Positions 1 to 64,000 of a DNA stretch of 64,000 nucleotides are shown here, piece after piece. Origin of the DNA: Isoetes taiwanensis (lineage: Eukaryota; Streptophyta; Lycopodiopsida; Isoetales; Isoetaceae). The stretch is from contig JAJEKV010000047.1 in the NCBI GenBank assembly GCA_021234155.1, positions 2,530,494 through 2,594,493 of the forward strand. Direction: 5' to 3'. Numbering within the stretch: position 1 is the stretch's first letter; each line of letters starts with the position of its first letter. Under the pieces are notes generated by a model. It worked only from the letters and a program-made list of their open reading frames with translations, made no database searches and was not told the DNA's origin. A program made the translations under genes and the position numbers.

Positions 1-724
1 ATTGGGGACATCTAGGGGGTGCAGTTCCCCTGGAATACGCATTTGCTCAGCCTTCATTTGCTGACAAATCTGACATTGCTTAATGTATCTATCAATGTGC
101 TTCTTCATGCCTGGCCAAAAATAGCTGGAGCGGATCTTGAAATATGTCTTCATAAATCCTGCATGCCCCACTATAGGATTATTATGTGTATCATGGAGAA
201 TGAGCCTACGAACTCCTGATGTCTCGGGAACACATAACTTATCTTTATAACAAAGGAGTCCAGCTTCCTTCTTGTAATGGCGAAAAGCCTCCCTTTCCTT
301 GTATGTTCTGGCTTCCTTCGATACACTTTGCCATATCTCGTGGAATTCGGGGTCTCTGGGAAGAGTCTGCTGTATCTGCTTCCCAAACTCACTGGAGAGC
401 GTGGTTATAGCATTACAATGCATTCAAGTGACCAATGGATGTCTGAAAAGCGCGTCAACAACAACATTATGCTTGTCCGGCTTATAGATGACCTCAAAAT
501 CATATTCCTCAAGGAATTCCTTCCATTGTCTTTGTCTCAAGTTAAGGTGGGGTTGCATGAAAATGTATTGGAGGCTTTGGTGATCAGTATCCAACTGGAA
601 TCGTCTACCCAGCAAATAGTGCCTCCAAATGCGCAAGGCATGCACAACTGCAAGCAACTCTTGATCATGCGTGGAGTATCGCTGTTCTGCATCATTCATC
701 TTTATAGAATCATACGCGATGACC
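1..724 (-). pseudogene. Ty3/gypsy pol fragment: RNase H and integrase N-terminus
   Basis: This is the downstream part of a Ty3/gypsy polyprotein reading leftward off the window edge. RNase H is seen as AEQRYSTHDQELLAV, then a TDHQSL motif and the usual link YKPDKHNVVVDAL. A TGA at 421-423 interrupts the frame. The same frame then continues into the HHCC zinc-binding head of integrase, with two His in HDTH and GHAG and the pair CQIC near 64-75, and ends at the edge with the spacer before the catalytic core. The integrase core, 3' untranslated region and LTR lie outside the window. It belongs to the same element as the protease/RT part at 2914-4558 and was separated from it by the insertion at 725-2913. 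In-frame stops mark it as inactive. RNase H and integrase assignments come from family motifs; the clade is not resolved. Confidence 0.88.
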
Positions 725-2913
725 ATATATAGCAAAATAACAGGGTTTGTTTTTTGTATTTTTATACGTTTTTGCCTATGGTTTTTATATGATTTGATGA
801 TGGTATTTGATGAGACATACTAATCGATACATCTAGAGTGCGCATACTATCAAGTTATTTTTAGTGGCATTTTCCAATGGTTACAACTATGATTTCACTA
901 AATATCTCAAATGCAAGCATCGAACAAGGTTGTTTTAGGGTTATTGAGTTTTGATGGTCTTCGTGAGGCAAGGGCTTGGAGCGACCTGGAAAGCAGGATC
1001 TGGCAACATTCTTTGAAGTTTTGGGGAGGCAAGGGCTTGGGGCGACCATGAAAGCAGAATCCGACAGCTTCAAGGTTCGTTCTGTAACCCTTTTTCCTTC
1101 AGCTAAGCCTATTTCGTCACCTTTGTTGCTCCACGAAAACTAGATCCAGCAGTTCAAGGCTTGTTGCTCCTCAAAAGCAAGTCTATTTCTTATGCGGTGG
1201 TGCAAGAGCCATAGGGGCAGGGCCTTATGCCTATTTTCTCTGGTAACAAGACTGATCTTAGCAAGCTGCACAGTCTCGGTGGATGATTTTTTGACGTTGA
1301 ATCCCATATTTGATTCAATTTGTATAACTACAGAAGGGGTTGTTTCTACATATCCTTTCTACTAGTTTAATGTGCTTCTTTATCACAGCCTATAAGCTGA
1401 TGCTTGGAAGGGCAAGTACTAAAGGAAATAATTATCAGCATCTCTTGCACAGGCCATGGAAAAGATAGGATTGCGATATAGTTTGATTATTGAATGCTTG
1501 GTTTTGTAGAACGGTGTGCTATAGCGCCATGGGCATCATGTCTTTGCGAGAAGGATGCTACAACAGTACTATTACTCTTACTGAAACCTTTTCCTGCATT
1601 CCTGACATGGGTGTTTTAATTTGATAGAAGCTGGGAAGCCATCCCTTTCGAAATTGGTAAGCACCCTGTCTATCGTTCCCATCCTTTTAACCTGTGCCAA
1701 AATTCTTATTTTGCAAGCCATTTGAAGTTTTGTATTGAAAACCTCTCATTTCAACAAGAAAAAAACCATGCAAGAACCTGCGGATGATTGCCATGAATCC
1801 TAGAGTTGCAGTTTGCTACATAGCTTATTTGTCTCAGTTCCTCCTATTCCAACACATACATGCTCAACTATGGCAAAAACCTGGCATTGGCTCTATGTTT
1901 TACACACTTAATGTGTTCTAGCATAAGCATGATAGAGGGAGGTAACAATTGTGATCTGAATCTTTCACCCCTAAGGACATATGCTAAGGTTTTATTTGCA
2001 GACGTTTGTGCATTCCCTACAAGCATCTTTATAATTATGATTGTAAAAGCATTTGTTTTGGGATAATGAGGCTCTTCAATCATTGTACATTTTTTCTATG
2101 TTTTACACACTTAATGTGTTCTAGCATAAGCATGCTATGTGAATTGCTTCTGTTTAATTGATAGTGCATTTTTATCCTGGTTCAAGTTATATACTCCAAT
2201 GCCTCTTGTAATCTTTTCTAGCAAATCTATACAAGGACAAATCCCTATAAGGAGCTAGGTAATTCACATGCTTTGCGCGCGGGTGCTTTGGGGATACAAC
2301 CATACTTGGGAAATGAGCTGCTTGTGGCTGCTTTCCTTGTCTTCTTCAGATTAATTTTTATATAACTATGCAATCTTTCGAGTTATTGGTAATGGAAATT
2401 GTTATTAGTCCAAGTTCGATACCTAGAAGGTTCGTTTTGTTAGGGCCCGAAGGGCCCAAATTATTTTTTAATATTACAACCAACAATAAACAAGTACTAA
2501 ACAATCCATTATTACTATTATTGGTGTTGCATTGTTGTTTACCTATATTTTCTTTTTTTGGGGCCCAAAGGGCCTAAATTTGTTTTTATAATACCACCAC
2601 TTACAAATAACTACCATTAATATTAGTTAACACAAACCATTACATCCAACAATTACAAATTATAAAATCCCCCTGAAGCCCCCTTTGGTTTGGGTGGGGG
2701 TTACGTAGGGCGGCGAGAGCACCTAAAAACTTACAATACATGTACAAAATTAACACCATTAAATACATTCCCTCAAACCTTATAGTATTTTGCAAACCTT
2801 AATATACAGTATACAAAAACTTGTACAGGCATACCCCACAAACGAGGATCGATATGTACGGTCCAGATCGAGGAATAAAGAGCAAATATGCCCATCCGAT
2901 AGCTCTCGGTGCC
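725..2913. mobile_element. 2.2 kb insertion splitting the gypsy pol
   Basis: The gypsy reading frame stops inside RNase H near 2914 and resumes at about 724, and TGACC occurs at both junctions (720-724 and 2914-2918), which suits a 5-bp target duplication. The inserted DNA has no convincing coding sequence. Its left end reads TAGCAAAATAACAGGG, a terminal-looking motif found inverted at about 13970 and 46198. Inside are a 61-bp-spaced duplication (964-1068, around GGCAAGGGCTTGG), a perfect 40-bp direct repeat (1892-1931 and 2095-2134), and two GGGCCC-bearing repeats near 2439 and 2561 followed by TTTGTTTTTATAAT-like AT-rich DNA. No TG...CA ends are seen, so an ordinary LTR element is not supported; the class is unknown and the insert may be composite. 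Confidence 0.55.
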
Positions 2914-4558
2914 TGACCTTCTTGCATTAACACTACTAGCATCCGTGGCAACCCACTTATCCTTCTGAGGATCTAGCAAGGTGAGAACCGAGGCTGTTGT
3001 CAAAGCTTCAATGATTGGAATCCGGCTTGAACTTTGTCTTTCCAATGTGCCATCCAATCCCTAACCTTTTCATGCTTGGTTAGGTCCGTTAAGGGCGCGG
3101 CGAACTAGGCAAAGTCTTTGACAAACTTACAGTAATAACCGGCCAACCCCAGAAAGCTGCGAACCTCATACACATTGGTTGGAATCGGTCAATCCTTCAC
3201 TGCTTCAATCTTAGCTGGATCTATAGCTATCCCTTCCGCAGACACAATATGTCCCAGGTAATCAACCTCGGTGGTTGCAAACTTACACTTTGAGAAATTG
3301 GCATAGAGTTGGTGGCGCCTCAGTTTCTGTAAGGCCAACCGAAGATGCCCCACATGGTCTTCTAAGGTCTCACTGTATATGAGGATATCATCAAAGAATA
3401 TGATGACAAAATCATCAAGATATTCGCAGAAGACATCATTCATCAGCCTCATGAAGGTGGCCGGGGCATTAGTCAAGCCAAATGGCATCACAGTAGACTC
3501 ATAATGCCCATAGCACATCCGAAAGGCAGACTTGTGAATGTCATCCTCCTTAATTCGTATCTGATGATATCCCGAACGAAGGTCAATTTTTGTAAAGTAC
3601 TTAGCCCCATGCAACTGATCCATTAAATCGTCGGCACGCGGCAAAGCATACCAATTCTTAATAGTGTGCTTATTCAGTTGGCGGTAATCGATACACATTC
3701 TCAAGGTGCCATCCTTCTTCTTGACGAAGAGTATCGGAGCCCCAAAAGGTGACAAACAACCGATTTACCTGCTATGGTGACTCGGGCTCCATTGGCTGCA
3801 TTTAAGGTAACTTCTCGCTTTTCACAATCAATGTTGGCCTTGGTAGCAGCCAGGAACTCCATCCCCACAATGAGATCATAGCGACCAATATCCATTATCT
3901 CCGCGCCTAGAGCAACAGGTGCTTCTGGCAGCTGAATATTCAAATTGATGCGTCGACCTCGTGTGCGGCATATAGCCCCACTAGCCAACGTAACTGGCCA
4001 TGGCTTGGACTTCAAGGGAGTGAGCTGCAAAGACTCGGCCATTCTAGGAGATGCAAAATTATGCGTGCTGCCAGTATCCATGAGGATAAAAAAGGGCTTA
4101 CATTCTACTTGGCAAACCGTGGAAATGACAGAAGGCTGATGGTTGGCTTGGCCCGTTTCAATGGCAGCATAAATATGAGACTCACCTTGTATATAGTCAG
4201 GCGCATCATCGTCAGCAGCATTATCTGGATGGTTTGGGTCCCCTGCACTCTCCCGATCCACTTCGGCGAGGGCAGCCTGCACCGTTTGTGTGATGTAGGG
4301 GCATTCCTGCATACGGTGTCCCGGACGGAAGTACCGATAGCAAGCCTTGTCCCGACGTAACTGGTCACGAGCCTCCTTGGGAATGGCTTGGAGAATATCT
4401 CTGAAAGCTTCCGTGGTGTTGATGGACTTGTCTGGGACTGTAAAGGAGACTTTCTTCTCTGGCTTCCGATATCCGGTCGAGGCTGGAGGCCCCGGACTAG
4501 GCGAACGCCCTCTGTAAGGTGCATATCCCTTGTTCTGAATAGATACCTGGAACATCAC
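2914..4558 (-). pseudogene. Ty3/gypsy gag end, protease and reverse transcriptase
   Basis: Reading leftward: a Pro/Ser-rich gag end, a zinc knuckle CYRYFRPGHRMQEC in which Tyr replaces the second Cys, an aspartic protease with FILMDTGSTHNF, then reverse transcriptase starting [15 protein letters not shown], with [23 protein letters not shown] and the catalytic [11 protein letters not shown] is followed by the connection region (VRSFLGLAGYY) and the start of RNase H (WVATDAS). The region between protease and RT is much shorter than in intact elements, so an internal deletion is likely near 3755. Damage includes TGA for a Trp codon at about 3187, a TAG shortly after, and frameshifts near 3000 and 2930. 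It is an inactive copy; the 5' LTR and most of gag are not visible beyond 4558. Confidence 0.92.
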
Positions 4559-4829
4559 ACTATACTTGCAATTTTATATTGGTGTGCCCTGCATTGATCA
4601 AGTTCATGTAATCTATATACATCACATGTGCAAGTGCAATTCTTCGGATGTTTGGTTCTCATCCCATTGAGTCCATCCACTAGCATTTGCATCCTCACAT
4701 GTTGAATGCAACAGCAACTATTAAAATCCTTAAATTTCACAACAAACCAAGGTTTTAGCTTCTCAAAAGCTCGAAGATGAATCTTAATTTGTGGATGTTG
4801 GTCATTGAACACTAAACTATTAGGATGTA
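4559..4829. other. No gene seen
   Basis: This stretch right of the gypsy remnant shows no LTR end, primer-binding site or coding similarity that I can support. It grades into the CA-rich block. Confidence 0.4.
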
Positions 4830-5790
4830 TATACCACACCACATCATGCACCATACCATGCCCCACACTCATCATATTCACCAGACCGAGCACCTTAGTC
4901 TTGTGTACGTTACCACACACTACACCACACCACACCATGCACCACACACATCATAACCATCAAATAAACGATACTAAACTCATGCCACCCCACACACCAC
5001 AGAGCGCATACCATGCACCACACACTCTACACCACATATTCTACACGCTATACACCATCCACCACACTTACCATATACCAAATGTGTGGTGGTAGCAAGG
5101 AGTGGTGGGACATTGTGCAGGGTGGTGGAGTGTGGTGGTGGGACATGGTGGAGTGTGGTGTGGGACATGGCGTAGTGTAGTGGTGGGAGATGGTGGGGTG
5201 TAGTGTGGGACATGGTGGACTGTAGTAGAGTGTGGTGGTGGGAGATGGTGGGCTTCAAATGTGGTGGTAATGAAGAACGTGGTGCATGTGGTGGTGGGAG
5301 ATGGAGTGTTTGAAATGTGGTGATAAATGTGGTGGTGGCAAAGATGTGGTGGTAGTCTATGGTGGATGAAATGTAGTGGTAATATAGATGGTGGGATGTT
5401 ATGTGGTGTGGTGGCGGTGACAAATGTGGTGAACTGTGGTGGTGAGAGATTGTGTGGTGAAATGTAGTGGTGGTGACAAATGTGGTGGAGTGTGGTGGCA
5501 GGAGATGGTGGGCTTCTAGTGTGGCGGTAATGAAGAATGTGGTGAATGTGGTGGTGGGGGATTGTGGGGGAAGGGGTTGGGGAGAAGGGGGGGTGTGGTG
5601 TGGTGGGGTGGGGTGGGGTGGGGGGGGGAGGAGGGGGGGTCGGGGGGGGGGGAGGGGGAGAATAAATAAAATAGTGAATCCACACATATCATACATTTAA
5701 CATGCACACCCGCATGCCGCATCCCACACCACACCACACCACACCACACCACACCACACCACACCACACATCACATCACTTTGATCCTAT
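4830..5790. repeat. Strand-switching CCA/TGG low-complexity block with (ACACC)n
   Basis: From about 4830 to 5083 the plus strand is built of CACCACAC/ACCATGCACC words; at about 5084 it switches to TGTGGTGGTGGGA words that run to about 5650, and at 5700-5770 it returns to C-rich, ending in about nine ACACC pentamers. The G-rich arm contains many imperfect units of 30-60 bases such as GGTGGTGGGAGATGG. The stretch 5600-5660 has many G runs of three or more and could fold as a G-quadruplex. The two arms are complementary in character, so the block can fold back. Apparent long proteins rich in Pro, His and Thr across it are artefacts of composition. Confidence 0.85.
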
Positions 5791-5917
5791 TTGGTCTGCC
5801 ATAAAAAATTTGTATAGCCTGCTCTCATAACATTTCTGAAATTCGTACCCTGATAATAATTACATACCCTTTCCTAATACTAAAAGATCTACCTCTTTAG
5901 TACTTACTAAATCCTAT

Positions 5918-6402
5918 CCCCGCACTAGATTTTTGCCGTTTCGTTCTCAAGCTTCCAAGTTTATTCTGACAGCAATGGTTAACAGGTTCAGAGACGATAA
6001 CGACGTTGCTAGAGTGTGCGAAGATGGCCTGAGTAATGCTTTAACCAAGGCCCGTGACCAGTCTCTGAAGGTGGATATGTCTAAATCCACCTTTTTTGCT
6101 GATTTCGAAGCCACCCTAGACCCATTCAACAGAGTGGATGCTGGGTCATCGATGGTTATTTTTGGGGTCGGAATGACAGAAAGAGAGCTGAAAGACAAGG
6201 TTTCTGACCTTATGTTACATGCTGCTGCAAGGAGAGGTATAGAATGAGTTATTCGGCACTTCAGCGTTCTGAATCGGCAACAACGAAAACTATTGACAGG
6301 GATGCCTTCACACCACAAGGGGATGCAGGAAGCTATGGCGGGCCTGATCCTATGCACTTCTGGGATGACTGCACAAAGCCTAAATGCATTAGTGCAGAAA
6401 TA
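5918..6402 (+). pseudogene. Unknown coding fragment with one in-frame stop
   Basis: A reading frame open from about 5918 gives a protein-like sequence with mixed composition (for example TAMVNRFRDDNDVARVCEDG, then ATLDPFNRVDAGSSMVIFGV) and stops at a TGA at 6245-6247. The same frame goes on for another 51 codons (VIRHFSVLNRQQRKLLTGMP and on to LNALVQK) before a TAG at 6400-6402. An alternative frame starting at 6244 stays open to 6474 and could be the true continuation after a frameshift. I do not recognise the family. No intron boundaries or poly(A) signal are obvious. It may be a captured or decayed host exon, or part of an unrecognised mobile element. Confidence 0.35.
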
Positions 6403-6667
6403 GTCATTTTGGATGCACCACCATTGGATCCAGTAATACCAGCTCCTCCTGCTACTCAGGAAATGCGTGGGTAAAAAATCTTGGATACAAAGTCAGAGCT
6501 TTCAATGAAAAGCCAAATTTTGTAACATATTTTTTTTTTTTTAATATATTATAAATTCGGACAGAGAATGTACTTTCTTCTGACATATATTTGTCTTTGA
6601 ATAATTCAACTAAACTTTTAGGATCAGTTATCTGTCATTCTCAAATATTGTTAGACTGCACACTATG

Positions 6668-6880
6668 TCAATGATGATCTATGGGTCCTCTATCCTCCAA
6701 AACCATAGTTTCAGGATCCTCCTCATATATTCTTAGTATCATCTGGGAAGCAATATAATGTTTCTTACCGAAAGACATTCTCTCAAAGCAATGCTCGAAA
6801 AGGGCACCTGAAGCTGGGTTAAGGCCGTCAAGTTGACCCATTATATGTGATAACAAGTTAGACATACTAATGTTGGTCAT
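6668..6880 (-). CDS. Unknown 70-residue reading frame
   Basis: A short open frame on the minus strand has protein-like composition, with a segment reading GLNPASGALFEHCFERMSFG followed by an acidic end containing EEDPETMVLEDRG. It faces the fragment at 5918-6402. I recognise no domain and see no supporting promoter or splice signals, so it could be an exon remnant or chance. Confidence 0.2.
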   Translation of the reverse strand: MTNISMSNLLSHIMGQLDGLNPASGALFEHCFERMSFGKKHYIASQMILRIYEEDPETMVLEDRGPIDHH

Positions 6881-7095
6881 TTGATCTAGAACATAGACTT
6901 TTAAGACCTGCTAATGCGACTAGACACGATTTATCGTATCTACATTCGTGTGCTCAAACAGCCACCCAAACCTTTTCCACTTTCTATCCCATATTGTGTT
7001 CAAACACCAGCCCTGCTCCAAGTAACTAGATGACAATATTTTTTTATCCTTGTGTTAGTCTAATTAATGCATATTTGTTCAAGAACGCCAACTGA

Positions 7096-7380
7096 TCATC
7101 TTGGTGAGTGCTTCATTTTTGCCATACACGCCATAGGATTGAATTGAATTGACTTGGATTGAATTGAATGGTTTTTATTGTCCATATAAAGACCAATTGG
7201 CCTATGGGACCCAATAGAAGAGCGCAACAGACATATTCTGTTTGAATTAAAAAACCCTGCATCTTTATGCACCTGTGCTCCTGCACATTCCATCTAGTAT
7301 GGAGCACTCTTTTCCTTCCAGCAGGCCTTGAGGGGCTGCCACTCCATTGCCATGGTGTAAACTAGGTTGGAGAGACGAGC
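7096..7380 (-). pseudogene. LINE 3' end with (CAATT)n tail
   Basis: Reading leftward from about 7380 the sequence encodes DARLSNLVYTMAMEWQPLKA followed by CWKEKSAPY and a stop. A very similar peptide (DTRLPNLALVVAMGPQCLKA) is encoded on the minus strand near 22500, where it follows LINE ORF2 C-terminal sequence. Downstream comes a short 3' untranslated region with GGGTCCCATAGGCCAATTGG and a pentanucleotide tail (CAATT)n at 7138-7170. This is a 5'-truncated LINE copy, inactive. The tail unit differs from the (TATTC)n of its relatives. Confidence 0.6.
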
Positions 7381-7508
7381 ATCATCCATATTGCCGAGTG
7401 TAAAATTTTATAGGGTCTTTTTTCGTGGGAACTTTGGCCTTTTTTTGACAGTTGAAAAGTAAAGTGCAATTATTATCTATTTGAGAAATTTCAGAGAGAT
7501 TTCTATCA

Positions 7509-8050
7509 GGAATCCCGTCGATCCGAGACATCGGATCGACATTCTAGGATGGGGCGAGCATGCATGTCTTGTATGCATGCATGCGGCGCATGCCCTTCCT
7601 GGTTGGGGTTTCATGATTTTAGGCGCTTAATTGGGACGCCTCATCCTCTTCTCTCTTCGCGTGCATTCCTTATTCTCTTTGAACTGCTTCCAGGCGGGAG
7701 GGGCTTCTTCCCCGCTTGGTTTGGCCAATTTGGCGTTTCTTTCTTGCTGTCCTTTTCCCTACTTTAGCCTCGGGCCCCGACCTTCGGCCCTCGATTCTAG
7801 TTTGTTAAGGAAGTTCTCTCGTATTCGGGCGGTTTGTTGGTTTTTCATCGCGAGCCCCATCCTAGAATCCCGTCGATCCGAGACATCGGATCGACATTCT
7901 AGAATGGGCGAGCATGCATGTCTTGCATGCATGCATGCGGGCGCATGCCCTTCCCCGGTTGGGGTTTCGCTATTTTAGGCGCGGTTTACGCATCGACGTC
8001 TCATCGGCGCTTCCCTCTTCTCTCAACAAGACCTTATTCTCTTTGAACCC
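7509..8050 (+). repeat. Direct repeat carrying a perfect hairpin
   Basis: About 180 bases starting at 7509 are repeated from 7865. Each copy begins with a perfect 10-bp inverted repeat around GACA (arms GTCGATCCGA and TCGGATCGAC at 7517-7540 and 7872-7895), continues through GCATGCATGC palindromes, and ends in a pyrimidine-rich segment. In the second copy the hairpin is extended by flanking arms CCCAT/CCTAGAAT and ATTCTAGAATGGG (7856-7908). A third partial copy of the leading segment (GGGCGGTTTGTTGG to CCTAGAAT) lies at 8521-8558, matching 7827-7868. The spacing of 356 bases suggests a segmental duplication of a structured non-coding element. No coding content is supported. Confidence 0.75.
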
Positions 8051-8292
8051 ACCCTCCCCCCTTTCTTTGTTTATTGTATTGTGCACAAATTTCTTATCAT
8101 GTTTTTCTTCCACCCGCTGGTGATGTTTTTTTCCACCCGGGTGATGCTATCCTCCGTATGTTTGTGTTGTCTCGCTTGTTGTGTTGGTGATGTGCGTGCA
8201 CAGGGCGAGCGGCTTTTGTTTCGCCTTCTCCATGCGGGGGTTTTTGGGAGCGATTTCTATGCCTTACGCTTGTCCAAGCCCCTTGCCGGTTG

Positions 8293-8435
8293 GCTTATCA
8301 CTAGGGTTTTTCCTCGAAAACCCGAAGGGCGGGGTTTTTTAATCCCTGATAAGCTTTCTACAGTACATCAGCCACTCATCTATTAGCATTGTATTTTTTT
8401 GGGTCCAAATGATATAATTGGATTTTCCCTTTATT
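8293..8435 (+). mobile_element. SINE-like double-hairpin element, copy 1 (divergent)
   Basis: An outer inverted repeat GCTTATCA (8293-8300) and TGATAAGC (8347-8354) encloses an inner one, GGGTTTT (8304-8310) and AAAACCC (8317-8323), followed by GGGCGGGGTTTTTTAATCC. The following segment keeps the spaced words CATTGTAT, GGGTCC and ATTGG that also follow the hairpins at 22880 and 34262. The pentanucleotide tail is not preserved. It is assigned by this shared order of elements, not by a coding region. Confidence 0.5.
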
Positions 8436-9134
8436 TTTTGTGGGTAGTTCGCATGTGTGCGGCTACCCACTGTCCACCATTGTAGAAAATCTGCTGAGAT
8501 GAATGAGAAGCCTATCTATCGGGCGGTTTGTTGGTTTCATGCGAGCCCCATCCTAGAATGTGCATTGCAGTTGCTATATTGTTTGGAATTGGAGATAGAA
8601 ACAGAAAAACATGTTTCTTATAATGTGCGTCATATGAACATCTAGGTTTATGCTTCTACACTGAAGGGACTTTTGAGTATGCCAGCTCACAAATTAAGTT
8701 CCTACCTAAAAGACATTTGGAAGGAAAGAAAAGATATAATTCTGTTATTTGATATTATGTCAGACTTTGATGCATGTGCTGATCAAAAATGAGCGCTTAA
8801 CACTGTACATATTTGCCAGAGAGGCCTGGAGGCCTAAATGGCTTGATAATACAATTAAATTAAATTAAATTGTTGTTGGCTTTCATAAAATTCCTCCATC
8901 TGCTGATCCTTTGATGCCACTATGCCAATTATGAAGATATGCGATGGTATCTGACTTGATGCCTTTCCTGGAAGCCACTCAAAGATGAAATGAAATTGGT
9001 TTTCTGCTTCCTTAAGGCCACTCAAGGATGAAATGAAATATGGTTTTCTGCCTCCATATTCTACAGTAACATTTTTGTAAAGGTTGAGTTGTAACCTTGC
9101 ATAGAACTAGAATGTGATGAATTTGAGTCCATCT
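8436..9134. other. Non-coding stretch with a LINE-like tail and a 42-bp duplication
   Basis: At 8821-8871 there is a GGCCTGGAGGCC palindrome followed by (AATTA)n, resembling a retroposon 3' end of another family on the plus strand. At 8973-9011 and 9015-9054 a segment containing GCCACTCAAAGATGAAATGA occurs twice in tandem with a few differences. No gene is seen. Confidence 0.5.
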
Positions 9135-9431
9135 TTATTGCTCTCGAGGGTTTGTCAGATAACAAGCCACCATACACCAGACAATATGTCCAAAACTTTC
9201 ATCAATCTTGTAGCAATAGTTGTCTTCATCATTTCTAGATTCCTCTAATATATTACTAAGAAGCTCACCATAGCCATTTTGAACAACACGTAAAGTGTCT
9301 AAATGGTATTTGAAGAAAGAGGCCAGAGCTTTACTCTCAAGCTTGCATATCCCATTCAAAAAAGACATTAATATTTGTTGATCACTTCCCCAACCCTTCA
9401 TAGTGACGCGATTCTCCATAGTCGAAAGCAA
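9135..9431 (-). CDS. Unknown 98-residue reading frame
   Basis: A minus-strand frame with protein-like composition runs VTMKGWGSDQQILMSFLNGI, then a lysine- and leucine-rich part and a cysteine-bearing end (IVWCMVACYL). I see no domain I can name. It lies just outside the MULE on its 5' side, and it could be a gene fragment carried by a transposon or a host exon. The start is uncertain. Confidence 0.22.
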   Translation of the reverse strand: MLSTMENRVTMKGWGSDQQILMSFLNGICKLESKALASFFKYHLDTLRVVQNGYGELLSNILEESRNDEDNYCYKIDESFGHIVWCMVACYLTNPREQ

Positions 9432-9574
9432 ACTTCTCCAACTTCAAGTCAAAACATAAGGCATGCTAGGGTGATTAAATTAACATAAGCCCGTTAAAAA
9501 AATTACCATTTAGTATTTAAAATGTCTCTCAACGTTAAAGTTTAAAAGTCGTCATTGGTCATTAAAAGTTGCAA

Positions 9575-9640
9575 TAGAATAGAATAGAATAGATATTTGA
9601 ATGTCCACGGAACAGATCCCTCAAGTTTGGAAGTCCCTCA
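9575..9640 (-). mobile_element. Retroposon 3' tail, (TATTC)n type
   Basis: The plus strand reads AATAGAATAGAATAGAATAG and then TGTCCACGGA, which is the reverse complement of the shared LINE/SINE terminus (TCCGTGGACA, A-rich spacer, then TCTATTC repeats). Only the end of the element can be identified. Confidence 0.5.
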
Positions 9641-9711
9641 AGTTTTGTAAAATAGATTCCTTATAAAAAGTTATCTAAGTTAGCTAACTTAAAAACATTT
9701 TCATGTTTGGA

Positions 9712-9862
9712 CGGTCGCAAATACACGGTAGTAAATGCATAGTGTAACAATTACATGGTGGCAAATATATGGTAGCAAATACATGGTAGAAAAGGCATGG
9801 TCTAACAATTACATAGTAGCAAATACATGGTCGCAATTACATGGTAGCAAATATATGGCCGC
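9712..9862 (+). repeat. Minisatellite with about 14-bp GCAAATACATGGTA units
   Basis: Roughly ten imperfect units follow the consensus GCAAATACATGGTA, with variants such as ACAATTACATGGT. The array ends about 20 bases before the first open frame of the MULE and may lie in its 5' subterminal region. Confidence 0.8.
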
Positions 9863-9880
9863 AGTTAGGGTTGTAAAAGC

Positions 9881-12401
9881 ATGTCGTTGGTTAAAGAACC
9901 TCGTAGTGTTACAAAGGATGATATAGGAAACTTGTCACTTCATTGGTCCCATCTTGCAATTTATAGAAGAATTGGCATTGATGACATGGGGTACTTCAAT
10001 GGAGAGATTTTTTCAATGAAGGAGTTGAATCAAAACAATAACTTGTTTCATCATGTGCTTGCTTCACGTGAGAAGTTGCCACTACAGGATACCAGGCACT
10101 CTAGATTTAGGCTGGAGAGATCCGTCACCATGTGCAATTCGAGTTGCTCATTATTATGGAGTCAACGTCGACAATGAGCTTGTTGGCTTGGTATTGCCAC
10201 TATGTGGATCCTGACAAATTAAGGGACAAATGAGGACATCGATGATGAGGATTTTGAAGAAATAGACGTTGAAGAAGTGGATGAACGTTCATATTAGTAA
10301 GGGCTTTGGCATCTTGTTTAGCATCTACTTCCATCACAATGACATTATATCTTTCCTCTTACAGTGACTTGCCTATTTATGCAGAGTGTGGCTCAAAAAC
10401 TGTCAAAGATTCCATCTTCAAGGATTACAAAAAGAAGAGAAAAGAGATGTTATTATATAGAGGGTGAAGCAACATCTAGGTGATGTTATCTACTATGAAC
10501 AGAAATTGAAAACACTTCATCATATTAAGCCTATTTTCTGATTTTGGTCTGCCATATCTAAAACTCCAAAGGAAACTCTATCCTTTCTGCTATTTCTACA
10601 ATGAAATTGGAGGGATACTGTGAAGAACTCTTGAAGGAAAATCCAGGAAGCATAGCATTTGTTCAGAAGTCTTGTGAGGATCGTTTTCTTCGAATTTTTG
10701 TTGCTTATAATGCTAGTTTGAAGGGCTTCGCTTTTTGCAGACCAGTAGTAGGTTTGGATGGCACACATTTGAAGGGACGGTATCTTGGTATACTTCTAAC
10801 AGCCACAGCAATAGATGGAAATGATGGATTATTTCCAATTGCTTTTGCCGTAGTCAATGCTGAAAATGATGATAATCATTAGAGGTAATTTGAGATCTCA
10901 TTTTGTCCCATTAAGGGATGCTTAAAAAGCCACATCAGCTTTTTAAACTGTCCAATAAGAGAAGAGCTCCAGTGTATTTTATTCCAGTATTATGTGGCAG
11001 CAGTAATTAATGCAGTTCTAACTAACTTTTGCAGTGTCATCTTTCTACTATAACTTTTGATCAAAAACTCCGATTCGAACACTATTTGTGGCAATGGATT
11101 CGTCTCCTCAAGATCTTTCTAATGACAACCCATTGTTATATCTTTTGGGATGTAAATATATAAGAAAAGAGCAAAAAACCATATTTTTTAAGGTTAACAC
11201 AAATGGCTTGTATCGAAATACATCATAACCATATATCACTTGAAAGATCTTTTCATTCTGCATCTAATGCAACAAACGCCGCAGCATTTTCATGAGTAGA
11301 TCAAAAGTTATAGGGAAAAAACGACAGCAATGAAGTTGTTAATGCTGCATTAATTGCAGTTTGATGTAGAGTACTCATTCTATTGGAGGATTCTTATGGG
11401 GACAAAAGGAGATCTCAAATTACCTCTAATGTGGGTATGGTTCCTTCAAAACTTAAAGAATTGTATGCATCATATGCAACAAGTTACCTTCATTTCAGAT
11501 AGGCAGAAAGGTTTGGTGGAGGGCGTTGAGCTTATTTTTGGGCCTGAAGTTCCTCATGCTTATTGTTTGCGTCATCTGGCTGACAATTTTAGGAGGGTCT
11601 TCAAGAGTACATCACTTGTTAATTTGCTATGGAATGCAGCACGTGCCAATACTGTAGAGGGATATGATGAGGTTGCGGGCCGCTAATGCTCAAGCTACCA
11701 TTTGGATTCTTGCTGCAGCTGATCCTGTTCATTGGGCAAACTCAAAATTCAAGGGACAGAGGTATGGTCATTTAACCTCTAATATTGCAGAATCTCTGAA
11801 TTCTTGGTTGCGTGAACCTAGGGAGTTGCCTATACTAGCTATGTTGGAGTTAATCCGACATAAGCTAATGACATGGTTCCTAGACCGCCGGCGTGAAGCA
11901 GGTTCAGTCATAATGGAGGCAGGCCAGTATGCACATTTGGCATTAACTCCTCGTGCTGAGCGTGATGTGAAGAAAGCATGTGACCGTGGACGCTCATGCC
12001 GTATTATTGCAGCATCAGAATCTGAGTATGAGATATTGTCATCAAAATCTAGGATTGTTGATTTGAGGATGAGAACGTGCTCTTGCAATGAATGGCAACA
12101 AGAGGGTATTCCTTGTGCCCATGCAGCATGTGCAATACTATATAGGAACGAGCGTGTCCAGAGCTATGCACACCAAGCTTTTCTACTCACTTCCTACTCT
12201 ACAACCTATAGGGAGATCATGCACCCTATTATTGTTCCTACTGTTCTAGGTACGATGTTGCCTCCAGCAACAAGGCGACCTCCAGGGCGCCCAAGGACGA
12301 AGAGGATTCGTAGGGGTGAAGAAGAGGTGAAGGAAATTCATCGCTGTGGTAGATGCAAGGGAAGGGACCATAATTCACGGACATGCAGAGCACCTATCTA
12401 A
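9881..12401 (+). pseudogene. MuDR-like (MULE) transposase, interrupted
   Basis: The conserved part starts near 10601 with ANPG-like ENPGSIAFV, then GLDGTHLKGRYLG carrying the first catalytic Asp and FPIAFAVVNAEN. The frame then breaks at the MITE (10882-11426) and resumes as WVWFLQNLK, FISDRQKGLVEGV (second Asp), AYCLRHLADNFRR (CxxH motif) and, after a one-base frameshift near 11670, SNIAESLNSWL with the likely catalytic Glu. A SWIM zinc finger CSCNEWQQEGIPCAHA, a basic AT-hook-like RRPPGRPRTKR and a CCHC knuckle CGRCKGRDHNSRTC complete the protein, with the stop at 12399-12401. Upstream, 9881-10177 is open but not recognisable, and 10178-10600 is degenerate. Order and spacing fit plant MURA proteins. 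The copy cannot make a full transposase, yet outside the breaks it is well preserved. Confidence 0.9.
10882..11426. mobile_element. MITE with about 30-bp terminal inverted repeats in the MULE transposase
   Basis: The left end (10878-10909) and right end (11399-11430) are inverted copies over about 32 bases with one mismatch; the outer part reads GAGGTAATTTGAGATCTC. TA flanks both ends (10880-10881 and 11427-11428), consistent with a TA target duplication as in Tc1/mariner-type Stowaway MITEs, although the terminal sequence is not the classical Stowaway one. The interior of about 545 bases is AT-rich and non-coding. It interrupts the transposase between AENDDNH and WVWFLQ, so it arrived after the MULE. 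Confidence 0.88.
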
Positions 12402-12504
12402 TTGGCAATGTGTCCATGGTGATTACTGTGCTTGAAGACTCATTATGTGAGATTTGTGTATGTTTTGAAGACTCATTATGCATTTGATTTGTTATGCTAA
12501 AACT

Positions 12505-12860
12505 TAAGGGTATTACTGAATTTTACAGCATTCACATAAATTCATTCACATTTGTAAATTAACATTATGTTGTGCAAGGGCATTTCATTAATTTGGTTAA
12601 ATCTTAAGGGCATTTTGTGAAGTTAGAAACACTTAAAATTAAAAAAAAAACACACGTTATAAGACTCAAGGGCATTTTAGGAATTTGGAAGAAACATAAG
12701 GGCATTTGAAGAATTAACGTAAAACTTAAGGGTATTTGAATAATTTTTAAAAATACAAAATACATTGTATGTTGACCAAGGGCATTTTGTGAAATAATAA
12801 AAACTCAGGGGCATCTGGTGAAATTCAGCAAAACATAGGGCATTTTGTAGTTTTTCCCAA
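12505..12860 (+). repeat. Degenerate array of AAGGGCATTTTG units, MULE 3' flank
   Basis: Nine spaced copies of AAGGGCATTTTG or close variants (near 12507, 12576, 12606, 12668, 12697, 12727, 12778, 12807 and 12837) lie between AT-rich spacers of 20-60 bases. The last is followed by TAGTTTTTCCC, which could be the outer end of the MULE because MULE termini often begin with G runs. No inverted partner was found upstream of the transposase, so the element's left end is lost or very divergent. Confidence 0.6.
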
Positions 12861-12941
12861 AAATCTTTCTTGAATTGACTTTCCTGTTTTAATATGAAGT
12901 TGGTACTATAAACTGATAATATAGGCATGGCTTCCAAAATA

Positions 12942-13087
12942 CGTTGATGTATTCGCAGATCTTCTTTTTTGATAGAGAAAGTAATAAACTTCTTGACAAA
13001 TGTTCTCCGAACATTGTTGATGTATTCACAAATCTTCTTTTTGACAGAGAAAGTAATAATCTTCTTGACAAATGTCTTTCGAACATC
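12942..13087 (-). repeat. Tandem pair of about 73-bp units
   Basis: Two adjacent units (about 12942-13014 and 13015-13087) share TTGATGTATTC, AGAGAAAGTAATAA and CTTCTTGACAAATGT. On the minus strand they keep one open frame encoding a repeated lysine-rich peptide (VRRTFVKKFITFSIKK and VRKTFVKKIITFSVKK) inside a 140-codon frame. Nothing else supports a gene. Confidence 0.6.
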
Positions 13088-13429
13088 AACTAACATCAAC
13101 TGTTTATTTGAACATCTAATCTGGCCGTATGCTATCCATCAATACATTATTCCCTATGCACAACTAGTCAAACATTTGAAGACATCAAATATTTGCCTTT
13201 GGCCCTAATCTCAAGAAATGGTCTCAGGGAATATTAGGAGTATCTTGTGGGAATGTAGGCGTGTATTTCACACTATGTATATCTTGCAGGGATCTTGTGA
13301 GTTACTACAAAAATCGCTCATGCCACGACCGCTCAATGTTCAATCATCAACGAACAAAGCATATTAAAAACTTGGCATCACAATGCAATTTTTGGTGTTT
13401 TTCTTATTACCAGTCGAGTTTGTACATTC
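13088..13429. other. No gene seen
   Basis: AT-rich stretch between two repeat arrays with no coding or structural signal that I can support. Confidence 0.4.
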
Positions 13430-13762
13430 TCTTGATAATCTTTGGGAATCTTCTTAAAAGTTTTGAGAATCTAAGGGAGTCTTGATAGAATCTTAGAGAA
13501 TCAACGAGAATCTTCGTAGAATCTTGAAGAATCTAGGAGAACCTTCATAGAATCTTCGGGAACCTAAAGGAAACATGGGATAGTCTTTGGGAATCTAGGC
13601 GAATCTTAGGGAATCTTAAGAGAATCTATAGAAATCTAGGAGAATCTATGCAAATTGTCATAAAATCTTTAAGAATATATCTGAATTTAGATAAAATGTT
13701 GGAGAATCTAAGAGAATCTTAATAAAATTTAGGGGAATCTCCATAGAATCTTAAGAATCACT
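13430..13762 (+). repeat. Minisatellite of degenerate GAATCTTAGAGA units
   Basis: About 25-30 imperfect copies of an 11-12 base unit (GAATCTTAGAGA, with variants AGAATCTAGG and GGAATCTTC) fill the interval. The left boundary is gradual and the right one is abrupt at about 13762. Confidence 0.8.
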
Positions 13763-13789
13763 TTTTTTGAAAGGCATGACGCAGATAGT

Positions 13790-13972
13790 ATATAAGACCT
13801 GATATCAATGGTCCCATAGAGGCGATTATTTTTTATCTTGAATTTTTTTTTTTATAAGAACTTATTCGATTGTTTTAGGGATATATGGTATATGGTTTTA
13901 GAAATTTTTATTTTTACATCCATATCAAATCCCCCTGGAACCCCATGTTATTTTGCTACATATTCTTTGTCT
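13790..13972 (-). mobile_element. Fragment of a dispersed repeat ending TAGCAAAATAACA
   Basis: On the minus strand the segment starts TAGCAAAATAACATGGGG, then has AGGGGGATTTGATATGGAT, then a poly(A)-like run. The same order occurs on the minus strand at 46050-46198. The left end carries GGTCCCATAGAGGCGATTAT, similar to segments at 45437 and 57707. It is a repeat-family fragment without coding potential. Confidence 0.55.
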
Positions 13973-15029
13973 TGCAATGCACACCTGTAGGCCAAGATTC
14001 GCCTTAGTAAGCTAGACCACTAGCAGTATCAAACAATCTATAGGTTGCCCTAGCATATGTGATGGCAAATCATAAAAGTCAAAGCCACACAACATAAGAG
14101 AATGTGAAAAACTAGATGTAAGCCTTAGCATGTAGTCATGTTATGAGTTATAGCTAGACATCAAATGTCCATTATAGCAACAACCTTATAAAATGTTATG
14201 GATAAATTATAAGAAACATATATGAAATTGGTGGGATTTTTTATACAAGTAGATATCCATGCAAAAGATTTGAACCAAGAGAACTCTTCTCTTTTTGGTT
14301 GTGAAAGCATATTCTACCATTTTGCTTAACGTGCAAGAACTTTGCTATTTTCTTTGCTGCAATTCTTATGTTCCATGGTCACCTCTTTTTTTTAACCACA
14401 TATATCTACCCTTCATCTGCTCCACCAAATTTTTGTTCATCTTGCTTCCCCAAAACTCTTCTCACAATCCCATCCAATCTTTTGCCCAAGCCTGCCTTAC
14501 TGCTAGTTTAGTTTTGCAATCATTTTGTCAATGTTTGAAATCGAACCTTATGTTATATATAAGACTTTAATTACTTTTATAATTGTACAGAATACATATA
14601 TGTCATGGAATTCTTAAACTAATAGAAAGTCATGGTAGAGAAATGATAAATAAACAAATAGATAGAAAAATAAATATGAATATAAAAAATTTAGAATATT
14701 TCAATAAAAGTAGCCACTATAGAAAAGAGCTGCTAAATTTTTGGGTTGCCCCTGGGGGGGGCAAATCCTCGCTTCTGTGGGTTTAGGGGCATATCCAAAT
14801 ATATACCGGCATATGCTTAAGATATGCTGGTGACTGCTCCAAACTGGATGTTGCCAGTAAACTGGCGGTCAGCCCTGTTGCGGGTTGGATCCGACCATAA
14901 TATATTGCCCATCTGTTACAGCGTTGCTCACGACAGAATGCAGAGCTTGGATTTGTTTGTCTAGCTCTTGCTCTACAAACCAAAATTGGTTTTCGCATGC
15001 AAAACGATTGATCTTAACTGATCTAGATC
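13973..15029. other. No gene seen
   Basis: About 1 kb of AT-rich DNA. A short C/G-rich palindromic patch (CCCCTGGGGGGGGC) is at 14749-14763. Possible further 5' LINE sequence between 14790 and 15029 cannot be confirmed. Confidence 0.35.
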
Positions 15030-17919
15030 GATAATCTGACCAAAAGGATTCTCAAAGCTTGATTCTTCAAAGAGAGAGACTGGTGCACAGTTTTTTTCTT
15101 CAGAGCTGCCAAAACGAGAAGGCTAGCTACATCTCTTCAGTCTCTACAGATTCAGGATGGGCTTGTTGTTTCAGATCCAACTGAGGTTAGAGGCTTTTTG
15201 CACAATCACTTTTCTGCTTTCTTCACTGCTCAGCGTGTTCCCTTTCAGTCAGATTTTCAAGAGGCCTTGCTTGCTAAGGCTCATCTTATAGTCACCAATG
15301 AGCAAAGGGCCGCTTTAGAGGCTGTGGTCAACCAAAATGATTTAGCGGAGGCCACATTTTCTCTCAAGAAGGGCAAGTGTCCGGGTCTTGATGGCATTCT
15401 GGTGGAATTTTTCCAGGATATTGGGATTGGCTCGGTGCAGATGTATATGATGCTTTCCGGGATTTTAAAAGACAGAGGCACCTAGACAAAATCCTCAACT
15501 CTGGTTGTATCTCCCTTATTCCAAAAGGTAAAAATCCCTCTTCCATTTCAGATTGGCACCCCATTACCTTGTTATCCTCAATGTACAAGATCTTTGCTAA
15601 AGCTTTTGCTCAGAAGCTTTGTGGCGTGCTTACTGAATCCATCTTTTCCACACAGTCAGGTTTCTTGCCTCGCCCGTGTATCTTGAATAATGTGGCAGCA
15701 GTATATGAGGGTCTCTATCGGGCTAGAATGCATGGTTATCCCATTGTGTACTTGAAGCTGGACTTTGCAAAATCATATGACAGTGTTGACTGGAGTTTCT
15801 TGGAGCAGTGCCTCCTACGTTTTGGTTTTGATGCCCAGTTCACAACAGACGTTATGAAACTTCATTATTCTGCTTATTCTTCAGTTCTTTTCCAAGGGAA
15901 ACTATCGACATTTTTTAGGTGGGACGTGGCATTCGCCAGGGCTGTCCTTTGGCACCGCTGCTTTTTGCAATTGTGGCAGAGATTCTTTCTCAGGTATTCT
16001 CTCTTGCAGTGCAGGAAGGCATCTTGCATGGTCTTCCCATGAATAATGGTTCACACGAGATTTGTAATCAGTACGCAGATGACACTTTCTTATTCTTAAT
16101 GGCTGATGAGCAGAATTTGCAGAATGCCATCCCCTTGTTGGACAGTTTCTCTTTGGCTTCTGCTATCTTTGTGGGATGGCAAAAGTGTACTGCCTTATGG
16201 GCCCTAGACACTCCAATGCCATCTTTTGTGGTTGCATTTCCATGGAAAGTGCTTCCTCATGGAAAGGCAACTAGGATTCTGGGCATTCCAGTTGGTATAC
16301 ACCTCTCATCTGGAGACGCGTGGGATGTTATTATCAAGGGGTTGGAAAGGCATTTGTTTTGGTGGTCCACGGCTAAGTTATCCATGTCTGACTGCGTAAC
16401 TGTGGCAAAGTCAGTTCTGAGTAGTACACATGTCTATATGGCATCCATCTTGCTGGCATCGCAGGCAAAGATGCAGCTCATTGTTCGTACTGTCAGGAAC
16501 TTTATCTGGGGTGGTACTGAAGAAGGAGCTGATATTAAAATTAGTTGGGCGAAGTTCATTATGCCTAAACTTTGTGGGGGGGCTGGGAATGATTCACTTT
16601 CTTCTCCAAAGCAAGGTGCTGATTTCTATGTTCATATGGCAGATTCTAAATAATGCTGATAATTCCCCAGGGCTGCGTCTCATTCACTAGTCTTTACAGA
16701 TGTGCATTTCCTTTGGTTCTCCATCCATTACGCCACTCCTCCCATAGGCATTATTCTATCCACTTTCTCCATATCCTAATGCCTCTCCTTTCCTCAAGGG
16801 ATTGCTAGCTGTTTGGGAGATTGTTCGCACTTTGTTTCAATTCCATCCGATGGCCCACACAGATCCTACAGCCAGTTGCTGGTGGATCCCTTTGGGTGAG
16901 GGCCAGGCAGATTGTCCCTTGGTCTCTTCTGTCCATCCATTGAGGCAGCATCGATGGCGAGCAGCGGGTGTGCTCACAGTATATGCATGGTATAATGAGA
17001 CAAGATTGTTGACATGGAATGAGTTCAGATTGAAGTTCCTCCTCCTTCGTTGGGACCGCTTCATTTGGGAAAAAGTAGCTGCTACTCTTCCTCCACATCC
17101 ACAAGACGTGGCTCCCCAGCTCTGGGTGGTTCATGGCAGTGTTAAGGAGGAGCACCTGGTGCACTCGATGTATGTGGTCTTGCTTCATCCTGAAGTGTTC
17201 CCATCGCCAAAGTGGCCTTTAGTTATCCCTGAGCCTCATCGAAAAGTAGTCTGGCGATGGGTATGGGATAAATTGCTCCATCCTAAGCTATCTATCTTGT
17301 GGTGGCAGATCATTCATAGATGCATGCGGGTAAACACTGTTGTTTATAGATTTCGTCAAGAAGTCTCTGTGATCTGCCCTCTTTGCATGCATCGGAATGA
17401 GACAATTGAGCACTGCTGTTTCTTGTGTCAGCATGTTCGACTTGCTTGGCAGTGGCTTTTGAGCCTTTTCCATTGTGACTTGAATAGTCAACAAGTCCTA
17501 TTGTCAGTCTATCCTAGTTCTTTGGACAAGTTGGCAAAGAGAGTTTTCCACTTACCATCTGCTTGGATCATCTGGTCCATCTGGAAGAGATGAAATCTCC
17601 TCATCTTCAAGGGACAGGTCTTTTCAGATATGCAAGTGCTTAATGACGCGTATAGTCGCATTGTAAAGGCGTATAAGTGTTCTTTCTTAAAGGATGACAC
17701 CAAGAGTGTCATTTGGGAGCAATATCTTCAGATTTAGGCTTACTCATAGCAAACAGTTGTGCTTGTGGTGATATGTATTCTCTACTTTTCTGTGTTATGT
17801 ATGTGGTGGGTAGTGTTGCTCTAGTGGACATCTTCTCTACTGGGTTTTGAGTCCTCCATGTACTCTTTGTATTCTTTTGAGTAATAAAGGTCTACGTTCA
17901 TCCACAAAAAAAAAAAAAA
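15030..17919 (+). pseudogene. L1-type LINE ORF2 (RT and zf-RVT), 5'-truncated
   Basis: Coding similarity starts near 15060 with the linker after the endonuclease (FFRAAKTRRLATSLQSLQIQ), then KKGKCPGLDGI, ISLIPKGKNP, DWHPITLLSSMYKIFAKAFA, a QSGFLPRP motif, LKLDFAKSYDSVDW, GIRQGCPLAPLLFAI and the catalytic YADDTFLF at about 16072. Downstream are the thumb region and a zf-RVT domain, WDKLLHPKLSILWWQIIHRC then CPLCMHRNETIEHC, ending near SIWKR. A TGA at 17591-17593 replaces an Arg codon, and the natural stop seems to be at about 17734. Frameshifts occur near 15480, 15925 and 16580. The endonuclease is missing. AATAAA at about 17883 and a run of 14 A at 17906-17919 mark the 3' end. It is related to, but in a different family from, the LINEs at 23899 and 26251. 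Confidence 0.92.
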
Positions 17920-20900
17920 CCGGTCAAACCTAGATCTCTAGGTCGAACATCAGTCCCGGTCAATCCCAGTAACTGTATTATCAATCCGGATATGTAATTA
18001 CGTATGAAACCGGTACTCATTATCCTTTAGCCTCTAGCAACCCACTTTGTAATGAAATACTGTAAATACTAAACTTAATAGACAATTTTTCCGAAAAGAC
18101 CATAGTCATACAAGCCAATAAGCCAAACAATTCAAGATTAATTTCATTTTATTATTTCAAAGAGGAGGCATGTTTTAGCACTACCATGCCATATTTAATC
18201 TCCCACCATCATTTTTATATTTCAACACTTCAAGAGACAAAATGCATGGTACCTGACCAAATGGAACCTGACAAAATGCACAACTCTTCATACAATTTTC
18301 CCACGGCCCATAGAGCTTTGGCACTGGTTTTCCATATCCGTAACCTTGTTGAAGTCTATGTCCCAGTCAAAAGGCGACCATGGTAATTCTGCATTTATAT
18401 GCCTCTTTATTTTAATTGCATGGAATACTATAAGAAAGGCTTCTTTTAAACACTTCAAATGGGAAAGCCTGTTTTGACACTTCCGTGCTACCTTTATGTA
18501 GCCAGCCCGTTTATAAGACTCTAATTAAAATTTTGGACAAGTCACAACTCATTGACACTGGCTTTCCATAACCATAATCTTGTTCTTTAAAGTAGAGGCT
18601 GTTTACAACTTTAAACCTTAAATAATCTTCCATTTCTGTATTATCTATAAATATAGGACAGAATACCACATTTTCAATGCAGTAAACAAACATCTCTACT
18701 TAATGCTTCTATATTGAGTAAATATTTTGTCTGTTGTTTATCCGAGACATTTCACAGGCAATATAACCTATATTTAGACGAAAAATAGAATGAAAGCAAA
18801 CCCTGTTATGCTGGCAGTGCTTGCATAAGTATCTCCAACATTAATGTTTTCCCATAAAGTAGGGGAGCTTCTTCCAATTCCAGATCCTAGCAAATTCACA
18901 AACTTCAAGCAAAAACGAGACAAGGGCAGGAGAGGTCCGGTACCTGCAGCCAAACAACATGACATTAGCAATAATTTGGTAATGCATGAAGGGCCAAAAG
19001 GTACAATGGAGCCTCTCGGTTTATAGCCGATCAGCCCTTGTATCCTCTTTGCCCAGTTAGTATAATAAACTAGATCCTTATTGAAACAGTAAGTAAATTT
19101 TATACCATGGTTGAAATACTACCCTGTCATTTCATATAATTTACTGTATACCTTTGTAATAAGCAGCATCAGCAAATATTAAAACCATACCATTGTCTGG
19201 CCTTATTCATTTTCACCAAAAAGTACCTGATTTTTGTCATGTTCAGAAGCATAATCTTCCGGCTATTGTATATCAGAAACACTAGCATCTCCTTTTTCCT
19301 TATTTCCAGATCCATTATTCTAGCTCCAGATGCCATGATCTATCTCCAGGACTGGTGCTCTTGCTGCCACAAGATCCTTTAAAGGCATTTGCTTTCTTAA
19401 TTAAATTTGCAGCTTTTTTTTTGAAGATCTCTCCTTGTGCAAACACTCTCCGGGAACTCAGCTAGGGAGCACAGGCATATAATTTTTCCTCCCATTATGA
19501 GAAATATTCGAGGTAATCAGACATGGAAATATCCGCCCCAGGATGCAAATTTTTAGCACCATTACTGCCCTTTGTTGACATAATATTTTATTGAGGAGCA
19601 AGCGTCCTTTTCATATTCACAGCTGCACCACTATGATCATTCATGGCATGGGAGTATTGTAGCCACTCGGATAGAGATAAATAAGCAAAGAACTCATTAT
19701 TTTGTAACTTTTCTCGCGACTTCTTCCCCGGAATCAGAATTAATGGATAAGTCTTCACACTGTGATTTCCATACCATATGAACTATAAGATCAGGAATAT
19801 ACGTACAGGGATCTTTGCAATCATCCAGCTTTCTTTCATTCAGTCGCGTCTCGTGTCGATTTGATATCTCAAGTGCAAACCCTACCGAGTTTTCAAGGCA
19901 TGCATAGCTTTTGACCTAGATCTTAACTCAAACTTAGCATATACAGTATACTTATCCCAAATCTGATACTGAGGTCGACTTTCATGCGTGAGAATACAGC
20001 TGCATTTGCTATTTTAGGGCCTTGCTCCAAGTCGAGCTGTCAGACATATCCGTTTGTTGCTTTCGACCTTTGCAAGGTTTTCAGATAAGGACATTATCAG
20101 AGGTACGTCATGATAGAAAAATAGTTTAGGCAAATGATGCCCCACGATTTTTACATGACTTTCACCTATCAAGTCATATCTTTACCATATAGTGCCATGC
20201 AATCCACTTAATCTTGACTATTAAAAATAGTAGTGTATTGCAAAAAATTACTTAGCAATAGTGGTGTAGGCCATTTAAATATGAAGCCTGGTAAACTGAT
20301 AACCTACAGTGGTAATATTTATCAAATACCAAAGGCAAATTTCGTCTTTGATGGTTGCTACATCTATACCATGGTTTGCAATATGTGCACTACTACCAAT
20401 TCCTGTATCAATGTTTGCAATAGCAAAATTTATGGAATTAAAAAAAAAAAAAAAAAAAAAACTATAGAATGAATAATATAGAATGAGTGCAACAGTTAAC
20501 ATAGAATCCGTGCAACAATTTGTTTATCATAGAAATGCCTAGAGCAAATAAATTCGGTTGTAGTGCGCCATGGTTAATGCTATAGTATTAAGTACATGTC
20601 TCTGTAAGCTAATCTAATTGGATTGCCTTCGTGTTGTGCAAATCTGATGCTTTTGCATATCCAACATTGTTATTTTAGCAGATAAGTCTATTTCACAAGC
20701 CTGTTCTTAAGCCATAAGTCATTCTTGCTCATCATATACATATATGGGCATTGTAAACATTGGATTTTGTATGTTCTGTGAACTGCTCAATCATTAGGAG
20801 ATCCTGGAAAATTTTGCCGTATAATCTTCTAAGGTTGAGGCGATATGAATTGTTGAATATGCACAATATCTTACTTACTAATTTGTCTGTCAAATATAAC

Positions 20901-22479
20901 TGATCAGCTGCCAATGTAGAAGTCATTTCTCATGTTGGCAGGAGGATTGAAGAAAGATATAATAAAAATATGCAGGTTGTTTTATTTGATGACATACATG
21001 TCTTAGTTCCTTCTAGCTCATTTGTTTTGCTGATTTCATAAGTTAAATTGCATCACATCACTTGCATTTTCGAGGTCTACGGGCAGCTAGCAAAAAGCAC
21101 CAGTTAATACCACAATTCTTGCTTGCATGGTAGGTACGATCTCTGTCCCGTCTAATCATCTCATTCAAACATGCTACACCCATGCTAATCTGAATCATGT
21201 CAGCCATACACCTATGTGACACTACATGAATTCATCATTTTTCCAATTTTGCTATATCGTTGGAGTCCCAAATATATACAGCAATAAAATTCAGAAAGAA
21301 TATGATAGATCCTGTTCTTTCTAATGTGCTAGTTCGGCAAATAGAATTAAACATATGTAAGTGGATCAGGCTTGTACATTTAGTATAAACATTTTTTCTT
21401 GGTTCCAGCAGACTTATTGGCAACAAGGAACAAATTGCTTCGAAATGTGCAGTCCATAAGAAGTTTCCAAAATGTACATCCAGAAAGTGAAATGTCAATG
21501 TCCATTTTTCCAGAGGTCAATAACCAATCTTAGACTCAGAAGAATTATATTCATGGTATGAAGCAGATATTATAGTGTGAAGCATATTTTAAACAATAAG
21601 AACTCCTTCCCATGGGCTTCCCTTAAGGCAAGATATGTAAGAATCATCTTCCATCATTTTTTATTCTGCATGACACAAATAGTGACTATTTTGATAACTC
21701 CATTTGTTAGAGAGCAAATCTTGACGACTACTAACACATGGTATTGACACAATGTTGGCAGCGCTCATATTGTAGATATCTTTGGAGTGGTGCTATCTAT
21801 ATTCATGTCATGTATATAACATTCTATTTTTGCTCTATTGTCATAGGTATAGTTTGAATAATCGTGCTAACCTTTTGTAGATGATGATAGCAAGCCAATA
21901 TACAAAGGGTTGTAAATTTAACAAAGGTATAAATACTGTCTTATTATTGTGTTGCAGGGGAGATGTTGGTATGTTGTTTTCAGAGTGTTTGGAGATTTCT
22001 TTAATAAGCCTGAAATCATGTACTTTGGTAATATTGAGTATACCATACCAGAGCATGCCCCTTAAAGAATAGTAAGAATTGGTGCAAGTTTAAGCATAGT
22101 TTATTGAAACCCAGCATCTAAAAGACCAACATCTTCAATGGTGCCCTGGTGGCAACACTGACAAAGCCTCTCCTCTCGTGCTTCCCGAGTCCATCGCCCT
22201 GTCTCAATGCGGAGAAGATGTGCGCCCGTGCGAATGGAAGCTATAAGTCTGCTTCTTCATGGGCAAATGGGTGTACAAGTACTAGTGTGGACCTCTCGTG
22301 AGCCTAGGATTGACTTGCTGCTGATAGTGTGTCATCTTAACATATGTCAGAGCATCTGCATCCTAGAGCTTGCGAAGGAAAGTAGCATCTAGGTACAACT
22401 TTACTGCATTGTGATCCTTCGTTGTCCGTACCTATATGCATCTGTTTGCATGTACATCCTAACGTGAGAACCACTGAGC
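17920..22479. other. Long stretch without a recognisable gene
   Basis: About 4.5 kb of AT-rich DNA. On the minus strand two segments about 230 bases apart (near 18320-18350 and 18545-18590) both encode the peptide YGYGKPV in different frames, which may be remnants of duplicated exons. A run of 23 A is at 20440-20462. From 22080 to 22480 lies non-coding sequence next to the LINE fragment that follows. No RNA gene, LTR or inverted-repeat pair was found by eye. Confidence 0.4.
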
Positions 22480-22800
22480 TTGCTTGTCTTTCCAGCAGGC
22501 TTTGAGGCATTGGGGACCCATTGCTACAACCAAAGCAAGGTTGGGCAAACGTGTATCACCCATAGCGACCACCTTCTGGAAGTAAATAATATGGCATTCC
22601 AATGCAGCCCATTGATGTCTCCTGGAGTAGGATCTGGTATTGAACTGTGGACTTTACCCCAAGGGCTCGTGCCAAGAATGCCTTCTACACCTGCTCGAGA
22701 TCATTCCAGGTGGTGTGGGATATCACCGGACCTTACACTTCTGCCCCGTACAGGAGGATTGGCTCGACCAAGCCCTAAATAGGTGTGACTGGTGGCCCCA
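22480..22800 (-). pseudogene. LINE ORF2 C-terminal fragment
   Basis: Reading leftward from about 22760 the minus strand encodes GLVEPILLYGAEV, ISHTTWNDLEQV, KAFLARALGVKSTVQYQILL and ETSMGCIGMPYYLLPEGGRY, then after a frameshift DTRLPNLALVVAMGPQCLKA and CWKDKQAQWF. This follows the usual order of the region after RT in L1/Tx1-like LINEs (an LYG.E motif, a W...E pair and the C-terminal segment). Stops replace two residues. It matches the 3' end at 7096-7380 and is architecturally like the C-terminal part of the LINE at 46480-57703. It is an inactive fragment. Confidence 0.7.
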
Positions 22801-22879
22801 GGCATACAATTCTGCCTTGTGGCAATAGGCAATATGACATGAAGTCCCATTTGTTAGTCCCATTTGTTTGTTACTGAGC

Positions 22880-23033
22880 ATCATTACTGCAAAGGTTTTT
22901 CCCTTGAAAACCTTTCGAGGCAGGGGTTTTTTAATCCTAGTAGTAATGATTGTACTAGCCCATTGTATGGGTCCCATGACCTATTGGTCTCTGTGGACGT
23001 TAAAAAAACTATTCTATTCTATTCTATTCCTTT
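22880..23033 (+). mobile_element. SINE-like double-hairpin element, copy 2, with (TATTC)n tail
   Basis: Outer arms ATCATTACT (22880-22888) and AGTAATGAT (22942-22950) and inner arms AAAGGTTTT (22891-22899) and AAAACCTTT (22907-22915) are perfect. They are followed by CCCATTGTATGGGTCCCATG, CTATTGGTCTCTGTGGACGT and a tail of (TATTC) repeats at 23010-23030. The element is about 150 bases. A nearly identical copy lies at 34262-34405. The 3' half matches the ends of LINE copies in this window, so it probably borrows LINE machinery. No pol III boxes are obvious, so its origin is open. Confidence 0.75.
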
Positions 23034-23887
23034 AGTGCAAATAACATGATAGACCATTTTCACTATGTTTACTTAAACACGTGAGGGTACATGAAATGAT
23101 TTTTCAAGATTTAAGATAAGGCATAATTTCCTACACAAAAGAGTTTGCTGAATTTTATGACCAAAGATTGAAAGTGAGTTGTATCTAGGTTATAAACCTA
23201 TTTTTGTATACTAATAAATATCCAATGTAACATGCAACACTTAGGGTATACAATATAAGTATCTTTTTTAGATCTACATGCCACATGTACTATAATTGTG
23301 TGAACCTATTATTCATCCTCCTAGACTATGCTTTGATCAACCATATCTCCTGTTCTACATGGATGCTTTGTAACCATCGTTCTTCACCATGCTATCAAAA
23401 AATATATATCAATCTCTTAGAGATCGAGTAGCTATCAATAATGGAAACTTGATAGATGCAAGTCCAAAATGTAGTTTGACCTTCTTTGTACATATTTCTT
23501 GTAGAAGATTTAGAATTTCTACGATTATTTCAAGCGTTAATTAGACAAATTCTCAAAACTACTTGATATCAATACAACTATGAAGATACACAAATCCCAT
23601 TTGTCTACTTACATGACATCTTTCACTGATAAGGCCCCTTTCACAAGAAAAATGCATGATGAATTCCTCAATATAAATGTTGGATTTGCTTTCACAAGCA
23701 AAAATGCACGATGAATTCTCTAATTAGCATAGGCAACTCTCAAATCCAACCTGCCACATATAAAACGCAGAAAGACTCGTTGTGTTGAGACACGAGGTAT
23801 GCCAAGATGCTTACAACAATGATGTTGTCTTCCAATAATTTGGTTACTTAGACCTCATATTTTTATGCTTTATTTTTTTACAAATAC
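23034..23887. other. No gene seen
   Basis: AT-rich interval between the SINE-like copy and LINE copy A. A repeated phrase around AAAAATGCA(T/C)GATGAATTC occurs near 23650 and 23700. No other feature is supported. Confidence 0.4.
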
Positions 23888-25581
23888 GAATTACCTTGGT
23901 TTTTTTTTTTGAAGAACGTGTTTTACTTCATATTATACACTCAACATATTACAAAGTACTTCCAGAAGTAAGAAATGTCCCTGAAGCATCAATCACTTTT
24001 AGAAGATCACTCCATATTGGAAATTTAATACGATCAGGCCAATTGGAGATCTGAAAGCAATTATACAACTTCTTACGAATTTCTTGAAGCACCACCTGAG
24101 AAGAAATACGCTTATCATAAAAGACCTTTCTTCGCCTTCGCTTCCATACACTCCATATTAGCCAAGACTTTGCCATGTGAAATGCAATCCTTTTAGAAGC
24201 AGTCCACTGATTTGGATAAATACCCAAAAGAAAGTGCCGACTATCCAAAGATACTCCAAAAAGAAAATGCAGCCAGGACCTAAGACTACTCAGCTCTGCA
24301 CACAAATATAAACAGTGCTCCAATGTTTCAATGCATCGCTCACACATTGGGCAAAGTGGGCTTACTCCAGGCTTAAAGCGATGAACCATCTCATTAACTC
24401 TCAAAGAGCGATGAATCACCTGCCAAAGTAGAACATTTACCTTTGGAGGATTATATTTAGACCAAACAAGGTTCCAGATGGATTGCCATTGAGAAGGCAA
24501 AGTCTGTAAGTGCCATTTTCGAGAGGGTGGTAAAGTACTGGAGGAGGTAAGCAATCTGTAGCATGAACTTACTAGCTTCTTGCCTTCTTTAATACCTTGA
24601 ACAAAGTTCCAGCATCTCTTGTCACCAACCTTCTTAATTAAAGGAAGAGCACTTGCTACATAAGCCCATATACTGATATCTTTATCCAACAACCCATATT
24701 TCTCCTGAAACCATTGCCAAGGAGCAATGTCAATACCAAAATACCACTGTTCAATAGAAATAATACCTGCTCTCCTCCACCTCGCTTGAGAATGCGCATG
24801 CATAAATTCTACAACTAGGTGTAGTTGTCCATGAGTATACAAAGGCAACCACAGAAAGGGGGAAGATGCCTGGAGACAAGCTTCCCAATCAAATGTAATC
24901 ACCTGCTGGACTACCTTCCAGGCCCGAAGCAAGCCTTTCAGTACTGGAGAGGCATGTGAATAAGCTTTCAATGGATATAACAATGCCCAAGGGAGCTCAA
25001 TTCTCACACCTCGCTTATGAAAAACCATACACTTCTTTACTGATTGTTTAAGTAACTTCATACACGGTGATGCACAATCATCTTTCAACAAAGCCCGAAC
25101 AATAGCTTAGAAGCTAAGACCTTACCCAGAAAGAAAGATCCAACATACCAAGTCCTCCTTGTTGTTTAAACAACATACATTTCTTCCACGCCACCTTCAC
25201 AGTGCCTCCTTGATCGGTACACCAGACAAAATCTCTTACAATCTTTTTTATCTCTGCAAACTTAGAAGCTGGAGCCAATAGAACCGAAACCAAATAAATA
25301 TGCGTATTGTTCAATACTGACTTAGCTACTTGAATTCTACCTGCCAAGGATAACTTTGAACCTTTCCACCAAATCAGTTGCCTTTGTAAATTTAAGATAA
25401 TTTCATCCCATGGTTCATTCATGTCAATATCTAGACCAAAAGGGACTCCTAGAAGCTTTGTCTTTGCAGATGGTACAACAACCTTCCAGGCATACTCATA
25501 TAAAAAATGCGGAACTGCTTCCTTCCCCACCCATAAAGCACTACACTTAGCCCAATTAAGGAGACAACCAGAATTACCTTG
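23888..25581 (-). pseudogene. LINE copy A (late RT and zf-RVT), flanked by an 11-bp target duplication
   Basis: The element proper is 23899-25570, flanked by GAATTACCTTG on both sides (23888-23898 and 25571-25581). Its minus-strand poly(A) is the T run starting at 23900, so this is a 5'-truncated insertion made by target-primed reverse transcription. It encodes the part after the catalytic site (CLLNWAKCSALW, LGVPFGLDI, WWKGSKLSLAGRI, FVWCTDQGG), then after a frameshift and stop near 25100 a 380-codon frame to 23949 with VWSKYNPPKVNVLLWQVIH and the zinc motif CPMCERCIETLEHCLYLC, then WLIWSVWKRRRRKVFYDKR. The RT catalytic region and endonuclease are absent. Over the shared region it is nearly identical to copy B at 26251-31344. 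Confidence 0.92.
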
Positions 25582-26235
25582 TTGTGGAGTCACATTGCCA
25601 ATTAACTACAACCCAATAATATTGACATGCAAAGCTCTCTTCAACCATTTTTAAAATTGATGAAAGACTCCACAGTTGGCATAGATTTTAACAGAGACAA
25701 TATAAAATACACAAAACATTGGCAAAGTGCATAACACTCCCATGGAAAAAAAAGCATAGAATAGAATAGAATAGAATAGATTTTCTATCATCCACGGAGA
25801 CCAATTGGCCCATGGACCCGAACAAAAATAGAGCAGCAAGCATGTTACCCCATAGAGGATAAAATGCATAGGACATCCAACAACACAATGTAAAAAGAAA
25901 CAAGATGGGTCTGTAATTTTCTTGCAAACACATCCCAATTGGTAGGCGAGGTATGTTCCCTTATCCACTTTTCTCCTGAATATGCAACAACCTAATTTGA
26001 TCGCTTCATTTGAAGTTAACAAATTGAGTCTACAAATCCATGTTGAAGCTTTTCATCAACAACACAAAGAACAGGTAGCCATGCCCAGTTTATGCCACTA
26101 ATTTGGTCCCTTCCACAGTTCCCAAATTTCTAAAAAGACATATATAATTAAGTTTGTTTCTCCCTTTGTCGCAACTCGCCCTTTATCTCTAATAAAGATA
26201 CCATAGATTCTGGTTGATTTACACTTCCAAGTTAG
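25582..26235 (-). pseudogene. Older LINE fragment with (TATTC)n tail, target of LINE copy B
   Basis: At 25754-25776 the plus strand reads GAATAGAATAGAATAGAATA followed by ATCCACGGAGACCAATTGGC and CATGGACCCG, the reverse complement of the shared LINE 3' terminus. Upstream in minus orientation (to 26235 and apparently resuming beyond 31363) are coding-like stretches such as GINWAWLPVLCVVDEKLQHG and GRVATKGETNLIIYVFLEIW, too decayed to frame reliably. The sequence is continuous across copy B once one target duplication is removed. Confidence 0.5.
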
Positions 26236-29200
26236 TGACAACTGCTTCAAGATTTTTTTTTTTTTGAAGAACGTGTTTTACTTCATATTATACACTCAAA
26301 ATATTACAAAGTACTTCCAGAAGTAAGAAATGTCCCTGAAGCATCAATCACTTTTAGATGATCACTCCATATTGGAATTTTAATACGATAAGGCCAATTG
26401 GAGATCTGAAAGCAATTATAGAACTTCTTACGAATTTCTTGAAGCACCACCTGAGAAGAAATACGCTTATCATAAAAGACCTTTCTTCGCCTTCGCTTCC
26501 ATACACTCCATATTAGCCAAGACTTTGCCATGTGAAATGCAATCCTTTTAGAAGCAGTCCACTGATTTGGATAAATACCCAAAAGAAAGTGCTGACTATC
26601 CAAAGATACTCCAAAAAGAGAATGCAGCCAGGACCTAAGACTACTCAGCTCTGCATACAAATATAAACAGCTCTCCAATGTTTCAATGCACCGCTCACAC
26701 ATTGGGCAAAGTGGGTTTATTCCCGGCTTAAAGCGATGAACCAGCTTATTAACTCTCAAAGAGCGATGAATCACCTGCCAAAGTAGAACATTTACCTTTG
26801 GAGGATTATATTTAGACCAAACAAGATTCCAGATGGATTGCCATTGAGAAGGCAAAGTCTGTAAGTGCCATTTTCGAGAAGGTGATAAAGTACTTGAGGA
26901 GGTAAGCAATCTGTAGCATGAACTTACTAGCTTCTTGCCTTCTTTAATACCTTGAACCCCGGGGGGTTTTCACGTATGTATTCCGTAGAATACATGTGCG
27001 TGGATGGAAGAGGGGTTTTTTCGAAAAAAAATAGTACGTATACATGCGGGCGCTCATACGTTTTGGCGCCCAGATGTATGCATTTTCCACGGTCTGGGGA
27101 TGGATTTCTTGGAGCTGCTAAGGCGTAAGAGTACGTTTTAGGGCTTTGAATCCGAAGCTTGCTGCCAGAAAAAACGTTTTAGGATTTGGTGTTTTGGAGG
27201 TAATGTTTTGAAGTTTTTTCGTCCCTAAGAGGCATTTGCAAATGCCCTTGTTGGTGATTTATGCTTAAAACGACAGGCTGGTGCTTATGTTTGGATGTGC
27301 CGTAACTGATAGTAGCACATGTCTTCTCTGTCTACACTGCACAGGTGCTCAAAATGCTGGGCGGACCTCTGTGGATGCAACAAACGGCATGCTTGAAAGG
27401 TTTCTTTTGCATAAAAATGCAACAGTTGTACATGGCTGATGCCATAACTGATAGAGGGGTAAAAGCATGCTACGGTGTACCACTTTTGGAACCCTCAAAA
27501 GTACCTACACTGGGTACTTTTAAAACTGGTACTTTCTGGTTTTTCTTTTCATTAAAATCAATCGAAAATTTTTGGATTGAAGATCAATAACATGTCAATC
27601 TATAGTATTAGAGGATAACAATACTATTAGAGACTAATATAAATGGATTAACTCTCAAACTTATTATTTATTGCAGCATTTATGCAAGTTCCCAGTACCC
27701 AGTGCTGGGTACTTTTTTGGGTAGTTTCGCACTCCCTAAAAAGTACTTTAAATGGTACACCCTAGCATGCTTTCACCCAGAGGCATATATTTGCTCTGCT
27801 TGAACTGCTCAAGTTGGTGTTGTTTTGATCACGAGTTCTTATTCATATGTCAAGAATGCCAGGCTCAAATATTTGCACTGCCAGAACGACTCATGATTGG
27901 AAGTTTAAACCTCAGCTTCAATACTCAGGTTCGTTTTCATCATTTTTCAGTGAAAATGGTGGTGTTAATACAGGTTAATGAGATATATTGCAGAGATATA
28001 GATCTGTCTAAGAAGTTAGATCTAGAATACTATGAAATAGAACATGAAAACATGTATGAGTTGAATGGAAAAAGTGCTGCTTTTTTGCCCTCTTCTTTGA
28101 TATGCCTGTTGAAGACTGCATGATTGTATTTCTTTTTTGTATTTGACTGTGAAGTAACATGTCTGACGTAACATGTCTGTTTACCTGCAGGCGTTGATCG
28201 TGGACATCTACCTAGCTAGCAGATATGCACATCTCTTGTGATTGGTAGACATCTTCATGACTTTACTTAGTTTTGCTTGCTTCGTTTGGAAGTCAGCTGA
28301 GGTAAGGATCTCTGTTCTTGCATGGCATTTTCCTTTATCCTTTTACCATTGGAATGATATTTGCGAAAAACTGTACATATGGATCTTCTCCAGGATCCAT
28401 TAGATTTTAAGGAGTTCGATGCCCCAGCTATTCCATTCTACCTATATATCTTTTGCTTTTGCTTATTCGAACAAGATTCTAAGGTCTTTTGGAAATCTTA
28501 CCTATTAAATCGTGGTAATGTGGTCGCTTGAATCTATTCTAGAGACCAAGAAGATTTCTCGAGTCCATTGTAAATCGTAAGGCATGTAAGAGAAAGGAAT
28601 ATTAAATTAGAAGACAACTTGTGAAAATGCTTACATCGGTTTATGATAGAGTTTTGCGATTATATAGAGATGTAACAAGGAAGGACGAATTTTGTTTGCG
28701 TGCATTTTCTTTAAAATAAATAGTCTCTTAGATAGCAACGGACTCCAATGTTCTCAGAAATTGAATGGTAATGCCAGATGGAAGCTTCAAGTGATTAAAG
28801 CGGTTGATGTCGTTGGGCTTTTATTATTTCAAAAGGTAAGGATTTATATGTTTGTAGTTTAGTTTGCTCTAGATTATACTAGCATATGCTGGGTCTGCAT
28901 TGGTTTAAATGGAAATGGAAGTTTTCGTGACTCCACAAGCTTGCAAAAAGTGAATCAGCTTGAATTGTAGCAGTTGACTGAATTATTCTAGAGGCTAGAG
29001 TGATAGAGACGTAATGTATTCTAGATCTGCATGGAAGGATTGTTAGAGCCATTACATATTTGTTCTATTGGCTGTCTATGTGTTCCAAATTTTGGTATTT
29101 TAAACAAAGAATAGTTATCCACGGTATTGGATTTCTACAGCCTATGTCTAATGCACATAATATAATCCTCCTTTGTTTGAACTCATAGGGCATGCACATA

Positions 29201-31363
29201 TTTTTTTCTCTCATAAATTACATGGCTTCTCATGTCAATCTAGTTCTAGCTGTGTTGCATATTAGTTGAACTCTGATCAAACGTGAAGGCAGCCTTGCAT
29301 GTTATATTGCATCTGGAATGTGGTGTTATTCATGATAGGAGAAAGCGAATCATAAAAGTCGTGGAAGGGTAACTGCGTAGACAGAATTAATGCATCCACA
29401 AGGCTGGGTTCGCATGCCTTATAATTATTATGTGGGACATGAAACTTTCGATCAAGATGACCAAGTATAATCCAGAAGTTGAACAGATGAGGCATGCACT
29501 TATAGATATGTATGCCCATATATGGAGACTTGGATACTGCGTCTAGGAGCTTTGGAAGATTACCAAGTAAACATGTAGTTCATGACACAAACATTGATTT
29601 CTGGATATGGGCAACATGCATAAGATAGAACTGTAGTTGCAGAACCCAAGCAAAGATAGAGCAGACATGTTATTGACGGTAAGAGGTAAATTAATTTATA
29701 GCTTAGATGTCAATACAGATTGCATGCATAAGATTTGGAATGTCAAACAAGTGTTCTCAAAATTCTTCTTCATGTCCTGTTTACTTCTTGCTCAATTTTT
29801 TCAATTTTCTATTCTCTTTCTTGGTCCTATGAAGATCATCTGCACGTTCTCCAACAACGCATTGAAATGACCTGTCAGAGTTGTCACCTAAAATGAAAAA
29901 TATAAATTACTTAGCAAATTGATCAATAGAGCTAAAAATTCCGTCAGAAGTGGGCATTAAGATGGAATGCCTAGTATGCCTTTGGCTCTTTTTCTAAATA
30001 GGTAAGTATATGTTATCTACTTCAACCATATCATATTATTTTGCAACCATATCATATTATTTTGCAAGTTCCCGTCTTGACTCTTTCAAGCTTAGGCATT
30101 TTGCCTTATTTAATGCTAAACTCTTGAGGACCACTGGATGATGGATGCAATGCCTATTGCAGTTCACAAATCCTTTTTCCATAACTAGGTAATGCAATAT
30201 ATTATGTTCTAGTTTGTAAATATGCACAAGGCATTTCCTAATGATTGCCTTAAGGATTAAAATTTCAGGTTGCAACAAATCAAGGTCAACAAGCTAAAAT
30301 GATTTGGAAAACATTTATAAGGATAATAAGTTCTGGGTATTGTGACGTTGGCATTTTTGTGTCCACTCTGTTTGAATTACGTGCGTTCAAGACACACCGC
30401 ATGAAATAATGATGCAAAAACAAACTTAGACCATTTGCGCTAACATCATTTAGGCTCTCGACATTTTGATTCATTGTGCACATGTGGAGTTAAACCATTA
30501 TCTTCACTGAGATAAGCCGTAAACCCCGCGTAAACCATGATTGGGGTCAAGTGTAGAATAACTTGAACCCAGTTGGGAGTACATTGGGCTCAACATTGAT
30601 CCTATGGAACACATACCTGTAGTTCCCAGCTCTACGGTCCTCTACAGCTGCTCCGGCATCATTAATGAACACAACTTGTGAAGCTTGCAACATTTGCGGA
30701 CTGGATGTAAAAATACGGTAGAGGGTAGGATACATGAATGAAAAATGGACGTAAAAATAAGGTTGAGGGTAGGGCAAGAAGTGCTTAGACTGGGTGTAAA
30801 AATATGGAATCGGGTATGATTCTTCGACAGTATGGGACCGTATACATAGGGGTTTCTATGGAGGGTCAGCTGTATACAGAGGGGTTTCTCCTGACTTGAT
30901 GCACGCACATGCCATATGCCCCTTATATAGAGGTGAACCCCCCGGGCCTTGAACAAAGTTCCAGCATCTCTTGTTACCCACCTTCTTAATTAGAGGAAGA
31001 GCACTTGCTACATAAGCCCATATATTGATATCTTTATCGAACAACCCATATGTCTCCTAAAACCATTGCCAAGGAGCAATGTCAATACCAAAATACCACT
31101 GTTCAATAGAAATAATACCTGCTCTCCTCCACCGCGCTTGGGAATGCACATGCATAAATTCTACAACTGGGTGTAATTGTCCATGAGTATACAAAGGCAA
31201 CCACAGAAAGGGGGAAGATGCCTGGAGACAAGCTTCCCAATCAAATGTAATCACCTGCTGGACTACCTTCCAGGCCCGAAGCAAGCCTTTCAGTACTGGA
31301 GAAGCATGTGAATAAGCTTTCAATGGATATAACAATGCCCAAGAACAATTGCTTCAAGATTTT
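26236..31363 (-). mobile_element. LINE copy B, split by a 4.0 kb element
   Basis: The LINE occupies 26251-26957 and 30947-31344 and ends in a T run at 26251-26263, its minus-strand poly(A). Flanking direct repeats ACAACTGCTTCAAGATTTT (26236-26254) and ACAATTGCTTCAAGATTTT (31345-31363) differ at one position and are the target duplication. A 201-codon frame (26304-26909) carries VWSKYNPPKVNVLLWQVIH and CPMCERCIETLESCLYLY, in which Ser and Tyr replace the His and last Cys of the zinc motif of copy A. The upper part at 31057-31335 encodes the same residues as copy A around QVITFDWEACLQASSPF. Truncation points differ (31344 here against 25570 for copy A), so the copies arose from separate events from a closely related source. 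Confidence 0.92.
26958..30946. mobile_element. 4.0 kb terminal-inverted-repeat element with 8-bp target duplication
   Basis: Both ends lie in LINE copy B and are flanked by CCTTGAAC (26950-26957 and 30947-30954); copy A has a single CCTTGAAC at the matching place. The termini are inverted: CCCGGGGGGTTTTCAC at the left and, on the minus strand, CCCGGGGGGTTCACC at the right. An 8-bp duplication is typical of hAT-like transposons, but the termini do not begin CAGGG as most hAT ends do. The 3,989-bp interior has no convincing transposase; the best frame (27752-28123, 123 codons) is unrecognised. A tandem 21-bp repeat with CATATCATATTATTTTGC is at 30026-30067. It appears to be non-autonomous, and a fragment of unrelated DNA could be its cargo. 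Confidence 0.88.
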
Positions 31364-32833
31364 GTTAGTATCTCAGTCTTAAAGAGCAATTTCCTAATGT
31401 TTAACACTACAATGGCTTCCTCTTTCTACTTATAGCTATGAAATACTTGACGCCAGACATGATGTATAGTTGGGTGTAATAGCCAAATATAGCTCATGAA
31501 ATAAATAGACAAAAATAAACCCAATTCTACTGATGCACAACCATCAAGATCTATTCAATCAAAATAAAATCATTATCTCCATCCAAACTAAAGAGGAACA
31601 TACACAAATTCAACTATAACTATTGTTGCTTTCATATTGCAATCAATAAAGGTACACAACATAGTATCACATATCTATAGTACAACTTCTGAGGTCAAAT
31701 TCATATTTTTTGGCACAATGGTTTTTAACTTTACCAATGAATATTAACAGTTTCGCAATAATGTAAAAAACAAATGTAAGAAACACAGGAATGTAAAAAA
31801 CAAGGCAGTGTGGTTTTTTCTGTAAGGTGGCCAGGGGCAGTACCCAACAATCCAATATCAATGTGTTGTGTGCATCATATGTCCAATTGGATTCTGCCAA
31901 TGTAAAAAATTGATTCTTCTTCTTCTATAGTTACCCTTACATCTGCCAAAGCTCGTTGTTTATTCTTGCCAACAATGAAACAACTGCCTCTTCAAATTGT
32001 TACTAATCCCGGCAACGCTGGGCACCATAACTAGTGTTCTATAAACTTAATATGGGGAACCTTAGAGCATGCCATTATATATAGCATGATATGATATCTT
32101 GAAGAGTTAAGCTCATACACTGTATTGGATATGGTTGGGATCGAAGATTCAATTTTTTATCTTGAGTTTGGATTAAGAGCGCTTTTGCATTGCATTATTC
32201 AACTCATGTACCAATTTATTAGCGTTCTACTAGTCTTGATGGGATCTCGAGTTACCTGGAATATCTTCTTGAATTGCTAACACATCGTCTACATCCCAGC
32301 TCAACTGCTAAATGAGTTGTTTTGTATGCTAAATGGGAACATATAATATGCAAACTACAAGATTCCTAAGGGGAAGCATTGTGCAGAAATTTAGTATTGC
32401 TACTGTGTGTACCTGTAACTTGAATTAATTTTGGTATGGCTAGTTTGTTGTTGCTGGGGGAACTTATGGGCTGTTTGTTGCAAGTTATAGGGGTTAGAGG
32501 AAGGCAACACAAATTCGACAATCAAGAGAGAAGGTTGTCCCAAAAAACAGTAGTTAGCTTACAAACTTAGAGAGGAAAACATTTTCCAGGTAGGCCCGTC
32601 ATATTCACAAAAGTGGTCATCACTTGTAAAATCAACGAAGTAAGGAATACATAATACACTAAAAAATCTCTTACAGCCAAACTCTTGGCTCACAAACAGA
32701 ATTCTTGGCTTAAATGCATCACCTAACCAGGTTTAGGCTTGAGAACATAGTAAGCTGGCATTCTTTGGCTGTACCCAACCATGAGGATTTGTTAGACTCA
32801 TGTGAGCTATAGTGTGTTTGCAAGGGCTATATC
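31364..32833. other. Possible continuation of the older LINE, then no gene
   Basis: The first few hundred bases may continue the older LINE on the minus strand, with weak coding resemblance only. The remainder is AT-rich with nothing to report. Confidence 0.35.
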
Positions 32834-33114
32834 CAGAGGTTACAAGTGAAGATAAGCAGTGCTACTGAATAGCCAAGACTTTCCCTTCCACTTAAGTAAG
32901 ACACACCATTTATATTAGAAAGGCCTTTTACCATAAGAGATACGTCCTCCCAAGACTTCTCCTTTCTTCCTAGAGGTTTCAACTTCATATTTAGTTCACA
33001 ATAAAACATTAATTACCTTAACTACCAATGGTTCAATATTTTCTTGCCATACTTTGCCTCAATGTTCATCCACCAAGTCCCTTAAACCGCTCGCCCGAGC
33101 TTGTGCCATATCAA

Positions 33115-33265
33115 TTCCATCCCTTCTCAAGGCTGATCATCCTCGATCATCTGCCTTGAGAAAATAACTTCTTTAAAGACTGGTCGAACTTGATCATCTA
33201 TCTTAAAGATTTCCATCCCTTCTCAACGACCGATCGAATTTGATCATCTTCCTTGAGAAGTAACA
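33115..33265. repeat. Serial hairpins of about 58 bp
   Basis: Three consecutive units each fold on themselves: TTCTCAAGG with CCTTGAGAA around GATCATC words, then CTTTAAAGA with TCTTAAAGA, then CTTCTCAA with TTGAGAAG. Stem sequences differ between units while pairing is kept. The segment lies just inside the left copy of the 270-bp direct repeats. Confidence 0.6.
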
Positions 33266-34261
33266 ACCCTCTAATAACCTGACTATCTATTTTAAAAGGT
33301 TTTTCACCTCTCCTCTAAGACTGGTAATCTTGCCATAAAAGACATCTCTACAAACATACTTAAGATCTGGCTATTATGTTGCAGATACAATAACCTTCTA
33401 GTATCTTTTATTAAGAGCAAACATATGAATGAAAACAAAACTCATACTTTAACTTAGTTCACTTTAAATAATTACCATACTCGGACATTCTAGCCTCATA
33501 TGCATACACAAATCAATTGTGAAAACTTCTTTACCTTATAAATTGCAAAATACCTAAACCCCTGAGTTGCTTCTTGTGTAGACAAGAATGCTTCCGTAAG
33601 ACATTTCCTACAAAATTATCTCCCCTAAAGAGTCTTGCAAAAAACTCTCCTTGTCATGCAAAATCTCAACAAACAATAGCAAATACAGTCAAATCGCTAT
33701 GGCTTCTAATGAGCTGTACCATTATTTGCACTCAAGTTAATTGGTTATTTCATGACCTATAATAGGTTCGAAGTTTGAAGATTTTGAAGGAATAATTCAT
33801 GGTAGTAAGAAGGCTTAACATTCACCTCTATCTATCTAAGAAGATTCTAGCAACAATCGATTATTTCTAAGATCATAACTTTATACCGGTTTGCTAACTT
33901 TTCACTTTGCTTGCTTGTCTCTTTGCTTGTAGCTATTGCATCAATTCGCATAGGATCCCACAAGCTACGGACTGAGACAGGTAGATTGGAACAGTCGCAA
34001 TTGCCATGAGAAGCGAGATTATGTGCATCCAGTTACAGGTTATTGAAGATGAAAGCCATATTCTGCTAAGATATCATGCTTTTGAGATGGTCAGGAACAG
34101 TTATTTGACACTTTAGCATTCTATGCTTCCACAACTTCTCAGAGCCCCATTTGTGCATGACTTGGCATTATACATACTTGAGGTTTAGGATGATCATCTT
34201 CAATTATTGCGCCTGCAATAGTCATCGCCTACTTATATTTTCTTCTTGCTTGTCTAGTATC

Positions 34262-34405
34262 ATCATTACTGCAAAGGTTTTTCCCTTGAAAACATTTCGA
34301 GGCAGGGGTTTTCTAAGCCTAGTAGTAATGGTTGTATTAGGCCATTGTATGGGTCCCATGGCCTCTTGATCTTCGTGGACGTTAAAAATTCTATTCTTTT
34401 CTTTA
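34262..34405 (+). mobile_element. SINE-like double-hairpin element, copy 3, with TTCTA tail
   Basis: This copy matches the one at 22880 over its full length, with one inner-stem mismatch (AAAGGTTTT against AAAACATTT) and one at the end of the outer stem. It keeps GGCAGGGGTTTTCTAAGCCT, CATTGTATGGGTCCCATGGC, CGTGGACGTTAAAAATTCTA and a short pentanucleotide tail. The higher similarity to copy 2 than to the copy at 8293 suggests fairly recent spread. Confidence 0.75.
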
Positions 34406-35149
34406 CCATACCTTATAACAATTATAAACCACTACTTTTTCCAAACATTGGCTTATTATTCGTTAAATCTAAGGTAAAAGTCCTAGCTTCCTTTTCCATC
34501 CTTAACAGTTAAATGTCAAGACATTTGACCTACACTTTTTTTCACACGTGCAATTCAATATGCATTGATGAACATATTAATTTAGGGTTTCAGTTAAAGC
34601 TAGGGTTATAGCAGCTCGTCCGAGCTATCTTCTCTGGGCTTTGATAAAGTGTTTGTATGGGCAGAGGTTACAAGGAGGAGCTAAGCAGCCTACCGAATAG
34701 CAAAGACATTTCCTTTCTCTTAAGCAAGACACACTATTTATGTTAGAAAGGCCTTTTTGACAAAAATAGATATGTCTTTTTAGGACTTCTCCTATTTCCC
34801 TAAAGGTTTCAACTTTATATTTTATCCCCAATAAAACATTAATTACCTTAATTACATATTTTCTTGCCATGCTTTGTCTCAATGCTTATCCATCAAGTCC
34901 CTTGAACCGCTCCACTGAGCTTGTGTCAATGAACCTCACGCAATAGATTTAGAGGCATGTACATGCATATGCCTCATGTGGAAGCGGATTGGATTACCAT
35001 GTGCTCATGTAGTAATTACAATCCTGCAGAAGGAGATCGCATCTAAGATTATGTTCATCATGAATATAGTTTGACTTCTTATTTGAACACCTATAGAGGT
35101 GTAACCTGTGTTTTTTTGTTCTGATAAAGAAGTGAATGAAGATGTTACA

Positions 35150-35380
35150 TTACTGATAATTGCATGTCGTCAATTAGGCATCAAAAGAAGAGGCACATTC
35201 ACACTGAGGATGCCTCACATAGGAGGCTATTACGATGTTTCGTTTGGCACCCTGTCTCTTGTCTCAATGACCCCTATCAGTGTCTGGCACTGAGGCATCC
35301 TAGAGTGGTTTCTCCATTGTGCACGGCGGCGATGTCTGGACGTCAGCCTCAACATAGTGTGGCCTCTGGGGCTGTAACAC
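35150..35380. repeat. Partly duplicated segment flanking a MITE
   Basis: The words GCACTGAGGCATC and GGACGTCAGCCTCAACATAG occur at about 35287 and 35338 and again, in altered form, at about 35685 and 35628. They appear to be diverged repeat units now separated by the MITE at 35383. No gene is seen. Confidence 0.4.
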
Positions 35381-35382
35381 TA

Positions 35383-35609
35383 GGCACGGCCACATGACTT
35401 TTTTTTAGTACCCCTTTTTCAAATTTAGGGGTGGAGGCCCCCCACTTAAATGCGGAGGTCACATTTGCGTACCCCTCCTTTTAGCCCCCCCTCCTTTATA
35501 ATTTCCTTAAGATTTTTGGAGGCCCTCTCCTTTTTGTTGGAGGCCCCCTCCTCTCCCGTACGGGAAACGTACATGGAGGGGGTAAGGAAAACCGTCATGT
35601 GGCCGTGCC
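35383..35609. mobile_element. MITE with perfect 16-bp terminal inverted repeats
   Basis: The ends are perfect inverted copies of GGCACGGCCACATGAC, flanked by TA on both sides (35381-35382 and 35610-35611). The 227-bp interior is non-coding and contains C-rich and G-rich patches that pair with each other (for example GGAGGCCCCC at two places). Length, structure and the TA flank fit a Tc1/mariner-type MITE. It is a different family from the one at 10882. Confidence 0.88.
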
Positions 35610-35611
35610 TA

Positions 35612-36389
35612 CTGACTCTAATCTTTGGACCTCCGCCTCAACATAATGCTTTTCCTATGACTGGAACCCTGTCTCTAATGTTTGCACTGAGGCATCAATC
35701 GTGCTCACATACAGGCTACTAGAGTTTGAAGCCAAAGTCTGGATTAACTGCAACAAGTATGTCCATCTAGAAAGAGACACTTTCATAGATGTGGCCATCA
35801 TCCCTCTCTTAGAATGAGTAGTCCTTACATGATCACGAAATGTAGGCGACAAACAATGGACTTGCGGATCCAAAGCACCTTGGAGATCCCAACAGTGTTT
35901 AGAAGTAAACTTACCAGACCTGTTGTGCTAATCATAAGGGGCTCTTGTAGGCCGAAAAGAAGAGATGACAATGCAAATTGTTAATAACATGGCAAGAGTT
36001 TGAAAACTTACAGGAATGTCAAAGTCAACTCCTTTTCTGCACCAATGTAATGTTGGCTTTTCTGGTTTAATGCTGTTAAAAAAATACTCCTCCATCAAAA
36101 GTTATAAAGCTATAGAAACCCTATGTCCTCTTAGAAAATCCAAGACATCTCAAGAAGTTTTACATGACAACCATTCTTTATAATAATATGGCTTGAAAAT
36201 AAGTATGGCAAATCCACGTGAATGCACATTCTAAATTTAAAAACGTGCCATCTTATTTTTACAATGATTAAAAAGGACAAGCATGATCTTTATGTTAAGT
36301 TCAATCTTACTATAAACATCAAATAAACTAATGTGGCGACTTATTACACCATGAAGCCAAAATTCTGGAGAATTTGTAGGAACTCCGGG
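35612..36389. other. No gene seen
   Basis: AT-rich interval after the MITE. Nothing beyond the duplicated words noted on its left side. Confidence 0.4.
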
Positions 36390-36815
36390 ATCCCCCAATC
36401 CAGGGTAAGACTATCCTACGCCCATGACAAGTACCTATGTCATATTAACCCCGTAGGGCATCAGACCCAAAAGGGTAGACCTTGGTGAGCCTAATCTCTC
36501 AGAGGTTTTATCCCACGCCTTGTAACACTCCTCCCTCACATTCAATGCTCGTCCTTAAGCATGTAGGTTCTGACTCCACTAGGAGGCGTTACCCATAGAA
36601 CATTCCAACTAACCTGTAGCAGTCCTCCGCTTACGTTTGATGCTCGTCCTCAAGCATGTGGGTTCTGACTCCACTAGGAGGTGTTACGCATAGAACATTC
36701 CAACTAACCTCCCACATTGCCCTTAGCGGCGGGAGATCGTCCCTGGTGAGGAATCGAACTTGTGTTCTGTCACTCAATTCATACACTAACCCGAAGGAAC
36801 TAGCCATCAGGCACA
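36390..36815 (-). mobile_element. tRNA-derived SINE-like element with internal 94-bp duplication
   Basis: Read on the minus strand, the segment starts TGCCTGATGGCTAGTTCC, an A-box-like sequence, and about 55 bases further has AGTTCGATTCCTC (36748-36760), a good match to the pol III B box of tRNA genes. The head is therefore tRNA-like. The body downstream contains two tandem units (36528-36621 and 36622-36715) sharing TGCTCGTCCT, GGTTCTGACTCCACTAGGAG and CATAGAACATTCCAACTAAC. No intact tRNA cloverleaf can be drawn, so it is not called as a tRNA gene. The 3' end is not defined. Confidence 0.55.
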
Positions 36816-39399
36816 AAAGCTAGATCCTTAGTGAGTCCTAACCTCAAATAGGTTTTATCCCATGGCCAGTAACAACTAACAACCTGTTGCAACAACTAAT
36901 CGTTAAGAACAAATATTCTTTGCATATTCACTTTAAAGTAACAAATTTGATTGGCTGGGTGCGAATATTCTAAGAATATTTGTCCATCCAATACATCAAC
37001 GAAGTTTTGCACTTGGGCAATCCAAAAAACCATATCCTTTATTTTACCTGAACATTCGGTTTCTAGTTATGATCTGTTTAGAATTATTCTATCTAAAATG
37101 CCAGTTGAGCAGTTGCCAAATTACGCATTTGTTTCAAAAATAAATACATTCCATTTATTATCCTCAGATATTTGTTTGGTGATCTACTTGTAGAAGCTGG
37201 AGCATGGAGAGGCCCACCTGGGTATGATCATGCTAGCGCGCATTGCTGAAGTGGGCACACAACATGCTTGCAAGGGCGGTGTGTAACTTATCTAGCTTCA
37301 TTAAACATGCAAAAAGGGATGTGTACAAATATAAAATGTATGTGCATTGCCTTTTTCTCAAACCTTGGGTCTAAAATGAAGGCAAGATTCGTGCTTTTTG
37401 TAGTCATTTTCAACATTCTATTTTCTATTCCATTAGCACCTCTAGTGGCCTTTGTTGTAATGTGGGTGATCTGACCACCTACTCAAAAGCATATCACCAT
37501 ATTATTAGGCATGCACGGAATTCTCTTTCTGCATAGGGTCCACGCCATTCTTGGTTATCTCTTGGTTGTTGTAAAGTTGATCAACAATTAAGGATAGACC
37601 ACATATTATAAGAACGTAAACAATTTAAATATATATGGTTCCTTGTTATGCTAAAGAATTTGTTCTTTTAACCTAGATAAATTGGCCCTTTCCTTCATCA
37701 TGATTGGTGAAACTCAAGCCTCAGATTCTCAATAAATTATACATACAGAAGATCTTGCCTTTTGGAAAGAAGATTATATACTGGCCTTTATATTGAACAC
37801 ATGTACGATGACCCCAAGTCAAAGGGCCACAGAGGATAAACATTAGAAGGATTTCATGTCTGCCGCAACAATTAACCGCAACAATTTGCTAGGAGAGAAC
37901 AATTGTCATCATCCACACTACATTCTGATGCGGAACCTACCATGTGGCAAGCTGAATAGTATACCCACTAAATATTAACATCATATGCTATCCATAACTT
38001 GATTAGTGTACTGTAATAAGAAGATATGCAGACAGGCATTAACACAAACAAAATTATAGTTATGAAGGGAGCAGCACGCGGAAGTGATAAACAAGCATGA
38101 TTATAATATTAAAGCGACAAGTATAAATCACGCTACATGCATTCTGTATGGTGAAAACGAAGGCTGCTACTGCGACTGCTAGGGTGACTTACTAAAAGCA
38201 ACAGGAACGGCTAGTGGTTCCGTTTGACTCGAAATCAATAGGTCTAGCGAGGAGAAGGTTGAAGAGGGCAATAACTGCAAGGTGAAACGGATCGATCTAG
38301 CCAGGAGGAGGTTGAAGGGAGCTATAACTACAAGGGAGCAACAATGGTTGCAAGCTAAAGGCATTATTTCATCAACATGGCAAAATGTGTGGAAGTGTTG
38401 AAAGTAAAGGCAACATTAATCACCACGAAGAACCTGTGTTTTTCTTATATTCAATATCAATAACTAATCTATTTAATTCCTTTTCGTCACCATGGTCATG
38501 TGACAAGTCTTCTTCATACCTTTGTCCTCTGCAACCCTAAATTTTGCCCTAAATCTAGACCCCGCACTATATTCCATGGTCTAGCCTAAACCCTAATCTG
38601 GACGTAGTCCATTTCCCTGCTGTCTCTCTCGGGCCGGCTATGGCCTAGACACGGCATTTAAGACTGTGATGGACTCCCCCCTGTACAAAACAAAGGGGCA
38701 AGCTGCATGGGCTATGGCGAATGACGGATCCCATAGGACCCCTTTTAGGATTTTTACCAGTTGATACCGAGGTAGCCCAAAAAACTGCCCTTGTCGGACC
38801 GCCGCTGCAATCACGGGTATGTCTATGACTGGGTCATTCATTCTCTATCCTTAGGCTTTTCGGTTTTATCATCCATAGCAGCAAGCATAATGTACTAGGG
38901 TTTTGTCATGTAATGGTAACATGTTTTTTTCTAGTAATAAAATACAAAAAAGATAGAGCTTTGCACACCTCTGCATGACTTCAGAGTTGCCAGTCCAAAG
39001 AATAGGCTCATGGCTTGGAGAAGCTTGGAGCCTTGTGCTTATATGATAATGAAATCATGTGAATGCATGTCAGACACAAGGGTTTACATGCGTTGTAGTA
39101 TTGTACCGAGAATTTACAGTTATATATAATATGATGATATGGATCATCATAATTTAAAGCTCTATCACGAAATCTTGCATCTCTGCAGCTTCATGGCCTC
39201 TTGAGTCCTTGATGCTGAAATGCAGGAATAAGACAGGCTAATGGTTGTGTGCAAATGCTCATAAAGGTGGCTACTGTGTTGAAAAACTAGTCTTTCTAGT
39301 TTGGTACCATGTAGCTTTGTTGTGCTAATGACAAATTAAATTTGGCATTTATGCCATGTGCAGGACTTCTTTTTAAACAGTTTTTAAGCACCACCTGGT
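36816..39399. other. Long stretch without a recognisable gene
   Basis: About 2.6 kb. A 67-codon minus-strand frame at 38638-38841 (DIPVIAAAVRQGQFFGLPRY and on) is protein-like but unrecognised. At 38220-38345 there is an inexact repeat of GAGGAGAAGGTTGAAG and GAGGAGGTTGAAGGGAGC. Nothing else is supported. Confidence 0.35.
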
Positions 39400-39840
39400 C
39401 TGGATCTTTCTTCTGGGTATTTAAGTTGCGCTGTTGGCTTAGCGTGTTGAAGGTGCACATGTCTAGTTATAGAAGATCAAAGCCACCGATTGTGATTGTG
39501 GACCAAGACTTGGCCCTATGTGCAGGTTGTGTTTTCCAAAAAAATTACAGACTATATATTGACTTTGCATCTTCTCAAAACAGAAGCATCCTCTTTAAGG
39601 GTGGAAACCAATGGACAATTTTTGTTTTACATTTTTGGTTTTTTCTTATAGGCATAATGTTTTTACGACTTGAACGTGTAAAGACAATGGTTTATGTGGA
39701 CCCTTCTGATTGGAAAAGTCAAGGGATGCATGGCAGGGAATGACCATCAGAATCTTGGTGTTCTTGCTTCATCTGGAGAAGTATATGCTTATGGCTACAA
39801 GTATTTCTGTTGGAATCTCTCTGATAGGCACATTTTTCCC
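39400..39840 (+). pseudogene. Small fragments resembling FAR1/MULE transposase and an RCC1 repeat
   Basis: Near 39455-39535 the plus strand encodes SSYRRSKPPIVIVDQDLALC, which resembles the second catalytic Asp region of FAR1/MULE proteins (a K-P-x-x-I-x-x-DQD pattern). About 200 bases further, near 39738-39820, another frame encodes NLGVLASSGEVYAYGYKYF, which resembles one RCC1 propeller repeat (G-E-V-Y-A-x-G). Neither is long enough to be sure. They may be gene fragments collected by a transposon, or chance matches. Confidence 0.25.
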
Positions 39841-41023
39841 TGTGAAACCTGAACCCTGAACACGAATGCTAGACGACAGCAACAGAAGTTGCATTGGTTC
39901 ACCACGTCTTACAAAGAGTTAACAAAATAACTGTCACAGAATCTGCTTGTAGCAGAGTACAACCTGACAAAAAAGTTGCTCTTGGTAGTTTCAATGGGCC
40001 TTTCACTCATTTTTTCACATTACGACTTCTATCCTCAAACAATCAGGCTAAATCTGTCCAGTTTCTTATCAGACGGCTAATTGCAGCTAAAAACAAAAGA
40101 AAGTAAGTACCAAAATGGATAAACAAATGCTTTAGCATACTGCAAGCAAATGACTAGGGGAGTTATGGTACAAATAAGTCATAGACTGAATCCCAGAAGC
40201 ATGAAAAACTCTCAATTGTCTTATTGAAGAATAAATTGCACATTTGAATGCGTGTTAGAAAATTCTGCCATCAGTTTCTATATTATATTCAACAAAGAAT
40301 GAAGACAGCAACCAGGGTAAAAAGAAAACAAAAAGGAGTGGAATACCTTACTCTCATAATTCATTTGATCTGGTGTATATAATTAATGGACCCGATTACG
40401 GATCTTACCCTTCTCTGAAGGAAAAGTAGTCTGACAACAGAGACAACAACAGACAACGTGATATCGTGGCTATATACTTCTCTCTTGAATAAGAGAAGCG
40501 CTGTTGACATTAATGAATAAAATCAGCAGCGTTTCAAAAAAACCTCAGAAATTATCATCCTTCCAAAAAGAGACTGTTAATAAGATCTGCAATTGAACCA
40601 TGTAAATGTATTCTGCATCATTTTTTCTGTTCAAAAAGGGCCATACAAGAGCACTCTTTCTAAAGCAAACCAAAGGGTTCATATCTCTGATCCCCTTGAC
40701 TCATTCATTCAAACTAGATTTCAGCCAAAAGGCAAGGCCTGATCCATCAATGCAACTGTTGCTATGTCAAAAATCCAAAAGAAAAAAACAGAATTGGCCT
40801 ATAATTTGCAGCCAATATGTTTATAATCTGCGCCATGGCAGCCTCGACCTGTACATCTTCTCTTCATATACATATTAAGATCACTAAAGGACTGAGCAAT
40901 TCTTAACTTTGATCTGAAGCAAATTTGAGATCTTCAAACTAGTGTGTGCAAACTTCTCCCTAGTCATGCATATTTCCTCTGATATGTGATCACAGGGCGG
41001 ATAATCTGCTCAGGAAGAGCAGG
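39841..41023. other. Downstream flank of the CLE gene, no gene seen
   Basis: AT-rich DNA on the 3' side of the CLE gene (which reads leftward). No canonical AATAAA poly(A) signal was seen on the minus strand in the first 150 bases below 41024. Confidence 0.4.
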
Positions 41024-41419
41024 CTATCTATTATGCAAAGGATTTGGACCATTGGGTACCAATCTTTTATAAGATCCAAAGGTTGGATCCATCGGAGGGC
41101 TGCATTCGTTCAGATCATCAATGCTACAGTCGCTGCCACCGGAAGAATGCGAGCTTTTCTTCAAATCCGGCGAAGGAGAAGCAGCAGGCTGTGCGGGAGG
41201 TGGGGATGATCCATTCCGGTGTGTATACAAGCTCTGCTTGCCTTGGCTATGGTGGCCTCTCAGAATCCGGCCCTCTGCAGAAGAAACCCAGAGCAAAAAA
41301 AGGGTAAACATGCACACAACCCACAACTTTTCAACTCCCGAATCTGCTCCTCCTTTCCGCAATGCCGTTCTTCTTCCCATTTGGGCTGCAAAATCCGGCC
41401 TCATGCAATAGCAGGCCAT
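41024..41419 (-). CDS. CLE: CLE signalling prepropeptide, 131 residues
   Basis: This intron-less frame encodes a small secreted hormone precursor. A hydrophobic segment LWVVCMFTLFLLWVSSAEG (about residues 32-50) serves as signal peptide, followed by a variable Ser/Pro/His-rich middle part, and the extreme C-terminus is YKRLVPNGPNPLHNR. The 12 residues RLVPNGPNPLHN (41030-41065) form a complete CLE motif, with Arg1, the Pro4 and Pro7 that are usually hydroxylated, Gly6, Asn8, Pro9, His11 and Asn12 all present, and only one residue after it. Known CLE peptides are cut from such precursors and bind CLV1/BAM-type receptor kinases to control stem cells and vascular development. R-type (CLV3/CLE1-like) rather than TDIF-type is indicated by the leading Arg. 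Met1 (41419) gives a long N-region; Met14 (41378-41380) gives a more usual signal peptide and may be the true start. A single motif and no frame damage point to a functional host gene. Confidence 0.9.
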   Translation of the reverse strand: MACYCMRPDFAAQMGRRTALRKGGADSGVEKLWVVCMFTLFLLWVSSAEGRILRGHHSQGKQSLYTHRNGSSPPPAQPAASPSPDLKKSSHSSGGSDCSIDDLNECSPPMDPTFGSYKRLVPNGPNPLHNR

Positions 41420-41683
41420 ACATAAATCTGCAGAGGATAATCCGGATAGAAAATTGTGCTGGAAGAATCCCCTTTTGGGCGATCAGAAGTGCCCTTTTTG
41501 AGATCGAAATGTACTCTTCTTTGACTTGAAAACCAATCAGAGGTGAGAACGGAACCCGTGATTTATGAAAAATTTCCTACTTGCAGAGCACTCCCCTGCT
41601 TCGTCTGCCTGCCTTTTCAAGCCTGATACACAACTGGTTCTAATCATAAAATTTTTTCCTGCACAGCCAGATCTAGAGCTCGG

Positions 41684-41690
41684 ATTTATA
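41684..41690 (-). promoter_or_regulatory. Candidate TATA box of the CLE gene
   Basis: The minus strand reads GTTGTATAAATCCGAGC here. A TATAAAT element at this place would put transcription start near 41655 and leave a 5' leader of about 235-275 bases before the CLE start codons. It is the best TATA match in the 400 bases upstream. Inference from sequence only. Confidence 0.4.
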
Positions 41691-42750
41691 CAACGCTCTT
41701 GCCTGCATTTGAAGCTACCCCTCTCTTTCTACCCTCCTTCAGCCTGCTACAGGAGAAAGCGGACTTGTTTGCCTTTGTAGCTTGCCGGTAGTGCCGCTGC
41801 AGTTCAAGGAATGGCTTAGAAGAAAAAAACCCATTAAAATATTTTTCGATACACCGGGCATCCCTTTGACTTTGAGTAATTTCCTCGCCTTGCTGAGTAG
41901 AAACAGTGGTGCTATAAAAAAATAGAGAGTTATTATACAAGTCTCTGCTTAGACTTTGAGCTTCCGGCAATTGCCTTACTCCTCCTCCTTATTTAATCCC
42001 CAATTGGGCGGTTCTAATTGGTGGTTTTGAAGCCTAATTCATAGACTTCCGGCAGTGGGCTGCTGTATCTTTCTTTACTCATACATCAGATTTGCGAAGT
42101 ACCCAATATGCTGGCTTTTGTATTTTTTAAATCTGATTGCTTCTACTTGCAAACTGGGTCTTCTGGGGGTGGATCAGGCTTACTGGTAGAGCCGGTTTGG
42201 GGCTATATTGCGTAGGATTGTTTGCTTGGAGACAAAATCTGCCATAGCTGATGAGGAAGAGGTGGCTGTCGGCTACTACGGGGCTTGCATGCGGGAATGA
42301 AGCTTTGGGTTTACAGGTCCGGCCGGTTTTGCTCTGCCCAAAAGCTTGCTCCGGTCCATGTCTGCCAAGCAGCTATGGCGGATAGAAAAAGGGCTAGCGC
42401 CTGCAGGAGAAACAGAGGGCCATCCCCTTCCTTTGTTTTCTAGTCCGGCGAAAAAGAGCGACAGGTCTTGCCTTGCCCTTTCTTTTGCCTTTATTCCGGG
42501 CTATTTTCGGACAGGTAAAGGCCGGTTTGTCATTCCATGATGTTATGTTTGCCTTGACTCCTAAAATAGCACCATGCATTTGTCTAAACTTTGTCAACTT
42601 GAACTTTCTGTCCTTCCACCTGTACGTCCCAGATCTAAGAGCCTCTCTTTTAGTTTGCCACGTGTAAGGACAGATCTATCCCTCATCTAATATTCTTGTC
42701 TGATTTACAACTACATGCTTATACCTATGAGTAGATAGTATTTTTTTATT
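41691..42750. other. Upstream region of the CLE gene, few repeats
   Basis: About 1 kb that is somewhat GC-richer than its surroundings and shows no transposon termini. Words around CCGGCAGTG or TGCCGG recur (near 41785, 41965 and 42048, with CCGGCCGG near 42320), which may be regulatory or chance. No second gene can be supported. Confidence 0.35.
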
Positions 42751-43999
42751 TTTATTTTCGAAAAACTGCCAAAATACCCTTACATGGGTTTCAATAATTA
42801 TCGAAAATGTCTTTACATATATTTTATTTACATATTGCCTGTTCTTATACACTGTAGAGGCAATATAGTAAGTTTAAGGGGCATTGTAGTAATTACTACG
42901 GGCATTTTAATAGTTATTTCAGATAGATTTTTTTTTTTTTAATTATTATACCACATGGCACCTTCCCATAGGAGGATATGCCAATGTTATGAGAAAGACT
43001 TGAACACAAGATGGACGTCATGTAGGCAATCTTATACAACTTGTTCGGGTTGCCATTCCATCCAACTTCATGTTGAATGTGCCTTAGTCCACTGTTTCTT
43101 GGCTATCTCTGCTCCCTACCTTCCATAGTCACCCTAGAGGGACAATGTACCAAATTCAATTCCACGTAACATCCTCATTAGATTCTCCAAGTTTGGTCGA
43201 CCTTTTGTCCATTCTTGCAGCAAAAACGACTGATCTAATGCAAGAATTGTCAACTTGATGTTGATGACATATGCATATTAGGACATCTATAATTTTATAA
43301 TAAAAATAAAACATGCGGTTAATAGCCTTTTGTAAACATTTCGGAGGAAGTTTTTTGGTCCAATTCTTTGTTCGATGTCGCGAAGGCCCACAATCACAAT
43401 GTTCACAGTTTTAAACAAGCTCTGAAAAATCCTCTTCCCACTTGTTTACTTACTAGGTCATATTCTCTATTTTTTATACTAAATTTATAAAGTTAAGAGA
43501 AGACATTCCACTCCTCATAATGTGAAAACTTGTTTCCCTCACATAATGTGTCTGGCCTCGTCAAACATGCCATTCCTATTCAAATGACATTTGTTGCCAC
43601 GTTTTGTATGTTGTTTGTTGCTAGCTTGCAAAAGGTCTAACATCATTCATAGTCAACCAACGAAGCTCACTGAGCAAGTTAACATTTGTTGCCATGTTCG
43701 ATGTAACATTTGTTGCTAGCTTGCAAAAACTCTACTATTGTTCATAGTCAATTGACGAAGCTCTTCAAGCAAGCATAACCATCATTGCCAGCTCTTAAAG
43801 ATATCTATAGCTCTGCTGGCATATCTCAAATTTTACATAAGGATTAGACAATCTACCAAACTATCCAATGGCAATTTCTGTAAAGGCAATTGTATTGGGC
43901 CCCATGAATAGACCATTGCCAGAGGCACGAACAATATTACTTAAGAGGCAACAAATTTGGTTGTTCTTTCATGTGATTGTAGTATGCTTTTGAATGTGA
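42751..43999. other. Non-coding region with a possible MITE and a tandem duplication
   Basis: At 42762-42915 the words CTGCCAAAATACCCTTA and GGGGCATTGTAGTAATTACT with GGGCATTTTAATAG are arranged partly inverted and recall the AAGGGCATTTTG array beside the MULE. At 43583-43675 and 43680-43770 two tandem units share ACATTTGTTGCCA, TTGTTGCTAGCTTGCAAAA and ACGAAGCTC. No gene is seen. Confidence 0.4.
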
Positions 44000-45358
44000 T
44001 TGCTCTCCCTTCAATATGATGCCATTTCCAAACTTGCTCAAAAGAGCGCATGACAAGGACTGACAAGGATGAGTTCTAGACCAAGCTTCCAACACCATAT
44101 TCTTCCTGTTCCTTTTTGCAACCAGTTGATAGTAGCTGGCCAATTCCATCAACCAAATTAATGGCAGCTACCATCTCCATTTAATCCAATCATACCACAT
44201 AAGTAAAGGACGCATTATATTTCAGTGACAACATGCCAACAACATACATCATGTGGTATATAGTTCACTCATAGTGAACACTAAGTTACATATTTGGCAA
44301 ACATTCCTCTCTGGAGTGGTGGACGCCAATGCCACCAATCCTCTTAGCACCTCCACTTAGTTCATCCCCTTACACAGAGATGATGTGTCCCAGCAGGTAT
44401 CGTTTCTATTTGAGCATGGTATGAAGGTGGTCTCCTCTTGTCATGGCCTAAGTTCAAACAAAAGTCCTATGCTCACAATGTGATGTAACTGTATGGAAGA
44501 AGGTAGCAGCTTGCCTCTTGTAGTGGAGGTTGATATCATGGAAAGGGTGCCTTTGAGTTGCCATGAGGATATTCACAAAGACAAGAACTTTCTCAGCTCC
44601 ATATATCATCTCCTCTTAACTCCACAACCTCTCCAATTTCTGAATGGCAATCACAGATCTCAAAATATATTTGTGCTCGTACATGGCGCTCGCTTTGCGA
44701 TAAATTGCTCCATCATAAAGTTTATGTACTTGTGACAAGTTACACATAGATGTTTCCATATAAATGCCTTGTGGCATCTCTATGATCTTCGTATTTCTGC
44801 AGTATGCCCTCTTTGGCTTTTAGATGTTGAAATACTTGAGCATTGCCTCTTCTCTTGTTTATAAGTTCAACCAGCATGGTTCTGGCTATAACGTTTATTC
44901 AATAGTATACTGGCCTAGCCAATGTGTCCTCTTGGCATCCTAACTAGAAGCATGGGCTCTAACTAGGTAGAAGGTATTTCACCTAGAATTTAATTGGCTC
45001 CTGTAGTCAATTTGGGAGCGTCAAAGGCTCTAAAATTTCCAAGGCATTTACTCATCTGCTCGTGGTGTTATTGTTGTAGCACAGGCTAAGATACTGATGG
45101 TCTATAAGTCTTCCTCCCTTGAGCAAGAAGTGAGGGATCGTATTTAGATTCAGTATGTTCAAATTAATTCTTATTATTACTCTCCTATATTGGAGTAAGT
45201 ACACAATGCTTTAGGCTCGTATTTCAGGAGCATCGTAGTACACAATGCTTTAGGCCTTTATTTCAAAAGCATTGTGTTCACACAATCAGATGAGACATCT
45301 TGTACTCTTTACTTTTGATTAATAAACTTTTTTTTAACCTTCCAAAAGAAAAAAAAAG
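44000..45358 (+). pseudogene. Decayed LINE 3' part with zf-RVT domain
   Basis: Between about 44680 and 44900 the plus strand encodes, across frameshifts, CDKLLHHKVYVL, a His/Arg-Cys segment, CPLWLLDVEILEHCLFSC and QPAWFWL, matching the zf-RVT domain of the LINE at 15030 (WDKLLHPKLSILWWQ, CPLCMHRNETIEHC). The AATAAAC at about 45322 followed by A-rich sequence to 45358 marks the 3' end. Many stops show it is old. The 5' limit is uncertain; homology left of 44300 is not clear. Confidence 0.6.
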
Positions 45359-45651
45359 ATATATATGGTAATCCTAGTTTTATGATGAAGATTTTTTTCC
45401 TTTGAAAAAGATTCGTGGTTTTATAGTGCTATTATATGGGTCCATAGAGAATAATTGAGTACTTGAGTTTTTAGGCTTTTGCAAAGAAAGTTTTGGGAAA
45501 GCAGATATGGTAGTTATTTTGCTATATATTCCAAACAAGGTGCACCCTAGACTACCACAGTCGCCGGATCCGTCGATCCTACGACCCAGACTGCACCTTG
45601 GAGCCTCTGGGAACCTCTCGTTTCGCTTATGCTCATTTATGATTGGGGGCG

Positions 45652-46134
45652 CCTATGATTTTGAGATGTCAAATACGAGTTTGCTTAAGGTTTTGATGGT
45701 ATATCGAGCCTCTATGGCTTCGCTTAAGGTTTTAGAATATGAAATACGGGGGCTCGAACCTCTACCAAAATAATTGAATGTTCTAATAAGACTACTTTAA
45801 CCAATCTAACTAGTGAGCTAACATAAATGTTTTTTATCTTAAATCAATGTTTTTTTTTGTAACAACCCATTGAATAATTTTAGGGATATGACCTATGATT
45901 TTGAGATGTCAAATACGAGTTTACTTAAAGTTTTGATGGTATATCGAGCCTCTATACGGCTGTGCTTAAAGATTTGGAATATGAAATACGGGGGCTCGAA
46001 CCTCTACCAAAATAACTAAATATCCTAATAAGACTACTTTAACCAATCTAACTAGTGAGCTAACATGAATAATTTTTATCTTAAATCATTGTTTTTTTTT
46101 TTGTAACAACCCATTGAATAATTTTAGGGATATG
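45652..46134 (-). mobile_element. Tandem pair of 240-bp tRNA-like SINE units
   Basis: Two units (45652-45891 and 45892-46134) are highly similar. Each, read on the minus strand, has TTAGCTCACTAGTTAG (A-box-like, 45801-45820 and 46043-46062) and GGTTCGAGCCCCC (45748-45760 and 45990-46002), an excellent match to the B box of tRNA promoters. The A to B distance is somewhat longer than in tRNA genes, as in many SINEs. Each unit also has an A-run on the minus strand at its start. The pair may be a tandem duplication or a dimeric SINE. Confidence 0.7.
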
Positions 46135-46479
46135 GTCTATAGTTTCAGGAATTATATCCATATCAAATCCCCCCGGAACCCCCTGTTATTTTGCTACATA
46201 TCAGTGCAGATAGTCTCGATCAGAAGGGATACAATTCTGGCTTGATAAAAATCGATTTTCGATTTTGAATAGGAATGGTTGTAAAAGCCAGGAAATGCGA
46301 ATGTAAATGTAGCCAGGAAATATAAATGAGAGAAACAACTTTTCTTGTGAATAGAATGTAGAATTATGCAGTAAGTATGGCCTCGTATGTTTGCATAGTA
46401 GCGCTGCCTTGGTGTCGATCATTCACTCTCTAAAATAAAAACGACATACCCCTTATCTATTTTTTGTAGCCCAATATAA
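46135..46479 (-). mobile_element. Repeat-family end TAGCAAAATAACA, then spacer
   Basis: At 46135-46198 the minus strand reads TAGCAAAATAACAGGGGG, then GGGGGGATTTGATATGGAT, the same arrangement as at 13790-13972. It directly abuts the tRNA-like pair and may be the head of that element. The rest up to 46479 shows nothing. Confidence 0.5.
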
Positions 46480-47528
46480 TATAACCAGATGGGCGGACTA
46501 ATGGTTGTAGCTGAGGACCCCTCCATACTTCTCGGGGTGACTATATGAAACCATGACGGGTGACACATGGGAATATAGGAAAGGATACCTAGAGGTCAGC
46601 TGCGCATGTCAACATCATCAAATATAGGACTGGCGGGCTTGACAGTAAACTATTCAGCTATTCAGCTTACGACTTCATTCCAGTAACAGGCACAAATTGG
46701 ACGACCAACGAGATGTCAGAATTAGACATATGGTAACATTTCTATGCAACGACGGTGGTAGGGGACAAAAATGGGATATACTTAAGACCTAGTACCTGAC
46801 ACCCGTACGCGAGTAAATACAGGTATAGGATTTTAAGAAGATACACATAGCAGGATGGCAGAAATACGACCGAAAGTAAGGAAGGGCGTATATATAATGG
46901 GGCAACAGGCCCACGGGTAGGGACCCACATAGGGGCAAAAGATAAAAAAGAAAATAATACGGCAAAGCGGGTAAAAGTATTATATACGACGTATTGACAT
47001 GTACGAAAGCTGGGAGGGTACGCTAACCTCCCTTAATCCAGGAGATGCAACAACCACAAAGGAGGGACGAACAAACATCAGATATATAAGGGGTCCAGGA
47101 GTAGATGGTGCAAAGTGTGGAAGGCTAAGCTATGGGACAGAGAGACGAGTGTCTCCGCCATACACCAGGACAACGTGGGAAATTAGCCCGCCGGCTGGTG
47201 CCGACTACTAAGCAACAGACACCAACTTACCCAGCCCTTAAAATGGAAACGAAAATGGAAGTGGAAAGACAGAGGTTGCCAAGTACGGGATAGTGGGAGG
47301 CAACTCCCCGACCGTACACCAGGACAGTGAGGATCCAATCCTCCGGCTGGTGCACCAAAGTCACAGGAAACCCACTGCCCAAAGGAACAAACGAAAACAA
47401 GGTAGCTCATATGATATCGGAGATCACGGGATCCAGGGAATTGAATACAAATCTAGGGGCCAGCCAACAAACGCCGAGAGTAAAGAGCGGACACAAACAT
47501 TCAATAGGCGTATCTTGGATGGGATAAT

Positions 47529-48502
47529 TTGGAATTTGAAATTCAAAAACTGAAAGGTACGGGGGGAAAACGCCCGAACGGCTACATAAGGAAACACGAT
47601 ATAGTAAGCCCGCGGAAGAGAAACAGGAAACAGGAACACATAGAAGAGAGTGAGCGGCGGGAAAGGAATTCGACGAAGCGGTATAACCACAACAACAGAA
47701 GGAAGAAGGAAGAACTCAAACAAGATCTGCAAGACTTCTTGGCACAGATGGATGTAAGGCTAGAAGCCAGGGTTCCGAGGATGGAAGCGCTCAACACACT
47801 GGCGACGCGGTGCAACAGAACAAAGAAGCGATAGGGAAAGTGGAAGAACGGGTGCAGGTGGTGGAAGATACAGAGGTGGAAATTCGGAAGAGGATGGAAG
47901 AGGTGGAGAAAGAAAAGGCGGAAATCATACAAAGGTTGGTGATATTAGAAAAGCAACAAATAGATCTAGATGCGTGGCAGAGTTTTGATAGGATTAAACC
48001 GCATATAGTGGAGTTCAAAGAACAGGAAAGGATAAAACATGATGTAAGGTTGATAGGAGTAGCTGAGAGGCCTAACGAAGACACGTTTCGTGTCACTGCA
48101 GAAATAATGGAGAACGTTTTTCAGGAACACAGGAATGTGATAGTGAAAGCAGTTCGGGCAGGAGCTTGGAGAGGGAGAGCGAGACATATAAATGTGACTA
48201 TGAGGGACCTGGCAGCCAAGGAAAGAATCATTCACGCAGGGTTCAAACTCAGGAATGGACTCAAAGTACAAGAGGCCCTAACACCCATGCAGAGACAGGG
48301 GTTACACAGAGAACTGGCGAAAGTCAGAGAACTGAGTCGGGCGGGAGTACAAGCAGGGGTAAAGAATAGGAAACTATACCTCAAAAGAGGCCGGAGAACA
48401 CACCGCAAGGATCAACAATGCAGAGAGATGGGATGGACTCACAGGACCCGAGGGGAGATGGGAACCAAGAAACGGAGGCAACGAGAGGACAGGGACAGCT
48501 GA
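47529..48502 (+). pseudogene. LINE ORF1 protein (coiled coil, RNA-binding)
   Basis: The first frame (47529-47834) has a basic N-terminus and the start of a coiled coil (ELKQDLQDFLAQMDVRLEAR). A frameshift near 47810 leads to the second frame (47810-48502), which continues the coiled coil (EIRKRMEEVEKEKAEIIQRL), then VRLIGVAERPNEDTFRV, GRARHINVTMRDLAAKERII and a basic end with VKNRKLYLKR. The order coiled coil, RRM-like domain (with a RHI(N)V strand and KERII helix) and C-terminal domain matches L1 ORF1 nucleic-acid chaperones. It is a single frameshift away from being open. Confidence 0.75.
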
Positions 48503-51500
48503 AGCAGATGAGGGAAATAACACCATCTGGGGCAATAGATCGAGAAACAAAATTTCAAGATTCTAAAACACGCATACCAAAGCTAGGATGGGGAAGCCGG
48601 AAAAGAGGTCTAAGGGACCTAGATCAGAACATAAAGCTGACAAGGGAGAGAGTGGGGGATCAGGGAGCAAAAACGAGAGGGCAGCTAAGGAAAGGACACA
48701 CGATAGAACAACAGGGAGGCAGGGGGGTGCATTAAGGAAGGAAGAAGTAACGATCTGGTACTGGAATTGTACGGGATATCCTTGGGATGATGGAGAACGC
48801 CTAAACGAAGCACGAGACCGGGATATCATATGCCCGTAGAGACATGGGAACACAAAGACAAAGAGGCTACTGGATGAACCAAAGCTACACTTTATTCACT
48901 GTTGAGAGAAAAGAACTACAAAATAGGAAGAGGAAGCCGTATTAGCCTGCTACATTAGGAATAGCAATGATCGTAGTGCATGTATTTTGGAAAATGACAT
49001 TAATAAACGATACATGCTTATAAATGTTGTGTTGCTTGATTACAGAAATCTATATTTGCTAATAGTATACTATCCGCCCCAATGTGATAAACTGGAACTA
49101 TTAGGCATGGGAGAGATTGTCATGAGACATAGGGATAAGGGAATGCTGATCATAGTAGGGGATATTAACGCAAGGACGGGACGGGAACAATCACATAAAG
49201 CAGGGGTAGACAACGAGAGTGGGCAAAGGGACACAAAATGGAAGGGGAGGAATGGCAAATGGGACACCTGTGAGATCTAAATGGAGTTGATAGCGAGAGG
49301 AGAAACACTGATAGAGGTATATACAGCGACAGATACAATTATATGCAATGGCCTAAGAAGATGGGAGGATTCAGGCGAGTTCACAAGCACAAAAAACCAT
49401 ACGGGAGCAAAGATAGTAGACTATGTGATAGCAAATGAGGAAGCAATAAAGGAAATCGGAAAGATGGAATTAGGGGAATGGCCGCTAGGAAGGAGGGAGG
49501 GACACAGACCCATATTGCTCAAGATGAATGTGGCAAGGGGAAGAACAGATGACGAGCAAGGAAGAGGCAAACAGGCCAAAATAGCAATTAAATTCAGAGA
49601 AAACAGAGTGGGAACATTCATAAAAACGGTAAAAAAGGAAATAAAAGCAAAGGAATGGGGAGAGGGAATGAAGGACAGAGGGAATGACATGAATGACATC
49701 TTGGAAGAAGCAGCTAGAGTGGCATTCGGGAGAAGAGAAAGAGGAAGGAGGGCTATAGCATTTCGAAGGTCAGTATGGTTTGACGAAGGGTGCATGGAAC
49801 AACGAAGGAAAGTCAAACAGGCAAAAGGAACTGAGGCATACCAAGAGGAACGCAGCAAATATGTGAAAATACTGAAAAGGAAGAAAGCTCAGGACCTGAA
49901 GAACCATCAATGGGGATTGGCAGAAGACCTGAAAAGGAGACCTAAGGTATTTTGGAACAATATGAAAAAAGGCTCAAAAACAAAAGCGGATACAACAGCA
50001 GGGGAGGAGGGGAGAAGAACGGAAATAGAAATAGACTGGACAAGATACCTAGAATGGCTGTACAAAACAGGAGCTGCACCAATCATGGACCCAGAAGGTA
50101 GACACAAATCCCCCTTCTCCAAGGAAGAACTGACATGGGCACTAAACAAAATGGCGAACAATAAAGCTCCGGATCTATATGGGCTAACAGCGGAGATGCT
50201 GAAATGCGTAGGAACAGAGATAATAGGGATCATAACAAAAATATTCAATGAGGTAGTACATTCGGGTCTTCCGGAAAGATGGCAGTTTAACAAAGTAATC
50301 TCGCTCCACAAAGGAGGAAACAAGGAAGAACCGAGCAATTACAGGACTATTATGGTCAGTTCAGTATTCGCGAAATGGTTCGGAAAAATGCTGGATCAAA
50401 AACTGAAAACGTGGGCAGAAGCAGGGAAGCTCAGAGCACAAGGCCAGGCAGGTTTTCGACCAGAGTATTCGACTACGGACCATTTGGTGACCCTAAGGAT
50501 AATGATAGAGCAGACAAGGGAGAGTAACAAGAAGATCATATGTTGCTTCGTGGACTTTAAAAAAGCCTTCGACACGGTGCCTAGGGATAAGCTTCTACTT
50601 AGACTAATAGGACTAAGAGCACCAGAAGGGCTAGTAGGATCAATCGCAAGGCTATACCAAAAGGTATATGCCAAAACAGATGGGGGAGGAGAAGCCATAG
50701 AATGCGACACAGGAGTAAAGCAAGGATGTCCACTATCACCCACACTGTTTGGGATATACATAGATGCCCTACAGGAGTTTGTCAAGGAAAGACGGGGAGA
50801 CAGTGAAGCACCAATGATAGGGAAAACAAAAGTCCCAATAATGCTATATGCAGATGATTTAGGTATGATGGTGACCAAAGCCAAAGGGATGCACAGAATG
50901 CTAGAGATACTAGAGGAATTTTGTGAGGAGACAGGACTGACAGTCAACCTGGGAAAAACGAAAATAGTGACCTTCGGTACAAAGATAAAGCACAGGCCAT
51001 TTAGATACAAGGGGGAGGAACTAGAAGAAGCCACAGGGTACAGATATCTGGGATACGACCAATGTTGTTAAATACTTTGCATACCATACGGGTAGCATAC
51101 GTTTTTTAAGTTTTTTTAAAGTTTTTTATTTTTGGTTTTTAAAATCTTAGAATACGTTTTTATCTCTAATATATAATTGTAATTAGGCCGATAAGGGTGC
51201 AACTTACATATGGTGTTTTCTATGCTTAGGATTATCCACGTGTAAGCACATAAACAATTTTGAAGAATGGAGATCTTTCTAGAAGCTACGCCGGAACTTC
51301 TCTCATCTTCTAGAATCATCGATTTTACAGGTCTAGAATGATCTAGATGGTTCTCTATTGATATAAAAAGGAGGGTCGCGCAAATTGAAACCTATAGCTT
51401 AGGTTGATGGCAAGTTCGGCGAAGTTGGGCGTTTGTCTGGCAGCCATACCAGATTGGTTTTTTATTTTGGCTGTATTGGAGGGCCGAACACAAGCTCCGG

Positions 51501-51714
51501 ATTTTAGTTTGGACTGGAAGTAGTTACTTTTAGGGGACGATTTGGTGGAGCATTTGTATTCTCCACTGCAGCTTTTATTTTCTGCCAGGAAGGAAATCGT
51601 TATGTTAAGATCGGCCTCGAATCAAGAGCTCCAGATGAATGTAGAACCTTCTGGATTCTTCCTTTTTTGTTATAAAAGTGGAGGATTGGGTGCAAACGGA
51701 CGGGTGGTTGCTTC

Positions 51715-53458
51715 AAGCATCGGAATACAGTAATCACGATCCTGTGATGGTGGCTCTGTGATTATGAAGATACAGACATTTTTTTTTTCATTGGAGGTAG
51801 CCTTGCCGAACCTAATTGCTGTTAGATTGTTGGTCGCATGGTTACATGCACAAAGGCGATCATGTACTATCCGTTTCATCAACACCCTGTTATACAGTGC
51901 TATTTAAGCCATGGGATGTTTTATCTGCAGTCGGCTATATCTTATCTTCTCGATTGTTGCAGTCTAGGTCAAACAATTCAGCTTCAAGTTTGTTAGAATC
52001 CAGAAGCACGGGAAACCCAAGCACAGGATTCGCCACATCTTTCTTAATCCAGTCTTTCTCCTCGATTGTTGCTGTCTAGGCCAAATAATCTAGCTTCAAG
52101 TTTGTTAGAATCTGAAGGACAGGAACCCCCTTCGTCATGTCTTTCTTAATCTAGTCTTTCTCAACCCGGTCGATTACCCGGCCCTACTTAGCAAAGATGG
52201 AGATCAAGCTTGAGCTTTGTTTTGGTGAGATTCTAAGATAAACATACAGAAAATGTCAAGGCCAATTTCGTTTCCTTCTACTCATCTGCCAAGACTGTGC
52301 ACCAGACGTCCAGGATTCTGATCATTTTGTTGAGAGGAGCAAGAAATGTTTTGTGCCCAATTTCTGGCTTAAGCTATGGCCCTCAGCTGCTCTTCTAGAA
52401 TTAGAGCTCCTTTGGATGCTGGAAAAGGGTCCTTATTGCCTTATGGCCTCTGTTTTCTTATGACAGGTAAGGATGAAATGTTCTTCAGACTCCGTCATAT
52501 CCAAATTATGCATTCTCTTTTGTCATTCAGGTTTGCTTCCTTAAACTTAACTCCTTTAATCTCAACTGCTTTTTGATCTATAACAAGCATCGGAATACAG
52601 TAATCACGATCCTGTGATGGTGGCTCTGTGATTATGAGGCTACAGACATTTTTTTTTTCATTGGAGGTAGCCTTGCCGAACCTAGTTGTTGTTAGATTGT
52701 TGGTCGCATGGTTACATGCACAAAGGCGATCATGTACTATCCTTTTTCGTCAAGACCCTGTTATACAGTGCTATTTAGGCCATGGGCTATTTTATCTGCA
52801 GTCGGCTGTATCTTATCTTCTCGATTGTTGCAGTCTATGTCAAACAATTCAGCTTGAAGTTTGTTAGAATCCAGAAGCGCGAGAAACCCAAGCACAGGAT
52901 TCGCCACATCTTTCTTAATCCAATCTTTCTCCTCGATTGTTGCAGTCTAGGCCAAATAATCTAGCTTCAAGTTTGTTAGAATCTGAAGGACAGGAACCCC
53001 CTTCGCCACCCTTCGCCATGTCTTTCTTAATCTAGTCTTTCTCAACCCAGTCAGTGCCAGCCCCTACTTAGCAGCATGGAGATCAAGCTTGAGCTTTGTT
53101 TTGATGAGATTCTAAGATAAACATACAGAAAATGTCAAGGCCAATTTCGTTTCCTTCTACTCATCTGCCAAGAATGTGCACCAGACGTCCAGGATTATGA
53201 TCATTTTGTTGAGAGGAGCAAAAAATGTTTTGTGCCCAATTTCTGGCTTAAGCTATGGCCCTCAGCTGTTCTTCTAGAATTAGAGCTCCTTTGGATGCTG
53301 GGAAAGGGTTCTTATGACCTCTGTTTTCTTATGACAGGTAAGGATGAAATGTTCTTCAGACTCCGTCATATCCAAATTATGCATTCTCTTTTGTCATTCA
53401 AGGTTTGTTTCCTTAAACTTAACTCTTTTAATCTCAACTGCTTTTTGATCTATAACAA
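51715..53458 (+). repeat. 870-bp direct tandem duplication inside the 5.4 kb element
   Basis: A unit starting AAGCATCGGAATACAGTAAT at 51715 is repeated starting at 52585, giving a period of 870 bases and high identity throughout, with small indels near 52120/52990 and 52430/53310. Within each unit there are two further related sub-segments with TCTAGCTTCAAGTTTGTTAG. Each unit contains TATGACAGGTAAGGATG, a strong 5' splice-site look-alike. No long frame spans the unit. It could be a captured gene segment that was duplicated, or a subterminal repeat. Confidence 0.85.
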
Positions 53459-55439
53459 TCTGGGGTGCTTTGAAGTGGTCCTCGAATCCATGTAAGTTTG
53501 TATTGGAACTTTGAACTGGTTCTCAAATCCACCTAAGTTTGAATTGGTGCAGAGATTTTGGCAGTGGCATTACCATATTTTAAGGAAGTGAGATAAAGGT
53601 TAAACTACTTTTGTAATATCTGCAGTGCCGTACAATGATAATTGTTGCATCGAAAATAACAGATGCATTGTGCCAATCATTATTTTCCATGCTGGTAGCG
53701 CGATTATAATAGGAAACAGATTTTGTTCGAGTTTTTATTAGAGATTGTTTATTTGAAATGGTGTCTTTTGTGAGCTCAATATCAATGCTGGGTGGTCAAA
53801 TGAGGAAAGAGATGCCATTTATTTTAAGCATGTCATGCTTGGATTTTACATTTCTTGGAAGATTTTTTGACAGCCCCTGTGCAATCTCCAGAACTTGAGG
53901 TGAGGTTCAAGTCATTAGAACCTTAATGGCTATACCTTAATAGACCAAATAATTGAGAACTGACAGCGGCATGGCAAATTCAATGATCAGTGGCATGGCA
54001 AATACATGATCTTAGCACTTAACATTTAGATAATACTATTTCTTGGTAGTAAACTATTTTACTGAGCTGATATTTAGTGCAGGTTAAGGACATTCCATGT
54101 GGAACTAAGGGTGAAAGTAATCATTGGTATTTTCTGCTTTTTGGAATGGTTCACAGTTTGTTTGCCATTTGGCTGGGAAGCTTGTGGTGGATGAATGTTA
54201 TGCTTCCGATGACCTGACACGGCTACAAAACCTGCCCGCCAAAATAACCTGGAGTGGTCATTGCATTGTCTTCCCTTTGCCTGTCCCTGATCAGTTGTGT
54301 ATACACAAAAACATGTGTTATACTCAAAATCCGGTTCTTTGTGTTATTTGAGGCTTAAAATTATTACTGGGATTGCAATGTGAAAATGACAATCTGAACG
54401 CGACAATTTCAGATGTTAAATGTTCTTAACTGGAGAATAGAAATTGGTCTCAGAACCTTCGTATAATTGTTGTATAAACTTGAGCTACACGATGAATGGA
54501 CCATTTAGTAAAGAAACCTTTTGTTCATGTATTTCACCAATTGAAAGTTCTTGGGTCAGAAAAAAGAATGTGGGTTACCACATGCTACCGAAATAATTCA
54601 ATTTTGTGGGTTACCACATGCTACCAAAACAATTCAACTTTCTGTGCGATGGACTAGCTGAAAAGGTTTTTCTAGCTGACAAATAAACGATTGGAACAAA
54701 TACATTATACAAGCTTCTTGGTGTACATTGTAAATTCACTATCAGATACATCGTCCAAGCAAAATTGACAAGCAAAATTAACAGGCTCAATTGGAGAAGC
54801 TTAGGGTTTCCTTTTTAACAAACAACTGTCTGTCATTTGAAGCGAAGATCAATCAATACTTCAAATAGAGATACAAAGGCCATTATGGATCCCTCAGGTG
54901 TAAAGTTGTACAAAGTGAGTACATGGACAAAAAAAGGCAAAAAAGCTTTATACAGGGAAACAATCCTATTGATTGGTCAACTGAGTGCAAAACTTTAATC
55001 GACAAAATAGCTAGTTTAAAATCACCATAAATTACTTCTACAATGTGTATGCATATTCGTGATCTTTGCATTTGACTCCATGCGATACAACACCAATACC
55101 TTAACGATGTTAGCATCTGCCCAATTTTTGTTGCTAGTTCATGGCTATTTCTGTTTGCTTTAATGGAGTTGAGCCATTTCTCGCCCCACTAAAAAGAACT
55201 GCTGGCGGCGGCGACAGCCGCTGCGACAAAGTCTTGTAACATTAAAAATGTTAAAAACGTTGCAAATGTTAAAAACGTAAAAAACGTAAAAAAAAAACTT
55301 TAAAAACCCCAATTGCCTCTTTGAAACAGATTAGTCCTCATTTTTTAATGCCAGCACCATATTTGGGTTCCAATCAAATCACAAAAATGTGTATTCAATT
55401 CAAAGGTTTAACTTAATAATATAACAACTAACATAAAGG

Positions 55440-55960
55440 TTTAGCTTATTATCATACTAGAGATCAGGGAAAAAATTAAGGAACTTTTATATCCAAAGTG
55501 GTGAAATAGACTTGGCTAAAGTATGCCAAAAGTTGAGGTGAAAGCTTCTATCGTTAAGCTAAACTTTTCAAATTTTGCGACCTGTACTTTCTTACATTTG
55601 GCTAAATTTTTATTAAAAAATAAAAAAATCTTCTATCATTTGACTATTTTGCACTAATTCAAGACTTAAATATTAATAGAGCATGGTAGAAACAAAGCTT
55701 ATAGACTAATTTGGCTAAAGTACGCAAAATTTTGACGTAAAAGCTTCTAAGTTTTGGCTAAACTTTCCAATTTTTGGCACTTATACTTTCTTGCAATTAG
55801 CTAAAGTGGGACAAAATGGAGGTGAGTTGTGAAATAGACTTGGCTAATATTTTCTTTTTTTTGGCCCAAAAAGGGACATACTTTAGCCGATTTTTTTCCA
55901 AATAAGGCCAAAATTTCGCCATTTGGCTAAGTTTAGCCACTAATTTTTACCCTGCTAGAG
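55440..55960. repeat. Degenerate TTGGCTAAA-bearing repeat
   Basis: The phrase ACTTGGCTAAAGTA(T/C)GC with following AAAAGCTTCTA and CTAAACTTT occurs in at least two clear copies (about 55506 and 55710) and further weak copies to 55940. It lies in the right part of the 5.4 kb element. No gene. Confidence 0.5.
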
Positions 55961-57703
55961 ATAGATAGAAGAGAAATGAAGATAGGTAAAAAAGAATTAT
56001 TTGAAGCAGCTATACCTTTGGAACGGTTTTGGTTCACTTCCTGCTTCTATTTATCACTTATGGCAGTCAGATCTTCAGAAGCAATATAGAAAAAAATGAA
56101 TCGAAATAAAATTAGTTGTAAAAGAAGAAGAATGGAAAAGTTACCTTGGTCGATTGGTTTTGGATTGGCGCAAGAACTGTTTCCTGGTTTTCATGGTGCA
56201 GTAAAAACCTTTCTTTCATTGAGCAAAAAACCAAAACCCTGGTTCTACATGCATTCCGCATGTTTCTACATGCATGCGGCCGCTCATAGTTCCAAAATCT
56301 TGTTTGCTAGACTAGAAAATCTAAATGAAAGTCATTCGAGGCATTAGTAATGGTTTTTTTTTTTACATTTTTTGATAACCCCCGATGGTTGCAAACGTTT
56401 AGAAAACGTAGGGGTTTTTTAAGAAGTACTCTATGGTTAAAAACGGGGTTTTTTAACAACACTGGATACGACACACACATGGGGGAAGAATGGTCAAAAG
56501 GAGCGGATACCGATTCCAAGCGAAGAATAGGCAATTATTACATCATGATGAATTATTGCAACAACAACAAGATCACCAATTGGGAAATCAAAGCATACCT
56601 ATTTAGCACAATAGTAGCATCAACACAGTTGTACGGATGTGAGACATGGGGACCAGGCCTGTTAGAGAAGAAATAGGAAAAACAAGAAGGCATACTGAGG
56701 CAATGGCACGGACAGGAATTTCAGGTGAAGACAGGTACATCATTAGCAACAATCTTATATGAGACGGGGGAAAAGCCAATGGAAGTGAGGGCCTGGGAAA
56801 GAACAATTAGGTACCTAATAAAGGACAATAGCTATGGGAAAGAGGACAAACTATCGTCACTAGCGATAGATGAATCAGCAAAACAGCACACAACAACAAG
56901 CAAGGGATGGTTTAACGAATTGGCGAAATGGACGGCAAGTATGGGGATGCAACTAAGCCAGATTATACAAGCGGACGGATGGGACGAAGAATGGACAGGC
57001 AGAGCAATGAGGAACTGGCTGGCACGACACACAGGGCCTAAGGCAAACTGGCTATTGGAAACCTTCAATCCAGGGGGACAGATAGGGCATATCACATACA
57101 AAAGCAGCATGTTGAATAAGAGTAACAGGGGAACACTGGCCAGATTCAGGATGGGAAGCCACGACCTCCGAATTGAGAAAGATAGATGGAGGAAAATAGA
57201 TAGAGCAGAGCGAATATGCCGAGTATGTGACTCAGGAAAAATAGAAGACGAAGAGCACATGGTAAAAGAGTGCCCGGTTTACACCGACATAAGGTCCAAA
57301 TTTAACAAGGTCAGGTGGGATCTCCCACTCCCAGCACTGATGGACAAAGAAGAGACACTCACAGATGTAGCGAAAGCTATAAAGGAAATGATAATAAGAC
57401 ACCGGGGGGTGCACAAAGAGAGAGGGCTAATAATCTGAAAAGCACGGATGAGGCGAATCAGAGAAGCCCACAAAGTACAGTTCAAAACTGTTTATAGCGA
57501 TGCATTTGTGTATGGCCAAGAAGCCAACTATAAGCACGATGCGGGTAATATAAAGAACAAGAGAATCCCGCTAGATGGCTACATAAAACCTATGCGTCTG
57601 TTTGCTGGTAGCACCCTTTGGGAGCTCGCAGGATGCTACACAAGTCCGGGGGCCTCACGGCCTGAGGGACGTTAATGTATATTCTATTCTATTCTATTCT
57701 ATT

Positions 57704-59694
57704 GGTATGATCCCGATAGAGAATAATTGTGTGCTTGATTTTTTGAAGCTTTTATAGTAAAAACTATAATGCTAGTCATATGGTGGTGGTCGTGGTAGTG
57801 GTGGTGCCTTTACAATATTGGCTTGAATAGATGTAACTAATAAAAATGTTTCACCACTTATATACAATATTGAGTTTAGTATGCTATAGACCATATGGTT
57901 TCACTTCAATTCACTTCAACCAATACATCTCTTTATCAAGTTCTGATGCATTTCCAATGTGATGCTCCTCATTCCAATTCTACTTCTTTTTCGTTTTATG
58001 CTTTAATAAATGACTCCATACAAAATTACATGTCAATATACTATTTTAATATTGCATTCTTTTTATCGTCAATTAAAAAAAGATGGATGTTGGCTTACAT
58101 GCTCTATATGTACTTCTTTAAAAACTCATAAAAGCAAGTGTTTTCCCAGCAGTTAACTTTCATGGCCAATAAGAATCTTGTTCAATCCAATTGTTAAGGA
58201 TATTGAAGGATGTTGGTTTATGTATAGAACTCCTTTGAAAACTTCTGAAGAGGACTAGAATAGAACAAAAAATTTAACATCCATGGAGAACAATTATGGC
58301 CATGAGACGATACAAAGCATGGCAAAAGCCCAAATGAAACTAGGACAGGAACAAAGGCCAACCAATCAAATCAATCTTAAGATTATATTGCAATACTATA
58401 TTGTTTAGGCTATCTATACATAGGTTGGATGGTCAGTGGTCTTGAATAATTGTTTTGCCTCCATGATAAACGACCCACTTCATTTAGATCAGTGCTTCTC
58501 TCATTTTATATAGCTCCTCCTGATGTTACAAAACTTTGAAGGAGAGAGGCCTTCATGTAGTGAGAAGTCCTTGAGATGATATGCTTAAGAATATAGAGTC
58601 GACTAAATGCATCTCAAAATTGAATCAGAAGGTAGGGAGGATGACCAGGTCTTACAACTCCCACCAGACAAGCATATTCAATCCCACTAACATATACATG
58701 CATGACATTGTCTGCATCTCTGCAATCCTTATGATATGTAGATTCGGGGTTCTAGTATCTAAGCGATGATCATTCTCATCCGTCTGATGCTGATATTCTT
58801 GTTCCACTACACCTTCTGGTGGAGAAGTTTGCACTCCACCTCAAAAGGACATCTAGCTTGTGACTGCAAACCTAGTCCACACTGACACACTAATGTTTTC
58901 CCTGTATAAAAATCTTGTTCAATTCAATTATTAAGAATTTTGAGACAAATGTGAATCCATTTCAAAATATCTTGTTCAATTCAATTGTTAAGAATTTTGA
59001 GACAAATGTGAATCCATTTCAAAATATCAAAGTATCGTGCACCCTAATAGAGGCTTGAACATGAGATCTCATGAGATCTCGCAAATGTCAAACTGTGACC
59101 TCACAAACATTAGACCATCCAACTAACCAAATATGATAGCTGTCAATATGTTCAAATACCTTTGGCCTTTCTCAAGCACCACTTCCATAACCTTATCCAA
59201 CAAATGTTATGTCTTAATTTTATTGAAATGACTGGTTACATTTTGTTCTTGATTTGTAATTTTACTTTGTGAAGACGAAGCTTTAAAAATTTCCAATCTA
59301 AATAAAAAACTTTTGTTATAGGCCGGATGTGAGTGCCAATGAAGGAATACATTAGTGTTTTACTATGTAAGAGATGCTATAATTGAGATATCGAGTTGAG
59401 ATTTCCTCTCTTTCATATCTTGGTAATTATGGAGTGAATATTTTACAAATAAAAGGTACAGCACTTCAAACATGATTTTTACTTCATTTGCTAACATAAA
59501 TTAGACGTTCTTTTAGGAGAATTATGAGCAGTACAATAGTACATGCATTTTGAGGATGGAATCTAATTATATATTTTCAACTTGCTATGAAATAAATTAT
59601 TATTATCCTTATGTAGTTGTAGAGGTTTGTACAATATAGTACATGCACTTTGAGAGTGGAATCTAATTATATAAATATTCTCAACGCGTCGGAG
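57704..59694. other. No gene; retroposon tail and 57-bp tandem duplication
   Basis: At 58258-58330 the plus strand reads CTAGAATAGAACAAAAAATT then CATCCATGGAGAACAATTAT, the reverse complement of the shared LINE/SINE end, so an element lies in minus orientation to the right. At 58913-58969 and 58970-59026 a 57-bp unit (starting TCTTGTTCAATTCAATT) is duplicated with one difference. The words GTCATATGGTGGTGGTCGTG at about 57777 are simple sequence. No coding gene is supported. Confidence 0.5.
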
Positions 59695-60095
59695 TGGGAT
59701 CCCGGAGGACGAGATAACAACCGCCACGGCCAGGGATCCCAGAGGAGGGGATAACCATTGCCGATCCTAGGGGAGGTTATCAGCCCGGGCCAGAGGGGAT
59801 CCCAGGGAAGGGGATCTCCGTGGTGATCCCAGAGGACGGGATCACAACTGCCCGGGGCTGGGATCCCAGAGGAGAGGATAACCACTGCCGATCCCGAGGG
59901 AGGTTATCAGCCCGTGACAGGGGATCTCGGCAGAGGGAATCTCCGACAGTGATCCCAGAGGATGGGACCACAACTGCCATGGGCCGAGAAGGGGATAACC
60001 ACTTCCGATCTCAGGGGGAGGTTATCAGCCCGAGCTAGGGGATCCAGGGAAAGGGGATCTCCGGCGGTGATCCCAGAGGATGGGATCTCCGCAGG
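59695..60095 (+). repeat. GC-rich GATCCCAGAGGA minisatellite, about 120-bp period
   Basis: A bit more than three units are marked by GAGGTTATCAGCCC at about 59774, 59901 and 60018. Each unit contains GATCCCAGAGGA, GGATAACCACTGCCGATC and GGGGATCTCCG. Spacings are 127 and 118 bases. The block is much more GC-rich than its flanks and full of GATC. Predicted proteins across it are repeats of composition only. Confidence 0.88.
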
Positions 60096-60699
60096 CGGCT
60101 AAGATTTGATGGTGGATTGGATGGTCCAAATGGTCCAGAAGGTATGTGGGCTTGTCAATACCCGAAATGGGGGTTTGGGAACAGATTCCGTCAAGGAAGG
60201 GTGGGGATCCCCGAGGACGATATTTCTAGCACTGGGATCCATGAAACAAGAATAAATATATCCGCACCCCTTTGATTCATAGAATAAGAGTTCCACTTTT
60301 GGAGCATTTTTGCACGCATATCAATTTGTGGTTTCATTTTGTGGTCATGCCTTTAGGTTGAGCAAAATCAAGCATTTCCAGTTTATGTCAGCAAGTGATG
60401 GCGCAGCTCTGAAACGCACTCTGGAGAAAGTTATGGAGATAAACTACGACAGACTTTTGTTTGGTTTATGATTCTCGTGTGGTGAGGAGCAATAGATCCT
60501 TGTTTAATGTTTCTCTTCTATGGAGCATTCCGGAAATGTATCGAGTTTTATGCCTTTTCTTATACAGGAACAAGAACAATGAAATCAGTTCGACTGTCTA
60601 TTGTTCTCATATTCCAAGTCTACAATGGGCAAATAAATGTGAAATTTTGGTTTCTTATATGTGGGCTTCATGTTTGCATTTACATCACATATCATTTAT

Positions 60700-60900
60700 G
60701 TCTCTATCTATTGATCTATTGCATTTCAATAGGAAGTTATTCCATTCATCTATATCTGATTCATGAGGGCACGAGGGTCTCTATCTATTGATCTATTGCA
60801 TTTCAATGACTTCCTATCTATTGATCTAATGCATTTCACTGGGAAGTCATTCCATTTATCTCTCCTTCATGAATCTAATTCATGAGGGCAACCCTCGCAC
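60700..60900 (+). repeat. Tandem repeats with TCTATCTATTGATCTATTGC
   Basis: The phrase CTATCTATTGATCTATTGCATTTCA occurs in shortened and full form at about 60704, 60781 and 60815, with ATTCATGAGGGCA at about 60760 and 60880. This makes two full units of about 75-110 bases with an extra internal partial copy. Confidence 0.75.
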
Positions 60901-62159
60901 GACATCACCTTGTAGATTTCTTTTTTTTTGTACAATTATAAATGTTTAATTTTGTTTCTTTTCTGTACAAATATAAATAAAAGGCTGCTTATATACAAGT
61001 GTCAATGGGTCATGTTAATGTTTTTTCTTTCTTTTTTTTTTGTTCCATTGAATCTTGGCATATTGCCAAAAATATCCAGATCTACGGTGCATAAATATAC
61101 ACCTCACACCCCCGTATACTAGAGCGCTCCCCTGCCTGTGTAGGTAAATATAAAAATATGTATGCAAATGGCAAATACATCGCCACGAACCATTGCAAAG
61201 GGAAGAGAATGCTTTTGCAATTAAAAACTCGCAGTACCTCTCCGGACCTCTCGGGAATCTGTAAACACCTTTGCAAGAATCTAGAAATCTAAGGCGGCAC
61301 AATCTGAGAATCTAAGAAACTAAGGTGGCAAGGCCGAATTCGTGCTGCACAATCCGAAACAGAGCTTCTAAAGTTTGCCAAGCTCAACAAGGCTGATTTG
61401 CCCTACAAAACAAGGGCCGGATCTGTAGTCATCAGATCGGAGCCCTGCTTCAGAAACAGAAGCCCACAGCCAATAGCATATACATTCTTTTTGCACAAGA
61501 AAGAAATACAAGCAACGACCACTTGGAAGAGAGAATCTTAACATGATCATAATCAAACAGAGCCTTCATAGGATTGGCATATTCCTACTTAAGCCGAAGT
61601 TTTGCCTCCAAATTTCTCTAGCCCAAGAAACGCAATGGTCGCCGCCAGATTTGTAGATGACCTAGCTAAAAGAAGAAGTTCACACTGAGTTCTAAAATGG
61701 AACTATCAGAAAAGGAAAGGAAAAACCAAAACCGCTCTAAATTAGAACCACTAAAAAAAGCAAATAACTAGCAGAACTGCAGGGTTGGGAAGAAGGCTAG
61801 GCAGTCGGGTTCGCGTTGGTTTTTTTTCCGTGGTATTTCGAAGATCGGGGGCGACCTTCTTAGGGTTTTTTTTTTTCCTTCCGGTATGCCTGCAAAGGCT
61901 TGGATTCCTTTGAGAGATGATATGGAGTTTTAAGAATTGCGCGTTGACTTCCCAATTACTACTTTGATATGATGCCAAATGGAATTGTGTGCGAACGGGA
62001 ATTATACACATAAGGAAAAGGAATGCCAACGAAGATATGGATCTGTGTGAATGGCCAAGAAGGAAAAGAATGGTCATTAGAGGTAAGTAATACACATAGA
62101 AGGTTTAAAGATGTAAATTAAAGGAAGTATTTGCACTAGAGAGGCTTTACCCTATACAA
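60901..62159. other. No gene seen
   Basis: AT-rich with T runs at about 60921, 61031 and 61868. No coding or inverted-repeat structure is supported. Confidence 0.4.
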
Positions 62160-62790
62160 AGTAGAGAGGAATATCAAGTATATTCCAAGGATTGTCCAAT
62201 GTGATGCGCTTCCCAAGTATACGAGATTGGTATTTGTGGGCCAAAGCCTTATGGTTAAATGACGTAAACGCCTCGTACGGCGGAGTGGGGATTACCTTAA
62301 ACCCCACAACACAACCGTGTCAAAATGAGCAGCAATGTGTCAACATATGAATCTTGCATCGTACACCCCTTACTGGGTCCCTGCTATGGAGAATCCGCGT
62401 CACGGCATCGCCTTGGAAATGTACGGTTCCTCCTCGTAAAGTGGGGACTACCACAGGTTTTGGAGATTGTCAAGTATATTCTAAGTGTCGTCCAAGTCGA
62501 TGCACTTCCCAAGTATTTTTGAATGGCATTTTAAGGCGAAAGCCTTATGGTTGAATCAGGTTTTCTCCGCGATCCCCACTACTCAATCATGTCAAAATAA
62601 GCGTTTGTTAAAAAAGACTAGACTATTGTGGTCAAAAGTCCTAGTGGAAAAAGGCCAAAGTGCTATATAGGAATTAAAAGCCTCAGTATTGGGCATCAAA
62701 CAACTACTTCAACATGCTTAAAGGTTTAATGTGTTGGAGATGTACCGTTTCCCCTCGCACGGCGAAGTGGTTACCACAGGTTTTGAAACG
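62160..62790. repeat. Diverged direct repeats next to the helicase fragment
   Basis: Two copies, about 305 bases apart, share CTTCCCAAGTAT, AAAGCCTTATGGTT and TGTCAAAAT (62205-62330 and 62505-62600). A second word set, ATGTACGGTTCCTCCTCG and GACTACCACAGGTTTTG (62420-62465), recurs as ATGTACCGTTTCCCCTCG and GGTTACCACAGGTTTTG (62738-62785). The last copy ends at the stop codon of the helicase frame. They could be subterminal repeats of a mobile element that carries the helicase. Confidence 0.55.
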
Positions 62791-62791
62791 A

Positions 62792-63559
62792 CTACATTAG
62801 CAGCGTCTTGTTCGACTGGAAGTTCGCCGTCGTGATCGGCGACACAATCAATAGTTGTTTCCTGTCCTTGATTCGCGAGAGCATCACGTACAGTAGCCCA
62901 GGCGTGAACGCCCTTCTCACGACCATGATTGTGTTGCCTTCTATTGTGGAGCTCTTGCTCTTGTGCCCCGTCATGGCGTATGCGAGCCCGAACGAGAACG
63001 TCTTCTTGAAGATGGTCCTGGGCCCCTGGTGCCTGTACTCGACCAGCGTTTTTTTGACCTGCATGTGGTGGAGGAAGTCGACGATGTAGACCATGATGCC
63101 TTTCGCGTCCCCTGTTTGCTTGTCGGTCTCTATGTATGCGACTATTCCTGTCGTTCCGTTGACTACTTCTCCCGGTATGTCGATGTTAGTGACGATTACG
63201 ACTCTGCATCCCACGGCGACGTAAGGTATCTGGTGGAATGCCGGGTCGTCGGTCCAGCTGCTCATCCCATCTTCTGGTGTTGCGTTGGTTTGTACTCGTA
63301 TCTCGTGGACACGTTCGCTGGGGAACATCTTGATCATGGTCATCGCGTTGTAATGTCGGACGTCCTCATGGTGGGTGCACAACACCGCGGTGTTTCGGTC
63401 GATCTTGCGGAGCGCTTCCTCTCTGTCGATGATGGGGTCCCAGCGTTTGCGTATGAAACAACATATGAAGAAGCCAAATAAGAAAATGGCTAAACATGTT
63501 GAGAAATATGGATGCATTTTGAACATGTTCCAGTTTGAGATTTTAGGGCATGTTGCCAA
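62792..63559 (-). pseudogene. PIF1-like helicase, C-terminal part
   Basis: Residues about 42-120 resemble the linker region of PIF1 family helicases (AVLCTHHEDVRHYNAM), and 117-140 read GCRVVIVTNIDIPGEVVNGT TGIV with the usual G-x-x-V-x-x-x-x-N and VNGT(T)G pattern. AYAMTGHKSKSSTI (193-206) is motif V-like (AYAMTIHKSQG in the family) and LLYVMLSRIKD (222-232) is motif VI. Walker A and B motifs are missing, so this is only the last third of a helicase. The first 36 residues are hydrophobic and do not fit, so true homology likely starts near residue 37. The coding part is GC-richer than the flanks. It could be from a Helitron/Helentron-type element or a decayed host PIF1; no Rep domain is present in the window. 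Confidence 0.8.
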
Positions 63560-64000
63560 TCGACAACGAGGCGAACATATTGGAAAAGCAATTTATTCGG
63601 GAGTATAACACTGTTTTGAATGGCTATAACAATTTGCGTGGCAATCCTTCAAGTAGTTTTGGTATTTTAGGAGGAATGGGAAATTTTGAAATAAAACAAC
63701 GTTCTATGTAGAGTTGAATGGTAGACGTAAATTGATCATTATTGCATTTGTATTTGTATGGGACGCTGAAATTGAAAAATGTGTTATGTGTACTATAGAT
63801 TCATGCACACATTGGTATTTGTATAATGATGTATAGATGGCATATGATAATGTAAGATTTCTATTGGATCATTTTTGTTGGAAGCATGTTCTGTTTACAA
63901 CCATTGTTGTGGAGGCATCATAGGGATAAATAAGTTGTATAACTCTAATCAATAAATTCACCTGGAATTTTGACCTAGAATTTTAAATTTATAAACTCAT
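63560..64000. other. No gene seen up to the window edge
   Basis: AT-rich end of the window. No coding continuation of the helicase fragment could be found here on the minus strand. Confidence 0.4.

What the first reader, a model, noticed from the sequence alone, without database searches (positions are those of the whole stretch)
41024..41419. Intact single-motif CLE hormone gene in a transposon-filled region
The frame ends in a full CLE dodecapeptide RLVPNGPNPLHN followed by one Arg, with signal peptide and variable middle region. It is the only host-like, undamaged gene in 64 kb. CLE genes are easily missed by gene predictors because only 12 residues are conserved, so this may be unannotated.
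Basis: partly seen in the sequence, partly recalled or inferred. Interest (0 to 1): 0.85.

Follow-up and report, generated by a model that had tools for sequence, protein, structure and literature searches.

The report
Intact quillwort CLE gene, transposon-copied front
This is an intact plant peptide-hormone (CLE) gene, most likely from the quillwort Isoetes taiwanensis, and its front half has also been picked up by transposon-like repeats and scattered around the genome as broken copies.

Summary
Window 41024-41419 (minus) is an open 131-codon frame ending KRLVPNGPNPLHN-R-stop: an R-type CLE precursor whose dodecapeptide is one residue from Arabidopsis CLE9/10. A computed signal peptide is plausible. 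The 36 residues before the motif are conserved in a second CLE locus of the same genome, independently of the motif.

Its 5' flank through codon 80 lies, whole or in most part, in at least 17 dispersed copies (F1) of a transposon-like repeat. Shorter pieces lie in 13 older copies (F2). None of these 30 fetched copies keeps the frame or carries the CLE motif. Relatives of the F1 element without the CLE piece, and one copy lacking a later insertion at the window locus, point to capture of the gene by the repeat. A second CLE gene shows a similar fate.

The gene is a new member of a known family, and the capture is a known kind of process. Expression, annotation status and any small-RNA effect are untested.

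The parts
41024..41419 (-). CLE precursor ORF, 131 codons plus stop; reads through without an intron
   Evidence: the only full-length match in the genome is itself
41270..41419 (-). N-terminal region with signal peptide: hydrophobic core LWVVCMFTLFLLWV, candidate cleavage near SSA/EG/RILR; possible starts Met1, Met6, Met14
   Evidence: hydropathy and a von Heijne-type score (matrix recalled; SignalP not available)
41072..41179 (-). pre-motif block (residues 81-116) conserved with the CLE locus pair L029/L037: C..DD..ECSPP..TFG
   Evidence: 57% over aa 81-130, E 1.6e-8; score 80; 0 of 500 shuffles reach it
41030..41065 (-). CLE dodecapeptide RLVPNGPNPLHN
41027..41029 (-). single Arg tail before the stop
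41178..41495 (-). segment also carried, whole or in most part, by repeat family F1: 5' flank plus codons 1-80 (and two bases of codon 81); 17 dispersed copies
41192..41686 (-). stretch of which pieces occur in the older family F2 (41192-41315, 41378-41487 and, in some copies, 41545-41686), 13 loci
41789..41967 (-). insertion of about 180 bp in the 5' flank, flanked by an imperfect direct repeat; absent from F1 copy L011, so probably later than the capture
   Evidence: relatives at C1083 and C108
41949..42063 (-). upstream flank of the gene still present in F1 copy L011
40773..40958 (-). dispersed repeat that begins about 65 bp past the stop codon

Best explanation
The locus is a functional-looking, single-exon R-type CLE gene of Isoetes taiwanensis. 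Its product would enter the secretory pathway, be cut before RLVPNGPNPLHN (and lose the terminal Arg), and act outside the cell as a ligand of a CLV1/BAM-type receptor kinase; this part is inferred from the family and was not tested. Separately, a transposon-like repeat family captured about 0.7 kb of this locus (5' flank, leader, codons 1-80). The captured piece lost one base in the signal-peptide codons and was then spread to at least 17 places. An older capture of this gene, or of a lost paralog, gave a second broken set of 13. The copies are gene debris, not hormone genes, and the intact locus (or its ancestor) was the source.
For: Intact ORF with CLE motif. Signal-peptide-like N-terminus. 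Pre-motif block conserved in L029/L037. The DNA of codons 81-131 has no other match at E 1e-5 except the C1059 place, which covers only its first 27 bases. F1 copies share element sequence outside the CLE piece, and in 12 of 13 copies compared the 3' end of the element falls within one base of the same point, with different DNA beyond. Relatives of the element without the CLE piece: C1007, C1081, C907, C1036 in the search, the first three fetched and compared. All 17 F1 copies lack the same base of the C run at 41304, 15 by a one-base gap and 2 within a larger deletion; 15 of 17 have a premature stop and the other 2 (L005, L020) are out of frame. At two coding sites F2 has the gene's base in 13 of 13 copies while F1 differs in 16 of 17 and 16 of 16 copies with a letter, so F1 is derived there. 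L011 holds extra upstream gene DNA and lacks the insertion at 41789-41967. Genome identity: 1,658,258,908 bases in 1110 sequences against 1658.30 Mb in 204 scaffolds plus 909 contigs for I. taiwanensis (PMC8566536, passages).
Against: No transcript, proteome or cross-species evidence could be obtained. The signal-peptide evidence is a home-made score, not SignalP. Pfam gave no match. Class, terminal inverted repeat, target-site duplication and coding partner of the capturing element were not settled: only one copy (L011) showed a 21-bp inverted match to the 3' end, and 5' ends are rearranged. At one 5'-flank site F2 agrees with F1 against the gene (10 of 10 copies with a letter), so the gene has changed too. 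Several F1 copies differ little from one another, so selection on the gene since the capture was not tested. The capture direction rests on anatomy, not on an outgroup species. No second haplotype of the locus was seen.
Confidence: 0.85

Rival explanations
1. The CLE gene is a recent, unexpressed relic or duplicate that happens to be still open.
For: It lies among transposon remains, with dispersed repeats close on both sides. No expression data. No second haplotype copy was found.
Against: Open 131-codon frame with all precursor parts. Its pre-motif block is conserved with L029/L037 although the two are only 57% identical over the last 50 residues, so the frame has outlasted a long divergence. 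All 17 F1 copies of its own front half are out of frame.
Confidence: 0.1
2. The reverse origin: the repeat supplied the signal-peptide half, and the gene is a chimera of repeat DNA and a CLE tail.
For: Codons 1-80 and the 5' flank are the repeated part, and codons 81-131 are nearly unique. The local alignment of the window protein with L029/L037 covers only residues 81-130.
Against: F1-family elements without the CLE piece exist, and the piece is internal cargo. At two coding sites F1 is derived relative to F2 while the gene keeps the F2 base. L011 carries upstream DNA of this locus without a later insertion. In the fetched loci no F1 element sequence outside the shared segments matches window 38500-44500. 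Both precursors have the same layout: basic region, hydrophobic stretch, AE.R.L (by eye).
Confidence: 0.05
3. The dispersed copies act on the source gene in trans through small RNAs, so the gene is under transposon-derived control (compatible with the best explanation, added to it).
For: 168 of 376 21-mers of the CDS occur exactly, on either strand, in the 17 fetched F1 loci, and 26 of 376 in the 13 F2 loci plus L054. Silencing of donor genes by captured fragments is reported for maize in the review PMC13317346 (passages).
Against: No small-RNA or methylation data. The same review says captured gene fragments are usually non-functional.
Confidence: 0.1

Closest known systems
Arabidopsis CLE9/CLE10 (RLVPSGPNPLHN) and CLE14 (RLVPKGPNPLHN); sequences from PMC5538625 (one passage)
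   Same: R-type dodecapeptide identical at 11 of 12 positions to each; signal peptide, variable middle and C-terminal motif
   Different: Asn at position 5 (CLE25, RKVPNGPDPIHN, also has it, same passage); precursors outside the motif were not compared; no one-to-one orthology is claimed
CLE locus pair L029/L037 of the same genome (RLIPTGPNPLHN)
   Same: 57% identity over residues 81-130, same precursor layout
   Different: No C-terminal Arg; besides the pair, its DNA has only one 84% match over the 5' flank and the first 37 coding bases, and one 101-bp match beyond the ORF
CLE gene L031 of the same genome (HLVPSGPDPLHNR)
   Same: Also has dispersed damaged copies
   Different: Its copies start at codon 13 or later, and the five found by the motif pattern keep the CLE motif: the mirror image of F1
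Transposon gene capture (Pack-MULE, Helitron and others) as reviewed in PMC13317346 (passages)
   Same: Host gene fragment carried as internal cargo by a repeat family that has relatives without it
   Different: Element class here unresolved; the host is a lycophyte, a word with no occurrence in the main text of that review

Membership tests
CLE peptide precursor | C-terminal 12-residue CLE motif | tested here: met
   RLVPNGPNPLHN; in the motif matrix of PMC7552357 the most frequent residue at each site gives RLVPSGPNPLHN (passage)
CLE peptide precursor | N-terminal signal peptide | tested here: met
   Best 14-residue hydropathy 2.52 and cleavage score 11.8; matrix recalled, SignalP not run
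CLE peptide precursor | Variable middle region and, where present, a short tail often starting with R or K | tested here: met
   tail statistics in PMC7552357 (passage)
CLE peptide precursor | Processing, proline modification and receptor binding | not testable with these tools
   Needs peptide or plant assays
CLE peptide precursor | Expressed gene | not testable with these tools
   No RNA data available
Transposon carrying a captured host gene fragment (F1) | Host fragment as internal cargo, shared element sequence outside it, several insertion sites, relatives without the fragment | tested here: met
Transposon carrying a captured host gene fragment (F1) | Class-defining ends (terminal inverted repeats or other) and target-site duplications | tested here: inconclusive
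   Common 3' end in 12 of 13 copies; 21-bp inverted match in one copy only; 5' ends rearranged
Transposon carrying a captured host gene fragment (F1) | Autonomous partner that encodes the transposition enzyme | not tested
   No search made

The most novel reading that the evidence does not exclude
The scattered F1 and F2 copies make small RNAs that match the leader and first 80 codons of the hormone gene, so the dose of a CLE peptide in a quillwort is set by transposon debris; repeated capture of more than one CLE gene would make this a recurring route of control in Isoetes.
Probability: 0.08. Interest if true: 0.65.

Novelty: new member of a known kind. Interest (0 to 1): 0.3.

Why it matters
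[quoted passage not shown] CLE peptides act in the cambium and other meristems of seed plants (same passages), so the CLE set of Isoetes is useful to know. This gene is easily lost in annotation because it is short and because its first 80 codons are also a repeat. The captures show how a peptide-hormone gene can leave its signal-peptide half, but not its hormone, across a genome.

Tried and rejected
Pfam gave no family, and the PDB sequence search only three matches at E 0.2-0.27 without bearing on the question. Idea that the ORF is a chance frame: rejected by the motif control and the pre-motif conservation. Idea that the 17 F1 copies are CLE paralogs: rejected, since they share repeat flanks and frame damage and lack the motif. 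Idea that F1 is a Helitron or a clean TIR element: left open; by eye I saw no end typical of Helitrons, and only one copy had an inverted terminal match. Second allele of the window locus: none seen with flanking DNA at E 1e-10, so the locus is single or collapsed in this assembly, or the search missed it. Selection on the gene since the capture: not tested beyond the polarity of a few sites. Tandem repeats in window 40000-43000: none.

Literature searched: the exact dodecapeptide, 0 papers; 'CLE peptide' with 'transposable element' and 'gene capture', 0; 'CLE genes' with 'transposon', 'pseudogene' and 'captured', 0; 'Isoetes' with 'CLE genes', 1 review that names Isoetes once, for its cambium. 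Two wider searches for Isoetes or lycophyte CLE peptides listed 252 and 84 papers, of which I saw the first 20 each. The main text of the I. taiwanensis genome paper has no whole word 'CLE', 'CLAVATA' or 'peptide'; its supplements were not read. So 'not in print' is not claimed beyond these searches.

Corrected on checking: I first wrote that the shared segment covers 82 codons, after the protein match and my notes; by DNA it is 242 coding bases, 80 codons and two bases.

Full report
Observation. Window 41024-41419, minus strand, is 131 codons without a stop. It ends KRLVPNGPNPLHN, one Arg, stop. The stop-to-stop frame runs 41024-41482.

Which genome. The window lies in G000, contig C1053:2530494-2594493; G000 has 1,658,258,908 bases in 1110 sequences. 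The published Isoetes taiwanensis assembly is 1658.30 Mb in 204 scaffolds plus 909 unplaced contigs (PMC8566536, passages). The source is therefore very likely I. taiwanensis, a lycophyte. This is an inference from size and count.

Is it a CLE gene. A degenerate DNA pattern for the end of the CLE motif hits 16 places in the genome and none in the reversed control. The 16 are the window gene; the near-identical pair L029/L037 (RLIPTGPNPLHN); the near-identical pair L022/L033; L031 (HLVPSGPDPLHN) with five damaged relatives of it (L023, L024, L026, L034, L035); L025, L027, L030, L032; and L036, whose PPGPNPFHH may be chance. The window protein aligns to L029/L037 over residues 81-130 at 57% identity, E 1.6e-8. 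With the motif cut off, the alignment still scores 80, against a maximum of 59 in 500 shuffles. So the conservation covers the block C..DD..ECSPP..TFG as well as the hormone. A hydrophobic stretch LWVVCMFTLFLLWV and a good cleavage site near SSAEG/RILR give a plausible signal peptide (the matrix is recalled and SignalP was not run). The dodecapeptide differs at one position from Arabidopsis CLE9/10, RLVPSGPNPLHN, and at one from CLE14 (sequences in PMC5538625, one passage). In the motif matrix of PMC7552357 the most frequent residues give RLVPSGPNPLHN (passage). Pfam found nothing.

The front half is a repeat. A 1-kb DNA query over the gene finds, besides itself, 17 places with the segment window 41178-41495 or most of it, at 81-98% identity. 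Ten of the 17 matches end at exactly 41178 and an eleventh within 3 bases; the other six end 5-18 bases earlier. The segment is 5' flank plus 242 coding bases, that is codons 1-80 and two bases of codon 81. I fetched all 17. Copies of this family (F1) share long sequence outside the CLE piece. In 12 of 13 copies compared the 3' end of the element falls within one base of the same point, with different DNA beyond; the thirteenth (L005) stops 24 bases earlier. Related elements without the piece exist at C1007, C1081, C907 and C1036 (the first three fetched and compared). The search for the element had 3515 candidates in its first look, of which 40 were scored, so parts of it are abundant; the counts are lower bounds.

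State of the F1 copies. All 17 lack one base of a C run in the signal-peptide codons: 15 by a one-base gap and 2 (L051, L053) within a larger deletion. Fifteen of 17 meet a premature stop; L005 and L020 have no stop inside the piece but are out of frame. None of the 17 loci contains the CLE motif (13 scanned, 4).

A second set. F2 holds pieces 41192-41315, 41378-41487 and, in some, 41545-41686, at 75-94% identity per piece. I count 13 loci (8 and 5 more) and fetched all 13. All 11 copies that span it lack 41316-41377; two (L017, L056) do not reach it. The gene's start codon is ACG in 7 copies and ATG in 3 of the 10 that have all three letters. None of the 13 loci contains the CLE motif (4 scanned, 9). 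Whether F2 is a second capture of this gene or of a lost paralog is open. One further place, C1059:1253087-1253277 (L054), matches 41151-41333 at 81%, 27 bases past the F1 boundary.

Direction. Four facts point from gene to repeat. The CLE piece is internal cargo in a family that also exists without it. At two coding sites (41237, 41216) F2 has the gene's base in 13 of 13 copies, while F1 differs in 16 of 17 and in 16 of 16 copies with a letter, so F1 changed there. F1 copy L011 holds additional upstream DNA of the gene, to 42063, but lacks about 180 bp at 41789-41967, an insertion at the window locus with an imperfect flanking direct repeat and relatives elsewhere. And outside the shared segments the fetched F1 loci do not match window 38500-44500. 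Against a one-sided view, at 41489 in the 5' flank F2 agrees with F1 (T in 10 of 10 copies with a letter), so the gene has changed too. The reverse origin, a chimera built by the repeat, is kept as a rival at low weight.

Not unique to this gene. L031 has six further places at 91-97% identity that start at codon 13 or later, and 14 short matches at 76-91%. Of four CLE loci whose DNA I searched, two (window gene, L031) have many dispersed partial copies. L030 has none. L037 has its near-identical partner, one 84% match over the 5' flank and the first 37 coding bases (C1054), and a 101-bp match beyond the ORF (C980).

Function. By family knowledge the precursor is secreted and trimmed to a peptide of 12-13 residues that binds a leucine-rich-repeat receptor kinase. 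None of this was tested here. The F1 and F2 copies cannot make the hormone as they stand. They share exact 21-mers with 168 of 376 positions of the CDS (F1) and 26 of 376 (F2 plus L054), so small-RNA action on the gene is possible but no data support it. The review PMC13317346 (passages) reports such silencing of donor genes in maize and also says captured fragments are usually non-functional.

Surroundings. Of 22 other ORFs of 150 aa or more in the window I scanned 10: 7 match reverse transcriptase, its zinc-binding domain, aspartyl protease or SWIM, 1 has a match below the cut-off and 2 have none.

Verdict. An intact, ordinary CLE gene with an unusual repeat history. New member of a known kind.

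Noticed in passing
L031 (C1072:105989) and L023, L024, L026, L034, L035, C1062:211341: A second CLE gene (HLVPSGPDPLHNR) has six dispersed copies at 91-97% that lack the first codons; the five found by the motif pattern keep the CLE motif. 14 shorter matches at 76-91% also exist.
   Followed up: partly
L029 (C1056:2071471) and L037 (C1104:3213779); L022 (C941:9557687) and L033 (C1073:4413841): Two pairs of CLE loci are 98-99% identical over 3 kb: leftover haplotypes or recent duplications.
   Followed up: no
L012:4378-6999: Units of about 1.02 kb seem to stand head to tail beside an F1 copy (matches to L013).
   Followed up: no
L038:4269-5818: Inverted duplication of the 5' part of the F1 element (97% over 675 bp), and a segment of about 98 bp that is inverted between copies.
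   Followed up: no
window 3189-4573, 11658-12401, 15392-16653, 23949-25106, 49281-51071: Reverse-transcriptase, aspartyl-protease and SWIM-zinc-finger ORFs of transposable elements (assignment to LTR, non-LTR and Mutator-like elements is recall).
   Followed up: no
L054 (C1059:1253087-1253277): 81% match to window 41151-41333 that runs past the F1 boundary; perhaps a third derivative or an old paralog.
   Followed up: no
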